Source: Alkalisalibacterium limincola (GTDB taxonomy: Bacteria > Pseudomonadota > Gammaproteobacteria > Xanthomonadales > Xanthomonadaceae). Taken from it: DNA of 64,000 nt. Location of the stretch: NCBI RefSeq assembly GCF_008017755.1, contig NZ_VRTS01000003.1, positions 248,001 to 312,000 on the forward strand, written 5' to 3'. The notes beneath the pieces are model-generated. The model saw only the letters and a program-made list of their open reading frames with translations, had not been told where the DNA came from and did not search any database. Positions 1-64,000 of the stretch are shown piece by piece. Both the position numbers and the translations under genes were made by a program. Each line of letters opens with the position of its first letter. Positions within the stretch are counted from its first letter, which is position 1.

Positions 1-189
1 GAGTACAAGCCAGGGCGTGGAATGAGCGCGAAGTACGACCTGCTCGACTGGATGGGCGGCTTTCCCTTCGAGGTGGCACGCTACGAAGTGCTGGTCGACT
101 ACATGGGCGCCAGGGGTTTCGACCTGTTGAAGGGGATTCCAAACCGGGGGTCGGGATGCCACGAGCTCGTGTTCCAGAAACGCGCCTGA
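1..189 (+). CDS. SAM-dependent methyltransferase, C-terminal fragment
   Basis: This is the last 62 codons of a gene that begins before the window. The visible protein ends in a tryptophan-rich turn (LLDWMGGFPFEVA), a segment reading VLVDYMGARGFDLLKG and a final GCHELVFQKRA. This tail resembles class I methyltransferases found in O-antigen, capsule and exopolysaccharide clusters, where the last strand pair carries a phrase such as 'GF.L..' followed by 'NE.VF.K'. The SAM-binding motifs lie outside the window, so the family call rests on the tail alone. It is followed after 34 bases by asparagine synthetase on the same strand, which fits a polysaccharide operon. Confidence 0.55.
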   Translation, partial: EYKPGRGMSAKYDLLDWMGGFPFEVARYEVLVDYMGARGFDLLKGIPNRGSGCHELVFQKRA

Positions 190-223
190 GACCCCTCGCG
201 GGCGCCTGCGAAGGGAGTGGGAC

Positions 224-2217
224 ATGTGCGGGGTAGCCGGGGCGTGGGGACTTAGCCACTTCGCCCGCCTTCGCGATTGCCTGCCGCTGATGACCCGGTC
301 GATCGCGCACCGCGGCCCCGACGACGAGGGCGTGTGGAGCGATGAGACGGCCGGCATTGCACTGGGCCACCGGCGCCTGGCGATCCTCGATCTGAGCGAG
401 AGCGGGAACCAGCCGATGGTGTCGGCCTCCGGTCGCTGGGTGATCGTGTTCAACGGCGAGATCTACAACCACGAATCGCTGCGGCATGCACTCGAGGAGG
501 CTGGCAAGGCCCCTGCCTGGCGCGGACACTCCGACACCGAGACCTTGCTCGCCGCGATCGACGCCTGGGGCTGCATCGAGGCGATCCAGCGCTGCACCGG
601 CATGTTCGCGATCGCCCTGTGGGACCGGCGCACGCGCGAGCTGTGGCTGCTGCGCGATCGGATCGGTGAGAAACCGCTGTGCTACGGCTACGTCGACGGG
701 GCCTTCGTGTTTGCCTCGGAGGTGCGGGCCCTGCGCCACGTGCCGGGGTTCCAGGGCGCGATCGACCGGGATGCGCTAGGGCTGATGCTCAACTACAACG
801 CGCTCCCGGCGCCCTACGCGATCTACGCCGGGATCCACAAGCTACCCGCCGGAACCTGGCTGCGCCTGCGTGAGCGCGACCTGCGCGGCGCGCACCTGCC
901 GCAACCGCAGGCGTACTGGTCGGTGGCCCAGGCCGCGGCCGAAGGCGCGCGACATCCCTTCCCGGGCAGCGCCGAAGAGGCTGTCGACCAGCTGGAAGGA
1001 CTGCTGGGGGATGCGGTGGGCCTGCAGATGGTGGCCGACGTGCCGCTTGGGGCGTTCCTCTCGGGGGGCGTGGATTCCTCGACCATCGTCGCGTTGATGC
1101 AGGCGCGCAGCCGCCGGCCCGTGAAGACCTTCACCATCGGCTTCGACGAGGAGGGGTTCAACGAAGCGGGGCATGCCCGTGAAGTGGCCCGCCACCTGGG
1201 CACCGAGCATACGGAGCTGTATGTTCGGCCGGAGGATGCGCTGGATGTGGTCCCGCGCCTGCCCACGTTGTATGACGAGCCGTTTGCCGACAGTTCCCAG
1301 ATTCCCACCTACCTGGTATCGGCCCTGGCCCGACAGCACGTCACGGTCAGTCTGTCCGGCGACGGCGGCGACGAGCTGTTCCTGGGCTATCCGCGCTATC
1401 TGGAGGCCAGCCAGCAGAAGCGCGGCCTGGAACGCCTGCCGGGGGCCATGCGACGCGCGCTGGGCCATACCGCCCAACGCACGCCAGGATGGGTGCTGGC
1501 CGGCCTGAGGCAGGTGGGGGCGAGGGTGCCCGCCGCGTCCAGACTGCGCCACCTCGACGCCGCCCGCCTGGAACGGTTCGGGGATCTGCTGTTGGCCCGG
1601 GACCCGATGGCCCGCTACCACGCGATGATGTCGGGCTGGACCGGCCTGGAATCCGTCGTGCTGGGGGCTCGCCCACGAGACACCGCCTACCAGCAGACCG
1701 CCGCGTGGCGCGGGGCGATGGGGTTCGCCGAGAGCCTGGGGGTCATCGACCTGCTGGAGTATCTGCCCAACGACATCCTCGCGAAGGTCGATCGCGCGGC
1801 CATGGCCGTGAGCCTGGAGACCCGGATCCCGATCTCGACCACCGGGTGGTGGCCTTCGCGCTCTCGTTGCCACTGGACAGGAAGTGGCGCGATGGACAGG
1901 ACAAATGGGTGTTGCGGCAGCTTTTGTACCGCTACGTGCCCCGCAAGATGATCGATCGACCCAAGATGGGTTTCGGCGTTCCCATGGCAGCCTGGCTGAG
2001 GGGCCCGCTTCGGGAGTGGGCCGACGCCCTGCTGGATCCCGCAGCCATGCGGGCCCAGGGGTACCTCGACGTGCCCAAGGTGCAACGCAAGTGGGCCGAG
2101 CACCGCTCGGGGCAGCGGGACTGGCAGTACCATTTGTGGGGAATCCTCATGTTCCAGGCATGGCTCCAGGCGCAGAGCGTGGCGGCAAGCCCCCACAGGG
2201 AACGGTTGGCGGGGTAG
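224..2217 (+). CDS. asnB: Asparagine synthetase (glutamine-hydrolysing), frameshifted near 1830
   Basis: Predicted to convert aspartate, glutamine and ATP to asparagine. The start ATG follows AAGGGAG by six bases, and the protein begins MCGVAG, so the N-terminal nucleophile Cys2 of a class II glutaminase is present. The ATP-binding loop SGGVDSS lies near residue 280 and a second loop SLSGDGGDELFLGYPRY follows. Reading is continuous to about 1830 and then continues one frame over (LDHRVVAFALSLPLD to the TAG at 2215). The length is one base short of a whole number of codons, so one missing base (expected ETR-P-x-LDHR context) explains the break. The repaired product is about 664 residues, normal for the polysaccharide-cluster type of AsnB. 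Its role there (amidation of sugar acids or asparagine supply) is inference. Confidence 0.88.
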
Positions 2218-2455
2218 GGCGGGGCGGTTGCGACGCCCGGGGAAGGCGGAGGGCCGAGCCCGGCGCGTGAATCCCCCGTCAAATTTTCGGGCCGGTCGCT
2301 CCCGGGGCAAGGCCGATTCGGTCGCGTGAAGGCCGTGTGGACAACTGTCGGCGCCCTTTTCCGGGATTCGAGTATGAATTAACGCTGAACAGTTGACGGA
2401 GGATCCGCTTTCCCCTGCCCGTATCGAGCGGCTCGACGGCCCTTTCGGCGCCCCG
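2218..2455. other. Intergenic stretch with no recognised gene
   Basis: This separates the end of the polysaccharide cluster from the first propeller gene. I see no open frame with a ribosome binding site and no clear intrinsic terminator after asnB. The conserved upstream box of the next gene starts at about 2456. Confidence 0.4.
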
Positions 2456-2500
2456 AAGTTCCTTGGGTGAAAAATTTTGACACCGCTGTCACAGATTTGA
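2456..2500 (+). promoter_or_regulatory. Conserved upstream box of propeller gene 1
   Basis: The segment contains AGTTCCTTGG, then GAAAAA, then TCACAG followed by TTTGA. The same order recurs before the neighbouring paralogue at 4246-4290. The distance from AGTT to TCACAG is 32 bases in both copies, and the distance to the TTG start is similar (76 and 72 bases). It is probably a shared promoter or operator. No matching -35/-10 pair is obvious in both copies. Confidence 0.45.
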
Positions 2501-2564
2501 CTCGCAGCTTAAAAGCAAAGTTCGCCCTGCTACGCATCCCCCAGCGTAGAGAGCGAGGAAGAAA

Positions 2565-4061
2565 TTGAAGCGAGCAAATTTCGGTGTACTTGCCGTTCCG
2601 GCAGTAGCCTTCATCCTGGGTGTCGTGGGTTCCGCGGCTCCGATCTCCGTCTCCGCCAACGACCGCCTGATGGTCGATACCGGAAGTTCAGCCACCCCAT
2701 CCTCACCGCCGCCGCACTCGCGTGGCCGTGCCCGCCGTGTGATCGAGGAGAACCTGCCCCAGCCGGAGCCCGAGCCGACCCCGCCGCCGCCGCCACCGGA
2801 ACCCACTCCGCCACCGCCGCCGCCGCCGGAACCCACGCCGCCGCCGCCCACCCCGCCGTCGGGTTCGATGGTCAACGCGTGCGCCACGCACTACGACAAC
2901 GGCTATACCCCGGTGCTTGGCCAATCGTCGCTGACCCAGCCCTCGGCCTCTCGTCCGGCCAAGAACGTGCGCACCACCGATGCACGTTTCGGTACCTGCG
3001 TTGTTCGCGTGACCGACCACCGCAACGAGCCGACCAACCAGTTCGCCCGGACGCCGTATTCACGCAAGCAGGCGTTCAACGTCGATGACTCGCGCATGAT
3101 GATCGTGGCGGGCGACGGCACCTACCATCTCTACGATGGCAACAGCCTCGCCTACATCCGGGCCCTGCCGGAGCTCGGCGGCGATGATGCCGATGCCCAG
3201 TGGCACCCGACCGACCCGGACCGGCTGCGCTTCTTCGACCGCAACAACCGCATGCGGCTGGCCGAGATCAACGTCCGCACCGGTGCCGTCACCACGCTGG
3301 TCGACTTCAACAACGTCGGATTGCCGTGGAGCGGGGTGACCCGGGTCTGGACACGTTGGGAGGGCGCTCCGTCGAAGGACGGTCGCTACTGGTGCCTGAT
3401 GGCCCAGGGGAGCAACGACAGCATGCGCGGCGTGTTCACGTTCGACCTGCAGACCAAGTCGATCATCGGCACGCGTTCGATGAGTGCACGCCCCGATCAC
3501 GTCAGCATGTCGCCCTCGGGCCGCCATTGCGTGGTCTCGCATGTGCGGGCGAACGGAGGCACCACCTCCTGGAACCGCAACCTGACCCAGTCGCGCCACC
3601 TGCACGCCGCCTCGGAGCACTCGGACCTGGCCCTGGCCAAGAACGGCGACGACCTGTACGTGTTCGTGGACTACGACACCGATGGCAGCCTGAAGATGAT
3701 CAATCTGGATACCGGGGCCCATACCTCGATGTTCAGCACGTACATCAGCGGCTCCGCTACCGCGTACCACATCTCGGCACGGAACCTGGACACCCCGGGC
3801 TGGATCCTCCTGTCGACCTACAGCAGCAGCGGTACCGAGCGTTGGCTGCACCGCAAGGTGATGGCGGTCGAGCTCAAGCAGAACCCGACCATCATCAACC
3901 TGGCGCACCACCATTCGGCCTCCAACGGCTACTGGACGGCACCGACGGCCACGGTGAACCGCGACTTCACGCGCGTGGTGTTCAATTCGAACTGGTCCTC
4001 GACGTCGGCTACCGACGTGGACGCCTACCTGATCCAGTTGCCGCACGGACTGGTGGAGTAA
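2565..4061 (+). CDS. Secreted beta-propeller protein with proline-rich linker (paralogue 1)
   Basis: Function unknown. The TTG start has GAGGAAG six bases upstream. Residues 1-32 form a signal peptide (hydrophobic GVLAVPAVAFILGVVGSAA). A low-complexity linker of PEPTPPPPP-type repeats follows at about residues 62-100. The remaining roughly 390 residues look like a TolB/WD40-like beta-propeller, with repeated strand pairs such as GDGTYHLYDGNSLAYIR, DPDRLRFF, INVRTGAVTTLVDF and RPDHVSMSPSGRHCVVSH. Several cysteines (NACATHYDNG, FGTCVVRV, YWCLMAQG, GRHCVV) could form disulphides outside the cytoplasm. It is a tandem paralogue of the next gene and ends in the same residues, PHGLVE. It sits next to a polysaccharide cluster, so a role at the cell surface or in matrix binding is possible but not shown. 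Confidence 0.8.
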   Translation: MKRANFGVLAVPAVAFILGVVGSAAPISVSANDRLMVDTGSSATPSSPPPHSRGRARRVIEENLPQPEPEPTPPPPPPEPTPPPPPPPEPTPPPPTPPSGSMVNACATHYDNGYTPVLGQSSLTQPSASRPAKNVRTTDARFGTCVVRVTDHRNEPTNQFARTPYSRKQAFNVDDSRMMIVAGDGTYHLYDGNSLAYIRALPELGGDDADAQWHPTDPDRLRFFDRNNRMRLAEINVRTGAVTTLVDFNNVGLPWSGVTRVWTRWEGAPSKDGRYWCLMAQGSNDSMRGVFTFDLQTKSIIGTRSMSARPDHVSMSPSGRHCVVSHVRANGGTTSWNRNLTQSRHLHAASEHSDLALAKNGDDLYVFVDYDTDGSLKMINLDTGAHTSMFSTYISGSATAYHISARNLDTPGWILLSTYSSSGTERWLHRKVMAVELKQNPTIINLAHHHSASNGYWTAPTATVNRDFTRVVFNSNWSSTSATDVDAYLIQLPHGLVE

Positions 4062-4088
4062 AGGGGGCTGATGCCCTGGCTGCTCCGG

Positions 4089-4120
4089 ACACGCCCCGCT
4101 CGCGCGGGGCGTGTTCGTTT
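4089..4120 (+). terminator. Intrinsic terminator after propeller gene 1
   Basis: A perfect 10-bp stem (ACACGCCCCG with CGGGGCGTGT) around a six-base loop is followed by TCGTTT. It lies 28 bases after the stop codon. Confidence 0.75.
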
Positions 4121-4245
4121 GGACGATCCCATGCCTGCCAACCCACCAGTTTCCAGCCTACAGGTTTGAACTGGCACTTAACCCGTGCGCAAGGCCTGGG
4201 CCTGAGATCCCGCCCTTACGCGAACCCGGGGGCTGTCCAATGTTC

Positions 4246-4290
4246 CAGTTCCTTGGACGAAAAAAAATGCGGCGCAGTTCACAGTTTTGA
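4246..4290 (+). promoter_or_regulatory. Conserved upstream box of propeller gene 2
   Basis: This is the second copy of the box seen at 2456-2500: AGTTCCTTGG, a run of A, then TCACAG and TTTGA at the same 32-base spacing. The surrounding intergenic sequence is otherwise not alike, so the box is conserved selectively between the two paralogues. Confidence 0.45.
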
Positions 4291-4350
4291 TTTTCAAAAT
4301 TTCACACAGTCTTCGCACTGCCCACCCCCCAGGGCAGCGTGAGGTTAACT

Positions 4351-5931
4351 TTGAATATCAAGCACCTGCGTGCCATTTCTGGCACTGTACTTTCGATAGC
4401 GCTGGTCTCCGGGCTGGCAAATGCCCAGGCCCTGCCGGAGCTGGCCATGCCCACGTGGTCGCAGCAACCACTGACGTGGAGCAGCGCTGCGGTCACCAAC
4501 ATCGCCGGCCAGACGCCCATCAATGCCACCCCGGTACCGATCCTGCCCGCGCAGACGGTGGGTGCGCACACCGTTCCGTTCGACTATTTGAATTTCGCCT
4601 GGGCCTTTCCGAGCGCCGCCCCGCCCGTGGTGACGCCGCCTCCGGGTCCCGGCCCTGCCCCGACGCCGCCGCCCCCGGGCCCCACGCCGCCGCCTGCTCC
4701 TACGCCGCCGCCGCCGTCTCCGGCGCCGCTGCCGCCGGGCCTGAGTGTCGAGGCCTGCGCCGGCCACTATGACGGTGGCTACACCCCGATCCTGGGCCAG
4801 TCCAACGTGGCTCCCGATTCGCGGCCCCGCCCGGCGAAGGGTGAAGCCGTGACGGACTCGGCCTACGGCACCTGTGTCGTTCGCGCCACCGACCACCGCA
4901 ACGAGCCGACCAACCAGTTCGCCCGGACCCCGTATTCACGCAAACAGGCGTTCAATGCCGACGACTCCCGCATCATGGTCGTCGCCGGTGACGGCACCTA
5001 CCACCTCTACGACGGCAACAGCCTCGCCTACATCCGGGCGCTGCCAGAGCTGGGGGGTGACGATGGCGATGCCCAGTGGCACCCGACCGATCCGGACCGG
5101 CTGCGCTTCTTCCACCGCAACAACCGCATGCAGCTGTCCGAGATCAACGTCGAGACGGGCACCGTCACCACGCTGGTCGACTTCAACAACGTCGGGTTGC
5201 CGTGGAGTGGTGTCACCCGGGTCTGGACGCGCTGGGAAGGTGCCCCGTCCCATGACGGCCGTTACTGGTGCCTGATGGCCCAGGGGTCGGGCGACACGAT
5301 GCGCGGCGTCTTCACCTACGACCTCCAGACCCAGTCGGTGGTGGGAACGCGTTCGATGAGTGCGCGCCCCGACCACGTCAGCATGTCCGCATCGGGTCGC
5401 CACTGCGTGGTCTCCCATGTCCGGGCCAACGGCGGTACGACTTCCTACAGCCGTGACTTCAGCTCGTCGCGCCACCTGCACGCGGCCTCGGAGCATTCCG
5501 ACCTGGCGCTGTCGAAGGCGGGCGAGGACCTGTACGTCTTCGTCGACTACGACACCGACGGCAGCCTGAAGATGATCAACCTGGACACCGGCGCCCACAC
5601 CTCGATGTTCAGCACCTACATCGGCGGCACGGCCACCGGTTACCACATCTCCGCGCGCAACAGCCAAGTGCCCGGCTGGGTCCTGCTGTCGACCTACGGC
5701 AGCAGCGGCAACTGGTTGAGCCAGAAGTTGATGGCGGTCGAGCTCAAGGCCAACCCGACCATCATCAACCTGGGCCACCACCGTTCGTCCGCGAACAGCT
5801 ACTGGTCGACCCCCGTGGCGACGGTCAACAACGACTTCACCCGGGTGATGTACAACTCCAACTGGGGCTCGTCTTCGGACGGCGACATCGAGGCCTACAT
5901 GCTCCAGCTCCCGCACGGGCTGGTGGAGTAG
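4351..5931 (+). CDS. Secreted beta-propeller protein with proline-rich linker (paralogue 2)
   Basis: Tandem paralogue of the gene at 2565. From CAGHYDGGYTPILGQS onward the two proteins are mostly identical, with the same strand motifs, cysteines and PHGLVE ending. The signal peptides and linkers differ completely. I chose the TTG at 4351 because GTGAGG lies six bases upstream, matching the TTG start of the paralogue. A GTG at 4339 in the same frame would add four residues. The signal peptide runs about residues 1-25 (hydrophobic core ISGTVLSIALVSGLANA). A region of about 60 residues then precedes a proline-rich linker of PPPGPGPAP and PTPPPPSP type, and then the propeller. Conservation of the propeller with a freely varying linker suggests the propeller is the functional part and the linker a spacer. 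Function unknown. Confidence 0.8.
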   Translation: MNIKHLRAISGTVLSIALVSGLANAQALPELAMPTWSQQPLTWSSAAVTNIAGQTPINATPVPILPAQTVGAHTVPFDYLNFAWAFPSAAPPVVTPPPGPGPAPTPPPPGPTPPPAPTPPPPSPAPLPPGLSVEACAGHYDGGYTPILGQSNVAPDSRPRPAKGEAVTDSAYGTCVVRATDHRNEPTNQFARTPYSRKQAFNADDSRIMVVAGDGTYHLYDGNSLAYIRALPELGGDDGDAQWHPTDPDRLRFFHRNNRMQLSEINVETGTVTTLVDFNNVGLPWSGVTRVWTRWEGAPSHDGRYWCLMAQGSGDTMRGVFTYDLQTQSVVGTRSMSARPDHVSMSASGRHCVVSHVRANGGTTSYSRDFSSSRHLHAASEHSDLALSKAGEDLYVFVDYDTDGSLKMINLDTGAHTSMFSTYIGGTATGYHISARNSQVPGWVLLSTYGSSGNWLSQKLMAVELKANPTIINLGHHRSSANSYWSTPVATVNNDFTRVMYNSNWGSSSDGDIEAYMLQLPHGLVE

Positions 5932-5960
5932 GGCTCCGGCATCACCCGTTGAAGGAAGAA

Positions 5961-5992
5961 GGCGCCCCGCTCTAGCGGGGCGCCTTCGTTTG
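5961..5992 (+). terminator. Intrinsic terminator after propeller gene 2
   Basis: A perfect 10-bp stem (GGCGCCCCGC with GCGGGGCGCC) around TCTA is followed by TTCGTTTG, 29 bases after the stop codon. Confidence 0.8.
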
Positions 5993-6051
5993 CGCGGCGC
6001 CAGCGCCGATCGGGCTGGTCGGCGTGGCACGGCGCATGCGAAATTGAACCC

Positions 6052-6744
6052 ATGCACCCAGAAGCGAACGCATGGCGGGGCGGCTTACAGGTCTTCGACA
6101 TCGATCTGGACGCCCTCGATGGAAGGTCGGCCCTGAACGGGCTTGACCTGCTCGACGACGAGGAACGCCGGCGTGCCGCCCGGATGGCGACACCTTTCCT
6201 GCGGCAGCGTTTCGTCGCAGCTCACGCTGCCACGCGCCTCGTCCTCGCCGAAGCGCTCGGCGTGGACGCCGCGAGTCTCGGGTTTGCCACCGGCTGCCAC
6301 GGCAAGCCCTTGCTTGCCACGCCCCGGCTGCAGGGATTCCACTTCAACCTGAGCCATTGCCAGGGGAGGGCACTGCTGGCGATCGCGGATTGCGAGGTCG
6401 GCGTCGACGTCGAGGGCTGGATCGGTCGCGACACCGGGCGACTGGCGGTGGACGTGTTGTCTGCCACAGAACTGGCCCGGTTCCATGAATGTCCGTCCCA
6501 CGACCAGCCGCGCGAGCTGGCCCGTCACTGGTCCGCCAAGGAAGCGCTGCTCAAGGCGTGCGGGCTCGGCCTGCAGCTGGATCCGCTGTCGGTTCCAGTC
6601 GACACCCGCGGCGGATGGCACAGGCTGCCGCCACCGGCCGGTTCTTCACCGTGGTGGCTTCAGCGGATCGAACTCGACGGACCGTTTTGCGCCTTCGTGG
6701 CCAGCGAACGACGCATCGATGCCGCCCTGGTAGCGTATCCGTGA
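6052..6744 (+). CDS. 4'-phosphopantetheinyl transferase, Sfp/EntD type
   Basis: Transfers the phosphopantetheine arm of coenzyme A to carrier proteins. The 230-residue protein has the expected motifs in order: GCHGKPLL near residue 81, FNLSHCQG near 99, VGVDVEGW near 118 (magnesium-binding Asp and Glu), and WSAKEALLKACGLGL near 160. The length and pattern match Sfp-type enzymes that serve nonribosomal peptide, polyketide or polyunsaturated lipid synthesis, rather than the shorter AcpS. No carrier protein gene is visible nearby. The only related partner in the window is the lone adenylation-domain gene at 13248-14894. The gene stands alone, with a weak ribosome binding site, and converges on the phosphoketolase gene. 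Confidence 0.88.
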   Translation: MHPEANAWRGGLQVFDIDLDALDGRSALNGLDLLDDEERRRAARMATPFLRQRFVAAHAATRLVLAEALGVDAASLGFATGCHGKPLLATPRLQGFHFNLSHCQGRALLAIADCEVGVDVEGWIGRDTGRLAVDVLSATELARFHECPSHDQPRELARHWSAKEALLKACGLGLQLDPLSVPVDTRGGWHRLPPPAGSSPWWLQRIELDGPFCAFVASERRIDAALVAYP

Positions 6745-6778
6745 GCGGCACCGCCACCCAATAGACCGGTCCGGCGAG

Positions 6779-9148
6779 TCAATGCGGCCAGGTCCACTCG
6801 CGGATCGCGGCCTTGTCCACGCCGTACTCGTGCGCGTGGCGGCGGCAGTCGATCTGCTCGTCACGCAGCTTCTCCTTGACGTGGGCCCCGGTGGCGGCCA
6901 GCTGCGGCACCCGGTTGATGGCTTCGATGGCGAGGCTGAACCGATCGATGTTGTTCTCGATCGCGAGCTCCATCGGGGTGTTGATGCCCCCGCGCTCCTT
7001 GTACCCCCGGACGTGAAGGTTGCCGTGGTTGGTCCGACGATAGGCGAGCCGGTGGATCAGCCACGGGTAGCCGTGGAAGTTGAAGATGATCGTCTTGTCG
7101 CGCGTGAACAGCGAGTCGAAGTCGGCATCATCGAGCCCGTGGGGGTGCTCCTCGCGTGGCGTCATCCGGAACAGGTCGACCACGTTGACGAAGCGGATCT
7201 TCAGCGCCGGGAAGTGCTCCCGGAGCAGGGCGGTGGCCGCCAGCGCCTCCAGGGTGGCGATGTCGCCGCAGCCGACCATGACCAGGTCGGTTTCGCAGCC
7301 CTGGTCGTTGCTTGCCCAGTCCCAGATGCCGATGCCCTTGGTGCAGTGTCGTATCGCGGCCTCCATGTCCAGGAACTGCAGGTGGTCCTGCTTGTCGCAG
7401 ACGATCACGTTGACGTTGTCATGGCTGCGCAGGCAGTGGTCTGCCGTGAACAGCAGGCAGTTGGCATCCGGTGGCAGGTAGATGCGGGCGACTTCCGGAC
7501 TCTTGTTGACGACGATGTCCAGGAACCCCGGGTCCTGGTGGGTGAAGCCGTTGTGGTCCTGCCGCCAGACGGTGGACGTGATGAGCAGGTTGACCGAGGC
7601 CACCGGCGCGCGCCACGGCAGGTCCCTGCACATCGCCAGCCATTTCGCGTGCTGGTTGTACATCGAGTCGATGACATGCACGAAGGCTTCGTAGGTGGCG
7701 AAGAGGCCATGGCGGCCGGTCAGCACATAGCCCTCCAGCCAGCCTTCGAGCGTATGTTCGGAAAGGATCTCCATCACCCGGCCCTCCGGGTCCAGGTGGC
7801 CACCGTCGGCGTCCTCGGGAAGCATGCCGTCGAGCCAGAACTTCCCTGACGCCTCGTAGACCGCATCGAGCCTGTTCGAGCTGGTCTCGTCGGGCCCGAA
7901 GAGTCGGAAGTTGCCCGGATTGCGCTTCATGATGTCGCGCAGCATCTCCCCCAAGGGCCGCGTGTTCATCGCCCGCAGCGTGGCGGGGGTGCCTGCCGCC
8001 ACCGCGTAGCTGCGGAAGTCGGGCATGCGCAGGTCGCGACGCAGCAGGCCACCGTTTGCATGCGGGTTGGCGCCCATGCGGCGGGTGCCGCGCGGAGACA
8101 GTTCGCGCAGGGCAGGGACGAGGCGCCCGTGGTCGTCGAACAGCTCCTCGGGTCGGTAGCTGCGTAGCCAGTCCTCCAGTGCACGCCGGTGTGCCTCGTT
8201 TCCGCGGGCATCCTTGAGTGGAACCTGGTGGGACCGCCAGGAGCCTTCGACCTTGTGCCCGTCGACCTCCTTGGGCCCGGTCCATCCCTTGGGCGAGCGC
8301 AACACGATCATCGGCCAGGTCGGTCGCGTCACTTCGTCCGTCTGCCGGGCCTGCTGCTGAATCGCACGGATCCGTGACAGGCAGTGGTCCATCGCCTCGG
8401 CCATCTGCCGATGCATATCCATCGGCTCGCTGCCCGACACCATGATGGGTTCCCAGCCATAGCCACGCAGCAGGCTGACCAGCTCTGTTTCCGGTATGCG
8501 CGCCAGCACCGTGGGGTTGTTGATCTTGTAGCCGTTGAGGTGCAGCACCGGCAGCACGGCGCCGTCGCGCTTCGGGCTCAGGAACTTGTTCGAATGCCAG
8601 GCGGTGGCCAGCGGTCCGGTTTCCGCCTCCCCATCGCCGACCACGGCGACCACCAGCAGGTCGGGATTGTCGAAGGCCGCGCCAAAGGCGTGCGAAAGGC
8701 TGTAGCCCAGCTCGCCACCCTCGTGGATGGAGCCGGGCAGCTCCGGCGTGCAGTGGCTGCCGAAGCCTCCCGGGAAGGAGAACTGCTGGAACAGGAGCCG
8801 CATGCCTTCCTCGTCCTCGCCCTTGTCGGGATAGGTCTCGGAGTACGCGCCTTCCAGGTACACCGGCCCAAGCACGCCCGGCGCGCCGTGTCCGGGGCCG
8901 GCAATGAAGATCGCATCGACATCGTGATCGCGAATCAGGCGGTTGGTGTGCACGTAGACGAACGACAGCCCGGGGCTGGAACCCCAGTGCCCCAGCAGGC
9001 GCTGCTTGATGTGTTCAGGCTCGAGCGGTCCACGCAGCAGGGGATTGTCCTGCAGGTAGATCATGCCCACGGCGAGGTAGTTGCAGGCGCGCCAGTAGGC
9101 GTCCAGCGCGTCCAGCTCCTGCTCGTCGATCGATGTGCCGTTGCTCAT
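6779..9148 (-). CDS. xfp: Phosphoketolase (xylulose-5-phosphate/fructose-6-phosphate)
   Basis: Thiamine-diphosphate enzyme that cleaves xylulose 5-phosphate (and often fructose 6-phosphate) with phosphate to acetyl phosphate plus a shorter sugar phosphate. The 789-residue length is normal. Recognisable segments are [18 protein letters not shown] near residue 53, AGPGHGAPG near 83, the ThDP motif [10 protein letters not shown] near 169 with NKF 15 residues on, and [11 protein letters not shown]. The ATG at 9148 follows AAGGAGAG. It overlaps the TGA of the upstream acetate kinase gene by four bases (ATGA), so the two are translationally coupled. Together they turn sugar phosphates into acetate and ATP without carbon loss. 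A longer in-frame start at 9184 would lie inside ackA and lacks a binding site. Confidence 0.95.
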
Positions 9149-10269
9149 TGCTGCTCTCCTTGCCGATCCATCATCAGGCGCCACTGGCGTACCATTTCCT
9201 CTTCTTCATTGGCACGCATCGCCAGCACCGTAACGGCCGAGGAGGGTGCGCTGACACGCACGACGTCCTCGACCGACGCATCGTTGCTGGCCGGGTCCAG
9301 GACGACTCCGAACGGCGCCAGCGTGGCGCAGGCCTCTTCGCGCAGGGAGGCATCGTTCTCGCCCACGCCCCCGGTGAACACCAGGGCGTCGACCCGACCG
9401 AGCACCGCGATGAGGCCGCCGATGCAACGCCGCAGGCGATGGACGTACACAGACAGCGCGAGTCGCGCTGCCGGGTCCCCAGTGCGCGCCGATTCCCGGA
9501 CCCGACGCATGTCGGCGTGCCCGCAAAGGCCAAGCAGGCCGCTTCGCCGGTTCAGGAGGTCGTCCAGCCCTCCGGCATCGAACTCCCCGGACCTCAGGAG
9601 ATGCACGATCGCGCCGGGATCCAGGTCACCGCAGCGCGTTCCCATCACCAGACCCTCCGTGGGCGTCATGCCCATCGACGTGTCCACGCTTCGCCCCCCG
9701 GAAATCGCGCAGGCACTGGCCCCGAAGCCCAGGTGCAGGCTGATGATGTTCAGCTGCTCCGGCGACCTGTCCATCGCCTGGGCAGTGCGCCGGGCGACGG
9801 CGGCGTGGGATATGCCGTGGAAACCGTAGCGACGCACTCCGTGGTTTTGGGCAAGCGAGGAGGGCAGTGCGTACGTGGCCGCCTCGGCGGGAATCGTATG
9901 GTGGAACGCGGTGTCGAAAACCGCGGCCTGCGACGCCCCGGGCATGCGGCTCTGGCATGCATCCATGAGTGCGAGACTGATGGGGTTGTGCAGCGGGGCA
10001 AGCGGCGCGAGGCGGGCGATCTGCGCGCGGACCTCCGGCGTCACCAGCACAGGCTGCCGGAACAGCGCACCGCCGTGCACCACCCGATGGACGACCCATG
10101 CCGGTGGATCGAGGCCAGCGTCGGCAAGCGTCTGCTCCAGGGCCGTAGTGGCTGATTCCGGCACATGCCAGTCCACCGGCACGCTGGTCGCCTCGAGCCG
10201 TGGGTATCCATCGTCGGAAAACCAGCAGGACTTCAGGGAAGAGCTGCCGGGGTTGAGGACCAGGAGCAC
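9145..10269 (-). CDS. ackA: Acetate kinase, first gene of the phosphoketolase operon
   Basis: Interconverts acetyl phosphate plus ADP with acetate plus ATP. The 374-residue protein, slightly shorter than the usual 400, has [11 protein letters not shown] at the N terminus, HRVVHGG near residue 81, [10 protein letters not shown] near 135, [20 protein letters not shown] and FTGGVGEND. One feature is odd: the phosphate-loop motif usually read HLGNGAS is HLGFGAS here, an Asn to Phe change in a nucleotide-site loop. The other catalytic residues (Arg in HRVVHGG, Asp in FDTAFH, His in GFHG, Arg in GTRCGD) are present. It is the promoter-proximal gene of a two-gene operon with phosphoketolase. Confidence 0.92.
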
Positions 10270-10378
10270 GGGGGCAGTCCCTAGGACGGCGGCGGGGACG
10301 GAACAGCCATACGGACTTCAGGCTAGCATGGCCGCTGCGTTCTACCCGGACCGGTTCGTGGCCCAAAAGGAGTGAACC

Positions 10379-10759
10379 ATGCGTTCTCGTGTTTGCATCA
10401 GCTGGTCGGCCGTACTCGTGGTTCTCGTGGGATGCGCGTTCGAGCGCGGCAATGCCCAGTGGCCTTCGATTGGCCGGGTGGCAACGATCGATGGCGTGGT
10501 GACGAGCTACGACAGGGATCCCTGGATGGTCGATGGCGACGGCATCATGATGGTGGATTCATCTGCGCACGGCCGCGTCACCGTACTGGTTCCGGCAAGG
10601 ATCAATCTCTGCCAGGCCCGGGGAATGGACGTGGCGACGTCGGCAGAGCCCGGCGACCGATTGCGGGTGACCGGCGAGGTGGTCGGCCACGCACGCATCA
10701 GTGCATGCAGGTCCACGGAGCACGAGGTGGCTCGGCTCGTGGTTGACGCCATAAGGTGA
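10379..10759 (+). CDS. Small predicted lipoprotein, possible OB-fold
   Basis: A 126-residue protein of unknown function with a strong AAAGGAG six bases before the ATG. The N terminus is a lipoprotein signal (SWSAVLVVLVGC), with the lipidated Cys at residue 19. The remainder alternates short strands (VATIDGVVTSYDRDPWMV, GIMMVDSSAHGRVTVLVPA, GDRLRVTGEVVG). That pattern resembles small OB-fold lipoproteins that bind ligands in the periplasm, but the resemblance is by eye only. It stands alone beside ackA, on the opposite strand, and just left of the repeat-bounded island. Confidence 0.65.
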   Translation: MRSRVCISWSAVLVVLVGCAFERGNAQWPSIGRVATIDGVVTSYDRDPWMVDGDGIMMVDSSAHGRVTVLVPARINLCQARGMDVATSAEPGDRLRVTGEVVGHARISACRSTEHEVARLVVDAIR

Positions 10760-10826
10760 CCCCACCGTAAGGTATTGAATAAAGGGCCTCGGGGCGGAGT
10801 GCGCGTTTCGCTAGTTGGCTGTGCGT

Positions 10827-10981
10827 GCGTCAACAAGACGCCCCAAATTTCGTGAAAGCGCCAAGTCTCACCCCAACTTTTGTCAAAGCGGCAACAGGAC
10901 GCCCGATATTCCTGTGAGGCGCCAAAGCGCCGCCTCATATTTCATCGAAGCGCCAACAAGTCGCCCCAATTTCGGCGAAGG
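10827..10981 (+). repeat. Five tandem ~31-bp repeats, left end of the island
   Basis: Units begin at 10827, 10858, 10888, 10919 and 10950. The consensus is roughly GCGCCAACAAGNCGCCCC followed by AATTTTNGTGAAA. The units are degenerate and abut without spacers. Inverted relatives occur at 17105-17221. Regular spacing of degenerate sites suggests a protein-binding array such as transposase sites. Confidence 0.7.
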
Positions 10982-11024
10982 TTAGGTCTCAGGAGGATCC
11001 GGCAGGCCATGTGCTGCCCCAATC

Positions 11025-12227
11025 TCACTTAGATTTCTTGCAGAGTTTGGGTTTGGAGGAGCGGGGGCGTCGAGCTGGGCGAGAGATTCGACGTACCGGG
11101 TCGTCAAATGGGGCCAATTCGCACTGTTCGTTGAGACTCATCGGAACCCAATGCAGGTGAAGCTCCACAATCCGTCCTGCATCGAGCTTCAGCAGACAAT
11201 AGGGCCAACTGAGAGATGGGGCGGGCCCCTCTCGCAGCTTGCCGTTCGGGGATCGCGAGTGAGACGCGAGTACTCGAATCGCGCCTTCCCAAAGGCCCCG
11301 CGCCAAGATTCGTCGGATCACTAAGACACAGCATCCAACATCGTCGCTGTTCAGCAGGCGCTTGCTTCTCCTCACGTCCGGGGCCATCGGAGGGAGGAGT
11401 GGACTGATGTTTGCTGCGTGATCTGGAACCAGCCAAACCACCAGCCTGCCGACCAGGGCCAACGCGGGACTGGGGATTGCCGTCAAGTTCATCCAGGGCG
11501 GGGATGCATCTCCGTTATTGCTAAAAGGTGGGATCACCCGAGAGGGTTTCAGATGCCTCACTAGGCTAGATGAGGCGTCTGGAGCCTGAGCGGCGAGAAC
11601 AGCAGCTTCCCAAACCCGAAACAGCGGATTCGCTGTCTCCAACGACAGCCGTCCGAACGGCAAGGGCTTGTCGCTTGCAAGCTGCGTGAGCGTAAATACA
11701 TCGGCTTCATCAAATCTGAGCGGCCGTCGGGGAGCTTTGATTCTGCGGTGTGTCATCCCGAGTGGCCTGCGAGATTCGTCAGCATCGAATCCTGAAGAAC
11801 CGATAAGGCAGTCCAGTGTGGCATCGGCTGGACAACGGCCATCAGGGCTCAACACCGTCCAAGTTGCTCGATGCGAACAAGCACGAATCCAATCCCCGAG
11901 GCCAACCCGAAGCACATCTCCCGCAGGAAACTCCTTCTGCCGGACGCTGGCTCGGCCATGGGAGAAGAAGTCGTGGGTACACCTGCAAACGCCGATATCA
12001 TCAGACCCAGGAAAGTTTGGGTGCAGGTCGGACTTGCAACGGGGGCAAGCACTAAGAAGACGAACTCGATGCCATGGACATCGCTTGATGTGCGGAAGCT
12101 GATGAATCGAGGAGTGGTATCCAAAACGAGCGCATTCCGGGCACAGCGACAGGGGTCGAGCAGCCGGGTCCCATGTACCGGGTAGCTGGACCGGAAGCCA
12201 CGCCTCTTCAGGCCAGTAGCGAGTCAA
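11025..12227 (-). CDS. TniQ/TnsD-like protein, probably lacking its true N terminus
   Basis: TniQ-family proteins are target-selection subunits of Tn7-like and Tn5053-like transposons. Residues 29-64 hold the diagnostic zinc-binding pattern: CPEC (29-32), then IHQLPHIKRCPWH (Cys50, His53), then CPRC (61-64). A further CRC pair follows near 80. The rest of the 400 residues is not clearly assignable. It begins abruptly with a TTG start inside the tail of the truncated efflux gene at 12224, and the usual 50-100 residues before the zinc motif are missing, so it is probably a remnant joined to that gene. By eye its base composition is less GC-rich than its neighbours, consistent with transfer. Confidence 0.6.
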   Translation of the reverse strand: MTRYWPEEAWLPVQLPGTWDPAARPLSLCPECARFGYHSSIHQLPHIKRCPWHRVRLLSACPRCKSDLHPNFPGSDDIGVCRCTHDFFSHGRASVRQKEFPAGDVLRVGLGDWIRACSHRATWTVLSPDGRCPADATLDCLIGSSGFDADESRRPLGMTHRRIKAPRRPLRFDEADVFTLTQLASDKPLPFGRLSLETANPLFRVWEAAVLAAQAPDASSSLVRHLKPSRVIPPFSNNGDASPPWMNLTAIPSPALALVGRLVVWLVPDHAANISPLLPPMAPDVRRSKRLLNSDDVGCCVLVIRRILARGLWEGAIRVLASHSRSPNGKLREGPAPSLSWPYCLLKLDAGRIVELHLHWVPMSLNEQCELAPFDDPVRRISRPARRPRSSKPKLCKKSK

Positions 12228-12520
12228 CTGCGGACGAACGCTTCAGCCGCTCCTATGCCAAGCCTTGACCATGCGATCTTCAGGTCGGGATTTCCGGCAA
12301 GCGCAAGGCTCACTGCGTGTTCGCGTTCCAGTGGCAGCATCAGCAGGGCCTGACGCTGCTCCGCAGTTGAAGCCTCGTTTTCGCTAGCAGCTGGACCTAT
12401 TGGCACTGCCGCCAGCTCCAGGGCCTGCTCGCCAGCGCGTTGGGGAGAGAAACTGGCGCAGGCGACCAGCGCCGGCAGCAACGCGGCCAGGCCCAAGGCC
12501 CGGTATAGGGGTTTGGTCAT
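12224..12520 (-). pseudogene. Outer-membrane efflux lipoprotein (TolC/CusC-like), truncated after ~94 codons
   Basis: The N terminus MTKPLYRALGLAALLPALVAC is a lipoprotein signal with Cys21. The segment LEREHAVSLALAGNPDLK followed by IAWSRLGIGAAE is the start of the first coiled helix of outer-membrane factors, which usually reads NPDL..A.LGIA.AD. Similarity stops at about 12238 and a stop codon follows, whereas the family needs 400 or more residues. The gene is cut at the junction with the TniQ-like sequence. The start has GGAG six bases upstream. With the CopL-like gene just upstream it is the relic of a second metal-efflux locus, separate from the complete one at 30473-36957. Confidence 0.7.
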
Positions 12521-12617
12521 TGGTGACTCCGAAAATCGGGTGGCGGCCCTCGGTAGGGCCAGGCATGGCGCGCAAGTGGGCGGGTTGCACTACCCGCGCG
12601 GCGCGCCGTCCACGGAG

Positions 12618-12986
12618 TCAGGCGATCGGTGGCCTAAGGGGACTGCCAAACGGCCGGGCACGCGTTGCACCGGCCGGGCCAGGCCACAACGCTGGAGAAG
12701 CGATCCATCCAGCAGGGCTGGCGCTGCTCAAAGGAAGCGCGGTGCCGCACGCCATCGCGCAGCTGCAGCCTTGGCAGCTGCCGACGTCACAACAATCGCC
12801 GCACGCTTCGCCGGCGCCCCCCAGGCGCTCAGTCCGTTCATGGCAGTCGGGCAAACCGGCAACTTGATCGGCTCCCGCGGCTGCCGCTGGACCTTTCACG
12901 TGCGCGTGCGCAGCAGGAGCCCAGCCGCTAAACGCCAGTGCGAGCAACAGCAGCAGACGGATCAAATTGGCGGACAACGCGGGCAT
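12618..12986 (-). CDS. CopL-like small secreted metal-binding protein
   Basis: A 122-residue protein that starts at the ATG at 12986 with a signal peptide (LIRLLLLLALAFSGWAPAAHAH). It has a cysteine-rich centre (DCHER, then CGDCCDVGSCQGCSCAMAC) and the terminal motif RPPIA. Signal peptide, Cys/His-rich middle and RPPI ending match the CopL family of Xanthomonas, which lies upstream of copper resistance genes and affects their expression. Here it precedes the truncated outer-membrane efflux gene, suggesting a decayed copper or cadmium locus. An upstream ATG at 13061 is in frame but has no binding site. No promoter is evident in 12987-13247. Confidence 0.6.
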   Translation of the reverse strand: MPALSANLIRLLLLLALAFSGWAPAAHAHVKGPAAAAGADQVAGLPDCHERTERLGGAGEACGDCCDVGSCQGCSCAMACGTALPLSSASPAGWIASPALWPGPAGATRARPFGSPLRPPIA

Positions 12987-13247
12987 TTTCGGAGTATAGG
13001 CCGCTGCTTCTCGCCGCGCGAACTCGAGGGGTGCCGCCGAGTCGAGGATTGGGCGGCCCATTCAGGAACGCGTGGAAGCGACAAGAGGCATGGATAAATC
13101 TGCTCGTCCGCCCGGAGGGCCTCTTGTCCTCGCACTTGGCCGACCACAAAGATTGAACCTAACGGTCGCTTCTGGCGGCAGGGTGCCGAGGCTGGGATCG
13201 GTTGTCGCCCGTGGGCAGGCGCGGGGAGCGCGCGAGCAGCCTCGCGC

Positions 13248-14894
13248 TCATGACTCCGCCGAATCGAGCTTCCCGTCCTGCTGCGGCGCACGCTCCAGCC
13301 AGGTGAGCCGGGGCAGCCCGATGGGGTTGGGCAGGGCGCGACGGTCGATTTTGCCGTTGGGTGTGAGCGGCAGCGCAGGCAGCACGGCCAGATGTTGTGG
13401 CCGCATGTAGGCGGGAAGCCACTGCGCGAGATGGCGGCGCATCGCCGCTATGTCCGGTTCACGCCCGAAGGCCGGTGTCAGGTAGGCCACCAGGCGGACA
13501 TCGTTCGCACCGAATTCAAGGGCGACGACGACCGCCTGGTCTACGTCGGGGTGCTCGCGGAGCCGAACTTCGATTTCACCGGGTTCCACCCTGTATCCGC
13601 GAATCTTGAGCTGGAAATCAATCCGGCCCAGGTGCTCGAGTTCGCCACGGGTGTCCCAACGCCCCAGGTCCCCTGTTCTGTAAAGTCGCGCGGTCGGGTC
13701 CGCGCCCGCGGGGTCGGGGATGAAGCGCTCGGCAGTCAACTCCGGACGCCCGAGGTAGCCCAGGGCAACGCCTGCGCCACCGATGCAGATTTCGCCCGTG
13801 TGTCCGGGTGTACAGGGCTCCAATTGCTGGTCGAGGAGCACGATGTGGGTGTTGCCCACCGGCCGGCCGACGCGGATTCCGGCTGCAGGCTCGTGGACCT
13901 TCCACAGCGTCGACCACACCGTGGTCTCCGTGGGACCGTAGAGGTTCCACACTTCGACTGCGCGGTCGAGCAGCTGTCGTGCCAAGTCCGGTGCCAGGGC
14001 TTCGCCACCCACAAGCACGCGGAAATCCGCTCGCCCTTGCCAGCCCTCGCCCATCAATCCGATCCAGGTCGGTGGCGTCGCCTGAAGGACGGTGATCTGC
14101 TCCACTTCGATAGCCTGCATGATCTCCAGCGGGTCGATGAGATCCAGAATAACGAGACGTGCACCGACCAGCAGGGGCAGGAAGAGCTCCAGCACGGCGA
14201 TGTCGAAGGATAGGGTCGTCAGTGCGCCCATCGTGTCGCGTGGGGAAAGTCCCGGGTGCTGACGCATGCTCATCAGGAAATTGACCACCGAATGATGGCT
14301 CAGCACTACGCCCTTCGGACGACCGGTGGAGCCGGAGGTGTAGATCAGGTAGGCCGGTTCCCGGGCACTGTCGCTGTCCGGGATCTCGGGTGGCATCGCC
14401 AGCGCCATTCCACCGTGATCCTTCACCGTGGAGGGGTCCAGCAGTGGCGTGCCCCCGGCCCAGGGGACCTGGCTTGCGGTCGTGATCAGCAGGTCCAGCG
14501 ACGCGTCCTCGGCGATCATGGCCAGGCGCGCCTCGGGAAACAGCGGGTCCATGGGCACGTAGCAGGCGCCGGCGCGCAGGACCGCAAGGGGTGCGGCCAG
14601 CATCCAGAATTCGCGTTCCAGGCAGATGCCGACCCGACAGCCAGGTCCAATCCCGCGCGCTCGCAGCATAGACGCTAGCGCCTCGACCGCCTGGCGCAGC
14701 TGCCGGCCATCATGGCGATCGGGACCGCAGATGATTTCCTGGTCAGGGGAAAGGTGGCGCAGGATGAAGTCATCAAGCCGCAGTTCACGCGGTACGGGCA
14801 GTGTCGGGCCACTCACCGACGCCGCCAACCAGCGTTCGCTCTGGCCAGGCGCCCTCGGGCCGGGTTCGGAATCGACGTCGAAAACACCCATCAC
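13248..14894 (-). CDS. Stand-alone amino-acid adenylation domain (NRPS A-domain)
   Basis: Predicted to activate an amino or related acid as an acyl-adenylate. The order of core motifs is complete: YVPMDP near residue 112, LIYTSGSTGRPKGVVLSH near 182, LSFDIAVLELFLPL near 226, NLYGPTETTVWST near 316, GEICIGGAGVALGYLGRPELT, YRTGDLGRW, GRIDFQLKIRGYRVEPGEIE and NGKIDRRALP. The 548 residues end just after the catalytic NGK lysine. No carrier or condensation domain follows in this gene or nearby, so the acyl acceptor is unknown. GTG at 14894 has AGGG seven bases upstream; the adjacent ATG at 14891 is the alternative. It lies inside the repeat-bounded island. The Sfp-type transferase at 6052 could modify a distant partner carrier. 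Confidence 0.85.
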   Translation of the reverse strand: MMGVFDVDSEPGPRAPGQSERWLAASVSGPTLPVPRELRLDDFILRHLSPDQEIICGPDRHDGRQLRQAVEALASMLRARGIGPGCRVGICLEREFWMLAAPLAVLRAGACYVPMDPLFPEARLAMIAEDASLDLLITTASQVPWAGGTPLLDPSTVKDHGGMALAMPPEIPDSDSAREPAYLIYTSGSTGRPKGVVLSHHSVVNFLMSMRQHPGLSPRDTMGALTTLSFDIAVLELFLPLLVGARLVILDLIDPLEIMQAIEVEQITVLQATPPTWIGLMGEGWQGRADFRVLVGGEALAPDLARQLLDRAVEVWNLYGPTETTVWSTLWKVHEPAAGIRVGRPVGNTHIVLLDQQLEPCTPGHTGEICIGGAGVALGYLGRPELTAERFIPDPAGADPTARLYRTGDLGRWDTRGELEHLGRIDFQLKIRGYRVEPGEIEVRLREHPDVDQAVVVALEFGANDVRLVAYLTPAFGREPDIAAMRRHLAQWLPAYMRPQHLAVLPALPLTPNGKIDRRALPNPIGLPRLTWLERAPQQDGKLDSAES

Positions 14895-14923
14895 GCATCT
14901 GCCCTGCCAAGCTCTGGTAACTT

Positions 14924-15082
14924 GCTGGAACGCGCGTGCGGACGGGCAGAGGACAACGGTTACTTGCCCAAGATTCAGCGAGAGCCATAGTCAGCTATGG
15001 GGCCGCTCAGGTTGGATGGGGACAATTGTCAGTCGGGCGCAAAGCGCTTGCCTTGCCGAACGTCCCCCTATGGCCGGCAGCC
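14924..15082 (+). repeat. Left copy of a 159-bp noncoding block (possible IS110 left-end RNA region)
   Basis: The sequence from GCTGGAACGCGCGTG to GGCCGGCAGCC is repeated in the same orientation at 17253-17411, over exactly the same length and with many scattered differences. It contains the hairpin CCATAG-TCAG-CTATGG at 14985-15000. It ends about 115 bases before an IS110-type start codon (15197), where IS110 elements keep their noncoding bridge RNA. Confidence 0.6.
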
Positions 15083-15196
15083 AAAGTGACGACCGACGGC
15101 CCGGCTCGACCCGAAGCATCGGTAATCGGGCGGACTGACTCTCGGTCGAGCTCGCCCTAAGGCCAGAAAGCCCGGCCTTGGGTTAGGAGAAGTGAA

Positions 15197-15300
15197 ATGA
15201 CCGACTACACAGGCTTGGATGTCTCGGGGTGCTCCGTGTCGATCTGCATCATCGACATTCCCTAAACCCTTGTGGTGGCGACGGCATCCGTGAGGCAGAA
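15197..15300 (+). pseudogene. IS110-family transposase, N-terminal fragment
   Basis: An ATG with GGAGAAG upstream opens a frame reading MTDYTGLDVSGCSVSICIID, the signature N terminus of IS110 transposases (M..Y.GLDVS......CI.D, with the first DEDD-site Asp). A TAA follows after 22 codons, and the frame continues only briefly (TLVVATASVRQNP) before sequence of an IS21 element takes over near 15310. The fragment cannot encode an active enzyme. Confidence 0.65.
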
Positions 15301-15309
15301 TCCACACAC

Positions 15310-16201
15310 TGGCCGTTCCGGGGCCGGGCCGGGCGCGCAAGGTGAACACCCGGTTCCTGGCGATGGCGACGCACTATCTGTTCGAGCCGGACTTTTGCAA
15401 CGTGGCGTCGGGCTGGGAGAAGGGCCGGGTCGAGAAGGCGGTACTGGATGGCCGGCGGCGGATCTGGCAGCGGGCGCAGGAAGAGCGCTGGAGCAGCTTC
15501 GCCGAGCTCAACGTGTGGCTGGCGACCCAGTGCACGCAGGGCTGGTCGGCGCCGCATCCGGACTGTCGGGACATGAGCATCGCCGAGGCGCGGGCCTTGG
15601 AACTGCCGGAGCTCATGCCGGTGCCGGCGGCGTTCGACGGCTACGTCGAGGCCGATGCCCGGGTGTCGAGCACCTGCCTGGTGACGGTGGCCCGCAACCG
15701 CTATTCCGTGCCGTGCGCCCTGGCCGGGCACCGGGTGGTGGTGCACCTGTACCCCGAGCGGGTGGCCGTGGTGGCGAACCGCGCCGTGGTGGCTGAGCAC
15801 GCTCGGATCCTTGACCGGGACCGGGTGGTCTACGACTGGCGGCACTACGTACCGCTGATCGAACGCAAGCCCGGCGCGCTACGCAACGGGGCGCGTTCGC
15901 CGACTTGCCTGAGGCGTTGCTGCAACTGAGCCGGCACTTGCTGCGCCGGGCCGGCGGCGACCGGGTGATGGCCCAGGTGCTGGCGGCGGTGCCGCGGTTT
16001 GGCCTGGAGGCGGTGCTGGTGGCGGTGGAACTGGCGCTGGAATCGGGCCGGCCCAGCGGCGAGCACGTATTGAACCTGCTGGCGCGGCTGCACGAAGGCC
16101 CCCCACCGGATCGTGTGGAGACGGCGCTGACCGTGACCACCGCCCCGCTGGCTGACACAGCCCGCTACGACCACCTGCGTGCGGAGGTGGCCCGTGAGTG
16201 A
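15310..16201 (+). pseudogene. istA: IstA transposase, C-terminal part, frameshifted
   Basis: The frame enters at about 15315 with KVNTRFLAMATHYLFEP and continues with GWEKGRVEKAVLDGRRRIW, the end of the integrase core of IS21 IstA (including the last catalytic Glu region). The C-terminal domain follows. Reading shifts near 15890 (GALRNGA to FADLPEALLQLSRHLL) and ends at the TGA at 16199. The shift equals one missing base. The N-terminal half with the DNA-binding domain and first catalytic Asp is absent. Confidence 0.75.
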
Positions 16202-17008
16202 GCTGATCGCGGCATTCAAGGCCTTGCGGCTGCACGGCATGGCCGGCGGCTATGCCGAGTTGCTGGACAATGGCGGCCCCGACGTGGCCGCGCCGAGTGG
16301 ATCGTGCGGCATCTGCTGGAAGCGGAGACGACCGACCGCGCCTTGCGGTCAGTGCGCTACCAGATGCACGCGGCCCGATTCCCGCTGCACCGGGACCTGG
16401 CGGGGTTCGAGTTTGAACAGTCCAAGGTCGACCGGCGTCAGATCGAGCAGTTTGCGACCTTGGCGTTTACTGAGCGGGCCGAGAATATCGTTCTGATCGG
16501 CGGCACCGGAACCGGCAAGACCCACTTGGCCACGGCGCTTGGCGTGGAGGCAGTGGGCCGGCACGGCAAGCGCGTGCGGTTCTTCAGCACGATCGAGCTG
16601 GTGAACGCCCTGGAGCAGGAGAAGGCGGCCGGCAAGGCCGGCCGCCTGGCCAACCAGCTGCTGAATCTGGACATGGTGATCCTGGACGAGCTGGGCTACT
16701 TGCCCTTCAGCCAGGCCGGCGGAGCGCTGCTGTTCCACCTGCTATCCAAGCTTTACGAACACACCAGCGTGGTCATCACCACCAATCTGCTGTTCGCCGA
16801 GTGGGCGAACGTATTCATCGACGCCAAGATGACCACGGCGCTGCTGGACCGGTTGACCCACCACTGCCACATCGTCGAGACCGGCAACGACTCCTACCGG
16901 TTCCGGCACAGCAGCCGGACGGTCAAGGCCAAGATCCGGGCCCGGGAGCAGGCCCGGACACAACAGGCGAAGGAGGATGCCGAGCCGGCTACCGAAAGCG
17001 GCGGCTGA
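16194..17008 (+). pseudogene. istB: IstB ATPase, frameshifted near 16292
   Basis: Helper ATPase of IS21 transposition. It starts at a GTG overlapping the istA stop ([17 protein letters not shown]). After the shift it continues [11 protein letters not shown], with Walker [16 protein letters not shown] near residue 103, Walker [13 protein letters not shown] near 161 and a sensor region [13 protein letters not shown]. The total length is one base short of whole codons, so the single break may be a sequence error. If repaired it gives about 271 residues, the usual IstB length. Confidence 0.8.
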
Positions 17009-17104
17009 GGCTACACTGCGAACAACCCCGGGGCTGGACTCCCCCGGTCCATGCCCTGGTCAATTTTCATCGCGCAGGGCTGGTCAATATTGGACGCGCC
17101 TTAA

Positions 17105-17221
17105 CAGCCTCGCCGAAAGATGAGGCGACTTGTCGACCGCGCGCAAAAATTGGGGTGGGTTGTTGGCACTGAAAACGGGCGAGTGTTGACACTTGCGGGT
17201 GTAACTTGTTGACGTCAAACA
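17105..17221 (-). repeat. Inverted repeat copies, right end of the island
   Basis: On the minus strand four copies of a (C)GTCAACAAG/GCCAACAAC-type core occur, with the plus-strand cores ending at about 17213, 17190, 17167 and 17137 (spacing 23, 23 and 30). The inner copies also keep the ACCCCAATTTTT and AAGTCGCCTCATCTTTC parts of the left-end units at 10827-10981. This forms the right boundary of the island. Confidence 0.55.
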
Positions 17222-17252
17222 CCGACCAATCCGATCCCGGTCGGTGTCACTA

Positions 17253-17411
17253 GCTGGAACGCGCGTGTAGACGGGCAGCGGACAACGTTACGTGCCCCAG
17301 ACCCAACGAGAGCCATCGCCGGCTATGGGGCCGATCAGGTTGGATGGGGACACTAGTCGGTCGGGCGCCGAGTTGCTGGTCTTGGCGAACGCCCCCCTAC
17401 GGCTGGCAGCC
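17253..17411 (+). repeat. Right copy of the 159-bp noncoding block
   Basis: Same orientation and length as 14924-15082, diverged throughout but with the conserved stretches GCTGGAACGCGCGTG, GGTTGGATGGGGACA and GGCTGGCAGCC. The hairpin position (17313-17328) is retained with changed bases. It lies outside the repeat-bounded island and is not followed by a transposase start; the region runs into the 3' end of the gene at 17451. Between 17009 and 17450 I see no protein-coding gene. Confidence 0.6.
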
Positions 17412-17450
17412 GGCGCCGGATTGACTCCGACGCCGGGACAGTCGCGTCTA

Positions 17451-18608
17451 TTACCAATCTATTCGGCGAACAGTCGGTGCGAACACGTTGTCCAGCAGCC
17501 AGAGGTTGTCGTTCCTGTCGAAAGTAATGGCGCCCGGTAGAAACAGGCTGCCGTCGCCGCCGACAATGATTTCGCAGCTGTTTTCGGCAACGTTGCAGCG
17601 CTTGACGCTTCCACCCACCACGGGAATCCCGAGATCGGGGGCCACCGCGGCAAGGAAGCCGTTTTCCTCGAACTCGACAACGTAGAGCTGTCCACCAGGT
17701 CCGAATTCGATATCGATGATCGAATTCAGGCCAGTGACTACCTTGGCGCATTCATCCGACGGACACTTGACGTTACGCGCTTCAGGCTCGATTCGCCATA
17801 CGCTGGCAAGGCCTGGCGGTGTGGGCTGGCCGAGAAAGTTCTCGCCCACGGCACCAGTGAGCTCAGCGACGTAGTAGGCTCCATCAGCCCCGACAGCAAC
17901 CGCGGTCGGAACCGGTTCGACCGGACAATTGGTGTTCTCATCCAGCGGGAACTGCACCAGGGGCTCCTGGGTGTCCGGATCGACTACCGGGTCGAATGTG
18001 GCAACAACGTCGACCTTGCCCCTGCGGTTGGCATGCAGCAAGGTGTTGCCCGCCGCATCGGCAATCAGCACATCGTTGGGGGACAGGGCCGTAAGATGGT
18101 ACGGATTGGTCTGCGGGCCGGCTGAGAACCCACCAGGCGGCTCGCACGCGAAGTTCTTCCAGCCGGGCTTCTGTCCCGGGGCATTGACCGGCCAGTTACC
18201 TAAAGTGAAGCTCTCGATATCTGCGGCAACACGTAGATGCTCCCTTGAACCAGGGTTCGCGCGGAACAGTGCGGCCCCCACGGCCAGGTCCAGTCCAGAG
18301 CGGGTGGCAAAGAAACTGCGATTGCCAATCGGCTCCAGCCCATTGATGAAAGTCGGCGCGATTGCACCAAAGCCGCCTTTATCCATGACAACCGGCAGTG
18401 AAATGAGGTCGCGGACACCGTTGGCGCGAATTTCCCTGACGGTATCGAAATCGGCCACCAGGATACTGCCGCTGGGAGTCGCGGCAATGTCGAATGCCGG
18501 GCCGGTAAACGTGAACGTTTCATGCGGCTGAGGTCCATTGGCCAGCGCCAGGCTGCTGAGCAGCAACAGGCCGGGTGCGATCACACGAGTTGTTGATGCA
18601 ATAGTCAT
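17451..18608 (-). CDS. Secreted ScyD/ScyE-like beta-propeller protein
   Basis: A 385-residue exported protein. The ATG at 18608 has GGAG seven bases upstream. Residues 1-23 are a signal peptide (VIAPGLLLLSSLALANG). The mature protein has NHL/SMP-type blades: FDIAATPSGSILVADFD, NPYHLTALSPNDVLIADA, PTAVAVGADGAYYVAELTG, GLNSIIDIEFGPGGQLYVVE and PGAITFDRNDNLWLLDN. This is the pattern of ScyD/ScyE-family proteins, named after scytonemin clusters but widespread and without one proven activity. Paired cysteines (KCPSDEC, RCNVAENSC) are consistent with export. The gene stands alone. By eye its composition is less GC-rich than the core genes around it. Confidence 0.75.
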   Translation of the reverse strand: MTIASTTRVIAPGLLLLSSLALANGPQPHETFTFTGPAFDIAATPSGSILVADFDTVREIRANGVRDLISLPVVMDKGGFGAIAPTFINGLEPIGNRSFFATRSGLDLAVGAALFRANPGSREHLRVAADIESFTLGNWPVNAPGQKPGWKNFACEPPGGFSAGPQTNPYHLTALSPNDVLIADAAGNTLLHANRRGKVDVVATFDPVVDPDTQEPLVQFPLDENTNCPVEPVPTAVAVGADGAYYVAELTGAVGENFLGQPTPPGLASVWRIEPEARNVKCPSDECAKVVTGLNSIIDIEFGPGGQLYVVEFEENGFLAAVAPDLGIPVVGGSVKRCNVAENSCEIIVGGDGSLFLPGAITFDRNDNLWLLDNVFAPTVRRIDW

Positions 18609-18671
18609 GAGGATCTCCGGTTTCTGGGTTGTCGTGCGGAGTGGGTACCCGGCGGCAGCCGCATTCTTCGG

Positions 18672-18709
18672 CGGCACGCAGGCACGCAGGCACGCAGGCA
18701 CGCAGGCAC
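18672..18709. repeat. Octanucleotide tandem repeat upstream of the ScyD-like gene
   Basis: About four and a half units of GGCACGCA occur in tandem, 64-101 bases upstream of the ATG at 18608. The tract is where the promoter of that gene would be expected, so changes in unit number could alter expression. Confidence 0.75.
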
Positions 18710-18793
18710 ACACATGTAGTGTTTTGCTCCCCGGGTACTTTTGGTCAACGGGAAGGGGTCGGCCGAGCGGACACGCCCGCCTCCTTAATAGCG

Positions 18794-18809
18794 CATAATG
18801 TATATTATG
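18794..18809. promoter_or_regulatory. AT-rich palindrome in the intergenic region
   Basis: CATAAT-GTAT-ATTATG is a perfect inverted repeat of six-base arms in otherwise GC-rich DNA. It lies between the divergent ScyD-like gene and the two-partner secretion operon, and could be an operator for either side. Confidence 0.35.
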
Positions 18810-19288
18810 TAACTTACAGCATTGCGAAGCCTGAGCTGCGTTCTCAAGCCCACGCACCCCGGCCTCTTGTCGCGGATCTTCTCCCCTCGGGATCGATGGG
18901 TGTGCTGTATTCCTCCCTCCGTGTGCACACCCCACTGGAGGAACAAACGCGGGTTCATCTCGACCCCGGGCACCTCGAGGTGCCCGTCGAGCATTGGAAT
19001 CAGCGACCACGTCACGGACTCGGACGTCCCGCTGTGCTGGCCGTCTCCCGGCACATGAACCGCGTCCATGGTGCCTGCACGACCTGCCTTGACCACGCCC
19101 GGAAAAAGGCGCTTATGGCTCCCACGCCTACCCGGTCTTCCATCTGCCCGGCCTTCGTCCCGACCCCTGCACCGGCAGATGACCCGGTTCCCCCCGGATA
19201 GAGGCAAGCGCCCTTCCGGGCACGAACTCCCCCGTTCCACCCGCCCACCGACCGTGGGCGCGGCACAGTCCCTCCGGGGAAGGTATCC
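18810..19288. other. Long leader region before the two-partner secretion operon, no gene seen
   Basis: Apart from the octanucleotide repeat and the AT-rich palindrome to its left, I find nothing recognisable. Open frames here lack ribosome binding sites and family features. The last bases carry GGGGAAGG five bases before the ATG at 19289. Confidence 0.4.
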
Positions 19289-20961
19289 ATGACGATCCGA
19301 ATGAAGCTCCTGCCCTTGGCGCTGCTTGCGTTGAGCCACACCGCCTACGCGCAACAGCCGCCGGGCGCCGGCAGCCAGTACATCCAGCTGCCCCAGCCGG
19401 TCGACCAGCCCCGCGCTGCGCCGCGACTGCTCATCGAGGAATCGACGACCGCCGTCGACCCGGGCACCGAGGGCACCCGGGTGCTGGTCAACGAGCTGCG
19501 CTTCACCGGTGCCACGGCCTTCCCGGACGCCGAGCTGCGGTCCGCTTCCGGCTTCGTGCCGGGCACGCAATCCACCCTGCCCCAGCTTCGGGCCATGGCC
19601 GAGCGGGTCACGGCCTACTACCGCGAGCGCGGCTACTTCGTGGCGAACGCCTATCTGCCGGCCCAGGACATCAGCAACCACGCCGTTACCATCGCGGTGA
19701 GCGAGGGCCGCCATGGCGACGTGATCGTTCGCAACAACAGCCGACTCTCCGACAGCCTGGTCCACGATGTCCTCGGCGACCCGGGCACCGGCGAACCGAT
19801 CCTGATCGAACCGCTGGAGAGCCGCCTGCTGCGTCTGTCCGACATTCCGGGCGTCAACTTCCGCTCGACGCTTGCGCCGGGCACCGCCCCCGGCAGCAGC
19901 GACCTGATCATCGAGGTCGACCCGCATCGCCGGGTCACCGGATTCGTCGACGCCGACAATGCCGGCAACCCCTACACCGGCGAGTATCGAGTCGGCGGCC
20001 AGGTGAACCTCAACAACCTCGCCGGCCGCGGAGACGTTGCCAGCCTGCGCCTGCTGACCTCCGGGTCGGGCCTGAACTATGGCCGCGCGTCGTACCAGAC
20101 GATGCTGGGACGCGCCACGCTCGGCGCCGCCTACAGCCATCTCGACTACGAACTGGGCAAGCAGTTCGCGCCGCTGGGCGCGAACGGCACCGCCAAGGTC
20201 GCCAGCCTGTTCGGGTCGTGCCGCTGGTCCGGTCGCGCCAGACCAACCTCCATGCGGGGCTGACGCTGGAACACAGGCAGTTCGAGGACCGTCTGGACCT
20301 GTTTCCGGAAGCCACCCGCCGCGCCAATGCCAACGTGGCAGGCCTTTCCTTTTACGGCGACTTCCGTGACACGCTCTTCGGCGGGGGCGACAGCCGCTTC
20401 CACATGATGCTGTCCGGCGGCCGACTGGACATCCGCTCGCCGGTTCCGCGGGCCAACGACGCAGCGACCGCCCGCACCCACGGCGACTACGGAAAGCTCT
20501 GGGTCCATGGCAGCCGCGTGCAGTACGTCACCGACACGTTCTCGATCAACACCGCCCTCACCGCGCAGCTGGCCTCGAAGAACCTCGACCCGTCGGAGAA
20601 GTTCGTGCTCGGTGGCATGGACGGCGTGCGCGCCTATCCGCAGGGCGAAGGCGTCGGCGACGAGGGCGTGGTCGCCAGCGTCGAAGGCAGGCTGCTGATG
20701 TCGCGCATGTCCGGCCACGTCCCTGGCCAGGTGCACCTGCTGGGATTCGTGGACGCCGGCCGCGTCACCGTCAACAAGAATCCGTGGGCGGCCGGCGACA
20801 ACACGCGCGACCTCAGTGGCGCCGGCATCGGTGCGATGTGGAGCGAGCCCGGCAACTGGCTGGTGCGCAGCTACTACGCCCGTCCGCTGGGAAACGAGGA
20901 GTCCGTGACCGTACCCCACGAGTCCGGTCAATTCTGGATCCAGGCCGTCAAGTACTTCTGA
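19289..20961 (+). CDS. Two-partner secretion outer-membrane transporter (ShlB/FhaC type), frameshifted near 20215
   Basis: TpsB proteins are outer-membrane barrels that export a TpsA partner. The signal peptide (LLPLALLALSHTAYA) is followed by POTRA domains: VNELRFTGATAFPDAEL near residue 70, YYRERGYFVANAYLPAQ near 110, and DIPGVNFRSTLAPG near 195. The barrel follows, with NLNNLAGRGD near 240 and, after the break, FVLGGMDGVRAYPQGEG (the conserved substrate-loop region). It ends WIQAVKYF with a C-terminal Phe as in outer-membrane proteins. The frame changes around 20215 at a sequence one base short, so a missing base is likely. The repaired length of about 557 residues is normal. The stop overlaps the following tpsA region, consistent with an operon. 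Confidence 0.85.
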
Positions 20962-21011
20962 TGATCCTGCCGTACCCGCGCCGCTTCACGCGGCCAACGA
21001 TGGAATCCGCA

Positions 21012-23129
21012 ATGAACAATTCAATCGCTTCCAGCCCCACGCGCTTCGCGGTGTCCACCCTTTCCGCGGCCCTGCTCCTCGCCCTCGCCACGCCAGCGCT
21101 CGCGCAATCCACGGCGCCCACCGGCGGCCAGGTCGCCGCAGGCGAGGCCGGCATCGTCCACAGCGGCAACCAGACCACGATCACCCAGGGCAGCGACCTG
21201 GCGATCATCAACTGGCAATCCTTCAGCATCGGCGCCGACCAGACCGTCGTGTTCCAGCAGCCCGGTGCCAGCTCGATCGCGCTCAACCGCGTGGTCGGCG
21301 CCGATCCGTCGGTGATCATGGGCACGCTGACTTCCAACGGCCAGGTATTCCTGGTCAACCCCAACGGCGTGTTGTTCGGCAACGGCGCGTCGGTGAGTGT
21401 CGGCGGCCTGGTCGCCACCACGATGAACCTCGGCGACGCCGACTTCCTCGCCGGCAACCTCCGCTTCACCGACGCGGGCAGCGGCGACGTGGTCAACGAG
21501 GGCAGCCTGCAGGCCAACAACGGTGGCTATGTGGCCCTGATGGGCCGCAACGTGCGCAACGACGGGGTGATCCTGGCGCAGTTGGGCAGCGTCGCGCTGG
21601 TCGGCGGGGAAGCCGTCACGATCGACGTCGCCGGCGATGGCCTGCTCAACGTGTCGGTGACCCAGGGAGCGGTCAACGCACTGGTCGAGAACGGCGGCCT
21701 GATCCAGGCAGATGGTGGGCGCGTGCTGTTGACGGCCCAGGCAGCCGGCACCCTGCTCAACACGGTGGTCAACAACACCGGCGTGATCCAGGCGCAGACA
21801 CTTGAGAACCGCGAAGGAACGATCCGGCTGCTGGCCGACGTCGCCACCGGCACGGTCAACGCTGGCGGTGTCCTCGACGCCAGTGCACCGACGGCCGGCG
21901 CCGGTGGCTTCATCGAGACCTCCGCCGCCAACGTCAACATCGGTGCCGGTCTGCTGGTGAGCACGGCCGCCGCGAACGGCAGTACCGGCACCTGGCGGAT
22001 CGGCTCGCAGGACTTCACCATCGGCAGTGCCGACGGCGACAACATCGCGGGTACGACGCTTTCCGCGCAGCTGGTGACCAACAACATCACCATCGACACC
22101 ACCGGTTCCGGCACGGGCAGCGGCAGCATCTTCGTCAACGACGCCGTCTCCTGGACCGCCAGCGGTGCGCCCACCACGCTGAGCCTGGTCGCCGACGGCA
22201 ACGTCGAGATCAATGCCGCGATCACCGCCACCCACGGCAATCTTTCCGTGTGCTGCGGCCAGGACATCAACGTCAACGCCGCGATCACGACGACCAACGG
22301 CAGCGTGCTGCTGGCGGCCGGCCGCGACGTCAACCAGTTCGCCGACATCACCGTGACCGACGGCAACCTGGCGATGTGCGCCGCCAACGACGTCAACATC
22401 GACGGCGCCATCACCGTCACGCGCGGCACCGACGACCCCACCCGCAGCCTTGGCCTGTCCCGCGGACTGACGCTGCGTGCGGACACCGACGGCACCGGCC
22501 CGGGCGTCGAGGGAGGCACCGTGCGCTTCGCGCCACTGGCCCCGCAGGCCACGGTCACCGCGGCTCCGGTAGCCATCTTCTACAACCCGGAGTCCTACAC
22601 GGCGCCGACGGACTACAGCACCCATTTCACCCTGACCGAAGGGGCGGCGCTGAGCAGCTACATGCTGGTGTTCGCCCGGGCCGTCGGCCGTGAAGCCGAC
22701 GGCACCACCACCGCGATCCTCGACGGCCTCAAAGGCGATCCCAACGGGGTGAGCCTGGTTGCCGGGCCGAATGCGGTGGCCAACTACGCTTCGGCCGAAG
22801 CGGGCACCCACGGCATCACCTACAGCGGCTACACCCTGGGCGGAGCAGACGCCGGACTCTACGCACTGGCGGAGAATTGCTGCGGCCCCGTGACGGCGCA
22901 CACCACCGGCACCATCGCAGCAGCGGCACCCACTCCGCCGCCGCCACCGCTGCTGCCAGCGCCGATCGTGTCGCCAGTCCTTGCACCCGCAACCCTGGTG
23001 GCGGTTTCCCAGCCGCCACCGCCCGCCACCATGCTCACGGTCGTTCCCGCCGAGGAAGAGGTGCATGAAGTCCCTGAAGCACCGCCCTACGCTGCCCCGG
23101 TACGTGCGCCCAAGCCCTACCGGAACTGA
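21012..23129 (+). CDS. Two-partner secretion exoprotein (filamentous-haemagglutinin-like TpsA)
   Basis: Predicted secreted adhesin or matrix protein, partner of the transporter just upstream. After a signal peptide (STLSAALLLALATPALA) the TPS domain shows TQGSDLAIINWQSFSIGADQ, SIALNRVVG and VFLVNPNGVLFGNGASVSVGG, the last being the NPNG-type secretion motif. Beta-helix repeats follow, with periodic phrases such as VNEGSLQANNGGYVALMG, and then a proline-rich C terminus (PTPPPPPLLPAP to PKPYRN). At about 705 residues it is short for the family and has no toxin or haemolysin domain. Unusual cysteine pairs occur (SVCCGQD, ENCCGPV). The start is uncertain: ATGs at 20961, 21000 and 21012 are in frame. 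I prefer 21012 for a normal signal peptide. Confidence 0.82.
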   Translation: MNNSIASSPTRFAVSTLSAALLLALATPALAQSTAPTGGQVAAGEAGIVHSGNQTTITQGSDLAIINWQSFSIGADQTVVFQQPGASSIALNRVVGADPSVIMGTLTSNGQVFLVNPNGVLFGNGASVSVGGLVATTMNLGDADFLAGNLRFTDAGSGDVVNEGSLQANNGGYVALMGRNVRNDGVILAQLGSVALVGGEAVTIDVAGDGLLNVSVTQGAVNALVENGGLIQADGGRVLLTAQAAGTLLNTVVNNTGVIQAQTLENREGTIRLLADVATGTVNAGGVLDASAPTAGAGGFIETSAANVNIGAGLLVSTAAANGSTGTWRIGSQDFTIGSADGDNIAGTTLSAQLVTNNITIDTTGSGTGSGSIFVNDAVSWTASGAPTTLSLVADGNVEINAAITATHGNLSVCCGQDINVNAAITTTNGSVLLAAGRDVNQFADITVTDGNLAMCAANDVNIDGAITVTRGTDDPTRSLGLSRGLTLRADTDGTGPGVEGGTVRFAPLAPQATVTAAPVAIFYNPESYTAPTDYSTHFTLTEGAALSSYMLVFARAVGREADGTTTAILDGLKGDPNGVSLVAGPNAVANYASAEAGTHGITYSGYTLGGADAGLYALAENCCGPVTAHTTGTIAAAAPTPPPPPLLPAPIVSPVLAPATLVAVSQPPPPATMLTVVPAEEEVHEVPEAPPYAAPVRAPKPYRN

Positions 23130-23133
23130 TCGC

Positions 23134-23772
23134 ATGTCCGCACCACGGGCATGGTTCCGGGGTGTCGCGCTGGCGGCTTTGTGCACCGCCTGCGCGACGG
23201 TTTGGGCAGGCAACGACATCGCCGGCCCGGACTTCGGCGACCACGAGGCGTCCACCGAGGTCAGGCAGGTGGCGCAATGGGTCGGCAGCGCCCGCGACAA
23301 CGATGGGCTGCCGTTCATGCTGGTCGACAAGGTCGCTGCCCGCGTCTACGTGTTCAACGCCGTCGGCGACCTGCTGGGCATCGACTCGGCCCTGCTCGGC
23401 TCGGCGCGTGGGGACACGACCGCCCCTGGCATCGGCGACCTGCCGCTGGCGCAGATCCGCCCCGAGCACCGCACCACGCCGGCGGGCCGGTTCGTGGCCC
23501 ACCTGGAGAAGGACGTCCGCGGCAGCAGCATCCTGGTGATCGACTACGAGGCCTCCATCGCCCTGCATCCGCTGGTGCCCGGCTCGCCCCACGAGCGGCG
23601 TGCCGAACGCCTGCGCAGCGACGACCCCGACGAGAAGCGGATCTCCTTCGGCTGCATCAACGTGCCGCAGGATTTCTATGAATCCGTGGTCCGGCGCGCC
23701 TTCGCCGGAACCGCGGGCGTCGTCTACATCCTTCCGGAAACGACGCCGATCAGCGACTTCCTCCGTGAGTAG
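23134..23772 (+). CDS. Divergent L,D-transpeptidase (YkuD-like), exported
   Basis: A 212-residue protein with a signal peptide (GVALAALCTACATVWA). The fold signature is a block with IALHPLVPG and, 30 residues on, ISFGCINVPQDFY. It matches the His and Ser-x-Gly-Cys active site of YkuD transpeptidases, which cross-link or modify peptidoglycan or attach proteins to it. The usual HG pair before the catalytic cysteine is changed to HP. The gene begins five bases after the tpsA stop, so all three genes are probably one operon. This suggests a link between the exported adhesin and the cell wall, but that is inference from position. Confidence 0.7.
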   Translation: MSAPRAWFRGVALAALCTACATVWAGNDIAGPDFGDHEASTEVRQVAQWVGSARDNDGLPFMLVDKVAARVYVFNAVGDLLGIDSALLGSARGDTTAPGIGDLPLAQIRPEHRTTPAGRFVAHLEKDVRGSSILVIDYEASIALHPLVPGSPHERRAERLRSDDPDEKRISFGCINVPQDFYESVVRRAFAGTAGVVYILPETTPISDFLRE

Positions 23773-23862
23773 ATCCACGGGCTGAGCGCTGGTTTGACTT
23801 CAGTCAGCGTGGATTTTGGCGTTTCGCGTTGTCATGGATGAACGACCACCCCGGAGAACGAC

Positions 23863-24105
23863 ATGCCCCGCATCTACGACCGACGCAGTGGCCGCACGCT
23901 GGCCCATCTCGACGACGCAGAGTTCAAGCGCTTCATGACCCTGTTCGAGGAGCCGGTGCACGACGAGGAGGCAGCGACCCTCGATCCGATGGCAGTCGAA
24001 CGGCTCAACGACGCCGGCGACGCGGGCACCGTCGGGCTGCTCGTCGAGCAGATCCTGGCCGGACCCGACGACATCGACATCGCCTGGGATGACTCCACGC
24101 CCTGA
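23863..24105 (+). CDS. Small acidic conserved-type hypothetical protein
   Basis: An 80-residue protein with GGAG six bases before the ATG. It begins MPRIYDRRSGRTLAHLDDAE and is rich in Asp and Glu, with no cysteine, signal or membrane segment. The opening 'P-I-x-D-R-x-S-G' phrase is common to short uncharacterised proteins in Xanthomonadales, as far as I can recall. It stands alone between the transpeptidase gene and the convergent diguanylate cyclase gene. Function unknown. Confidence 0.6.
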   Translation: MPRIYDRRSGRTLAHLDDAEFKRFMTLFEEPVHDEEAATLDPMAVERLNDAGDAGTVGLLVEQILAGPDDIDIAWDDSTP

Positions 24106-24126
24106 GGATTCGACGCAGCAGCGCTC

Positions 24127-25857
24127 CTACGCCAGGGCATCGTCCGTTTCGGCGGCGTTGCGGGCCGCCTCGACACGGTTGCCACCACTGCGCTTCACCG
24201 AATACATGGCCTGGTCCGCACGCTCCAGCAGGTCCGAGGCCGACTCCCCGTCACGGGCGGTGGCGATTCCGATCGAGACGCTGACCGATGCCGGTCCCCG
24301 GCCTGCGGCGTCCGCGTCCGGCCCCAGCGTCGCGATCGCGCGGCGCACGCGTTCGCCCACCACCCGAGCCTCCTGTCGCGACGTGCCGGGCAGCAGGATC
24401 ACGAACTCGTCTCCACCGAGCCGTGCCAGGGCGTCGCCGCTGCGCATCTGCAGTTTCATCGCCGAGCTGACCGCCTGCAGCATGGCGTCGCCGTGGACGT
24501 GGCCCAGCGCGTCGTTGAGCTGCTTGAATCCGTCGAGGTCCGCGAACAGCAGGCTGACCGGCTCGCCACGCCCCCTCACCTGCAGCACCGTGGCCAGCTT
24601 CTCCTCGAACGCACGGCGGTTCAGCGCGCCGGTCAGGGCGTCCTGAGAGGCCTGCACGATCGCCTCGTCGCGCTGTCGCGCCATCGACGCGGCGCGGTCG
24701 GCCAGTCCCGCCGAAAGGACCAGCGCCTCGAACGCGGCCGCCACCAGGGCGGTTTCCGTCGCCAGGAACCAGCCGGGCCAGAGCCCGTAGACCTGCAGGC
24801 TTCCCGCCACGGTCAGCAGCAGCAACGGCGTCCACCCGACCAGGAAGAAGCCCGCATAGCGGGAGCCGCGACGCCAGGCGGACCACGCCACTGCCAACAC
24901 CAGCGGACCCCCCAGGAGGATCAACGGGTTGGCCAGCCCGGCCGCGCCCAGCGCGGCCACCGTCCACGGCACGAACCCGAGCACCCCCAGCACCGCCACC
25001 AGGCCCACGTAGCCCCGCAGCCAGGGCATCGCCGCCGGAAGGAACCGCTTCACCTGGGCGAAGTGGATCAGGAACAGGACCGAGGTGACCAGCGACACCA
25101 CCACCGCTGCCCTGCCCCACTCCCGCGGCGCCTGTGCCACCCAGCTCCACCCCAGCGGGCTGCCCGCGAAGCCGGTCTGGATCAGTTGCACCAGCGCGTA
25201 GGCCAGCAGGTAGCCGGCGTAGTAGAGGAAGGTGCGGTCACGCAGCCTCACGAAGAACACCAGGGCGATCGCGGCCATGCCCGCCAGGAACGCCAGGCAG
25301 GTGCTGACCAACGCGATCCAGGCCGCGTCATCGGCGAGCACGTCGGCCCGGCTGGCGATCTCGAAGGCGAGCCGCCCGTTCACGGCCGCCTGCTGCTGCA
25401 GCTCGAACTCGAACGGCGCGTCCGCACGGGGCACGGTTTCAAGTTCCACCGCGATGCGCCCATGTCCCAGCCAACCCACCCGCTGGACGTCGAGCAACGC
25501 GGCACCGACGGCTTCCCCAGAGCGCGGGGATACCCATTGCAGGCGTTCCATCGACGGGCTCAGCACCACCAGCATCGGTTCGCCGATCGCGCCGTCGCCA
25601 CCCTCGACCCACAGCCGGATCCGGGCGGGTGCGGCCTGGCGCGGAATGCGCTCCAGGCGAGCCGGGTCGAAGCTGTTCCATTCGCGGGCTTGTGCGTCGC
25701 CCTCCAGCGCCTGCCAGGCGCCACGCAGTTCCGCCCCGTGCGCCGCCCCGCCGTGCACGGGAGCTCCCCAGGCCAGCCACGCCAGCCCGAGGACAAGCAC
25801 ACACAGTGAAATTCGGCGCACGTGGAACCCTGCGAAGGCGGACGCGTGGCCCATCAT
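24127..25857 (-). CDS. Membrane diguanylate cyclase (7TMR-DISM plus GGDEF)
   Basis: Makes cyclic di-GMP from two GTP. The start at 25857 (ATGATG) has GAGGG upstream. A signal segment (ISLCVLVLGLAWLAWGAP) is followed by a periplasmic sensory domain of about 170 residues. Seven hydrophobic helices then occupy about residues 175-400 (for example WIALVSTCLAFLAGMAAIAL and FLYYAGYLLAYALVQLI). This is the layout of 7TM receptors with an extracellular sensing module. The GGDEF domain starts near residue 425 (DALTGALNRRAFEE). It has an intact active site RLGGDEFVILLP and a product-inhibition RxxD site five residues before it (RSGDALARL). It converges with the small gene at 23863 and is divergent from fabA. 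Confidence 0.9.
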   Translation of the reverse strand: MMGHASAFAGFHVRRISLCVLVLGLAWLAWGAPVHGGAAHGAELRGAWQALEGDAQAREWNSFDPARLERIPRQAAPARIRLWVEGGDGAIGEPMLVVLSPSMERLQWVSPRSGEAVGAALLDVQRVGWLGHGRIAVELETVPRADAPFEFELQQQAAVNGRLAFEIASRADVLADDAAWIALVSTCLAFLAGMAAIALVFFVRLRDRTFLYYAGYLLAYALVQLIQTGFAGSPLGWSWVAQAPREWGRAAVVVSLVTSVLFLIHFAQVKRFLPAAMPWLRGYVGLVAVLGVLGFVPWTVAALGAAGLANPLILLGGPLVLAVAWSAWRRGSRYAGFFLVGWTPLLLLTVAGSLQVYGLWPGWFLATETALVAAAFEALVLSAGLADRAASMARQRDEAIVQASQDALTGALNRRAFEEKLATVLQVRGRGEPVSLLFADLDGFKQLNDALGHVHGDAMLQAVSSAMKLQMRSGDALARLGGDEFVILLPGTSRQEARVVGERVRRAIATLGPDADAAGRGPASVSVSIGIATARDGESASDLLERADQAMYSVKRSGGNRVEAARNAAETDDALA

Positions 25858-25986
25858 AGCTGCCCTCGGGCCACCGCTCCCATGCGGGAGACGGGCCACC
25901 ATTCGCAGGCGAATGTATCCAATCGCGTCCTGCGGCCCGATAATGCCCAGTCCTCCCGCTGACCGGCGCCACGCCAAAGCCCTCCG

Positions 25987-26496
25987 ATGTCCGACTCCTT
26001 TACCCGCGAACAGCTCATCGCCTCCGGCAAGGGCGAACTCTTCGGCCCCGACAGCGGCCGGCTGCCGTTGCCCCCGATGCTGATGTTCGACCGCATCACC
26101 CACATCGCCGACGAGGGTGGTGAACATGGGCAGGGCCAGGTCATCGCCGAGCTCGACATCAGCCCCGACCTGTGGTTCTTCCAGTGCCATTTCGAAGGCG
26201 ACCCGGTCATGCCCGGCTGCCTGGGCCTGGACGCGATGTGGCAGCTGGTGGGCTTCTACCTGACGTGGAAGCGCCTGCCGGGCCGCGGTCGCGCGCTGGG
26301 GGTGGGCGAAGTGAAGTTCACCGGCCAGGTCCTGCCCACGGCCAGCAAGGTCACCTACATCATCGACATCAAGCGGGTCGTGGCGCGCAAGCTCAAGCTG
26401 GCGATCGCCGACGCACGCATGGAGGTCGACGGGCGCGAGATCTACCGCGCCAGCGACCTGCGCGTGGGCCTGTTCTCCGACACCTCGCAGTTCTGA
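25987..26496 (+). CDS. fabA: 3-hydroxydecanoyl-ACP dehydratase/isomerase
   Basis: Introduces the cis double bond of unsaturated fatty acids at the C10 stage. The 169-residue length is typical. Catalytic His lies in [20 protein letters not shown] and catalytic Asp in [13 protein letters not shown]. The protein starts [20 protein letters not shown], the standard N terminus. fabB follows after two bases, forming the classical fabA-fabB pair of unsaturated lipid synthesis. A FabR or FadR-like control is known in relatives, but no operator was identified here. Confidence 0.96.
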
Positions 26497-26498
26497 CC

Positions 26499-27713
26499 AT
26501 GCGCAGGGTCGTCATTACCGGTCGCGGCATCGTCTCCTGCCTGGGCAACGACCTGGGCAGCGTCACCCGCTCGCTGCGCGAGGGCGAATCCGGCATCCGC
26601 CACGACGCGAAGTTCGAGGAAATGGGCTTGCGCAGCCATGTTTCGGGCGCACCACGGATCGAGCTGGAAGCCCGCATCGACCGCAAGCTGCGCCGCTTCA
26701 TGGGCGACGCGGCGGCCTATGCCTACGTGGCGATGGCCGATGCGATCGAGGAGTCCGGCCTGCCGACCGACGTGGTGTCCAACCCGCGCACCGGCCTGCT
26801 GATGGGTTCGGGTGGCGGCTCTCCGGAACACCAGATCGAGGCGGCCGACACCCTTCGCGCCAAGGGCGTGCGGCGCGTCGGCCCCTACCAGGTCACCCGG
26901 ACGATGAGCTCGACCGTCTCGGCCTGCCTGGCCACGGCGTTCGGGATCCGTGGGCTGAACTACTCCATCTCCTCCGCCTGTGCCACGTCCGCCCATTGCA
27001 TTGGCGCGGCGGTGCAGCAGATCCAGTGGGGCATGCAGGACGTCATGTTCGCCGGCGGCGGCGAGGAGCTCAGCTGGGGCATGGCATCGCTGTTCGACGG
27101 CATGGGTGCCCTGTCGACCAAGCGCAACGACTCCCCTGCCCTCGCTTCGCGCGCCTACGACGCCAGCCGCGACGGCTTCGTCATCGCCGGCGGCGGTGGC
27201 GCCCTGGTGCTGGAAAGCCTCGAGCACGCACAGGCGCGCGGCGCACGCATCCTGGCCGAAGTGGTCGGCTATGGCGCCACCTCCGATGGCGTGGACATGG
27301 TCGCGCCCTCGGGTGAAGGCGCGGCTGCCTGCATGCGCCAGGCCATTGCCGGCATCGACGGCGGCATCGACTACATCAACACCCACGGCACCTCGACCCC
27401 GGTCGGCGACACCTGCGAGCTGGGTGCGCTGCGCGACGTGTTCGGCGATGCGGTGCCTCCGTTCTCCTCGACCAAGTCGCTCTCGGGCCACTCGCTGGGC
27501 GCGGCCGGCGTGCACGAGGCGATCTACTGCCTGGCGATGATGGATCACGGCTTCATCGCCGGATCGATCAATGTCGAGGATCCGGACCCGGCCGTGGCCG
27601 GCATGGACCTGGTCACGCGCTCGCGCGACGCCGAGGTTCGCACGGTGCTGTCGAACAGCTTCGGTTTCGGTGGCACCAACGCCAGCCTGGTGCTGCGCCG
27701 CTTCGAGGACTGA
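26499..27713 (+). CDS. fabB: 3-oxoacyl-ACP synthase I
   Basis: Condensing enzyme that elongates the cis-decenoyl product of FabA. It is 404 residues. The catalytic triad is visible: Cys in [13 protein letters not shown] near residue 163, His in [12 protein letters not shown] near 298 and His in [14 protein letters not shown] near 333. The glycine-rich end [14 protein letters not shown] is complete. The ATG at 26499 follows the fabA stop by two bases, so translation is probably coupled. Confidence 0.96.
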
Positions 27714-27733
27714 GCGCCCGTTCGCCTGTCGGA

Positions 27734-29440
27734 TCAGGCGAACGAGGCCATCACCGGCCCCTGGCCTCGTGCCATCTCGACCGCCGTGCCGATCGCGTGT
27801 GCGAGCACCGGAGGCACGCCGGGGCTGTCGCTTTGCCGCGCCGCCTCCAGGATCGCCATCGCCAGCGCCGGTTTCGATCCCCGTCGCGCCGCCTGTTGCA
27901 GCGTGCGGGTCGCCGGGCTCGCCGCCGGCCGTTCCCCGCCCTCCCCGTCGACATCCAGCGCCGCCACCTGGCGGATCAGGGTCTCGTAGCCGGCATTCCA
28001 CAGGCAGCGTTCGATATCGGGCTCGCGCAGCTGGCTGATGTGACGCTGCGCGGGTCGTCCTTCCAGCAGTCCTTCCGCCACGCTTCGATAGGTGTTGCCC
28101 GCGCCATCGCCGTCGCACAGCACGTGCCACTCGATGCCCAGCGCGTCGGCCATGCGCACCAGCGGACGGATGCCGCACTGGGCGAACTCCACGCAGGCCA
28201 CCCCTTCGCCAGCCAGGTCGAAGCCCAGGGCCGCACTGAACTCGGGCAGGTACCAGAACTCGCTCTCGCCCTCCACCAGGAGCCAGCATCGCGCGAACAA
28301 CGCGTCGCCGTGGCGTGCCCGCACGTGGTAGGTGACCTTGCGCAGTTCGTCGGGTTCCAGGCTGTCCGCCTGCAAGCGCCGCACCTGCAATGAGCCATCG
28401 CTGCGGTACAGGCGCTGCACCGCGGTGAGCGGTGCGGACGAGAGCAGCACGCCGCTCTCGGTGGCCACGACGCGCTGCAGCTCGATGGCCTCGATCAATC
28501 GCCACACCGCTGCCAGCAGGATCGGATGCAGCCCGGCCTCGGGCTGCTCCATCAACACCACCGGATCGCACCGCGCCGCATCCTCGCTCCGGTCCAGCAG
28601 TGCACCCAGCAGGAACAGCACCCCGACCAGGGCCGCGCCGCCGCCGTGCTGGGCGAGCGGCAGGGGCTCGTCGCCATCGGCGTCGCCCGTGCCGTTCGCT
28701 GGCTGGCCGCCGTTGCCCCGCAACGCCTGCGCCATCGCGCCGATCAACGCCGGCGCTGGCGCACGCACCAGGTCGACACCCCGGCCGATGCGCTGCGCCA
28801 GCTCGAATGCTGCCTGCAACCCCTCCTGCATCCCCGCCTCGCGCGGGGCGTGTGCGCCACCGGAGAGTCGCTGGTGGAATGCCTCCAGGCGCTTTCGAAC
28901 CGCTTCGGGGTCGGAGGCGCGCCCGGCCCGGGCCTGGACCTGCGTCCCACGCACCAGATGGCCACCGCGCAGCAGGACGAGTGGACTGGCCTCGCGCAAC
29001 GCAGCCACGGTCTCGTCGTCGAGTTCCACGGCTTCGCCGGGGCTTTCCCAGTCCAACGCCTCGGCGTGGGCATGGATCGCCCCGCTGCGGTCGCGGCGGG
29101 CCTTCAGGCGCAGGCTGATCCGACGCACTCCGCCTTCGTCGCTGCGCAGGACCTGCTTGAGCACCGGCGTGTCGAGGCATTTCCAGGAACCCGGGCCCGG
29201 CTCGACCAGTTCCAGGGTGATGGCGATCGGGCCACCCTTCCCGCCCCGGGGGCGATGGAAGTCAACCGCGCGGAAACCGGCCACCCCGCCCTCGGAGGGC
29301 AGCAGGACCAGCGCCAGCGCATCGAACAGCGTGGACTTGCCGGCCCCGTTCTCGCCAATCCACACGGCCAGCGTGTCGAACTCCAGGCGGGCTTCCCGCA
29401 GGCCGCGGAAGTTGCGGACCGACAGTCGCTTCAGGGCCAT
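27734..29440 (-). CDS. OLD-family ATP-dependent endonuclease (AAA ATPase plus Toprim)
   Basis: OLD proteins combine an ABC/RecF-like ATPase with a Toprim nuclease and include phage-defence nucleases. The 568-residue protein begins LKRLSVRNFRGLREA and has Walker A GENGAGKSTLFDA near residue 32. Walker B is VVLMEQPEAGLHP near 315, with the EQPE form common in AAA15-like ATPases. The Toprim domain has WLLVEGESEFWYLPE near 405 (metal-binding Glu) and HVLCDGDGAGNTY near 460 (DGD). The ATG at 29440 lies within the 3' end of the LOG-family gene on the same strand, so the two overlap and are probably co-translated. It converges with fabB, whose stop is 20 bases away. Defence function is inferred from the family only. 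Confidence 0.82.
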   Translation of the reverse strand: MALKRLSVRNFRGLREARLEFDTLAVWIGENGAGKSTLFDALALVLLPSEGGVAGFRAVDFHRPRGGKGGPIAITLELVEPGPGSWKCLDTPVLKQVLRSDEGGVRRISLRLKARRDRSGAIHAHAEALDWESPGEAVELDDETVAALREASPLVLLRGGHLVRGTQVQARAGRASDPEAVRKRLEAFHQRLSGGAHAPREAGMQEGLQAAFELAQRIGRGVDLVRAPAPALIGAMAQALRGNGGQPANGTGDADGDEPLPLAQHGGGAALVGVLFLLGALLDRSEDAARCDPVVLMEQPEAGLHPILLAAVWRLIEAIELQRVVATESGVLLSSAPLTAVQRLYRSDGSLQVRRLQADSLEPDELRKVTYHVRARHGDALFARCWLLVEGESEFWYLPEFSAALGFDLAGEGVACVEFAQCGIRPLVRMADALGIEWHVLCDGDGAGNTYRSVAEGLLEGRPAQRHISQLREPDIERCLWNAGYETLIRQVAALDVDGEGGERPAASPATRTLQQAARRGSKPALAMAILEAARQSDSPGVPPVLAHAIGTAVEMARGQGPVMASFA

Positions 29441-30214
29441 GGCACCGTCGGGTCCATGACACCGGGCTGCCGCCGGCCGGTGCACCGTTTTCACGGGCCT
29501 TGCGTGCCTCGTGGATGATTCGGGTCGCCTCCGCCGGCTCGTCGGTGATGTGCCACAGCGCGGTATCGTCGGGTGCGATGGTGTTCTCGCGCAGCGCCGA
29601 CGCCTCCAGGAAGCCGCGCAGCGCGCCCAGTAGTCGGCGCCCATCGTCACCACGGGGAAGCGCTCGATGCGCCCGGTCTGCATCAGCGTCAGCGCCTCGA
29701 ACGCCTCGTCGAGCGTGCCGAAGCCCCCGGGCATCAGCACGAAAGCGCACGAGTACTTCACCAGCAGCACCTTGCGTACGAAGAAGTAGTGCAGCTGCAG
29801 CTGGTGATCGAGGTAGGCGTTGGGTTTCTGCTCGTGGGGCAGTTCGATGTTGACGCCGTAGCTGGGCCCGCCACCCTCGCGGGCACCGCGGTTGGCCGCC
29901 TCCATGATGCCCGGCCCCCCGCCGGTCATGATCGCGAAGCCCGCCTGCGCCAGCTGCCGTGCCGTCTCGCGGGCCATTGCGTAGTAGCGGTGGTCCTCGG
30001 CGAAGCGGGCCGAGCCGAAGATCGTCACGCAGGGCCGGTCGATGTGCAGCGAGGCGAAGCCGCGCAGGAACTCCAGGAAGATCCGGATCGCGCTTTCGTG
30101 GTCCTCGGGACGGGTGTGCCGGCTGCTGAGGAACTCGCGCTCGGCGCCGAGCGTGGCTTCCAGCAGGCTGGGCCTGTCGCGGGGCGGATTGTCCTTGTCC
30201 ATCAGCTCATCCAC
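29431..30214 (-). CDS. LOG-family nucleoside-monophosphate phosphoribohydrolase-like protein, frameshifted
   Basis: LOG (TIGR00730-type) proteins hydrolyse nucleotides such as AMP or cytokinin riboside phosphates to free base. Motifs are intact: FGSARFAEDH near residue 60, IMTGGGPGIMEAANRGA near 95, and VLMPGGFGTLDEAFEALTLMQ near 165. GTG at 30214 has GACGAGG six bases upstream; an ATG at 30202 is the alternative. The frame breaks near 29630 (MGADYWA to LRGFLEASALRENTIAP), consistent with one missing base. A second missing base near 29455 would place the stop at 29431, overlapping the OLD gene start by ten bases. Without the second repair the frame would read on into OLD. Both breaks look like sequence errors. 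Confidence 0.75.
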
Positions 30215-30270
30215 GCCGTGCCTCGTCGGGCATCGTGGATCACAGACTAGCAAGCGCGGCGCCTGGAACG

Positions 30271-30313
30271 AAAAAGGCCCGACGTCGCACCCAGGGGGAG
30301 GCGACGTCGGGCC
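30271..30313 (-). terminator. Intrinsic terminator of the metal-efflux operon
   Basis: A perfect 13-bp stem (GGCCCGACGTCGC with GCGACGTCGGGCC) with a 12-base loop is preceded on the plus strand by AAAAA, giving a U run on the minus-strand transcript. It lies about 160 bases beyond the stop at 30473 and separates that operon from the LOG gene. Confidence 0.75.
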
Positions 30314-30472
30314 ATGTAAGTGTCCCAAGTTTGCTGAAACCAATCCTTGGTCGGCGCTCCACGCTCCTATCAACGCCTGCGCCCAAGGGACACAGCGAGC
30401 ATGTGCCAATACCCGACCCCTGTCCGTCGGAGAAAAGCCGAGTCGCGTGTAGGATTTTTCCTACACGCAGCG

Positions 30473-31801
30473 TCAGTCTTCCTCCAGGGGGTCCACCAGC
30501 GCGGACGCGGTGGCCGCGGCCAGCGCAAGCCAGGCGTCCCACACCGACAGGCGCGCATCGATCCGCGCCGCCCGCGCCTGCAGCGCAGCCTCCTCGGCCA
30601 GGAGCGCGGGGCCGAGATCGGTGGCACCGCCCGCGTGCAGGCGTCCGGCCAGCGTCGAACGCTCGATGGCCAGCCCAGTGGCCTCCTCGACTTCCTCGAG
30701 CGCGCCGTGCCGCCCGGAAAGCACCAGCACCGAGCGCTCCACCTCCACCCCCACCTGGCGCTGCAGCAACACCTGGCGTGCCTGCGTGGCGTCGGCCCCG
30801 GCACGGGCCAGCGCCACCCGGGCGCCGGCCGCATCGAACAGCGGCACCGACACGCGCAACTCCGGTCCGAACGCGCCGGGTTCGCGCCGCACGCCCACGT
30901 CGAGTACATCGACGCCGCGTCCGAACCCTTCCAGCGCCAGTGCGGCGGCGGCACGCTCGCGTTCGGCCGATGCGGCCTCCAGCTCCGGCCGCTGCCGCTG
31001 TGCGATCTCAAGCAGCACGGCCTCGTCCAGCACCGGACTCGGTGGCCTCGGCAGCTCCCCGGGCAACACCAGCGCGGTCCCCCGCTCCAGTCCCATCGCC
31101 AGGGCCAGGTCGGCGCGCCGTTCGGCGAACTCCGCATTCGCCCGCGCCACCATCGCCCGCGCATCGGCGGCTTCGCGCTCGAGCTCGAGCAGGTCCAGGA
31201 TGCCGACACGGCCGCGCGCCTGTTCGCGGTGCATCAGGTCGAGCCGCTCGCCCAGCACCGCCACCCGTTGCGACTCGATCGCCGCGCGCTCGCAAGCCGC
31301 CAGCGCCGCCAGGTGGGCGGCTTCCACTTCCCGTGCCATCGCCAGCAGCTGCCCGGCCGCCACTGCGGTGGCCTGCTCCAAGGCCGCGTCCGCCTCGGCC
31401 ACCCGCCGCGGTCGCTGCAACACCGCGATCAGCGACTGCATCAGCCCGTACTCCAGCATCCAGCCACCGCCGTCGCGGCGCAGCCCCATGACCGACAGCA
31501 TCGGGTTGGGCAGCAAGCCGGCCTGCCAGCGCCGCGCCGCCTCCGCGTCCAGATCCGCCAGCACCGCATGCACGCCGGGGTGGTTGGCCAGCGTCCAGGC
31601 GACGGCCCCGGCGGTGGACAGTTCGCCCTCCGGCAGCGGCCCGGGCGCGTCCAGCGGTGCCAGCCCATCGCGCCCGAAGTCGGCCCCGGCGTCGCCCAGG
31701 GTGGCGGCGATCGCCGCTTCATCCACCTTCGGCGGCGCCGTGGCGCAGCCCCCGAGCACGACCGCGAGCGCGACCATGCCGGCAATCGTGGCGTACTTCA
31801 T
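30473..31801 (-). CDS. Outer-membrane efflux factor, CusC/CzcC type
   Basis: TolC-like channel of a heavy-metal RND pump. The 442-residue protein has a lipoprotein signal (MVALAVVLGGC, Cys19). Two long alpha-helical repeats follow, with typical phrases HPGVHAVLADLDAEAARRWQAG, LLPNPMLSVMG and, in the second half, RPELEAASAERERAAAALA and LRVSVPLFD. It is the last gene of the operon, unlike many cus operons where this gene comes first. Its ATG overlaps the stop of the pump gene by four bases (ATGA). Confidence 0.88.
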   Translation of the reverse strand: MKYATIAGMVALAVVLGGCATAPPKVDEAAIAATLGDAGADFGRDGLAPLDAPGPLPEGELSTAGAVAWTLANHPGVHAVLADLDAEAARRWQAGLLPNPMLSVMGLRRDGGGWMLEYGLMQSLIAVLQRPRRVAEADAALEQATAVAAGQLLAMAREVEAAHLAALAACERAAIESQRVAVLGERLDLMHREQARGRVGILDLLELEREAADARAMVARANAEFAERRADLALAMGLERGTALVLPGELPRPPSPVLDEAVLLEIAQRQRPELEAASAERERAAAALALEGFGRGVDVLDVGVRREPGAFGPELRVSVPLFDAAGARVALARAGADATQARQVLLQRQVGVEVERSVLVLSGRHGALEEVEEATGLAIERSTLAGRLHAGGATDLGPALLAEEAALQARAARIDARLSVWDAWLALAAATASALVDPLEED

Positions 31802-34800
31802 TGGATTTCTCCGGTGTTCAGTGGCGGCTCCATGGCGCTGCGCCTGACTTCGCGCCCCAGCAACAGACGGTAGACCGCCGGGATCACGAGCAGCGACAGC
31901 AGCGCTGCAGTGATCATCCCGCCGAGCATCGGTGCGGCGATGCGCTGCATCGTCGCGGCACCGGCACCCGAGGCCAGCATGATCGGCAGCAGTCCGGCAA
32001 TGATCGTGATCACCGTCATCGCCTTGGGCCGGATGCGACGCAGCGCGCCTTCGGTCAGCGCGAGCTCCAGCGACTCCATGTCGCCGAGCCCACCCCTTTC
32101 GCGGGCGCGCTTCACCGCCGAGTTCAGGTAGATCAGCATGATCACCCCGAACTCCGCGGCCACGCCAGCCAGCGCGATGAAGCCCACCGCCACTGCCACG
32201 GACCAGGCATAGCCCAGCAGCCACAGCAGCCACACGCCCCCGACCACGGCCAGGGGCAGGGTCAGCATGACGATGCCGGCCTCGATGGCCCGGCCGAAGG
32301 CCATGTAGAACAGCCCGAACACGATCACCAGCGTCAGCGGGACCGCGATCCACAGGCGCGCCTTGGCCCGCTCCATGTACACGTGGGTGCCCGCCCAGTC
32401 CCAGCTGTAGCCGGCGGGAAGCGCGGTCTCGGCCAGCACTTGCTCGGCGCGCCGGATCCAGCCGCCCATGTCGGCATCGGCCAGGTCCAGGAACACGAAG
32501 GTCGTGGGCCGCGCATCCTCGCTGCGGATCATCGGCGGCCCGTCGCTGATGCGGATGTCGGCGATGCTGCCGAGCTGCACGTGGCTTCCCGAAGGCGTCA
32601 CCAGGGGAAGCTCGGCCAGCGCCTCGGGCGAATCACGCCACGACTGCGGCAGGCGCACGGCGATCGGGTAGCGTTCGCGGCCCTCGATGACCGTCGACAC
32701 CGACTCGCCGCCCACCACCGAAGCCAGCAGCGACTGGATCGACCCCATGGACAGGCCATGGCGAGCCAGCGCCTGCCGGTTGGGCTCGACCTCGATGTAG
32801 CGCGCCCCGGCCACCTGCTCGGCGAAGGCCGAACGCGTGCCCTCCACGCCCTGCAGGCGCGCGGCCAGGTCGGTGGCCAACTGCGAGAGCACCGGCAGCT
32901 CCGGCCCGCTGACCTGCAGCCCCAGGGGCGTGCGGATGCCGCTGACCTGCATGTTGATGCGGTTGAGGATCGGTGGCACCCAGGCATTGGTCAGGCCGGG
33001 CACCTGCACCGCTGCATCGAGCTCCTGCACCAGCTTGTCCATCGTCATGCCGTCGCGCCATTGCGAGGGCGGGTGCAGCTGGATCACGGTCTCGATCATC
33101 GTCAACGGCGCCGGGTCGTGGCGGTGTCCGCGCGCCCGGCCTTGCCGAACACGGTGGCCACTTCCGGCACCGACTTGATCATCCGGTTGGTCCGCTGCAA
33201 CAGCACCTGCGCCTCCCCGGGCGACAGTCCGGGCAGCGTCGTGGGCATGTACAGCAGGTCACCCTCCTCCAGCTCCGGCATGAACTCGCTGCCGATCCGG
33301 CTGGCCGGCCACAGCGTGGCCAGCATCACCACGCCGGCCAGCACCAGCACCACCACCGGGTGGCGCAGGCTGAAGCCCAGTGCCGGCCGGTAGGCCGCCA
33401 TCAGCCAGCGCGAAAGGCGGTGGTCCTGCTCGTCCATGATCGGGCCGCGGATCGCATAGCCCATCAGCACCGGCACCAGGGTCACCGACAGCGCCGCGGC
33501 CACCGCCATCGCCCAGGTCTTGGTCCAGGCCAGCGGGGCGAACATGCGGCCTTCCTGCGCTTCGAGCACGAACACCGGCAGGAAGGACAATGCGATCACC
33601 AGCAGGCTGAAGAACAGCGCCGGACCGACCTCTGTGGCGCTCTCGCGGATCACCTGCCAGTGGTCCGCACCCTCGGGACTGCGGCCGTGGGCCCGGCGCC
33701 ACTCGGCCAGGCGCTTGTGTGCGTTCTCGATCATCACCACGGCCGCATCGACCATCGCGCCGATCGCGATCGCGATGCCGCCCAGCGACATGATGTTGGC
33801 GTTGAGCCCCTGCATGCGCATGATCGCCAGCGCCACCAGCACGCCCAGCGGCAGGAACAGCGCGATGACCAGCGAGGAACGCAGGTGCCACAGGAAGATC
33901 GCGCACACCAGCAGCACCACCGCGATCTCTTCGACCAGGCGGTGGCTGAGGTTGTCCACCGCACGGCCGATCAGCGCGGAGCGGTCGTAGGTGGTGACGA
34001 TCTCGACGCCGGGCGGCAAGCCGCCCTGCACCGCGGCCAACCGCGCCTTGACCGAATCGATGACGGCCTGGGCGTTCTCGCCGTCGCGCATCACCACGAT
34101 GCCGCCGACCACCTCGCCCTCGCCGTCGAGCTCGGCGATGCCGCGCCGCGAGGCCGGGCCCAGGCGCAGCTGCGCCACGTCTCCCAGCAGCACCGGCCGG
34201 CCGTCCGCCGCCACGCCCAGCGGCACGGCCCCGAGGTCCTCGAGGCTGCGGATGTAGCCCACGCCGCGAACGAAGTACTCCGCCTCCGACATCTCGATCA
34301 GGCCGCCGCCGCTTTCCTGGTTCGCATCGCGCACCGCGGCCAGCACCTGCTCGAAGCCCAGCCCGTAGGCCTGCAGCCGCCGGGGATCGATCTGCGCCTC
34401 GTACTGGCGTACGTAGCCACCGACGCTGGCCACCTCGGACACGCCCGGCAGGCGTTGCAGCTCGAAGCGCAGGAACCAGTCCTGGATCGAGCGCAGTTGC
34501 GCCAGGTCGACCTGCCCGCTGCGGTCGACCAGCGCGTACTGGTAGATCCAGCCCACGCCGGTCGCATCCGGGCCCAACTGCGGCTCCACGCCTTCCGGCA
34601 GTTCGCCACGCACCTGCGAGAGATACTCCAGCACGCGGCTGCGCGCCCAGTACAGGTCGGTGCCATCCTCGAACAGTACGTAGACGAAGGAGTCGCCGTA
34701 CATCGAGAAGCCCCGCACCGCCCGCGCCCCCGGCACCGCCAGCATGCGCGTGGTGATCGGATAGGTGACCTGGTCCTCGACGATCTGCGGCGCCTGGCCC

Positions 34801-34961
34801 ATGTAGCTGGTGCGCACGATGACCTGCGTGTCGGACAGGTCCGGGATCGCATCCAGGTTGATGGTGCGCAGCGACACGATGCTCAGCACCGTCACCAGCG
34901 CCACCGCCACCAGCACCATGCCGCGGTGGGCCAGCGACCAGTCGATCACCCGCGCGATCAT
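31798..34961 (-). CDS. Heavy-metal RND pump (CusA/CzcA type), frameshifted near 33117
   Basis: Inner-membrane proton-driven pump that exports metal ions through the periplasmic adaptor and outer-membrane channel. It starts [20 protein letters not shown] and has the HME signature NLDAIPDLSDTQVIV. Two sets of membrane helices are present (LVEEIAVVLLVCAIFLWHL; SVAVAVGFIALAGVAAEFGV). A methionine-rich porter region and the phrase GKAGRADTAT lie at the break. There the frame shifts and continues with PLTMIETVIQLHPPSQWRDG, exactly as expected after restoring one base. The repaired length is about 1054 residues. Copper/silver specificity is favoured by the adaptor's YHS-like metal domains and the CopL-like gene, but metal-site residues were not aligned. 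Confidence 0.88.
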
Positions 34962-36458
34962 CAGTGCCCGCCCCCGTGGTCATGGCCCTGCATGCGCTGC
35001 AGGCCCGACGTCAGCTCGGCTTCGGAATCGAGCAGGAACTGTCCCGACAAGACGATGCCGTCGCCTTCGGACAAGCCCGAAACGATCTCGGTCCAGCCTT
35101 CGTGGATCGCGCCGAGTTCGACGGCCACCGGTTCGAACCGGTCTTCCCCCGCCAGGCGCACCACGCGGTTGCCCTGGCGCGTCCGGATCACCGCCGAGGA
35201 CGGCACCACCAGCACATCCTCACGGCGCGTGCCGGCGATCTCCGCATCCAGCCACGCGCCGAGGGGTAGCGCGTCGCCCGCCTCGGGAATCGGGAAGCGC
35301 ACCGCCAGGGTTTGCGTGACAGGGTCCACCGAGGGTGCGATGTAGGAGGCCTCGGCACGCCACTCGGTGCCGGCCAGGCCCGGCAGGGTGAAGCGGCCCT
35401 CCACGGTGTCGCCCAGCTGCATGCGCTGGGCCGGGAACAGCAGCGCCTCGATCCAAACCTGGCTGCGCGGCGTGATCTCCAGCACCGTCTCCCCCGCGGC
35501 CACCGAACCGCCCTCGCGGGCACCCAGCTCGGCGATCACGCCATCCACGGGCGCCCGGAGCGGAAGCCTGCGGCGCGATTCGCCCGACTGCTCGATCGCA
35601 TCGATGTCGCTGTCGGCGACCCCCAGCCGGCGCAGCGTTCGCGCGCGCCCGCGACGCTGCGTCCGCCCAGCAGCAGCTCCTCCTGGGCCTGCACCAGGTC
35701 CGGGGAATAGATCTCCGCGACCACCGCGCCGCGACGCACCGGGTCGCCGACCGCACGCACATGCAGGCGCTCGATCCAGCCCTCGCTGCGCGTGGACAGG
35801 CGCACCACGCCACTGGCGTCCGGCACCACCCGGGCGCCGACACGGAACAGCGGCGCCAGGCTGCGGCGCTCGGGATGGCCGATGCGCACCCCCAGGCTCT
35901 GCTGCAGCGCGGGGCTCAGTGCCACCGACGCGGCCTGGCCCGGCGCATGTGCAGCCTCGCGCGTGCGCGGCACCAGGTCCATGCCGCAGATCGGGCAACT
36001 CGACGGCTTGTCGTCGGTGATGTGCGGATGCATCGGGCACACATAGGTCGTGGCCCCGCTCGTCGCAGGGTCGACGTCGACCGGTGCAGGCCGCGCAGGG
36101 GCGGGCTGGGCAGCGGCAGGCTGGGCGGGTGCCGCGACCGGCACCTCGCGCGCACCAGGTTCATTCCGCAGATCGGACAGCGGCCCGGTCCGTCCTGGAC
36201 GATGGTGGGATGCATCGGGCACACGTGGCGGATCGCGGTGAGCGGCCCCGTGGCGTCGTGTCCGTGATCATGATCATGATCATGATCATGATCGTGGTCG
36301 TGCACATGCGCGGCATGCCCCTCCCCGGCGGGCGCCGCGCCGGGCGCGTCGTCGCGGCCACAGGCGCCAAGCAGCACGACCAGTGCAAGGAAGGAAACGA
36401 GGACGGCGCCGCGCAGCACGCGCAGGCGGGCGGGGAGTCGTCGGATTTGGAAAGCCAT
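34961..36458 (-). CDS. CusB-like periplasmic adaptor with two heavy-metal-binding domains, two frameshifts
   Basis: Membrane-fusion adaptor of the pump. The lipoprotein signal ends [12 protein letters not shown] His/Asp tract follows ([17 protein letters not shown], near residue 50), then a first heavy-metal domain (HVCPMHP with CPICGMNLV), a proline/alanine linker, and a second (YVCPMHP with [10 protein letters not shown]). Next come the barrel-sandwich and lipoyl parts ([27 protein letters not shown]-type helix, [18 protein letters not shown]) and a C-terminal GHDHGGGH tail. The frame breaks near 36158, between the metal domains, and again near 35650; the length is two bases short of whole codons. 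One domain is usual for CusB, so two plus the His tract is unusual. The stop overlaps the pump start (TGATG). Confidence 0.82.
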
Positions 36459-36519
36459 GATCGATACGCCTTGGATCGAAAACCGGGATGCCGGCGCGGG
36501 TGCCGGGCAGGAACGGGTT

Positions 36520-36957
36520 TCAGGCGTGGATCGGTGGCCTCAGCAGGCGCGTGGCCTGCAGGACAGGGGGAACGGCAGCATGCCAGGTGGCGCCGTGCAG
36601 CTGCGCGTGGACCGGTGCCGGCCAAACCCCCAGGGTGATGAACATGCTCGGCGTCGCGCAGCGCGCGACGCACTCGGCGTCACAGCCCGTGTGGGCGTGG
36701 CCGGCAGCGTCCGCCTCGTGGCAGTCCGACCCGGCCGAGGCCGCCAGCGCGGTGTCGACCGCGTCGTGGGCGCCGCCGTGCATGGCATGCCCTGCGTGCG
36801 TGGAAGCTGCCACGGCGTCCGTCGTCGCTTCGGGCGCACCCTTCGGACAACACGGCATCGCACCGAACGACGCCATCGGCCACAGCGACAGCGCCAGCAG
36901 CAGGAGCAGCAGCCTGCCGGCACGGCCGGTGGAGCGATGGCGGATCATCGGGAGCAT
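36520..36957 (-). CDS. CopL-like secreted His/Cys-rich protein
   Basis: A 145-residue protein that opens the metal-efflux operon. The signal peptide (GRLLLLLLALSLWPMASFG) is followed by potential metal ligands in clusters: AMPCCPKG, STHAGHAMHGGAHD, DCHEADAAGHAHTGC and DAECVARC. It ends LLRPPIHA, matching the RPPI ending of CopL-type proteins that control copper resistance genes in Xanthomonas. The adaptor gene begins 61 bases downstream. ATGs at 36957 and 36948 are both possible starts. Confidence 0.7.
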   Translation of the reverse strand: MLPMIRHRSTGRAGRLLLLLLALSLWPMASFGAMPCCPKGAPEATTDAVAASTHAGHAMHGGAHDAVDTALAASAGSDCHEADAAGHAHTGCDAECVARCATPSMFITLGVWPAPVHAQLHGATWHAAVPPVLQATRLLRPPIHA

Positions 36958-37008
36958 GGGCGAATGCTATCACTCCGGCAGCCAGCGATAAACGCCGGTG
37001 CCGAAACG

Positions 37009-37030
37009 AAAAAAGCCCGCGTGAGCGGGC
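37009..37030 (-). terminator. Terminator after the tRNA pair
   Basis: GCCCGC-GTGA-GCGGGC is preceded on the plus strand by a run of A, so it acts on minus-strand transcripts coming from the tRNA genes. It lies 19 bases past tRNA-Glu. Confidence 0.7.
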
Positions 37031-37048
37031 CTTGTTCGTTCGCGAGGA

Positions 37049-37123
37049 TGGCGTCCCTACGGGGATTCGAACCCCGGTCGCACCGTGAAAGGGTGGTGTC
37101 CTAGGCCTCTAGACGATAGGGAC
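37049..37123 (-). tRNA. tRNA-Glu (anticodon TTC)
   Basis: The minus strand reads GTCCCTATCGTCTAGAGG at the 5' end. The anticodon loop is CCTTTCACG-like with TTC, the T arm is CCGGGGTTCGAATCCCCG, and the acceptor closes as TAGGGAC-G with an encoded CCA. It is the second gene of a tRNA-Ala/tRNA-Glu transcript. Confidence 0.95.
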
Positions 37124-37141
37124 GTTGTACTCGCTGAAAAG

Positions 37142-37217
<76 letters not shown>

Positions 37218-37260
37218 ACTGCTGGAAAGCCCGGAAGCTTAGCGTCGGGTTCGCGACCCG

Positions 37261-37761
37261 TCAAGCGATTCCGAGCGAATTCTTTTCCTGCGACCCAAGG
37301 CCATTGCGCGAGCGCAGGCTGTGACGGCCGTGGCCCTGCTCGTCGATGTAGGCCAACCACTTGTTCAGGAACGCATTCATCCGCAGCCGGTGGTTGAGCA
37401 GCGTGGAATGCGCGGGACGCAGGCCCAGCACGTCCTGCCAGCGGCGCCCGGCGTAGCAATGCGTCGCTTCGACCTGCAGCGCGTCGTTGTACATGCGCAC
37501 GTGGGCCGAAGGGTCGGCCTCGCCCGTCTCCGGATCCAGCAGTCCGTAGGTCAGTTTGAGTTCGACGGTGTAGGCATGGCGGGCGATCACGCTCAGGTGC
37601 AGGTCGAGCCCGTCGCCGATGCTCGACACGTACTCCCCGGGTGCCAGGTCGGCCGGCGCGAAGATGCGCTGCAGGCGCTGGTGGTTCTCCGCGTACAGGC
37701 CCATCAGCCAGGCGAACCGGCTGAAGCGGGGGATGACGGCGGTGGCGCGTGTGGCGAGCAT
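37261..37761 (-). CDS. DUF1249 family protein (YqiB-like)
   Basis: A 166-residue cytoplasmic protein of unknown biochemical role. Segments such as LMGLYAENHQRLQRIF near residue 18, DLHLSVIARHAYTVELKLTY near 51, ADPSAHVRMYNDALQVEA near 81 and LNHRLRMNAFLNKWLAYIDEQGH near 122 match the DUF1249 family, widespread in gammaproteobacteria. The start at 37761 has no strong binding site. It follows ppsR on the same strand after 56 bases and may be cotranscribed with it. Confidence 0.85.
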   Translation of the reverse strand: MLATRATAVIPRFSRFAWLMGLYAENHQRLQRIFAPADLAPGEYVSSIGDGLDLHLSVIARHAYTVELKLTYGLLDPETGEADPSAHVRMYNDALQVEATHCYAGRRWQDVLGLRPAHSTLLNHRLRMNAFLNKWLAYIDEQGHGRHSLRSRNGLGSQEKNSLGIA

Positions 37762-37817
37762 TTGCCGGATGCTAGCACGCGTCCGGCGGACCCCAGCGGG
37801 ACGCGCTGGGCACCGGT

Positions 37818-38639
37818 TCAGTACATGTGGCGCTCGATGCCGAGTGCGGAGAGCACCTTGCTGGAAATTTCCTCGACCGAGGTGTGCGTCGTGCTCAGCA
37901 TCGGGATGCGCTCGGCCTTGAGCAGCGTCTCGGCCGCGGCCACTTCCTTGCTGCATTGCTCGATCGTGGAATAGCGCGAATTGGGCCGGCGCTCCTGGCG
38001 GATGTGCTGCAGGCGCGACGGCTCGATCGTCAGGCCGTAGAGCTTCTTGCGGTGCGGACGAAGGGCCTTGGGCAGTTCCATGTTGTCCAGGTCGTCCGGG
38101 GTCAGCGGATAGTTCGCCGCCTTGATGCCGAAGTGCAGCGCCATGTACAGGCAGGTCGGTGTCTTGCCCGAGCGCGAGACCCCGACCAGGATCACATCGG
38201 CCTGGTCGTAGTGCAGGTCCACGCCGTCGTCGTGGGTCAGCGCATAGTTGGTCGCATTCATGCGCTGCTCGTAGGCGGCGAAGTCGACGATGCCGTGGGC
38301 CTTGTTCACCTGTGGCTTGCGCGCCCGCCCCAGCTCCGACTCCAGCGGTGCCATGAATTGCGCGAACACGTCCATCATCAGCGCCCCGCTGGCCCCCAGT
38401 ACCGCATTGATGCCGTCGTCGACCACGGTGTTGACCACGATCGGGCGCTGGCCGGTGCGCACCCCGGCCTCGCGGATGATTCGCGCGGCCTGCTCGGCCT
38501 TCTCGCTGCTGTCGACGAAGGGCAGCCGGCGCGACTCGAAGACCACGCCCTCGAACTGCGTCAACAGGCTGTTGCCGACGTTCTCGGCGGTAATGCCGGT
38601 GCCATCGGAGATGAAAAACACGGGACGCGGGGAACTCAT
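37818..38639 (-). CDS. ppsR: PEP synthase regulatory protein (kinase/pyrophosphorylase)
   Basis: DUF299-family bifunctional enzyme that inactivates PEP synthase by ADP-dependent phosphorylation and reactivates it by pyrophosphorylysis. The 273-residue length is normal. The N-terminal motif [19 protein letters not shown] and the P-loop [16 protein letters not shown] near residue 153 are diagnostic. The ATG at 38639 has GGAG five bases upstream; an in-frame GTG two codons earlier is less likely. It is divergent from its target ppsA, with 158 bases between the starts. Confidence 0.95.
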
Positions 38640-38716
38640 TGCCACTCCAGGGCCGGCCGATACCGACGGTTCTCACGGATTTCCCGGAAAATCAAGCTTG
38701 TATGCATTTCCGGTGG

Positions 38717-38733
38717 ATCGCATCATATGCGAT
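38717..38733. promoter_or_regulatory. Palindrome between ppsR and ppsA
   Basis: ATCGCAT-CAT-ATGCGAT is a perfect inverted repeat with seven-base arms, about 80 bases from each start codon. Its central location in a divergent promoter region suggests an operator. No regulator is identified. Confidence 0.4.
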
Positions 38734-38797
38734 TCGCGGCGTGCGTCCGCACCCGCCTGCCCTGCCCTCCCACGGCATTCCCAACAGGAGTCCGGTT

Positions 38798-41176
<2,379 letters not shown>

Positions 41177-41222
41177 TCACCTGGCCTTGAAGCAGGCGCT
41201 GCTAGATTCACCAACGTGAAAA

Positions 41223-41253
41223 ACTTGCCCCGCACTGCGGGGCAAGTCGTTTC
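41223..41253 (+). terminator. Intrinsic terminator after ppsA
   Basis: An 11-bp stem (ACTTGCCCCGC with GCGGGGCAAGT) around ACT is followed by CGTTTC and preceded by GAAAA. It lies about 45 bases past the ppsA stop. Confidence 0.75.
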
Positions 41254-41309
41254 AGGGACTGCCCCGTGTCGAGCGATGCGGACCCCGTCCAGACAAGGAG
41301 ATCAGACGC

Positions 41310-42194
41310 ATGAACCAATTCACCGAATACTTCGCCGAGGTCGACTGGGGCACCCTGATGGCGGTGTGGGGCATGCGCGTGGTCAGCGCCGTGCTCGTCC
41401 TGCTGCTCGGGCTGTGGCTGGCCCGCCTGGTCACCCGGCTGGCCAGTGGCGCACTGACGCGGGCGCACTTCGACACCATGCTGGTCAGCTTCCTCCGCCG
41501 GATCCTGTATGCCGCGGCGCTGGTCATCGTCTTCGTCACCGTGCTGGCCCAACTGGGCGTGCAGACCACCTCGTTGCTGGCGGTCATCGGCGCCGCCGGC
41601 CTGGCCATCGGCCTGGCGCTGCAGGGCTCGCTCGCGAACATCGCCGCCGGCATCATGCTCATCGCGTTGAGGCCGTTCCGGATCGGGGACACCGTCGAGG
41701 TGGCCGGCCAGACCGGCGTGGTCGAGCAGGTGCTGGTGTTCCATACCGTGATCAAGTCCTTCAGCAACCACGAGATCATCCTGCCCAACGCGCAGATCAC
41801 CTCGGCGCCGATCGTCAACTTCACCGCGCTGGGCCAGCGCCGAATCGAGGTGCCCGTGGGCATCAGCTACGACGCCGACATCCGCGCCGCGCGCGAGGTG
41901 CTGGTGGGCCTGGCCAAGGCGCACGAGAAGGTGCTGGAAGACCCGGCCCCCAGCGTCATGGTCAATGGACTGGGCGACAACAGCGTCGACCTGACGCTGC
42001 GTGCGTTCGTCGAGACGCCCGACTGGGCGGGCACCCGCAGCGACCTGATCGAGGCGACCCACCGCGAGCTGGGCAAGGCCGGCATCGGCATCCCCTATCC
42101 GCAGCGCGACGTGCACCTGCGCTTTCCCGACGGTGTGAAGCTCGAGGACAAGCGCAAGACCGAGGCCAGCGAAGCCCGCGCCAACGCGTCCTGA
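41310..42194 (+). CDS. mscS: Small-conductance mechanosensitive channel
   Basis: Relieves turgor on osmotic downshock. The 294-residue protein has three N-terminal helices (near residues 20-45, 62-85 and 90-125). The pore helix is glycine/alanine-rich (GAAGLAIGLALQGSLANIAAG near residue 94-115). The beta domain follows (FRIGDTVEVAGQTGVVEQV, then NHEIILPNAQITSAPIVNF), and a C-terminal alpha/beta domain of the MscS cage. The length and single set of helices match the minimal MscS type rather than the large MscK type. It forms a single-gene unit after the ppsA terminator, with a GGAG-like site (AAGGAG) 12 bases before the ATG. Confidence 0.93.
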   Translation: MNQFTEYFAEVDWGTLMAVWGMRVVSAVLVLLLGLWLARLVTRLASGALTRAHFDTMLVSFLRRILYAAALVIVFVTVLAQLGVQTTSLLAVIGAAGLAIGLALQGSLANIAAGIMLIALRPFRIGDTVEVAGQTGVVEQVLVFHTVIKSFSNHEIILPNAQITSAPIVNFTALGQRRIEVPVGISYDADIRAAREVLVGLAKAHEKVLEDPAPSVMVNGLGDNSVDLTLRAFVETPDWAGTRSDLIEATHRELGKAGIGIPYPQRDVHLRFPDGVKLEDKRKTEASEARANAS

Positions 42195-42283
42195 GGCATC
42201 ACGCAGCGTGCCATCCCCGGAACGGGTGGCACGTGGGGCCCCGGGCGGCTACCTGCCCCTGGGGCCGCTGCCGCAGCGGCGTA

Positions 42284-42853
42284 TCACGCGTTGCCGCCCA
42301 GCCGCCCCATGTACTGCCGGTAGTGGGCCAGCTCCGCCACCGAATCGCGGATGTCGCTCAGCGCGGTGTGGGCGGAGTTCTTGGTCAGTTGGGCCAGCAC
42401 TTCCGGTGCCCAGCGCCGGGCCAGTTCCTTGACCGTGCTGACGTCCAGGTTGCGGTAGTGGAAGTAGCGCTCCAGGTCCGGCATCAGCCGCGCCATGAAG
42501 CGGCGGTCCTGGCAGATCGAGTTGCCGCACATCGGCGACTTCCCGGCCGGCACCCACTGCGCGACGAAATCCAGCGTGCGCATCTGCGCCTCCTGCATCG
42601 ACACGCCCTCCTCCAGCACCCGCCGCCACAGGCCCGAGCCGCCATGCTGGTTGCGATTCCAGTCGTCCATCGCCTCGAGCGTGGCCAGCGGATGGGTGAT
42701 CGCCAGCTCGGGCCCCTCGGCCAGCACGTTGAGCTCGCGGTCGGTCACCAGCGTGGCGATCTCCAGGATCGAATCGGCCATCGGGTCCAGCCCGGTCATC
42801 TCCAGGTCGATCCAGATCAGGTTGTCTTCATGGGCGATGACGGGTGTGCTCAT
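42284..42853 (-). CDS. orn: Oligoribonuclease
   Basis: Degrades short RNA oligonucleotides and the pGpG left from cyclic di-GMP breakdown, a link to the cyclase at 24127. The 189-residue DEDDh exonuclease shows Exo [14 protein letters not shown] near residue 13, Exo [19 protein letters not shown] near 109 and Exo [17 protein letters not shown] near 160 with catalytic His and Asp. The length and motif spacing are standard. It is divergent from the DUF2721 gene with 61 bases between starts. Confidence 0.96.
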
Positions 42854-42914
42854 GGGTGTCCGTAGCAATGGGGAGACGGCATGATACGCGAGGCCACCCC
42901 AGGAACCCGCCTCG

Positions 42915-43397
42915 ATGCTGCCCATGTCGCTCGACCAGTACCAGGTCCTCACCTCCATGCTGGCCCCTGCCCTGTTGATGGCCGCGACCGGCTCGCTGCT
43001 GATCTCGGCGAACGCGCGGCTGGCACGCGTGGTGGACCGCCTGCGCGCCGTCATGGCGGAATGGCAGGACGCCGACGAGGCCCAGCGCGCCGAACTCGAG
43101 GCCGAGATCCGCAGCCAGCGCACCCGAAGCGGCTTCAACCTGCGCGCCTGCCTGATGCTGTACCTCGCCCTGGCTGCATTCGTCGCCACCAGCATCGCGC
43201 TGGCCATCGACGCCTTCACCAACTTCGCACTGGGACCGCTGCCGACCATCACCGCCCTGGTGGGCACCGGCTGCCTGCTGATGGCCAGCATCTACCTGGC
43301 CCTGGAAGTACGCATGGCCATTCGCGGCCTGGACGCCGAGATTTCCATGCAGATGCGCCAGAGGCCCTCCGGGCCGAAGCCTGGAGCGCGCGCCTGA
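42915..43397 (+). CDS. DUF2721 membrane protein
   Basis: A 160-residue integral membrane protein of unknown role. It has an N-terminal helix ([33 protein letters not shown]) whose AR-x-x-RVVDR ending is the DUF2721 signature. A charged cytoplasmic stretch of about 35 residues follows, then two more helices ([22 protein letters not shown] and [21 protein letters not shown]). It converges with tadA. No neighbouring gene suggests a function. Confidence 0.82.
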
Positions 43398-43418
43398 CCA
43401 TGCAGGAACGCGACGGGC

Positions 43419-43954
43419 TCAGCGCGTGCGGCTGCGCTTGCCCTTGAAGTAGCTTCTCAGGCGTTCGCCCGCCTCCTGAGCCAGCAGCCCACCCTGCACC
43501 TGCACGCGGTGGTTGTGGCGCGGATCAGCCATCAGGTCGAAGACACTGCCGCAGGCGCCGGTCTTGGGGTCCGGGGCGGCGAACACCACCCGCGCCACGC
43601 GGGCATGCACCATCGCCATCGCGCACATCGCACACGGCTCCAGCGTCACGTACAGCGTGCAGCCCAGCAGGCGATGGTTGGCCAGCCGCATGCCGGCCTG
43701 GCGCATCGCCACGATCTCGGCATGCGCGGTGGGGTCGTGTTCGGTGATGTTGCGGTTCCAGCCTTCCGCCAGCAGCACCCCGTCGGGGCCCACCAGCACC
43801 GCGCCGACCGGAATCTCGTCGTCCTCGCGCTCGGCGCGCCCACCCAGCGCCAGCGATGGCGCATCCAGCGCGTGTCTGCTTCGCTGAACACCTCCGGCCC
43901 GCCGTCTTGCGGCGAACCGGGGGCGCTCGGCAGGTCGGGCCGGCTGTCGCTCAT
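43419..43954 (-). CDS. tadA: tRNA adenosine(34) deaminase, frameshifted near 43860
   Basis: Converts wobble adenosine 34 of tRNA-Arg(ACG) to inosine. Zinc ligands and catalytic Glu are intact: HDPTAHAEIVAMRQAG (HAE) and LEPCAMCAMAMVHAR (PCxxC). The N terminus MSDSRPDLPSAPG to TRWMRHA is in one frame and LALGGRAEREDDEIPVGAVL in the next. The gene is one base short, and restoring a G gives the expected continuous MRHALALGGRAE. The repaired protein is about 178 residues. TadA is essential in most bacteria, so a sequence error is more likely than a true mutation. It lies 31 bases after guaA on the same strand. Confidence 0.9.
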
Positions 43955-43985
43955 CGGGGGTGGTCACACCGGGCGCAGGCCCGGT

Positions 43986-45554
43986 TCACTCCCACTCGAT
44001 CGTGGCGGGCGGCTTCCCACTAATGTCATAAACCACACGAGAAATACCACGCAACTCATTGATTATTCGGCGCGAAACGATGTCGAGGAACTCGTAGGGC
44101 AAGTGCGCCCAGTGGGCCGTCATGAAATCGATCGTCTCCACCGCACGCAGCGCGATGACCCATTCGTAGGCGCGCTGGTCGCCGACCACGCCCACCGACT
44201 TCACCGGCAGGAACACCGCGAACGCCTGGCTGACCCGGTCGTACAGGTCATGCTTGCGCAGCTCGTCGATGAAGATGTGGTCGGCGCGGGCCAGCAGCTG
44301 CGCGTACTCCGGCTTCACCTCGCCGAGGATGCGCACGCCCAGGCCCGGGCCCGGGAACGGGTGCCGGTAGACCATCTCGCGAGGCAGGCCCAGCTCGACG
44401 CCGATGCGCCGCACCTCGTCCTTGAACAGCTCGCGCAGCGGCTCCACCAGGCCCAGGTTCATCTTCTCGGGCAGGCCCCCGACGTTGTGGTGGCTCTTGA
44501 TCACGTGCGCCTTGCCGGTGCGCGACCCGGCCGACTCGATCACGTCGGGGTAGATCGTGCCCTGCGCCAGCCACTTCACGTTGTCGATCTTCGAGGATTC
44601 CTCGTCGAACACCTCGATGAACATCCGGCCGATGACCTTGCGCTTGGCCTCCGGGTCGGCCACGCCCTCGAGCGCGCTGAAGAAGCGCTCGCGCGCGTCG
44701 ACGCGGATCACCTTCACGCCCATGTGCTCGGCGAACATCGCCATGACCTGGTCGCCCTCGTGCCAGCGCAGCAGGCCGGTGTCGACGAACACGCAGGTCA
44801 GGTTCTCGCCGATCGCCTCGTGCAGCAGCGCCGCCACCACCGAGGAATCCACCCCACCGGACAGGCCCAGCAGCACGTGGTCGGTGCCGACCTTCTCGCG
44901 CACGCGCGCGATCTGGTCCTCGATGATCTTCTCGGCGGTCCACAACTTGTCGCAGCCGCAGATGTCGGCGACGAAGCGCTCCAGCATCGCCGTGCCCTGC
45001 TTCGTGTGGGTCACCTCGGGATGGAACTGCACGCCGTAGTAGCGGCGTTCTTCATCGGCCATCGCCACGATCGGCACCGACGGCGTGCGCGCGGTCACCT
45101 CGAAGCCTTCCGGCAGCTGGCTGACGCGGTCGCCGTGGCTCATCCACACATCCAGCCGCGGCGGCGCGCCGGGGTGGTCCTTGAGGTCGTTGAGCAACGC
45201 ACACTCGTGGATCACCTCGGCCTCGGCGTAACCGAACTCGCGTTCCAGGTCGGCCTCGACCACGCCGCCCAGCTGCATCGCCATCGTCTGCATGCCGTAG
45301 CAGATGCCGAGGATCGGCACGCCGGCGTCGAATGCCTCCTGCGGCGCGCGCGGCGCATCGGCCTGCGTGGTCGACTCCGGTCCGCCGGAGAAGATGATCC
45401 CCTTCGGCGCGTACTGCGCGATCTCCGCCGGGTCATGGTCCCAGGCCCAGATCTCGCAGTACACGCCGATCTCGCGGATGCGGCGGGCGATGAGCTGGGT
45501 GTATTGGGCCCCGAAATCGAGGATCAGGATCTTGTCGGAATGGATGTCGGTCAT
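43986..45554 (-). CDS. guaA: GMP synthase (glutamine-hydrolysing)
   Basis: Aminates XMP to GMP. The 522-residue protein has an N-terminal class I glutaminase with [26 protein letters not shown] and the nucleophile Cys in [12 protein letters not shown] near residue 84. The ATP pyrophosphatase domain has [16 protein letters not shown] near 229, and the C-terminal dimerisation domain ends PPATIEWE. It is the second gene of guaB-guaA, 51 bases after guaB. Confidence 0.98.
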
Positions 45555-45605
45555 CGGGGCCTGGGCGGTGGTGCGGACGGGGGTGCGCAGAGTTCGGGGT
45601 GGAGG

Positions 45606-47093
<1,488 letters not shown>

Positions 47094-47159
47094 TTATAGC
47101 GTGACCCGGGGCCCCGGCGTCGTGTCACCGCATGCCGGGTGCGCCGGCCGCCTCCGGCT

Positions 47160-48023
47160 TCAGCCTGCGTCGAACGCCTCGGCGGCTTCCAGCGTGTTTT
47201 GCATCAGCGTCGCCACGGTCATCGGCCCCACCCCACCCGGTACCGGCGTGATCCAGCTGGCGCGCTCGGCCGCGGCCTTGAAGCCCACGTCGCCCACCAG
47301 GCGCCCGTCGTCGAGCCGGTTGATGCCCACGTCGATGACCACCGCCCCGGGCTTCACCCACTCCCCCGGCACCAGGTCGGGCTTGCCCGCCGCGACGACG
47401 AGGATGTCGGCCTGCCCCACCGCCTGCTCCATCACCTCGCGCGGCGTGAATCGGTGGCAGCACGTGGTCGTGCAGCCCGCGATCAGCAGCTCCATCGCCA
47501 TCGGCCGCCCCACGTGGTTGGACACCCCCACGATCGTCGCCGAGCGCCCGCGCACCGGCCGGTCGGTATAGGCCAGCAGCGTCGTGATGCCGCGCGGCGT
47601 GCACGGCCGCAGCCCGAACTGGCGCAGCGCCAGGTGCCCCACGTTGGTCGGATGGAAACCGTCGACGTCCTTGCGCGGATCGATCCGCTCGATGATGTGG
47701 TTCGCATCGCGCCGGTCCGGCAGCGGCAGCTGCAGCAGGATGCCGTGGATCGCCGGGTCGGCATTGAGCCGGTCGATCAGCGCAACCAGCTCGTCGTCGC
47801 CCGCGTCGTCCGGCAGGTCGAAATCGACTGCCCGGATGCCCACCTTCTCCGCCGCCCGGCGCTTGTTGCGCACATAGACCGCCGACGCCGGGTCATGCCC
47901 CACCAGGATCACGGCCAGCCCCGGCCGCGACTTCCCCGCCGCCAACCGACGCGCCACCCGCCCGGAAAGATTGTCCAGCAGTTCCTCGGCGATCCGCCGG
48001 CCATCCAGGATTCGAGCACTCAT
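47160..48023 (-). CDS. folD: Methylenetetrahydrofolate dehydrogenase/cyclohydrolase
   Basis: Bifunctional one-carbon enzyme interconverting methylene- and formyl-tetrahydrofolate. The 287-residue protein has the catalytic [14 protein letters not shown] with Tyr and Lys near residue 50, GILLQLPLP near 95, [12 protein letters not shown] near 119, the NADP loop [13 protein letters not shown] and the ending [23 protein letters not shown]. The ATG at 48023 starts MSARILDG. It is divergent from the DUF1244 gene by 65 bases. Confidence 0.96.
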
Positions 48024-48088
48024 TGCGTTGCGTTGGCCTGCTAAAGTCGAGGCGAGATTATCCCCGAACCACAACGGTGCCCGCAAAG

Positions 48089-48400
48089 ATGAGCCAAAAG
48101 CCCGACCGATCCGACCTCGAAGCCGCCGCCTTCCGCCGCCTCCTGGCCCACCTGGACTCCCGCAAGGACGTCCAGAACATCGAGCTGATGACCCTGGCCG
48201 GCTTCTGCCGCAACTGCCTGGCCAACTGGTACCAGGACGCCGCCGAAGCCGCCGGCACCCCCGTAAGCAAGGACGAAGCCCGCGAAGCGATCTACGGCAT
48301 GCCCTACAGCGAGTGGAAGGAAAAATACCAGCGCGAGGCCACCCCCGAAGAACTGGCGAGGTTCAAGGCCGCCCAGGCGGAGCACGGCGAGGGCAACTGA
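48089..48400 (+). CDS. DUF1244 family protein
   Basis: A 103-residue protein with the family core [31 protein letters not shown] (two cysteines spaced CRNC) and [12 protein letters not shown]. The family is widespread in proteobacteria without an assigned activity; the CxxC is a possible metal or redox site. It starts at the ATG at 48089, with no strong binding site visible, and is followed by the nested palindrome at 48499. Confidence 0.85.
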
Positions 48401-48498
48401 TCCCCTCCCCCCTCCTCTCCCTCTCCGGCGGCGCGCTCCCCAGCCCCACCTACCCGCGCGAACTCCCCAACACGCCGAAGCCCCCGCGACCCCACCTG

Positions 48499-48594
48499 CC
48501 GGGGTGTGTCGGGTAGGCCTCCCAAGAATCTTTAAAGAAAAAGCCCCCAACGGGGGCTTTTTCGATTCGGGGAGGCCTACCCGGCGCACCCCGG
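48499..48594. repeat. Nested palindrome element, copy 1 (probably also a bidirectional terminator)
   Basis: The outer arms of 25 bases (48499-48523 and 48570-48594, starting CCGGGGTG and ending CACCCCGG) pair with only two changes, both allowing G-U pairs. Inside lies AAGAATCTTTAAAG, then a perfect hairpin AAAAAGCCCCC-AA-CGGGGGCTTTTT (approximately 48537-48562), then CGATTCGG. The inner hairpin with A and T runs can terminate both the DUF1244 gene and the convergent der gene. The same core, with different arms, recurs inverted at 58527-58618. Confidence 0.75.
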
Positions 48595-48641
48595 CCCGCG
48601 AGCCAAAAACAAGCTCGCGAGAAATGTTTGCAATCAGAGCG

Positions 48642-50042
48642 TTACTTGCGCTTCTTAACGTGCTGCATCAAGCGCCGCCGACTCTTCAACTGCCGATCGG
48701 TCAGCTTGTTCTTCTTCCCCTCGTAAGGATTGTCCCCCTCACGGAACTCGAAGCGCACCGGCGTCCCCACCAGCTTGAACCGCTTCCGGAAGAAGTTCTC
48801 CAGATAACGCCGATAGCTGTCGGACAGCGTCTTGATCCGCGACCCGTGCACGATGAAGGTCGGCGGATTGTCCCCGCCCGGATGCGCGAAGCGCAGCTTC
48901 GCCGCATGCCCCCGCACCACCGGCGGCGGGAACGCCGCATAGGCCATCTCCACCGCCCGCGTCACCTCCGCGGTCGTGAACTTGCGCGTGGCCGACGCGT
49001 GCGCCCGATGGATCGCCCGGTACAGCTCCGCCAGGCCAGAACCGTGCTTGGCCGAGATGAACACCACCTCCGCCCACTGCACGAACGTGAACTTGCGCGA
49101 CAGCATCGCCTGCGTCTGCTCGCGCTGGTAGGTGCTCAGGCCATCCCACTTGTTGACCGCCACCACCAGCGCCCGGCCCGCTTCCAGCACCGCGCCCAGC
49201 ACCGTCGAATCCTGGTCGGTCACACCCTCGGTCGCATCCAGCATCACCACCGACACCTGGCTGATCGCGATCGACTGCAGCGTCTTGATGACGCTGAACT
49301 TCTCGACCGCGTCCTCGACCCGGGCGCGGCGGCGGATGCCCGCCGTATCGATCAGGCGGTACTTCTCGCCGTCGCGGTCCAGGTCGACCGCGATCGAATC
49401 GCGCGTCGTGCCGGGCACCTCGGAGGCGATCATCCGCTCCTCGCCCAGCAAGCGGTTCACCAGCGTCGACTTGCCGACGTTGGGACGACCGACGAAGGCC
49501 ACGCGGATCCGCTCCGGATCGTGCTCCATCTCGGCGGCCAGCCCTTCCTCCGGCAGCCGCTCCATGACCGCGTCGAGAACGTCGTCCAGGCCGCGGCGAT
49601 GCGAGGCGGACACCGCGATCACGTCGGACAGCCCGAACGACGCGAAATCCGCCAGAGCGTTCTCTTCGTTGACGCCGTCGGTCTTGTTGATGACCAGCAG
49701 CACCGGTTTGTCGATGCGCCGCAGCCACGACAGGATCTCGTGGTCCAGGCCGGCCGGGCCCTCACGGCCATCGACCACGAACAGGATCACATCGGCTTCT
49801 TCGGCACCCGCCCGCGCCTGGCGCTGCGTGGCGCCGGACAGGCCTTCGTCCTCACCGGCCATGCCGCCGGTGTCGACCAGCACGAACGGCCGCTCCTCGT
49901 CGAGCCGGCAGATGCCGTAGTGGCGGTCCCGGGTGACCCCGGGCTCGTCGTGCACCAGCGCGTCACGCGTGCGCGTGAACGCATTGAACAGGGTCGACTT
50001 GCCTACGTTGGGGCGCCCGACCAGGGCAACCATGGGAAGCAT
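48642..50042 (-). CDS. der: Ribosome-associated GTPase Der (EngA)
   Basis: Double-domain GTPase for 50S subunit assembly. The 466-residue protein has two G1 loops, [18 protein letters not shown] near residue 5 and [18 protein letters not shown] near 178. Matching G3/G4 motifs are [21 protein letters not shown] and NKWDG. A C-terminal KH-like domain ends in a basic tail ([14 protein letters not shown]). The ATG at 50042 has GGAG nine bases upstream and lies 16 bases after bamB, so the gene is part of the ndk-to-der run. Confidence 0.97.
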
Positions 50043-50058
50043 GGCGGGCGCTCCGGCG

Positions 50059-51237
50059 TCAGAGTCGCGACACGCGGTAGGCCACCAGCTGGCCGTGCGT
50101 ATCGAGGATGTAGGCGATCGAATCCAGGGACACCTGCGGCGCGCCCCGGATCGGATTGCGGCCGACGCGCGCACGCGCGGCCGGCGCGCCGGTGGGCAGG
50201 TCGAACCAGTGCACGTAACCTTCGCTGTCACCGACCAGCACGTGCTCGGCCTGCACGGCCGGCGTCGTCACCCAGCGGTTGCGCAGCGCCTCCTGGCGCC
50301 ACAGCGAGGAGCTGTTGGTGCGGTCGAGCGCCCACAGCGTCGAGTCCACGTCGCCCGCCAGCAGGTAACGCCCGGAAAGCGCCAGGCCGGCGTAGCTCTG
50401 CAGGTCCGTGGCCCACAGCGGCTGGCCGTTCTGCGCCTGGATCGCCATGACCTGGCCACCGTAGCTGGCCGCGTAAATCTCGTTCACGCCCAGCTGCATC
50501 GCGCCACCGATATCGCCCAGGCGCTCGATCTCGCTGCGGCCCTGCGGTTCGGCGACGCGCTGTTCCCACACACGCAGGCCATCCTGCATGCGCAGCGCAA
50601 CGACCACGCCGTCCTCGTAGCCCACGTACACCAGGCCCTGGCCAAGCAGCGGCGCGGACTTGCCGCGCAACGCCAGCGCCGGCGTGGTGCGCTCGAACAC
50701 CCAGCGACGGTTGCCGTCGGCCGCGTCGAAGCCGAAAACACGGCCATCGATGGAGCGAACCACCACCAGGCCCGAACCCACGGCAGGCATGGAGACGACC
50801 TCCGAGGAGACCCTCGCGCGCCAGCGTTCGCCGCCGCCGTCGGCATCGTAGGCCACCACGTCGCCGTCGAGGCTGCTGGCCACGACCAAGCTGCCGCCTA
50901 CGCCCGGGGAGCTGGAGAGCCGCAGGCCGGTTTCGTTGCGCCAGATGTCCTGGCCGTTCTGGGCGTCCAATGCAAACAGGCTGCCGCCGGCATCGGCCGC
51001 GTACACGCGCCCACCCGCCAGGGTCGGGGCCATGCGCAGGCCCAGCCGGCGCTCGCCGTCACCGATGTTGCGCTGCCACAGCGTTTCCACGCTCAGGCGC
51101 GGCTCGAAATCGACCAGGGCCGCCGGCGCGGTGGCCTCGTCGGGTGCCTTGTGGAACCACCCCCCGACCCGGGTGCCACAACCCGCCAGCAACACGATGG
51201 CCGAAGCCATAAGGATCCACTTGGTGGTGATTCGCAT
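50059..51237 (-). CDS. bamB: Outer-membrane assembly lipoprotein BamB
   Basis: Accessory lipoprotein of the BAM complex that inserts outer-membrane proteins. The 392-residue protein has a lipobox [11 protein letters not shown] (Cys20) and an eight-bladed propeller of PQQ-like repeats, seen as repeated [49 protein letters not shown] and VHWFDLPTG phrases. I chose the ATG at 51237, which gives a proper lipoprotein signal. An ATG at 51258 would lie inside yfgM. It is adjacent to yfgM upstream and der downstream. Confidence 0.95.
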
Positions 51238-51241
51238 GGGC

Positions 51242-51889
51242 TCAGGCCTCCGGTGCATCGACGCTGCCGCCGAGGTCGTTCAATTTGAACTCGACCAGCG
51301 CACGCGAGGGCGCGGCGCTGTCGAGGTGGGTCAGGGCGTCGACATAGGCCATGCGGGCCTCGCGGTCGCGCCCCAGTGCCTGCAGGGCATCGCCGCGCAG
51401 CTCATGGGCCATGCCGGCATAGCCGGCACCGACCCCCTCGAGCAGCGAGAGCGCCTGTTCGTGGTCGCCGGCAGCGATCTGCAGGCGGGCCTTGCGCAGC
51501 GCAAGCAGCTCGTCCAGCGCGGGGTCCGCGTTGCGGCCGCGGGCGGCCTCCAGCGTTGCGATGGCGGCCTCGTGATCACCCTGGGCCACCTCCAGCGAGG
51601 CCTGGCGCAGCGCTGCCAGTACCGCATAGGGGGAGTCCCCGAAGTCGCTCTGGATCGCCTCGGAGTGCGCGCGCGCCTGCGCGAGGTCGCCGCCCTCCGC
51701 TGCGATCACCATGCGGTGGTACTCGGTTCCTGCCGCGAAGGCCTTGTTGGCCTGCTGCGTCTGCCACCAGTTCCATCCCAGGATGGCGGCTACGCCGACC
51801 AGGATACCGGTGACGATGGTGGCTCCATTCTGCCGAAGCCAGGCGCGAACGAGTTCGCCCTGTTCGTGTTCATCCATATCGATTGCCAT
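51242..51889 (-). CDS. yfgM: YfgM-like ancillary SecYEG/periplasmic chaperone protein
   Basis: Single-span inner-membrane protein with periplasmic TPR helices that in E. coli works with PpiD at the Sec translocon. The 215-residue protein begins with an acidic start (MAIDMDEHEQGELVRAWLRQ) and the helix ATIVTGILVGVAAILGWNWW near residue 23. TPR-like pairs follow (HSEAIQSDFGDSPYAVLAAL; ALSLLEGVGAGYAGMAHELRGD). It ends four bases before bamB starts. Confidence 0.92.
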   Translation of the reverse strand: MAIDMDEHEQGELVRAWLRQNGATIVTGILVGVAAILGWNWWQTQQANKAFAAGTEYHRMVIAAEGGDLAQARAHSEAIQSDFGDSPYAVLAALRQASLEVAQGDHEAAIATLEAARGRNADPALDELLALRKARLQIAAGDHEQALSLLEGVGAGYAGMAHELRGDALQALGRDREARMAYVDALTHLDSAAPSRALVEFKLNDLGGSVDAPEA

Positions 51890-51957
51890 ACTCGGACTGG
51901 GCCCGGCGCGGGACGCGCGGGCGTTGAAGGAAAATCACCAGAACCAGACTGGGGGAC

Positions 51958-52848
51958 TCAGCCACCGAAGGTGGCAAGCCGTCCCTCGGAGGATACCGCA
52001 AACCGCGCCACGTTGGCCCGGCTGAAGGGTGCCGTATCCTGCACTTCGCCGCCTGAAACCACCTCCACGGCACCGACATTGCCCAGCGTGACGCGGGCCA
52101 CCTCGCCGGCGGGATAACGCAACTCGTCGCCCGGGTGCATCAGCGCCTGTTCCAGCCGCTGCCCCTCGGTGCCCACCACCTCGACCCAGCTTTCGCCGGT
52201 GAAGCGCAGGACGAAGGCACCGTCCGCACTCGCCGCCTGTGCCGGTGCCGGCGCCGGCGCGTCCAGGCGTTCCTGGGTGCGTGCGCGGAACGGCGCGATC
52301 GATGCGATGACGGTGTCGGGAATGACCACCTGGGGACGCTGGATCTGCAGCTCGTCGCGCGCAATGCCCACATCGAGCGGAGTGCCCACGCCTCCGGAGC
52401 GCTCCAGCGGCGCATCCAGGCTGACCCGGGTCGGAGCCTCCGGACCCTGGGTGGCAACGATGAAGACCGGCACCACCAGCACGCCCGTCAGGACCACATA
52501 GACGGCACGACGGCCGGCCTGCTCGACAAGACGCTGCAGGCGCGTGCTCGGGGCCATCGCCACCAGCGGCGGCGGCGCGGCCTGATGGCCGATCTCCGCG
52601 GCGAGGTCGACCGGCACGCCGACCAGCCGGGCGTAGTTCCGGGCGTGGGCACGCGCGAACAGCGGTGCACCCAGCCGCCCGTGGTCGTCCGCCTCCAGGC
52701 CACTGATCACATGGTTGGGCACCCGCAATGCCTGGGCCACCTCGGCCACCGACATCGCGCGCGCCTCGCGCGCGCGGCTGAGCTGCTGCCCCAGGCTGAG
52801 TTCCTCGCCTTCAGGCTGGCCGGAGTCGTTGCTGCGTGGATCGGTCAT
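51958..52848 (-). CDS. rodZ: RodZ-like cytoskeletal/helix-turn-helix membrane protein
   Basis: Couples MreB to the elongation machinery. The 296-residue protein has an N-terminal Xre-type helix-turn-helix (LGQQLSRAREARAMSVAEVAQAL near residues 19-41; VPNHVISGLEADDH). One membrane span lies near residue 115 (AVYVVLTGVLVVPVFIVA). The C-terminal DUF4115 beta domain has LRFTGESWVEVVGTEGQRL near 212. The usual ispG and hisS genes that follow rodZ in many relatives are absent; yfgM comes directly next. Confidence 0.9.
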   Translation of the reverse strand: MTDPRSNDSGQPEGEELSLGQQLSRAREARAMSVAEVAQALRVPNHVISGLEADDHGRLGAPLFARAHARNYARLVGVPVDLAAEIGHQAAPPPLVAMAPSTRLQRLVEQAGRRAVYVVLTGVLVVPVFIVATQGPEAPTRVSLDAPLERSGGVGTPLDVGIARDELQIQRPQVVIPDTVIASIAPFRARTQERLDAPAPAPAQAASADGAFVLRFTGESWVEVVGTEGQRLEQALMHPGDELRYPAGEVARVTLGNVGAVEVVSGGEVQDTAPFSRANVARFAVSSEGRLATFGG

Positions 52849-52853
52849 GGGTT

Positions 52854-53609
52854 TCAGTTGCCGGGCGTGGACGGGCGGAACTCCGGGAACTCGCTGGCGA
52901 GCCTGGAGCGGTAACGGTGCGCAGCGTCCCTGTCGCCGAGTCGATCCTCGATGCGGGCGGCCAGGTCCAGTACTTCCCCGTCGGGCGGGCCACTGGCCTC
53001 GCGCCGCTGGACAAATGCCCGTGCCCGCATGTAATCCCCTTTTTCATACTGTATCAGGGCCAGTTCCTGCAACACCCGCGGGTTGCGTCCGTTCGCCTCG
53101 AGCGCCCTGCGCAGGTACTCCTCGGCCGCGGGAAGGTCGCCGGTGCGGCGTGCGCAGGCACCGGCATTGGCCAGGGCGGAGTCCGGCGAACGGTAGAACG
53201 GATCCTCGATCGCGCGCTCGAACCAGCGCAGCGACTCGCGCTCCTGGCCGTGCTTGCACAACCAGGTGCCGTAGTTGTTGGCGATATCGCCGCGATCGGG
53301 TTGCAGCTCGGTGGCGCGGCGGTAGGACACGCCGGCCTGCTGGTCGCGACCGATGCGTTCGTTGAGCAGCCCCATCATCGTGTGGGCATTGGCCGAGCGC
53401 GGGTCCAGGCTCAGCGCATGCTGCAGCCGGCCCAGTGCCACCTCGTACTGGCCGTCCTGGATGTACTGCTGCGCCAGCGCGACGTTCTCGTCGGCGGCAC
53501 GTGAGGACTGCGTGGGTTGCTGCTGTGCCCGGGGGCCGGAGGTGCCGGCACAGGCGGCCAGCGTGAGTATCAGAATCGACGCCAATGCGGGATTCTTAAG
53601 CTGCGACAT
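52854..53609 (-). CDS. pilF: Type IV pilus biogenesis/stability lipoprotein PilF (PilW)
   Basis: Pilotin that carries the PilQ secretin to the outer membrane. The 251-residue protein has a lipobox ILILTLAAC (Cys20) and six TPR-like repeats beginning at [20 protein letters not shown]. Further repeats are [21 protein letters not shown] and [20 protein letters not shown]. The ATG at 53609 has AGGGGA six bases upstream and lies within the 3' end of rlmN, a 14-base overlap. rodZ follows after five bases. Confidence 0.92.
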
Positions 53610-54747
53610 CCGGATTCCCCTCTCCCTGTAGCTTCTTCTTGAAATCGGCCTGGCGGCGCGTGCGATCCACCACCTGGCCCTTGAGCTGCCCGCAGGCCGC
53701 ATCGATATCATCCCCGCGGGTGCGCCGCACCATCGTCAGCACACCCTCGTCCAGCAGTATCTTCTGAAACGCGCGGATGTCCAATTCCTCGCTGCGCTCG
53801 AAGCGCGTGCCGGGGAACGGGTTGAACGGAATCAGGTTGACCTTGGCCGCGTCCTTCATCTGCGCGGCGTTGTCGAAGGCGTGCATCAGACGGGCCAGCG
53901 CGCGGGCTTGCTGCGGCTGGTCGTTCACGCCCTTCATCATCGTGTACTCGAACGTGATCGAGCTGCGCGGCTTGCGCCTGACGTAGCGCACGCACGACTC
54001 CATCAGCTCGGCGATCGGGTACTTCTTGTTCAGCGGCACCAGTTCGGTGCGCAGCTCGTCGGTCGGCGCGTGGAGCGAGACCGCCAGCGACACGTCGGAC
54101 TCCTCGCCCAGGCGGTCGATCATCGGCACCAGGCCGGCGGTGGACAGCGTGACGCGCTTGTTCGCCAGGCCGAAGCCCAGGTCGTCGCGCATGATGCTCA
54201 TCGCCGTGACCACGTTGTCGAAGTTCAGCAGCGGCTCGCCCATGCCCATCATCACCACGTTGGTCAGCTTGCGCTCGCGGTGCGGCACGTTGCCCAGGTG
54301 GCGTGCGGCCACCCAGACCTGGCCGATGATCTCGGCCACCGACAGGTTGCGGTTGAAGCCCTGCGTGGCGGTCGAGCAGAACTGGCAGTTCAGCCCGCAA
54401 CCCACCTGCGAGGACACGCACAGCGTGCCGCGGCCCTTGTCGGGAATGAACACGGCTTCGATGGCGTTGGCGCCATCCATGCCCAGCAGCCACTTGTGGG
54501 TGCCGTCGATGGACGGCTTCTCGAAGATGACCTTGGGCGGAACGATCTCGGCATGGCCCTTGAGCTTGGCCCGCAGCGCCTTGCCGAGATCGGTCATCTC
54601 GTCGAAGTCGGTGACGTGGCGGTGGTAGACCCACTTCATGATCTGGTGCGCACGGAAGCGCTTCTCGCCGAGCCCGGCGAAGAAGTCCTCCATGCCCCGG
54701 CGATCCATGCCGAAGATGTTGGTCAGGGTCTGTTCCACGTCAGCCAC
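53596..54747 (-). CDS. rlmN: 23S rRNA/tRNA adenosine C2-methyltransferase RlmN
   Basis: Radical-SAM enzyme that methylates A2503 of 23S rRNA and A37 of some tRNAs. The 383-residue protein has the cluster motif CGLNCQFC (CxxxCxxC) near residue 116. [14 protein letters not shown] lies near 168, and the second essential cysteine is in [11 protein letters not shown] near 355. Length and order are typical. It lies 18 bases after ndk and overlaps pilF. Confidence 0.97.
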
Positions 54748-54765
54748 CGTTTCGTTGCCCGCGCC

Positions 54766-55191
54766 TCAGCGCGAGCAGATCTCCGCGTCGGAGAAGAAGT
54801 ACGCGATCTCGACCTTGGCGGTCTCGGCGGCGTCGGAGCCGTGCACGGCATTGGCGTCGATCGAGTCGGCGAAGTCCGCACGGATGGTGCCGGCGGCCGC
54901 GTCCTTCGGATTGGTCGCACCCATCAGGTCACGGTTGGTGGCGATCGCGTTCTCGCCTTCCAGCGCCTGGATCATCACCGGGCCGGAGATCATGAACTCG
55001 ACCAGCGCGTTGAAGAACGGGCGCTCCTTGTGCACCGCGTAGAAGCCCTCGGCCTCCTCGCGGGTGAGCTGCTTCATCTTCGCGGCGATGACCTGCAGGC
55101 CGGCGTTTTCGAAACGGGTGTAGATCTGGCCGATGACGTTCTTGGCAACGGCATCGGGCTTGATGATCGAAAGGGTGCGCTCCAGCGCCAT
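54766..55191 (-). CDS. ndk: Nucleoside-diphosphate kinase
   Basis: Transfers gamma-phosphate between nucleoside triphosphates through a phospho-histidine. The 141-residue protein starts [18 protein letters not shown] and contains [20 protein letters not shown] with the catalytic His near residue 117. The start ATG at 55191 was chosen over longer in-frame codons because it matches the conserved N terminus. It heads the ndk-rlmN-pilF-rodZ-yfgM-bamB-der run and is divergent from the TetR gene. Confidence 0.97.
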
Positions 55192-55418
55192 GGGCTTGGA
55201 CTCCAGGAAATAAATACGAATGCGTGAGGGCGGGAAGAAACCTGCCCGTAGACCGGTAAGCCTAACACCAAACCCACGGATAAACGCGAACTTAGGAGAC
55301 TTTCCGCTGCAGATTCTAACGTGTTCCGGGCCCCGGCGACAGCGGTCGGCAAGGGGTTTCATTCAGGCGGATTGACCCCGGGCCGGCCGTGGGTCTAGTC
55401 TCTAACGACCGTTTGAAT

Positions 55419-55428
55419 CGAGCGCTCG
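55419..55428. promoter_or_regulatory. Palindrome just upstream of the TetR-type regulator
   Basis: CGAGCGCTCG is a perfect ten-base palindrome ending six bases before the ATG at 55435. Its location over the start region suggests autorepression by the encoded TetR-type protein. No second copy was seen before the downstream fad genes. Confidence 0.35.
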
Positions 55429-55434
55429 CTAGAC

Positions 55435-56060
55435 ATGACTGCAAGCACGCACTTCTCGACCAAGGAACGCATCATCGGCGCGCCGAGGAGCTTTTCGCCC
55501 AGCACGGCTTCTCCGGCACTTCCCTGCGCCAGGTGACCAGCCGCGCCGACGTCAACATCGCGGCGGTGAACTACCACTTCGGCTCCAAGGAAAACCTCAT
55601 CAACGAGGTGTTCCGCCGCCGCCTCGACGAACTCAGCGCCAACCGCCTCATCGCCCTGAAGGCGGCGATGGCCAGGGACGAGGTCAAGCTCGAGGAGGTG
55701 CTGGCGGCCTTCATCGAACCTGCCCTGGCGCTGACCATCGACCACCGCGGCGGCTCGTCCTTCGTGCGCGTCATCGCCCGCGCCTATGCCGAGAAGAACG
55801 ATGGCCTGCGCAAGTTCCTCTCAGACAACTACGGCCACGTGCTGCGCGACTTCGCCCGCGCCATCCAGTCCTGCCTGCCGGAGCTGGGCAAGGAGGAGCT
55901 GTACTGGCGCCTGGACTTCATCGCCGGTGCGCTGACCTACGCCATGGCCGACTTCGGCCTGATCAAGCGTCGGCCCAGCGCCAGCGAAAAGGACCACTGC
56001 AACCATGCCGCGCGCGAGCTCATCGCGTTCGCCGCCGCCGGCCTACGCGCGCCGACCTGA
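55435..56060 (+). CDS. TetR-family regulator (PsrA-like), frameshifted near 55484
   Basis: Probable repressor of the fatty-acid oxidation genes that follow. The N terminus MTASTHFSTKERIIGA is in one frame and AEELFAQHGFSGTSLRQVTSRA continues in the next. The length is one base short, and restoring one G gives a perfect TetR helix-turn-helix ending VNIAAVNYHFGSKENLINEV. The repaired protein has 208 residues. The phrase AAVNYHFGSK and the C-terminal FFAAGMRA-like ending (IAFAAAGLRAPT) resemble PsrA, a fatty-acid-responsive regulator in Pseudomonas. Position 57 bases before the beta-oxidation gene supports this, but the effector is inferred. Confidence 0.82.
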
Positions 56061-56117
56061 CCCACCGGTCCGGCGCCCTCCCCCACCGTTCCATCCTCCC
56101 CACGGAGTCATTGTTCA

Positions 56118-58484
56118 ATGTCCAAGCATCTCCAGATCCGCAAGGTGGCCGTCCTCGGCGCCGGCGTGATGGGTGCGCAGATCGCCGCCCACCTCGTCAA
56201 CGCCGACGTCGACACGGTCCTGTTCGACCTGCCTGCCAAGGAAGGCGACCCCAATGGCATCGTCAACAAGGCGATCGCCAACCTCGGCAAGCTCAAGCCC
56301 TCGCCGCTGGCCACGAAGGAGCGCGCGGCGGCGATCACGCCGGCCAACTACGACCAGCACCTGGAGCTGCTGCGCGACTGCGACCTGGTCATCGAGGCGA
56401 TCGCCGAGCGCATGGACTGGAAGCGCGACCTCTATGGGAAGGTGGCGCCGTTCATCGCCGACCACGCCATCGTCGCCTCCAACACCTCGGGCCTGTCGAT
56501 CAACGGCATGGCCGAGGTCCTGCCCGAGGCGGTGCGACCGCGCTTTTGCGGCGTGCACTTCTTCAACCCGCCGCGCTACATGCACCTGGCCGAGCTGATC
56601 CCCTGCAAGGGCACCGACAAGGCCGTGCTTGAGGGACTGGAAACGTTCCTGACCACGACGCTGGGCAAGGGCGTGGTCTACGCCCGCGACACCCCGAACT
56701 TCATCGGCAACCGCATCGGCGTGTTCTCGATGCTCTCGACGATGGTGCACACCGAGGCCTTCAAGCTGGGCTTCGACGAGGTCGATGCGCTGACCGGCCC
56801 GGCCATCGGCCGCGCCAAGTCGGCCACCTACCGCACCGCCGACGTGGTCGGCCTGGACACGATGGGCCACGTCATAAAGACGATGGCCGACACGCTGCCC
56901 GATGACCCGTGGCGCGAGTACTTCGCGCCCCCGGCCTGGCTCAAGGGCCTCATCGACAACGGCGCCTTGGGCCAGAAGACCGGCGCGGGCGTGTTCCGCA
57001 AGCAGGGCAAGGAAATCCAGGTGCTCGACCCGTCCAGGGGCGAGTACGTGGCGAGCAGCGGCAAGGCCGCCGACGAGGTCGTGGAGATCCTCAAGACCCG
57101 CGACCCGAAGGAGAAGTTCGCCAAGCTGCACGCATCCGACCACCCGCAGGCGAAGTTCCTGTGGGCGATGTTCCGCGACCTGTTCCACTACTCCGCGGTG
57201 CAGCTCGAGGACATTGCCGAGACCGCCCGCGACGTCGACCTGGCGATCCGCTGGGGCTACGGCTGGAAGCAGGGTCCGTTCGAGACCTGGCAGGCGGCCG
57301 GCTGGCAGCAGGTGGCGAAGTGGATCCAGGCAGACATCGACGCCGGCAAGGCCATGTCGTCCGCCCCCCTCCCCGGCTGGGTCACCGACGGCCGCGACGG
57401 CGTGCACACCGCGCAGGGCAGCTACAGCCCCTCGGCCGGCAAGGTGGTGCCGCGTTCGGACCTGGCCGTCTACCAGCGCCAGCGCTTCCCCGACCCGGTG
57501 CTGGGCGAGCAGCCCAGGCATGGCGAGGTGGCCTACGAGAACGACGGCGTGCGCCTGTGGCACGACGGCGACGGCATCGCGGTGCTGAGCTTCAAGACCA
57601 AGATGCACACGGTCAACGACGCGGTGCTCGACGGCATCCAGGAAGCGATCGGCGTGGCCGAGCGCGACTTCCAGGCCATGGTGATCTGGCAGCCGTCCGA
57701 GCCGTTCTCGGCCGGTGCCGACCTGGCCGGGGCGATGGGCCTGCTCAAGGACGGCAAGGTCGAGGCGTTCAACGACATGGTCGCGAACTTCCAGGCCACC
57801 AGCCAGCGCATCAAGTATTCGATGGTGCCTGTGGTCGCGGCCGTTCGCGGGCTGGCGCTGGGCGGTGGCTGCGAGTTCCAGATGCACTCGGCGCGCACGG
57901 TCGCGGCGCTGGAAAGCTACATCGGGCTGGTCGAGGCCGGCGTGGGCCTGCTGCCGGCCGGTGGTGGTCTCAAGGAGATCGCGCGACGCGTGTCGCAGGC
58001 CAGTGGCGATGATCTGTTCGCCGGCCTCAAGCCCTACTTCGAGGCGGTGGCGATGGGCAAGGTGGCCACGTCGGCGCTGGAGGCGAAGCAGTTCAAGCTG
58101 CTGCGCGAGGACGATGTGGTCGTTTTCCACCAGCATGAGCTGCTGTACGTGGCCAAGCAGCAGGCACGGGCGCTGGCGGAGTCGGGTTACCGGCCGCCGA
58201 TGCCGGGGCGCAACATCGCCGTCGCTGGTGATGTGGGCGTGGCGACGCTGAAGATGATGCTGGTGAACATGCTCGAGGGCGGGTTCATCTCGGAGCACGA
58301 TTACGAGGTGTCTTCGCGGATCGCGACGGTGTTGTGTGGTGGCGAGGTGGATCGCGGTGCGGTGGTCGACGAGGAGTGGCTGCTGCGCCTTGAGCGTGAG
58401 CACTTCGTGGCTTTGGCGCAGATGCCGAAGACGCAGGAGCGGATCATGCACACGCTGAAGACGGGCAAGCCTCTCAGGAACTAA
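56118..58484 (+). CDS. Multifunctional 3-hydroxyacyl-CoA dehydrogenase/enoyl-CoA hydratase (FadN-type order)
   Basis: Carries out the hydration and dehydrogenation steps of beta-oxidation. The 788-residue protein has the dehydrogenase first: the NAD motif VAVLGAGVMGAQIAAHL near residue 11, the His/Glu region CGVHFFNPPRYMHLAELIPC near 145, and a second dehydrogenase C-domain to about residue 410. The crotonase domain follows at about 480-690 (FSAGADLAGAMG and VRGLALGGGCEFQMH). This is the reverse of classical FadB, where the hydratase is N-terminal. It matches the FadN-like family, often paired with a FadA/FadI-type thiolase, as here. The ATG at 56118 has GGAG ten bases upstream. Confidence 0.92.
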   Translation: MSKHLQIRKVAVLGAGVMGAQIAAHLVNADVDTVLFDLPAKEGDPNGIVNKAIANLGKLKPSPLATKERAAAITPANYDQHLELLRDCDLVIEAIAERMDWKRDLYGKVAPFIADHAIVASNTSGLSINGMAEVLPEAVRPRFCGVHFFNPPRYMHLAELIPCKGTDKAVLEGLETFLTTTLGKGVVYARDTPNFIGNRIGVFSMLSTMVHTEAFKLGFDEVDALTGPAIGRAKSATYRTADVVGLDTMGHVIKTMADTLPDDPWREYFAPPAWLKGLIDNGALGQKTGAGVFRKQGKEIQVLDPSRGEYVASSGKAADEVVEILKTRDPKEKFAKLHASDHPQAKFLWAMFRDLFHYSAVQLEDIAETARDVDLAIRWGYGWKQGPFETWQAAGWQQVAKWIQADIDAGKAMSSAPLPGWVTDGRDGVHTAQGSYSPSAGKVVPRSDLAVYQRQRFPDPVLGEQPRHGEVAYENDGVRLWHDGDGIAVLSFKTKMHTVNDAVLDGIQEAIGVAERDFQAMVIWQPSEPFSAGADLAGAMGLLKDGKVEAFNDMVANFQATSQRIKYSMVPVVAAVRGLALGGGCEFQMHSARTVAALESYIGLVEAGVGLLPAGGGLKEIARRVSQASGDDLFAGLKPYFEAVAMGKVATSALEAKQFKLLREDDVVVFHQHELLYVAKQQARALAESGYRPPMPGRNIAVAGDVGVATLKMMLVNMLEGGFISEHDYEVSSRIATVLCGGEVDRGAVVDEEWLLRLEREHFVALAQMPKTQERIMHTLKTGKPLRN

Positions 58485-58526
58485 ATAGTCGCAGGACGGA
58501 AGGCCAAGAGCTGGAGATCCTCGCCC

Positions 58527-58618
58527 GGCCTCGGCGCGCCGGGCTTACCCCCGAATCGAAAAATTGCTGCGCAATTTTCCTTTAAAGATTCTTGGGGTAA
58601 GCCCGGCACGCCGAGGCC
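58527..58618. repeat. Nested palindrome element, copy 2
   Basis: The outer arms of 25 bases (58527-58551 and 58594-58618, GGCCTCGG to CCGAGGCC) pair with one mismatch. Inside lie CCCCGAATCGAAAAA, an inner palindrome AAAATTGC-TGC-GCAATTTT, and CTTTAAAGATTCTTGGGG. On the opposite strand the flanks match copy 1 (48499-48594), while both the inner hairpin and outer arms differ yet remain self-complementary. It sits between the two fad genes. Confidence 0.75.
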
Positions 58619-58637
58619 CCGAATTGAGACCGAATAT

Positions 58638-59833
58638 ATGAGCAAGCAGACGCAAGAGGCCTACATCGTTGCAGCCACCCGGACGCCGGTTGGGAAGGCG
58701 CCGCGGGGTGTTTTTCGCAATACGCGGCCGATGATTTGTTGGCGCACGTGTTGCGCGAAGTGGTGAAGCAGTCGCCGGGGATCGATACCTCGCGCATCGA
58801 CGACGTGGTCGTGGGTTGCGCGATGCCGGAGGCGGAGCAAGGGATGAACGTGGCGCGGATTGGCGCGCTGCTGGCGGGGCTGCCGGATACGGTGGCGGCG
58901 CAGACGATCAACCGGTTCTGTTCGTCGGGGCTGCAGGCGATTGCGCTGGCGGCGGATCGCATCCGGCTGGGTGAGGCCGACCTGATGATCGGTGCGGGCA
59001 CCGAGACGATGTCGATGGTGCCGATGATGGGCCACAAGGTGGCGATGAATCCGAAGGTGTTCACCGACGACAACGTGGCGATCGCCTACGGCATGGGCAT
59101 TACCGCCGAGAAGGTGGCGCAGCAGTGGAAGGTGAGCCGCGAGGACCAGGATGCGTTCGCGTACGCCTCGCACCAGAAGGCGCTGGCGGCGATCCAGTCG
59201 GGCGAGTTCCGCGATGAGATCTCGCCCTTCGAGGTCGTCTCGCACCAGCCCGAGCTGGGGTCGGGGGCGATCAAGGAGTACAAGCGCCTGGTCGAGAACG
59301 ACGAGGGTCCGCGGCCGGACACGTCGGAGGAAGGCCTGGCGAAGCTGCGCACGGTGTTCGCCGCTCGCGGGTCGGTCACGGCGGGCAATTCCTCGCAGAT
59401 GTCCGACGGTGCCGGCGCGGTGATGCTGGCCTCGGAGAAGGCGATCAAGGAGTACGGCCTGACGCCGCTGGCGCGCTTCGTGGGTTTCGCGGTGGCGGGC
59501 GTGAAGCCGGAGATCATGGGCATCGGTCCGATCGCGGCGATTCCGAAGGTGCTGGCGCAGGCGGGCATCACGCAGGACCAGCTGGACTGGATCGAGCTCA
59601 ACGAGGCCTTCGCGGCGCAGGCGCTGGCGGTCATCCGCGATGTGGGGCTGGATCCGTCAAAGGTGAACCCGCTGGGTGGCGCGATCGCGCTGGGACATCC
59701 GCTGGGTGCCACCGGCGCGATCCGTGCAGCCACGATCATCCACGGCATGAAGCGCCGTCAGCACAAGTACGGCATGGTCACGATGTGCATCGGCACCGGA
59801 ATGGGCGCGGCGGGGATCTTCGAAGCGCTCTGA
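58638..59833 (+). CDS. fadA: Acetyl-CoA acyltransferase (3-ketoacyl-CoA thiolase), frameshifted near 58728
   Basis: Thiolytic last step of beta-oxidation. The protein starts MSKQTQEAYIVAATRTPVGK, and the frame breaks after RNTRP; restoring one G gives continuous DDLLAHVLREVVK. The catalytic Cys is in INRFCSSGLQAIALAADR near residue 91, the His in ELNEAFAAQALAV, and the second Cys in MVTMCIGTGMGAAGIFE at the end. The repaired length is 398 residues, normal for thiolases. It probably shares an operon with the upstream multifunctional enzyme, although the 153-base gap contains a strong nested palindrome. Confidence 0.92.
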
Positions 59834-59856
59834 GGTCTGCCGGTAGGCGGTTCGAC

Positions 59857-59891
59857 ACGCGGCTCGTCCCTGGACGGGCCGCGTTTCTTTT
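59857..59891 (+). terminator. Terminator after the thiolase gene
   Basis: ACGCGGCTCGTCC pairs with GGACGGGCCGCGT (one mismatch or wobble) around a short loop and is followed by TTCTTTT. It lies 24 bases past the stop. Confidence 0.7.
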
Positions 59892-59972
59892 GGGGCTTCG
59901 GATTCTGGTGGACTTGGGGTGGCTCGCGGGCGACAGCGCCGGCTATTGACAGCCCCCGCCAGGAGCGGTCGG

Positions 59973-60332
59973 TCAGAGCGAAAGCGCCTTCGCGTTGCGG
60001 ATCAGTTGTTCGTTCTCGGGGCGCACGGTGATGGTGTTGTTCAAGTCCACGACCGGCAGGTAGTAGCGCCGCGTGTCGAGGCCCATGCCCCGCATCCGCT
60101 CGTGCAGCACGTCAGCCACGGCGTCATCGTCAACGCTCTCGAAGCGGTACCGGACGCGCGCGTCGTTGAGATCGCGCAGCGTGCGTCGGGTGACACTGCA
60201 CGACTCGCGCCCGTAGACCACCAGGTAGGGGCGGTCAAGCAATGGCTCCACGCTCACGGAGGGGCGCTGCAGGTGCTGGTAACCCTTGTAGGCGGCGAAG
60301 CCCACTAGGGCGATGAGGAAAATCCGCATCAT
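59973..60332 (-). CDS. Membrane-anchored glutaredoxin-like protein
   Basis: A 119-residue protein with an N-terminal hydrophobic segment (RIFLIALVGFAAYKGYQHL). A short thioredoxin-fold domain follows, with YLVVYGRESCSVTRRTLRDL near residue 36, YYLPVVDLNN with the cis-Pro near 92, and RPENEQLIR. Only one cysteine of the usual CxxC is present (CSVT), so it would act as a monothiol type or have lost redox activity. The anchor would place the domain outside the cytoplasm if inserted N-in. It stands alone and converges with the thiolase gene. Confidence 0.6.
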   Translation of the reverse strand: MMRIFLIALVGFAAYKGYQHLQRPSVSVEPLLDRPYLVVYGRESCSVTRRTLRDLNDARVRYRFESVDDDAVADVLHERMRGMGLDTRRYYLPVVDLNNTITVRPENEQLIRNAKALSL

Positions 60333-60446
60333 GGGTGTGCATCCTTGCTGGGGTGGTTGGGGGAGAACATCGCCGAGCTCCGACCGGGATGCAACGAGAA
60401 CTTCTTACCGTGGCGTGGTCCAAGTCCGGACGCGTTGGTCACTCAG

Positions 60447-61595
60447 CTACTCCGTCCCCGTTTGTCCTGCGGGGCGGGCGGACAAGTGCCCCCCCATCGT
60501 TATGAGGCTCTTGCCCCGCGTGCGGCCCTGTTCCAGGAACTCGATGGCCTGGGGGACCTGGTCCAGGGGGAAGCGACGATCGATGACCGGGCGCACGGTG
60601 CCGGCTTCCAGCATTTCGCCCAGCACAGCCAGGTCGTCCTTGTTGGCGCTGGCGAAAAGCGTCACCTGGGTCTGGCTGGCGAAGGACGCGGTAAGCCGGG
60701 TGGCCAGCATGCGGCCCAGGGGACCGAACCACGGGTTGTTCTTCGGCCCGGTCACCATGACCAGGGTTCCCTCCGGCTGCAAGGCATCCCGCAATGCCGC
60801 GACCGGATGGTTGCCGACGTTGTCGATAACCAGGTCGTAGCGCGGGCCGCCGCGGGTGAAGTCCTCCTGCGCGTAATCGATGGTGTGGTCGGCGCCAAGC
60901 GAGCGCACCAGTTCCGTGTTGCGCGCACTGCTCACGCCGGTCACTTCGGCACCCATTGCCTTGGCGATCTGCACCGCAAAGGTGCCGACTCCGCCAGAGG
61001 CGCCATTGATCAGCACCTTCTGCCCGGGCTGCAGCTGGCCTGCATCGCGCAGCGCCTGAAGCGCGGTGATCGCGGCGATTGGAACGGCCGCGGCCTGTTC
61101 GAAATCGATGTTCTCGGGCATATGGACCACGGTGCGGCTTGCACGCACCACGACGTACTCGGCGAACGCGCCGTTGGCGGCACCGAACACCCGGTCCCCC
61201 GGCTTGAAGTCCTTGACGGCAGAACCCACTGCCTCGACCGTGCCCGCGAAATCAACACCGGCGCGCGGGTCCTGCGGTCGACCGACCCCCGACGACAAGC
61301 GCATCACGTAGGGCTTGCCGTGCAGGTAATGCCAGTCCAACGGATTCACGCCGGCCACATGTACACGCACCAGCAAGTCGTCCTCTGCCGGCACCGGCCG
61401 TGGCACGTTCTCGAGCAGCAGCGCCTCGATGCCCCCGTAGCAATGTACGCGGATCGCCTGCATCGAGTCACTGCCTTGCGGCAGTGCGGCAGGATGCGGG
61501 CAGGCCGCATCGCGACTGAGTGCCAGCGCGAACACGGTGCCCGCTGCAACCAGCACGCCGAGAAATCCCAACAACAGCTTGTTGCGACGACGCAT
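60447..61595 (-). CDS. Medium-chain (zinc-less) reductase, quinone-oxidoreductase type, with N-terminal membrane segment
   Basis: A predicted NADPH-dependent quinone or enone reductase. The ATG at 61595 has GGGGGAG six bases upstream. A hydrophobic segment (KLLLGFLGVLVAAGTVFALAL, residues 6-26) precedes the catalytic part. The catalytic part has AIRVHCYGGIEALLLENV, VRVHVAGVNPLDWHYL near residue 82, GVDFAGTVEAVGSAV near 113, the nucleotide loop INGASGGVGTFAVQIAKAMG near 190 and NTELVRSLGADHTIDY. The zinc-binding cysteines of alcohol dehydrogenases are absent. Membrane anchoring or export is rare for this normally cytosolic family. Confidence 0.8.
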   Translation of the reverse strand: MRRRNKLLLGFLGVLVAAGTVFALALSRDAACPHPAALPQGSDSMQAIRVHCYGGIEALLLENVPRPVPAEDDLLVRVHVAGVNPLDWHYLHGKPYVMRLSSGVGRPQDPRAGVDFAGTVEAVGSAVKDFKPGDRVFGAANGAFAEYVVVRASRTVVHMPENIDFEQAAAVPIAAITALQALRDAGQLQPGQKVLINGASGGVGTFAVQIAKAMGAEVTGVSSARNTELVRSLGADHTIDYAQEDFTRGGPRYDLVIDNVGNHPVAALRDALQPEGTLVMVTGPKNNPWFGPLGRMLATRLTASFASQTQVTLFASANKDDLAVLGEMLEAGTVRPVIDRRFPLDQVPQAIEFLEQGRTRGKSLITMGGHLSARPAGQTGTE

Positions 61596-61827
61596 GGCAA
61601 CTCCCCCGGGGACCGGACCCCTTGGGCACAAGGTGCGCCGCCGCCCGCGCGCCCACACGTGCCGATCGTCATTGCGCAGTCAAGGTTTCGACCAAGGTCG
61701 TCAGATTTATTAGTAGCCCTGTACAGAGGTCATGTTCGCGACCGGTTCGCCCAGCACTTGCTCGATACTCGTCTCCAGCTTCGGCTCACTTCGGCGAGGA
61801 ACAACCATTGAATCCAACCGGATCGGG

Positions 61828-63344
61828 TCAGTGGCGGGGTGTTCGGCTCCTCAGCGACCGAACGACCAGAATCGTGCGGAGGATGCCCCAAATGATCGCG
61901 ATCGAACCGATCGCCACGACGAGATAGCCGACATCCGGCGCGAAGAGGAGCATCCCCTGCAGGCGGATCTCGAACATATGCGGAAGAAGCACCAGTACGC
62001 CGACCGCAATCGTGGCGCTCGCCAGCAGGGGAAGCCCGACGTGCCAGCCCCACCGGATCCATGCCTTTCGGGGACGGCGATCGGGATGGCGGCGCCAGCG
62101 CCGGAGCAGGAAAATGGTCCGGGCCGCGGCGATGAGTTGCACGAAAAGCAGAGCCGCAAGCCCAATCACCGGGGCGATGAATATGGTTGGAGCCACCTCG
62201 GCGGGTTCCTGGCCCCTCAGTACCTTTTCCACAGCCTGCTTGAGCTGCTGGAAATTCGGACCCGAGGAATAGCTGTTCGCGTTGATCAGCACGACGTATC
62301 CCCAGCCTTCTTCGGGAAAGAGGGCGATGGTGCCGGTGAACCCCTCTCCGTCTCCGCCGTGGAAGACCCGCCTGGATGGATCCACATCCGCAATCAACCA
62401 TCCGAGCCCGTAGAAGACGCGGTCCTGAATCTGCACCTCGGGCTGGAACATCTCCTGGACGCCTTCGGCGGAAATGATGCGGGTGCCGTCGAGCGATCCG
62501 CCATTGAGCAGAACGCGGGCGAAGCGTCCCAGGTCCGCGGCGCTGGATACGAGCCCCCCGAGGGGAAGCACCCGCCGGCTGTAGGGTAGGTTCTCCACTG
62601 GCACGACCCTGCCGAAAAAATACTGATGCATGCCGGCCATCCCGTGCGCTTCGGCAGCCGGCACGGAGATGAAGCTTCGACCCATTCCAAGCGGAGCGAA
62701 AACCTCTTCCTCGACCAGCTCTTCGTAGGTGCGCCCGGAGACCGCCTCGAGGATTGCGCCCAGGACGGTGAAGTTGGAGTTGCTGTAGTGAAACTCCGTG
62801 CCGGGCTCCGCGACCAGATCCTCCTCCGCAAGCTCCCGTGTCGCCTCTGCCAGGGCTTCACGGGAGATGTCGGTGCTTCCGAACGAGAGACGGCCCGACA
62901 GGGTCGACAGTCCGCTGGTTTGGGACAGGAGGTGGCGCAAGGTGATATCTGCCGAGGCGTCCGGGTCGGCGACGCGAAACCAGGGCAGATACCGTTGGAC
63001 GGGGGCGTCCAGCTCCAGCTGTCCGGATTCGACCAGGCGCATGACCACCAGTGCGGTGACCGATTTGGTGATGGATGCAAGCGGAATCGGCGTTTGCGGG
63101 GTCACCTCGCCACCGTCCTCCGAGACGCGGCCATACCCCTTGGCGTGGACAACCCCCTCGACTCGCACGACGACGAGCGCGGCACCCGGGATGTCCAGCT
63201 TCTCCAGCTGTCGATGAGGTAGCGGTCCACGCGCGCCAACGCTTCAGGGTCCGGTACGCCCCGCGCAGCCAGGCAGACGGACGTTAGCGTCAGCAGGAGA
63301 CCAGTGGCGAGTACGACATGGAAGCGAAGCTGGGGAGGACGCAC
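61828..63344 (-). CDS. Serine hydrolase of the beta-lactamase/class C family with C-terminal membrane helices, frameshifted near 63217
   Basis: Penicillin-binding-protein-like esterase or peptidase of unknown substrate. GTG at 63344 has AAGGA eight bases upstream. A signal peptide (FHVVLATGLLLTLTSVCLAARG) is followed by DPEALARVDRYLI, then a one-base break, then QLEKLDIPGAALVVVRVEGV. The active-site Ser-Lys is in PLASITKSVTALVVM, the Tyr in FHYSNSNFTVLGAIL, and a GG-type third motif lies in FHGGDGEGFTGT. After about residue 370 there are three hydrophobic helices (IAPVIGLAALLFVQLIAA; LASATIAVGVLVLLP; LVVAIGSIAIIWGILR). This layout is common in CubicO-type hydrolases. The gene is one base short in total. 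Confidence 0.8.
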
Positions 63345-63417
63345 GGCGGGAATCCTTCGGTTCGCGTATCGAAAGCATAAACGCCGCGATTGCCCGTCTC
63401 CAGCGGCGAACTTGCGC

Positions 63418-63918
63418 CTAGCAGCGGCCCACCTCGATAAGCTTGTCGATGCAGGGCGTGAGCGAGCGCGACAACAGTCGCCAGTCACCCTCCTCCTTCA
63501 CCCAGGTACTCATGTATTTCAAGGGGCCCCAGCGGCCTACCGGTCGCAACGTGCCATCGATGTCCATCCGCCCCATCACGATGGCGACGTCTCCGTGGAA
63601 CAACACCTCGGTACCGGAAAGAGTGACGACCCTGGCGTCCCATGCCTGCAGTCCTGCGATCACCTGATCCTTGTTCTCGAACATTCCACCCGGTGTCAGC
63701 ACCCGAAAGTTGTCGAGTGCGACCCGGGAAACGAACGTTGGATCGCGATCGACGATCTGGGAATGCGCCAGTTCGGCATCGAGTCGCAGCAGGGTTTCGC
63801 GATCCGTGTCCCGCGTGGCGTCACCGTCCTCCTCGAATGTCATGACCGAGACGGTGGACGCGAACACCGTCGCCGACAGGAGGAGCGTGAACGGCCACTC
63901 GCCAATTTTCATCCTCAT
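63418..63918 (-). CDS. SnoaL-like/DUF4440 NTF2-fold protein, exported
   Basis: A 166-residue protein with a short signal segment (WPFTLLLSATVFASTVSV) and a nuclear-transport-factor-2-like fold. The family signature is DTDRETLLRLDAELAHSQIVDRD near residue 35, DNFRVLTPGG near 68 and HGDVAIVMGRMDIDG near 105, ending in the strands KYMSTWVKEEGDWRLLSRS. Such proteins are small ligand-binding or enzyme folds with many roles, so no specific function is claimed. The start at 63918 is uncertain (63912 is possible). It lies upstream of the serine hydrolase on the same strand, with 73 bases between. Confidence 0.72.
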   Translation of the reverse strand: MRMKIGEWPFTLLLSATVFASTVSVMTFEEDGDATRDTDRETLLRLDAELAHSQIVDRDPTFVSRVALDNFRVLTPGGMFENKDQVIAGLQAWDARVVTLSGTEVLFHGDVAIVMGRMDIDGTLRPVGRWGPLKYMSTWVKEEGDWRLLSRSLTPCIDKLIEVGRC

Positions 63919-63944
63919 GCTCGTTATCCCTACGCCACAGGGGG

Positions 63945-64000
63945 TCAACGCGGTTCGAGCCCCATCAGTTCCGGTGTCGCCAGCACGGTATTGAGATCAC
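63945..64000 (-). CDS. Possible C-terminal end of a gene continuing beyond the window
   Basis: On the minus strand a frame open to the window edge reads DLNTVLATPELMGLEPR and stops at 63945. It may be the end of an upstream gene. Seventeen residues are too few for a family call. Confidence 0.25.
   Translation of the reverse strand, partial: DLNTVLATPELMGLEPR

Follow-up and report, generated by a model that had tools for sequence, protein, structure and literature searches.

What are two adjacent secreted proteins doing at the border of a polysaccharide cluster, when no Pfam or NCBIfam model names the propeller family to which they belong? The question is raised by a window of 64,000 nucleotides from the genome of Alkalisalibacterium limincola, whose positions are used below; all the features described lie on the + strand.

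The tandem pair of open reading frames described in the first-pass annotation is real, each frame encoding a propeller and a secretion-type leader. Open reading frames and translations place twin 1 at 2565-4061 (498 aa) and twin 2 at 4351-5931 (526 aa). A TTG start is present in both, as had been proposed, and twin 2 could equally well begin at an in-frame GTG at 4339; both translations end in PHGLVE. A proline-rich linker, delimited by eye on the translations, covers residues 64-100 of twin 1 (2754..2864) and residues 88-130 of twin 2 (4612..4740). The propeller domain of twin 1 (2868..4058) was defined on a structural model (md9450f198a77), for which oligogalacturonate lyase is at the top of both fold rankings, and that of twin 2 (4747..5928) by alignment with twin 1 and the family. 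Each twin is followed by its own GC-rich, terminator-like hairpin, at 4089..4120 (hairpin 4089-4114) and 5958..5991 (hairpin 5958-5987), both hit by a scan, with the full stems read from the sequence. The regions upstream of the twins (2457..2549 and 4247..4337) are also related: their 95-column alignment scores 52, whereas 2000 shuffles of the two 150-base segments, base by base, reached no more than 36 and 1000 shuffles of the entire intergenic stretches no more than 46. A core element of this alignment, AGTTCCTTGGNNGAAAAA, which was picked after the alignment had been viewed, is found at just two places in the 3.03 Mb assembly, one ahead of each twin; with up to three mismatches it has one further match in the window, at 55452.

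The two propellers are 80% identical over 397 residues. They had been called nearly the same residue by residue, which is too strong, as 77 of 394 aligned residues differ (18/44 within the first 45 positions and 59/350 beyond). This N-terminal stretch is the fast part of the domain family-wide, with a mean top-residue frequency of 0.41 vs 0.62. Leaders and linkers are indeed far less alike, pN being 0.412 over the 93 aligned codons before the propeller vs 0.126 over 395 propeller codons. The idea of a frozen propeller beside a free-running linker, as a special state, does not hold: within the propeller pS is 0.42, pN 0.13, dS 0.61 and dN/dS about 0.23, and 91 of the 299 codons that encode the same residue differ. 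The twins are the product of a tandem duplication under purifying selection, and "frozen" overstates it. Synonymous divergence along the genes, suggested as a check for gene conversion, revealed no clear tract, because neither the 30-codon same-residue stretches (permutation p 0.27 for the least and 0.82 for the most diverged) nor the longest identical run (p 0.11) is unusual. Since the first 45 positions are mildly more diverged at synonymous sites (13/26 same-residue codons differing vs 78/273 after them, Fisher p 0.042, with the boundary set by eye), an old conversion may have occurred, confined to the later part of the propeller.

The twins are not the only copies in this genome. A third paralogue with 54% identity (G000:C14:246069-247241) ends about 760 bp before the window starts, and the three copies are found within and following a polysaccharide cluster of the Wzx/Wzy type, which confirms the polysaccharide border of the first reading; genes for a sugar transferase, a Wza-type protein, a glycosyltransferase, Wzy (PF04932 over cut-off) and AsnB precede them. 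The AsnB-type amidotransferase gene adjoining twin 1 (224..2217) carries a frameshift near 1840; its first reading frame is over the cut-off for PF00733, PF13522 and PF13537, and its C-terminal part corresponds to the frame of the ORF at 1489-2217. Twin 2 is adjoined by a gene for a 4'-phosphopantetheinyl transferase (6052..6744; PF01648, 50.8 bits, cut-off 25). The cluster contains no sugar-nucleotide dehydrogenase over cut-off, both of those in the genome lying on another contig, so that it is the AsnB-type gene by itself that suggests an acidic polymer. Membership in an exosortase/PEP-CTERM system was considered and rejected: the XrtA model TIGR03109 has no match in the genome (assembly 95.5% complete), and the three proteins show no PEP-CTERM tail by eye. 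Among the neighbours of relatives, the cluster representatives (L032, L072) matched the models for XrtA-type amidotransferase and hydrolase, TIGR03108 (618.2 of 816.9 bits), TIGR03101 and TIGR03100, in each case below cut-off.

Structure prediction and a fold search provide the first part of the answer. The propeller of twin 1 is predicted with a pLDDT of 93.5 and a pTM of 0.92, and the two solved structures of oligogalacturonate lyase, 3c5m (Z 29.1 over 328 residues) and 3pe7 (Z 28.9 over 327), stand far above the other propellers listed, the next match having a Z of 20.4; the same gap is found for a relative with an intact metal site (29.2, 28.9, then 21.0). Foldseek also places 3c5m first (E 7e-15, TM 0.62/0.65; next E 1e-10), and 3pe7, which is in the VIA list, has no place among the best 50 Foldseek matches listed. 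Oligogalacturonate lyases (PL22) are manganese enzymes with seven blades, located in the cytoplasm, whereas the proteins described here belong to a secreted family. A profile comparison of the family with the lyases, based on a lyase alignment that omits three of ten lyase loci (L141, L142, L145), is collinear and runs end to end (33-396 on 11-385) with a probability of 64%.

By sequence the relationship is distant. The lyase model PF14583 matches neither twin at E 10, the propeller of twin 1 at 0.1, nor anything in the genome at E 0.001, and it reaches 5 of 77 family members weakly (E up to 0.1, best 2.5e-4), whereas generic WD40 models do better both in the number of members matched and in the strength of the match (THOC3 23/77, best 3e-8; Prp19 17). 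Compared with PDB sequences, the family profile has WD40 and TolB chains as its leading matches (best E 0.013), and the best 60 of 65 matches include no lyase; twin 1 itself gives weak matches to an AcfD-type protein (1.8e-4, in the proline-rich stretch) and a surface-layer protein (2.2e-4), and no Pfam or NCBIfam family at cut-off. Thus no close match to a characterised family was found, the nearest by fold being the oligogalacturonate lyase, and no paper recognisable as describing the family emerged from the literature listings and passages.

Relatives of the propeller are present in Pseudomonadota, Myxococcota, Actinomycetota and phages. In a set of 60 genomes nine match, the organism's own included; four of these (G008, G028, G033, G041) do so through the proline-rich linker only, and the propeller is therefore present in 5/60, one of them (G042) a distant carrier. 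Scanning genome contigs with the single protein found no relative; the family profile gave 101 matches, the best 80 of which correspond to 75 distinct loci, and no relative was found in 72,556 plasmid records. Across these 75 loci, neighbour clusters (blastp single linkage over in-house ORF calls rather than curated gene calls) include Wzy-type genes in 31, AsnB-type in 29 and GT4 in 24; the representative of the Wzy cluster, from L046, matched the IctB model only, and below cut-off. The survey of genomic context that had been suggested thus found a Wzy-type or AsnB-type gene near 28 of the 54 bacterial loci of 15 kb or more, and none of six polysaccharide gene classes at 24 of the 54; the loci are not independent, several coming from Silanimonas, Lautropia and Pseudoxanthomonas. 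From the background of Wzy_C (20 genomes totalling about 72 Mb yield 43 matches, of which one is below cut-off) about 0.6 of the 54 loci would be expected to have such a gene by chance. At least two propeller genes occur in 26 loci. Fragments (L029, L065) and one gene containing unknown letters (L047) are among those counted, and L075, its propeller gene having been lost in gene calling, is absent from this count and from the tree.

On the viral side, 10 loci on 9 contigs carry relatives, in addition to Xanthomonas phage LucasX. Four phage settings can be named, all with tail or lysis genes nearby: in the vicinity of the named copies are a tail fibre J, two endolysins, a tail protein and one GH5 cellulase. 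The propeller gene of L158 is downstream of the tail fibre J gene, and LUCX_246 of LucasX, one gene after a tail protein, is 1172 aa long with a long repetitive N-terminus and a match to Ig_2.

The likeness to PL22 may extend to part of the metal site. We take the metal ligands of the lyase to be H287, Q350, H353 and H355, and R217 to be a catalytic-site residue. At the positions of Q350, H353 and H355 the family has Y355, E358 and H/Q360, family H211 falls on lyase H192, and E358 thus stands where the lyase has a metal histidine; H251 and H301 are presumably the counterparts of lyase H242 and H287, judging from motif and blade order, since the profile alignment puts both out of register with them. 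Conservation is high, with H251 in 76/77 members, D253 in 77/77, H301 in 75/77, E358 in 74/77 and H or Q at 360 in 73/77. The window copies have Y, A or T, and T or V at 355, 358 and 360 and so do not reproduce the PL22 ligand set; where the family consensus is T-E-P-H/Q, twin 1 has the degenerate motif T357-A358-P359-T360 (3936..3947; from family counts and the profile alignment to lyases, in which A358 pairs with H353 and T360 with H355). The PL22 catalytic set is not conserved in the family either, because Arg occupies the R217-aligned column in only 17/77 members (Thr in twin 1) and H207 has no clear counterpart in the alignment.

E358 and H/Q360 are lost together. Of 118 domains (L161 and L165, which are alike, both included), 99 have the two residues, 16 have lost the two and 3 have lost one of them, the motif alignment being unsure in the most divergent copies (L093_8256, L097_7967 and the Lautropia third copies); all three copies of this genome are among the 16. 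Of 8 independent tree pairs, with L165 dropped, an average of 7.1 show the second position changing along with the first, and none shows it in opposition (median p 0.016), while H301 follows the pair in 3.0 of 8 (median p 0.25, not significant), and H301 and H251 are both kept in 10 of the 16 domains. The least number of site changes on the tree is 10; the tree is unrooted, so that these "lost" counts cannot separate loss from gain, and it leaves out L019-L021, which repeat other contigs, and domains with unknown residues or fewer than 300 profile positions. In a quick tree this genome's three copies group as a single clade (SH-aLRT 100), the third being a long branch.

Because of the lyase-like shape, the polysaccharide cluster and the phage relatives, this unnamed family probably grips or trims polysaccharide coats. 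The reading that we put forward, at a little under an even chance, is that the propellers act on acidic exopolysaccharide, members with an intact site cleaving it and the window copies only binding it. The twins would belong to a secreted or lipid-anchored family with the PL22 fold, directed at the cell's own acidic exopolysaccharide, or at that of the host when phage-borne, with the ligand sitting above the hole at the propeller's centre. Many members with H301, E358 and H/Q360 in place would probably bind a metal and cleave the polymer by metal-assisted beta-elimination. From their loss of E358 and H/Q360, the window copies most likely bind without cutting and are probably pseudo-lyases; most simply, the three would descend from one ancestor in which the site had already changed. 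Such binders would project from the cell or matrix, in the case of the twins by means of a proline-rich stalk. It is in this proposed role that they would resemble Bap1 and RbmC of Vibrio cholerae, secreted matrix propellers that bind the organism's own exopolysaccharide (PMC11695861).

Three other explanations compete with binding without cutting. AlgL and RbmB trim or clear exopolysaccharide, and the twins could do likewise as active lyases or hydrolases in which other residues of a rearranged site compensate for E358 and H/Q360. All three copies retain H211, H251, D253 and H301, and the propeller is clearly under purifying selection. RbmB of Vibrio cholerae gives a precedent for a lyase encoded within a biofilm polysaccharide cluster, although it is predicted to be a beta-helix and not a propeller (PMC11637428). 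We nevertheless regard an active enzyme as unlikely, since two positions of PL22 metal ligands are gone, and gone jointly in the 16 domains, which fits what the loss of one function would give. A generic secreted WD40-like scaffold or adhesin without any sugar-related role, whose conserved residues only hold the fold, would agree with the WD40 models being the commonest and strongest Pfam matches, with their lead in the PDB sequence search and with the 24 loci that have none of the counted polysaccharide genes; it is improbable given that a gap of about 8 Z units separates the oligogalacturonate lyases from the next best of the chains listed, that the loss of two conserved polar positions is paired, and that phage copies lie near tail, endolysin and GH5 genes.

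Finally, the propellers could assist assembly or export of the polymer, as periplasmic or outer-membrane accessories of Wza/Wzy or by controlling its length, instead of working on the matrix once it is complete. Many copies have genes of the Wzy, Wzx and AsnB types close by and a lipobox-like motif, by a crude pattern, occurs in 46/110 propeller proteins, but many loci lie outside polysaccharide clusters, the domain is also present in phages, which do not build the polymer, in the vicinity of tail and lysis genes, and each twin has its own upstream element and hairpin; we consider this role distinctly improbable.

If the propellers do bind or cut coats, a broader view, possible though on the doubtful side, is that they are a polysaccharide tool shared by bacteria and phages and repeatedly converted from cutter to gripper. 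Bacterial copies would stand in or after exopolysaccharide clusters, often in tandem, and phage copies near tail or lysis genes; both sides would lose the same two metal-site residues, one cutter often being kept beside one gripper, and this genome would be the most extreme case, with three grippers and no cutter. Propeller domains are also found in phage proteins of the n-bladed propeller class of depolymerases in DepoScope, which lists 96 such proteins, many of them predicted (PMC11326577). If these readings are right, a family would be named behind many "hypothetical secreted proteins" of exopolysaccharide clusters, and with it a possible means for cells to trim their own matrix or hold on to it. 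Phages would have enzymes or lectins against acidic slime, for which Xanthomonas phage LucasX is a ready test, and the paired, repeated loss of two residues would allow the change from lyase to binding protein to be examined directly by experiment.

Twin 1 (2565-4061) and twin 2 (4351-5931), both on the plus strand, each consist of a hydrophobic leader and a proline-rich linker, both recognized by eye, and a propeller some 395 residues long at the C-terminus. The two propellers are 80% identical in the alignment and, as the first-pass annotation had observed, there is no close likeness between their leaders or linkers; a scan also bore out its claim of separate terminators, with a terminator-like hairpin 3' of both genes. 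Both genes had been given TTG starts: in twin 1 TTG is the sole start that keeps the leader, and in twin 2 translation could equally well begin at a GTG four codons upstream. The regions 5' of the two genes are related (alignment score 52 versus shuffle maxima of 36 or 46) and share the element AGTTCCTTGGNNGAAAAA, which was picked after their alignment had been inspected and occurs nowhere else in the assembly; therefore the promoter region of each twin was probably duplicated together with its gene.

The description of the propeller as frozen is not supported. The propeller has dS 0.61 and dN 0.138, 91 of the 299 same-residue codons differ, and no significantly similar stretch was found when these 299 codons were scanned. 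Differences are somewhat more frequent at propeller positions 1-45 (13/26) than beyond (78/273; Fisher p 0.042), and this N-terminal part is fast across the whole family as well. For the most part the twins reflect ordinary duplication with purifying selection, and their pattern in itself is ordinary.

A third paralogue of the same genome (L018:15958-17259, 54% identity) lies just upstream of the window start, and the polysaccharide cluster that the twins had been said to border is present: models identify, upstream of this third copy, genes for a priming sugar transferase, a Wza-type export protein, a GT2, two GT4-type proteins, Wzy_C and AsnB, to which a Wzc-like protein, a third GT4 and a MurJ-like flippase can be added by eye. 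The order runs from the cluster through the flippase, propeller 3, a methyltransferase (by eye), a second AsnB, twin 1 and twin 2 to a phosphopantetheinyl transferase. The AsnB-type gene adjoining twin 1 (224-2217) has a frameshift near 1840 in this assembly, which is either real decay or an assembly error. Two sugar-nucleotide dehydrogenases of the genome pass the cut-off, both on another contig. Past the phosphopantetheinyl transferase, adjacent phosphoketolase and acetate kinase genes, named by eye from the sequence, lie on the minus strand (6779-10269).

Scans of the twins with Pfam and NCBIfam gave no model at its cut-off. The propeller is present in 5 of 60 genomes searched and, among 369 of the class searched by profile, in 22 (own genome included in both, some of the latter partial only). 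A profile scan of species genomes gave 75 distinct loci, kept from the best 80 of 101 relatives, in Lysobacterales, Burkholderiales, Myxococcota, Actinomycetota and others. At 26 of these loci there are at least two propeller genes, fragments in a few cases, so that the family often occurs in tandem sets and the window is no special case. Some relatives (L019 9144-11951, L021 10070-13123), by eye, extend into long C-terminal repeats or combine two propellers in a single chain, with PKD-like domains between them.

An AlphaFold2 model of twin 1, built from a 77-row alignment (pLDDT 93.5, pTM 0.92), has the oligogalacturonate lyase 3c5m as its top Foldseek match (E 7e-15, TM 0.62/0.65; next E 1e-10). 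VIA-align ranks 3c5m (Z 29.1; 3.5 A, 328 residues) and the second lyase 3pe7 (Z 28.9) ahead of the next match (20.4), and a member with an intact metal site was modelled at pLDDT 94.4 with the same ranking (29.2, 28.9, then 21.0). The sequence link is weaker than that of the fold: comparison of family and lyase profiles gives a probability of 64% (E 6.4e-5), and the lyase model PF14583 matches 5 of 77 members (best E 2.5e-4), surpassed in number and strength by generic WD40 models (THOC3, 23/77, best 3e-8). Against PDB sequences the family profile found WD40 and TolB chains, with no lyase among the matches listed.

The lyase reference set comprised ten loci found with PF14583; seven of them, together with one divergent member, went into the alignment, and since lyase L136 aligns to 3pe7 without gaps (1-386 on 1-386), 3pe7 numbering transfers to this alignment. 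Profile alignment places A358, T360, Y355 and H211 of twin 1 on lyase H353, H355, Q350 and H192, the manganese ligands of the Yersinia enzyme being H287, Q350, H353 and H355. The family thus resembles the PL22 lyases in fold and in some metal-site positions. It does not qualify as a member of PL22, since the R217 column has Arg in only 17 of 77 members and H207 has no clear match.

Of the 77 family members, 74 have Glu at position 358 and 73 have His or Gln at 360; H251 (76), D253 (77) and H301 (75) are kept as well, and all five occur together in 71, both twins being among the six exceptions. When viral copies are included, 358 and 360 are both kept in 99 of 118 domains, both lost in 16 and split in 3 (Fisher p 1e-16, a statistic that ignores relatedness). 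A tree from which the site columns had been left out requires no fewer than 10 changes at the site, and over 8 independent tree pairs 360 goes with 358 in 7.1 on average and never opposes it (median p 0.016, sign test), so the two positions seem to act as one unit. H301 is not clearly a member of it, its coupling to the pair on the tree not being significant (median p 0.25): ten of the 16 domains lacking the pair keep H301 and H251, and six have lost those also. All three copies in the window genome lack the pair, retain H251 and H301 and form one clade (SH-aLRT 100 in a quick tree, the third copy on a long branch), so the simplest reading is that the loss is older than their duplication. A copy without the pair stands beside one with it at seven bacterial loci (L062, L068, L078, L091, L093, L096, L097; the degenerate copy very divergent at L093 and L097) and one viral locus (L164).

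Near the 75 bacterial loci, Wzy-type (31), AsnB-type (29), GT4 (24), Wzx-type (10), polysaccharide deacetylase (10) and sugar-nucleotide dehydrogenase (7) genes were counted. Among the 54 loci of at least 15 kb, 27 have Wzy-type, 25 AsnB-type and 28 either of these, and 24 have no member of the six counted polysaccharide classes. Background matches to Wzy_C (43, one below cut-off, in 20 genomes, about 72 Mb) predict a match in about 0.6 of 54 stretches of 20 kb taken at random, a rough comparison as the Wzy class is a blastp cluster. AsnB-type amidotransferases suggest uronamide-containing, hence uronate-derived, polymers. Seven Lautropia loci (L040, L048-L051, L054, L057) share a second, non-polysaccharide neighbourhood, with a UbiE-like methyltransferase (named by eye) downstream in six. 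A transposon screen of a Rubrivivax polysaccharide cluster struck AsnB-type (wbpS) and wzy genes (PMC3684757).

The best viral match of the twin 1 model is A0A8E5NQ64 (1172 aa, TM 0.90 by query, 28% identity). A search with the twin matched 1 of 50,697 phage records, Xanthomonas phage LucasX, whose protein LUCX_246 has the same length and lies one small gene after a tail protein with a GTA TIM barrel and immediately ahead of a GH5 cellulase. LUCX_246 also carries an Ig-like domain, and its phage infects a xanthan producer; with the cellulase it is a candidate pair for attack on xanthan (L166 13903-19684). The LucasX paper uses another gene numbering and, in the part covered, its discussion does not include the propeller protein (PMC9009655). 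Viral contigs hold 10 propeller loci on 9 contigs, at about five separate places of the tree; the neighbours named come from LucasX and three of these settings, with tail fibre J upstream (L158), a GH108 endolysin directly 3' (L160) and an endolysin ahead, two small genes between (L165). A 350 kb viral contig encodes two adjacent large proteins (L164 2-5807), each a propeller with further repeats, one site kept and one lost, and bears one more copy (L156).

Polymer-building genes at about half of the bacterial loci, and the tail, endolysin and cellulase genes beside phage copies, make an extracellular polysaccharide the likely ligand. From the lyase-like fold and the conserved polar positions, a uronate-containing chain would be held over the propeller axis. 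Members with an intact site probably cut it by beta-elimination, and the window copies, lacking two site positions yet under purifying selection, probably bind only. The Vibrio biofilm offers a parallel for each half of this role: the propellers of Bap1 and RbmC bind the polymer (PMC11695861), and the lyase RbmB trims it (PMC11637428). Phage annotation uses a class of propeller-fold depolymerases (PMC11326577).

The family is real and of known fold, without a label in the libraries searched, and the pair in the window is a degenerate-site branch of it. What is of interest is this family, with its copies in phages and the repeated loss of the paired positions, and not the pattern of the twins.

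Follow-up and report, generated by a model that had tools for sequence, protein, structure and literature searches.

A family of nine nested hairpins, all extragenic and about 95 bases long, is present in the draft genome of Alkalisalibacterium limincola. Their stems carry compensatory changes, the motif TTTAAA is invariant in all of them, and G-U pairs occur almost only on one strand, the core strand. Two of the copies lie in the window, which is the whole 64,000-nucleotide stretch of DNA that was analysed. We consider with moderate confidence that they represent a structured element, REP-like and specific to this lineage, with an inner hairpin that would serve as a bidirectional terminator at gene 3' ends, and that folding of the core strand is probably used in the spreading of the element.

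Copies of the element and their shared anatomy

The original prediction described a nested palindrome in two copies, the second in opposite orientation, and both are present in the window (Table 1). The core 14-mer AAGAATCTTTAAAG occurs there at these two places only (0.00 expected within two mismatches), and stems of at least 20 bp were seen only in element copies over the 103 kb examined. Copy 1 has a predicted fold of -86.9 kcal/mol (z = -10.9 against dinucleotide shuffles), and the same comparison gave z = -9.1 for copy 2. As had been stated, the two differences between the arms of copy 1 both leave G-U pairs, on the + strand and within arms of 26 bases. The arms and inner hairpins of the two copies had also been said to differ completely, which is not the case, as they share 61% in the 5' arm and 60% in the inner stem, against 32% expected from arm composition.

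In the whole genome, an exact pattern recovered four copies, and a fifth when one mismatch was allowed. A covariance model built on these five returned nine copies (E from 4e-22 to 2e-12), and the next-best match had E = 5.7, leaving aside the reverse strands of the same nine. The expectation of further copies with complementary arms was thus borne out, all nine being complementary. Copies c5 and c6 form an inverted pair, 78 nt apart. As c4 and c7 lie within 60 bases of contig ends (C18:204500 and C5:21328), gaps in the assembly may hide additional copies. Two of the 20 contigs end in this way, in or close to a copy, and such hairpins may break assemblies.

On the core strand the order of parts is outer arm, internal loop, GAATC/GGATC, TTTAAA, inner hairpin, GATTC/GATCC and outer arm. 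The outer stem has about 25 bp and the internal loop is small and differs among the nine copies (AA/G, A/A, G/A or a T-A pair). The middle stem has 5 bp, GAATC/GATTC or, in two copies, GGATC/GATCC, and the inner stem, of 8-12 bp, is closed by a loop of three bases, most often GCA, and usually has A-tract and T-tract flanks. TTTAAAG is the sole unpaired part that is invariant in the nine copies; the conserved core proposed earlier therefore holds for this string but not for the AA/G loop, nor for the middle stem in two copies. Conservation does not extend to the ends of the element. The string CTTTAAAG has 11 sites in 3.03 Mb, nine of them inside elements, and the remaining two (C8 and C13) are outside long hairpins.

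Table 1. Positions and gene neighbours of the nine copies, with the parts of the two window copies (window coordinates for copies 1 and 2, contig coordinates for the others)
Feature	Position	Strand	Remarks
Copy 1 (c1), entire element	48498-48595	+	DUF1244 gene (+) on one side, der (-) on the other
Copy 1, outer 5' arm	48498-48523	+	
Copy 1, AA of the AA/G internal loop	48524-48525	+	Differs among copies
Copy 1, GAATC	48526-48530	+	Middle stem, 5' side
Copy 1, TTTAAA bulge	48531-48536	+	Same in 9/9 genomic copies
Copy 1, inner hairpin GAAAAAGCCCCC-AAC-GGGGGCTTTTTC	48537-48563	+	Resembles a terminator both ways
Copy 1, GATTC	48564-48568	+	Middle stem, 3' side
Copy 1, outer 3' arm	48570-48595	+	
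Copy 2 (c2), entire element	58527-58618	-	fadB-fadA spacer, fadB on one side and fadA on the other; core strand is -
Copy 2, inner hairpin GGAAAATTGC-GCA-GCAATTTTTC	58558-58580	-	
Copy 2, TTTAAA bulge	58581-58586	-	
c3	C14:332057-332148		DAO-family oxidoreductase gene and tRNA_bind protein gene
c4	C18:204354-204445		3' of AcrB-type gene
c5	C5:18240-18327		Within hppA-ppa spacer
c6	C5:18072-18162		Within hppA-ppa spacer
c7	C5:21238-21326		Upstream of thiC and its TPP riboswitch, 45 nt from the latter
c8	C11:140545-140636		dnaE and acyl-CoA dehydrogenase gene
c9	C11:142639-142731		3' of 5'-nucleotidase gene

Covariation and pairing on the core strand

Selection on structure is strongly supported by the additional copies, their complementary arms and a covariation above that of 500 shuffles. 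Over the nine copies 98.6% of pair cells pair, in an alignment that was fitted to the structure and so somewhat favours it, with its register set by the core and its stems already visible unfitted; when the partner was slid, paired cells fell to 34.7-55%. The stems covary as anticipated, both sides having changed in 26 of the 40 pairs against 12.8 in shuffled data (none of the 500 shuffles reaches 26), and the covariation score was 0.587 against 0.200 shuffled. Mean identity among copies is 95% in the core and 59% in the arms. The arm sequences have changed yet stay complementary while the TTTAAA bulge is unchanged, which indicates conservation of the folded single strand.

The near-pairs on the core strand comprise 16 G-U and one A-C (10 columns against one, p = 0.012, this per-column value being the fairer figure since pair cells are not independent). 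One strand thus appears to be selected as a folded single strand, and the bias points to RNA or ssDNA over a symmetrical cruciform. Of the proposed selection on RNA or cruciform structure, the structural part stands and the symmetrical cruciform is disfavoured. As the orientation of the copies to the upstream gene is mixed, transcription from the neighbours does not alone explain the bias, and it is mainly for this reason that we keep in our account a stage of spreading in which the core strand is folded.

Placement at gene 3' ends and distribution

Seven copies, in either orientation, lie 22-53 nt behind a stop codon (der 47 nt, fadB 42-44 nt, DAO 45 nt, AcrB 22 nt, hppA 34 nt and 5'-nucleotidase 53 nt, with c8 at 37 nt from dnaE and 33 nt from the acyl-CoA dehydrogenase gene); the names fadB, fadA, der and ppa were assigned from sequence. 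A hairpin is found on the 3' side of hppA in all six relatives in which hppA and ppa are adjacent, mostly terminator-like with a T-run, and here the element stands in its place. TTTTT follows the inner stem in eight of the nine copies, and copy 5 has no T-tract. This T-run pairs with the A-tract, and a consensus terminator scan made no call at c1 or c2, whose T-run sits inside the stem. A plain hairpin between the convergent ppa and thiC (L039:6103-6137) resembles the A-tract/T-tract inner hairpins, and other terminator-like hairpins here are devoid of the outer stem.

Measured as far as a fixed FadA motif, the spacer between fadB and fadA has 183 nt here against 31-68 nt in several relatives. 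Among relatives it is either short or holds different hairpin repeats; G026, the closest genome by Der identity (80%), also has a different hairpin there. The empty sites compared come from other genera, not from close strains. A different hairpin repeat occupies this spacer in many genera (L069-L096), and it is apparently a hotspot for palindromic repeats. The neighbourhood of der in the relatives compared was uninformative, its gene order being different.

A search of related genomes had also been proposed, and the model search found no copy in 395 genomes of the same family, by gene content probably Xanthomonadaceae, nor in 398 of the same order, under stricter filters with which weak matches could be lost. 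Its matches in G031, G104 and G303 are long hairpins that lack the core and are unrelated, and L043 resembles a REP pair of the GTAG type. Three exact-pattern scans of viral contigs gave no match, and neither did phages; one exact pattern gave only a chance match in other GTDB genomes, the Saprospiraceae match of that scan being unstructured, and in plasmids the matches are short and confined to the terminator-like inner hairpin. A search of the window and four other element regions against Rfam gave only two tRNAs and the TPP riboswitch above the gathering score. The core string was not found in the literature searched.

Comparison with known systems and possible origin

According to the interpretation that we favour, the inner A-tract, hairpin and T-tract would act at gene 3' ends as a bidirectional intrinsic terminator or as a 3'-end barrier, stabilised by the outer stem. 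Copies may spread in a process that involves folding of the core strand by itself, as ssDNA or RNA, and the asymmetric TTTAAA bulge with its flanking 5-bp stem could be the mark recognised by a putative protein or enzyme, for which the arms would need only to pair. Parsimoniously, the element would be a REP-like structured repeat of one lineage placed as a 3'-end module, resembling a bidirectional terminator in layout and, as a strand-specific bulged hairpin, REP or IS200 ends. Several points count against this account. Copy 2 lies between fadB and fadA, two genes that a strong terminator there would uncouple. Copy 5 is without a T-tract, the consensus terminator scan passed over c1 and c2, orientation to the upstream gene is mixed, and the empty sites belong to other genera. 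Moreover, the analysis detected neither an enzyme that could move the element nor a target duplication nor an end shared among copies.

GTAG/CGTC REPs, including those of Stenotrophomonas, are also extragenic, dispersed, palindromic and repeated. However, their stems are of 6-13 as opposed to about 25 + 5 + 10 bp in the element, which with nine copies is far below the usual REP number and carries no GTAG/CGTC tag. GTAG/GGAG is absent from the 8 bases 5' of eight out of eight copies, the element ends being approximate and the flank of c7 too short. Y1_Tnp (PF01797), the domain sought for a RAYT-type transposase, has no match in this genome (95.5% complete), and five of 14 control genomes match. 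Because the GTAG tag and the Y1 transposase were both looked for and not found, we did not file the element under REP, and the proposal of a RAYT-moved REP is rejected on these two points and on the low copy number. A classical MITE, the other alternative of the original prediction, is not supported either, with no shared ends and no target duplication, the longest flank repeats (3-4 nt, at approximate element ends) being the same as in shuffles.

REPINs and BIMEs likewise form long nested hairpins, of about 100 bases, and have inverted neighbours such as c5/c6, but REPINs keep their REP ends and vary in the middle, whereas the element keeps its middle and varies in the outer arms. Integron attC sites are also folded single strands with extrahelical bases and a largely free stem sequence. 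They were rejected, as the RYYYAAC and GTTRRRY boxes are absent by inspection from the ends of the nine aligned copies, which are single elements without cassettes. The bcr1-type and ERIC repeats, extragenic and of about 100-150 bases, fold into long hairpins and are alike as structured extragenic repeats, with no sequence relation shown and no Rfam match here.

Some REP families are limited to one species, and subfamilies differ in stem residues that remain complementary, with G-T pairs as well (PMC3733652). The REPs of E. coli keep a bulge needed to recognise the single strand, and TnpA-REP is strand-specific in reading ssDNA hairpins with a bulge (PMC8266576). It is possible, although doubtful, that our element is likewise a purely mobile ssDNA hairpin similar to REP or IS200 ends, its terminator look and 3'-end site reflecting tolerated insertion only. 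The strand-specific G-U bias, the mixed orientation to neighbours, the inverted pair c5/c6, the other hairpin repeats in the fadB-fadA spacer of many related genera and the reading mode of TnpA-REP would all agree with this. The lack of a Y1_Tnp match in a nearly complete genome, of a GTAG tag and of a target duplication speaks against it, as do only nine copies with diverged arms and no recent burst. It seems unlikely that we are dealing with a mobile 3'-end module of a new class, in which a terminator-bearing hairpin would spread as a folded single strand, a putative enzyme reading the asymmetric TTTAAA bulge and the arms being free to vary provided that they pair.

It is improbable that the copies are ordinary intrinsic terminators of the lineage that gained an outer stem, their likeness being due to common origin and function without mobility. 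Bidirectional intrinsic terminators do resemble the element in the inner A-tract/stem/T-tract, as in the plain hairpin between ppa and thiC, in the place just past stop codons and in the position held at hppA. Nevertheless, the 25-bp outer stem, the conserved middle stem and the TTTAAA bulge are not terminator features, other terminator-like hairpins here do without the outer stem, and the invariant bulge, the middle stem and the copies upstream of ppa and thiC and inside fadB-fadA would be left unexplained. Template switching is a known process for quasipalindromes and could copy arm to arm without structural selection, giving arms that are near-perfect despite their divergence between copies, but it is very improbable here, since it predicts no strand bias and yet G-U accounts for 16 of the 17 near-pairs on the core strand, and the TTTAAA bulge has been neither lost nor copied across to the opposite side.

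Sequence tags and a link to RAYT transposases mark the best studied dispersed bacterial palindromes. The family described here is compact, belongs to a genome without a detectable Y1 transposase, and combines a single invariant bulge with almost perfect covariation of the arms around it. It offers a clean case for telling apart RNA-level, ssDNA-level and mutational accounts of palindrome upkeep, and suggests that terminators themselves can spread as repeats.

Some other features of this genome were observed. In the fadA gene beside c2 (window 58638-58740), the frame that opens at 58638 (MSKQTQEAYIVAATRTPVGKAPRGVFRNTRP) gives way to a different one at about 58736, which reflects either a true frameshift or an error of assembly. 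A second frameshift in a gene of fatty-acid degradation is seen next to c8 and c9, where the acyl-CoA dehydrogenase gene is split over two frames (L040 at about 7030-7080, C11:142030-142080). Finally, sequences of the type GCCTAACACCCAAGTTCAGCGGAA...GAAGTTAGACC at the ends of contigs C7, C9, C13 and C17 (L104, L106, L110, L124 and L134) look like integron attC sites and suggest a chromosomal integron.
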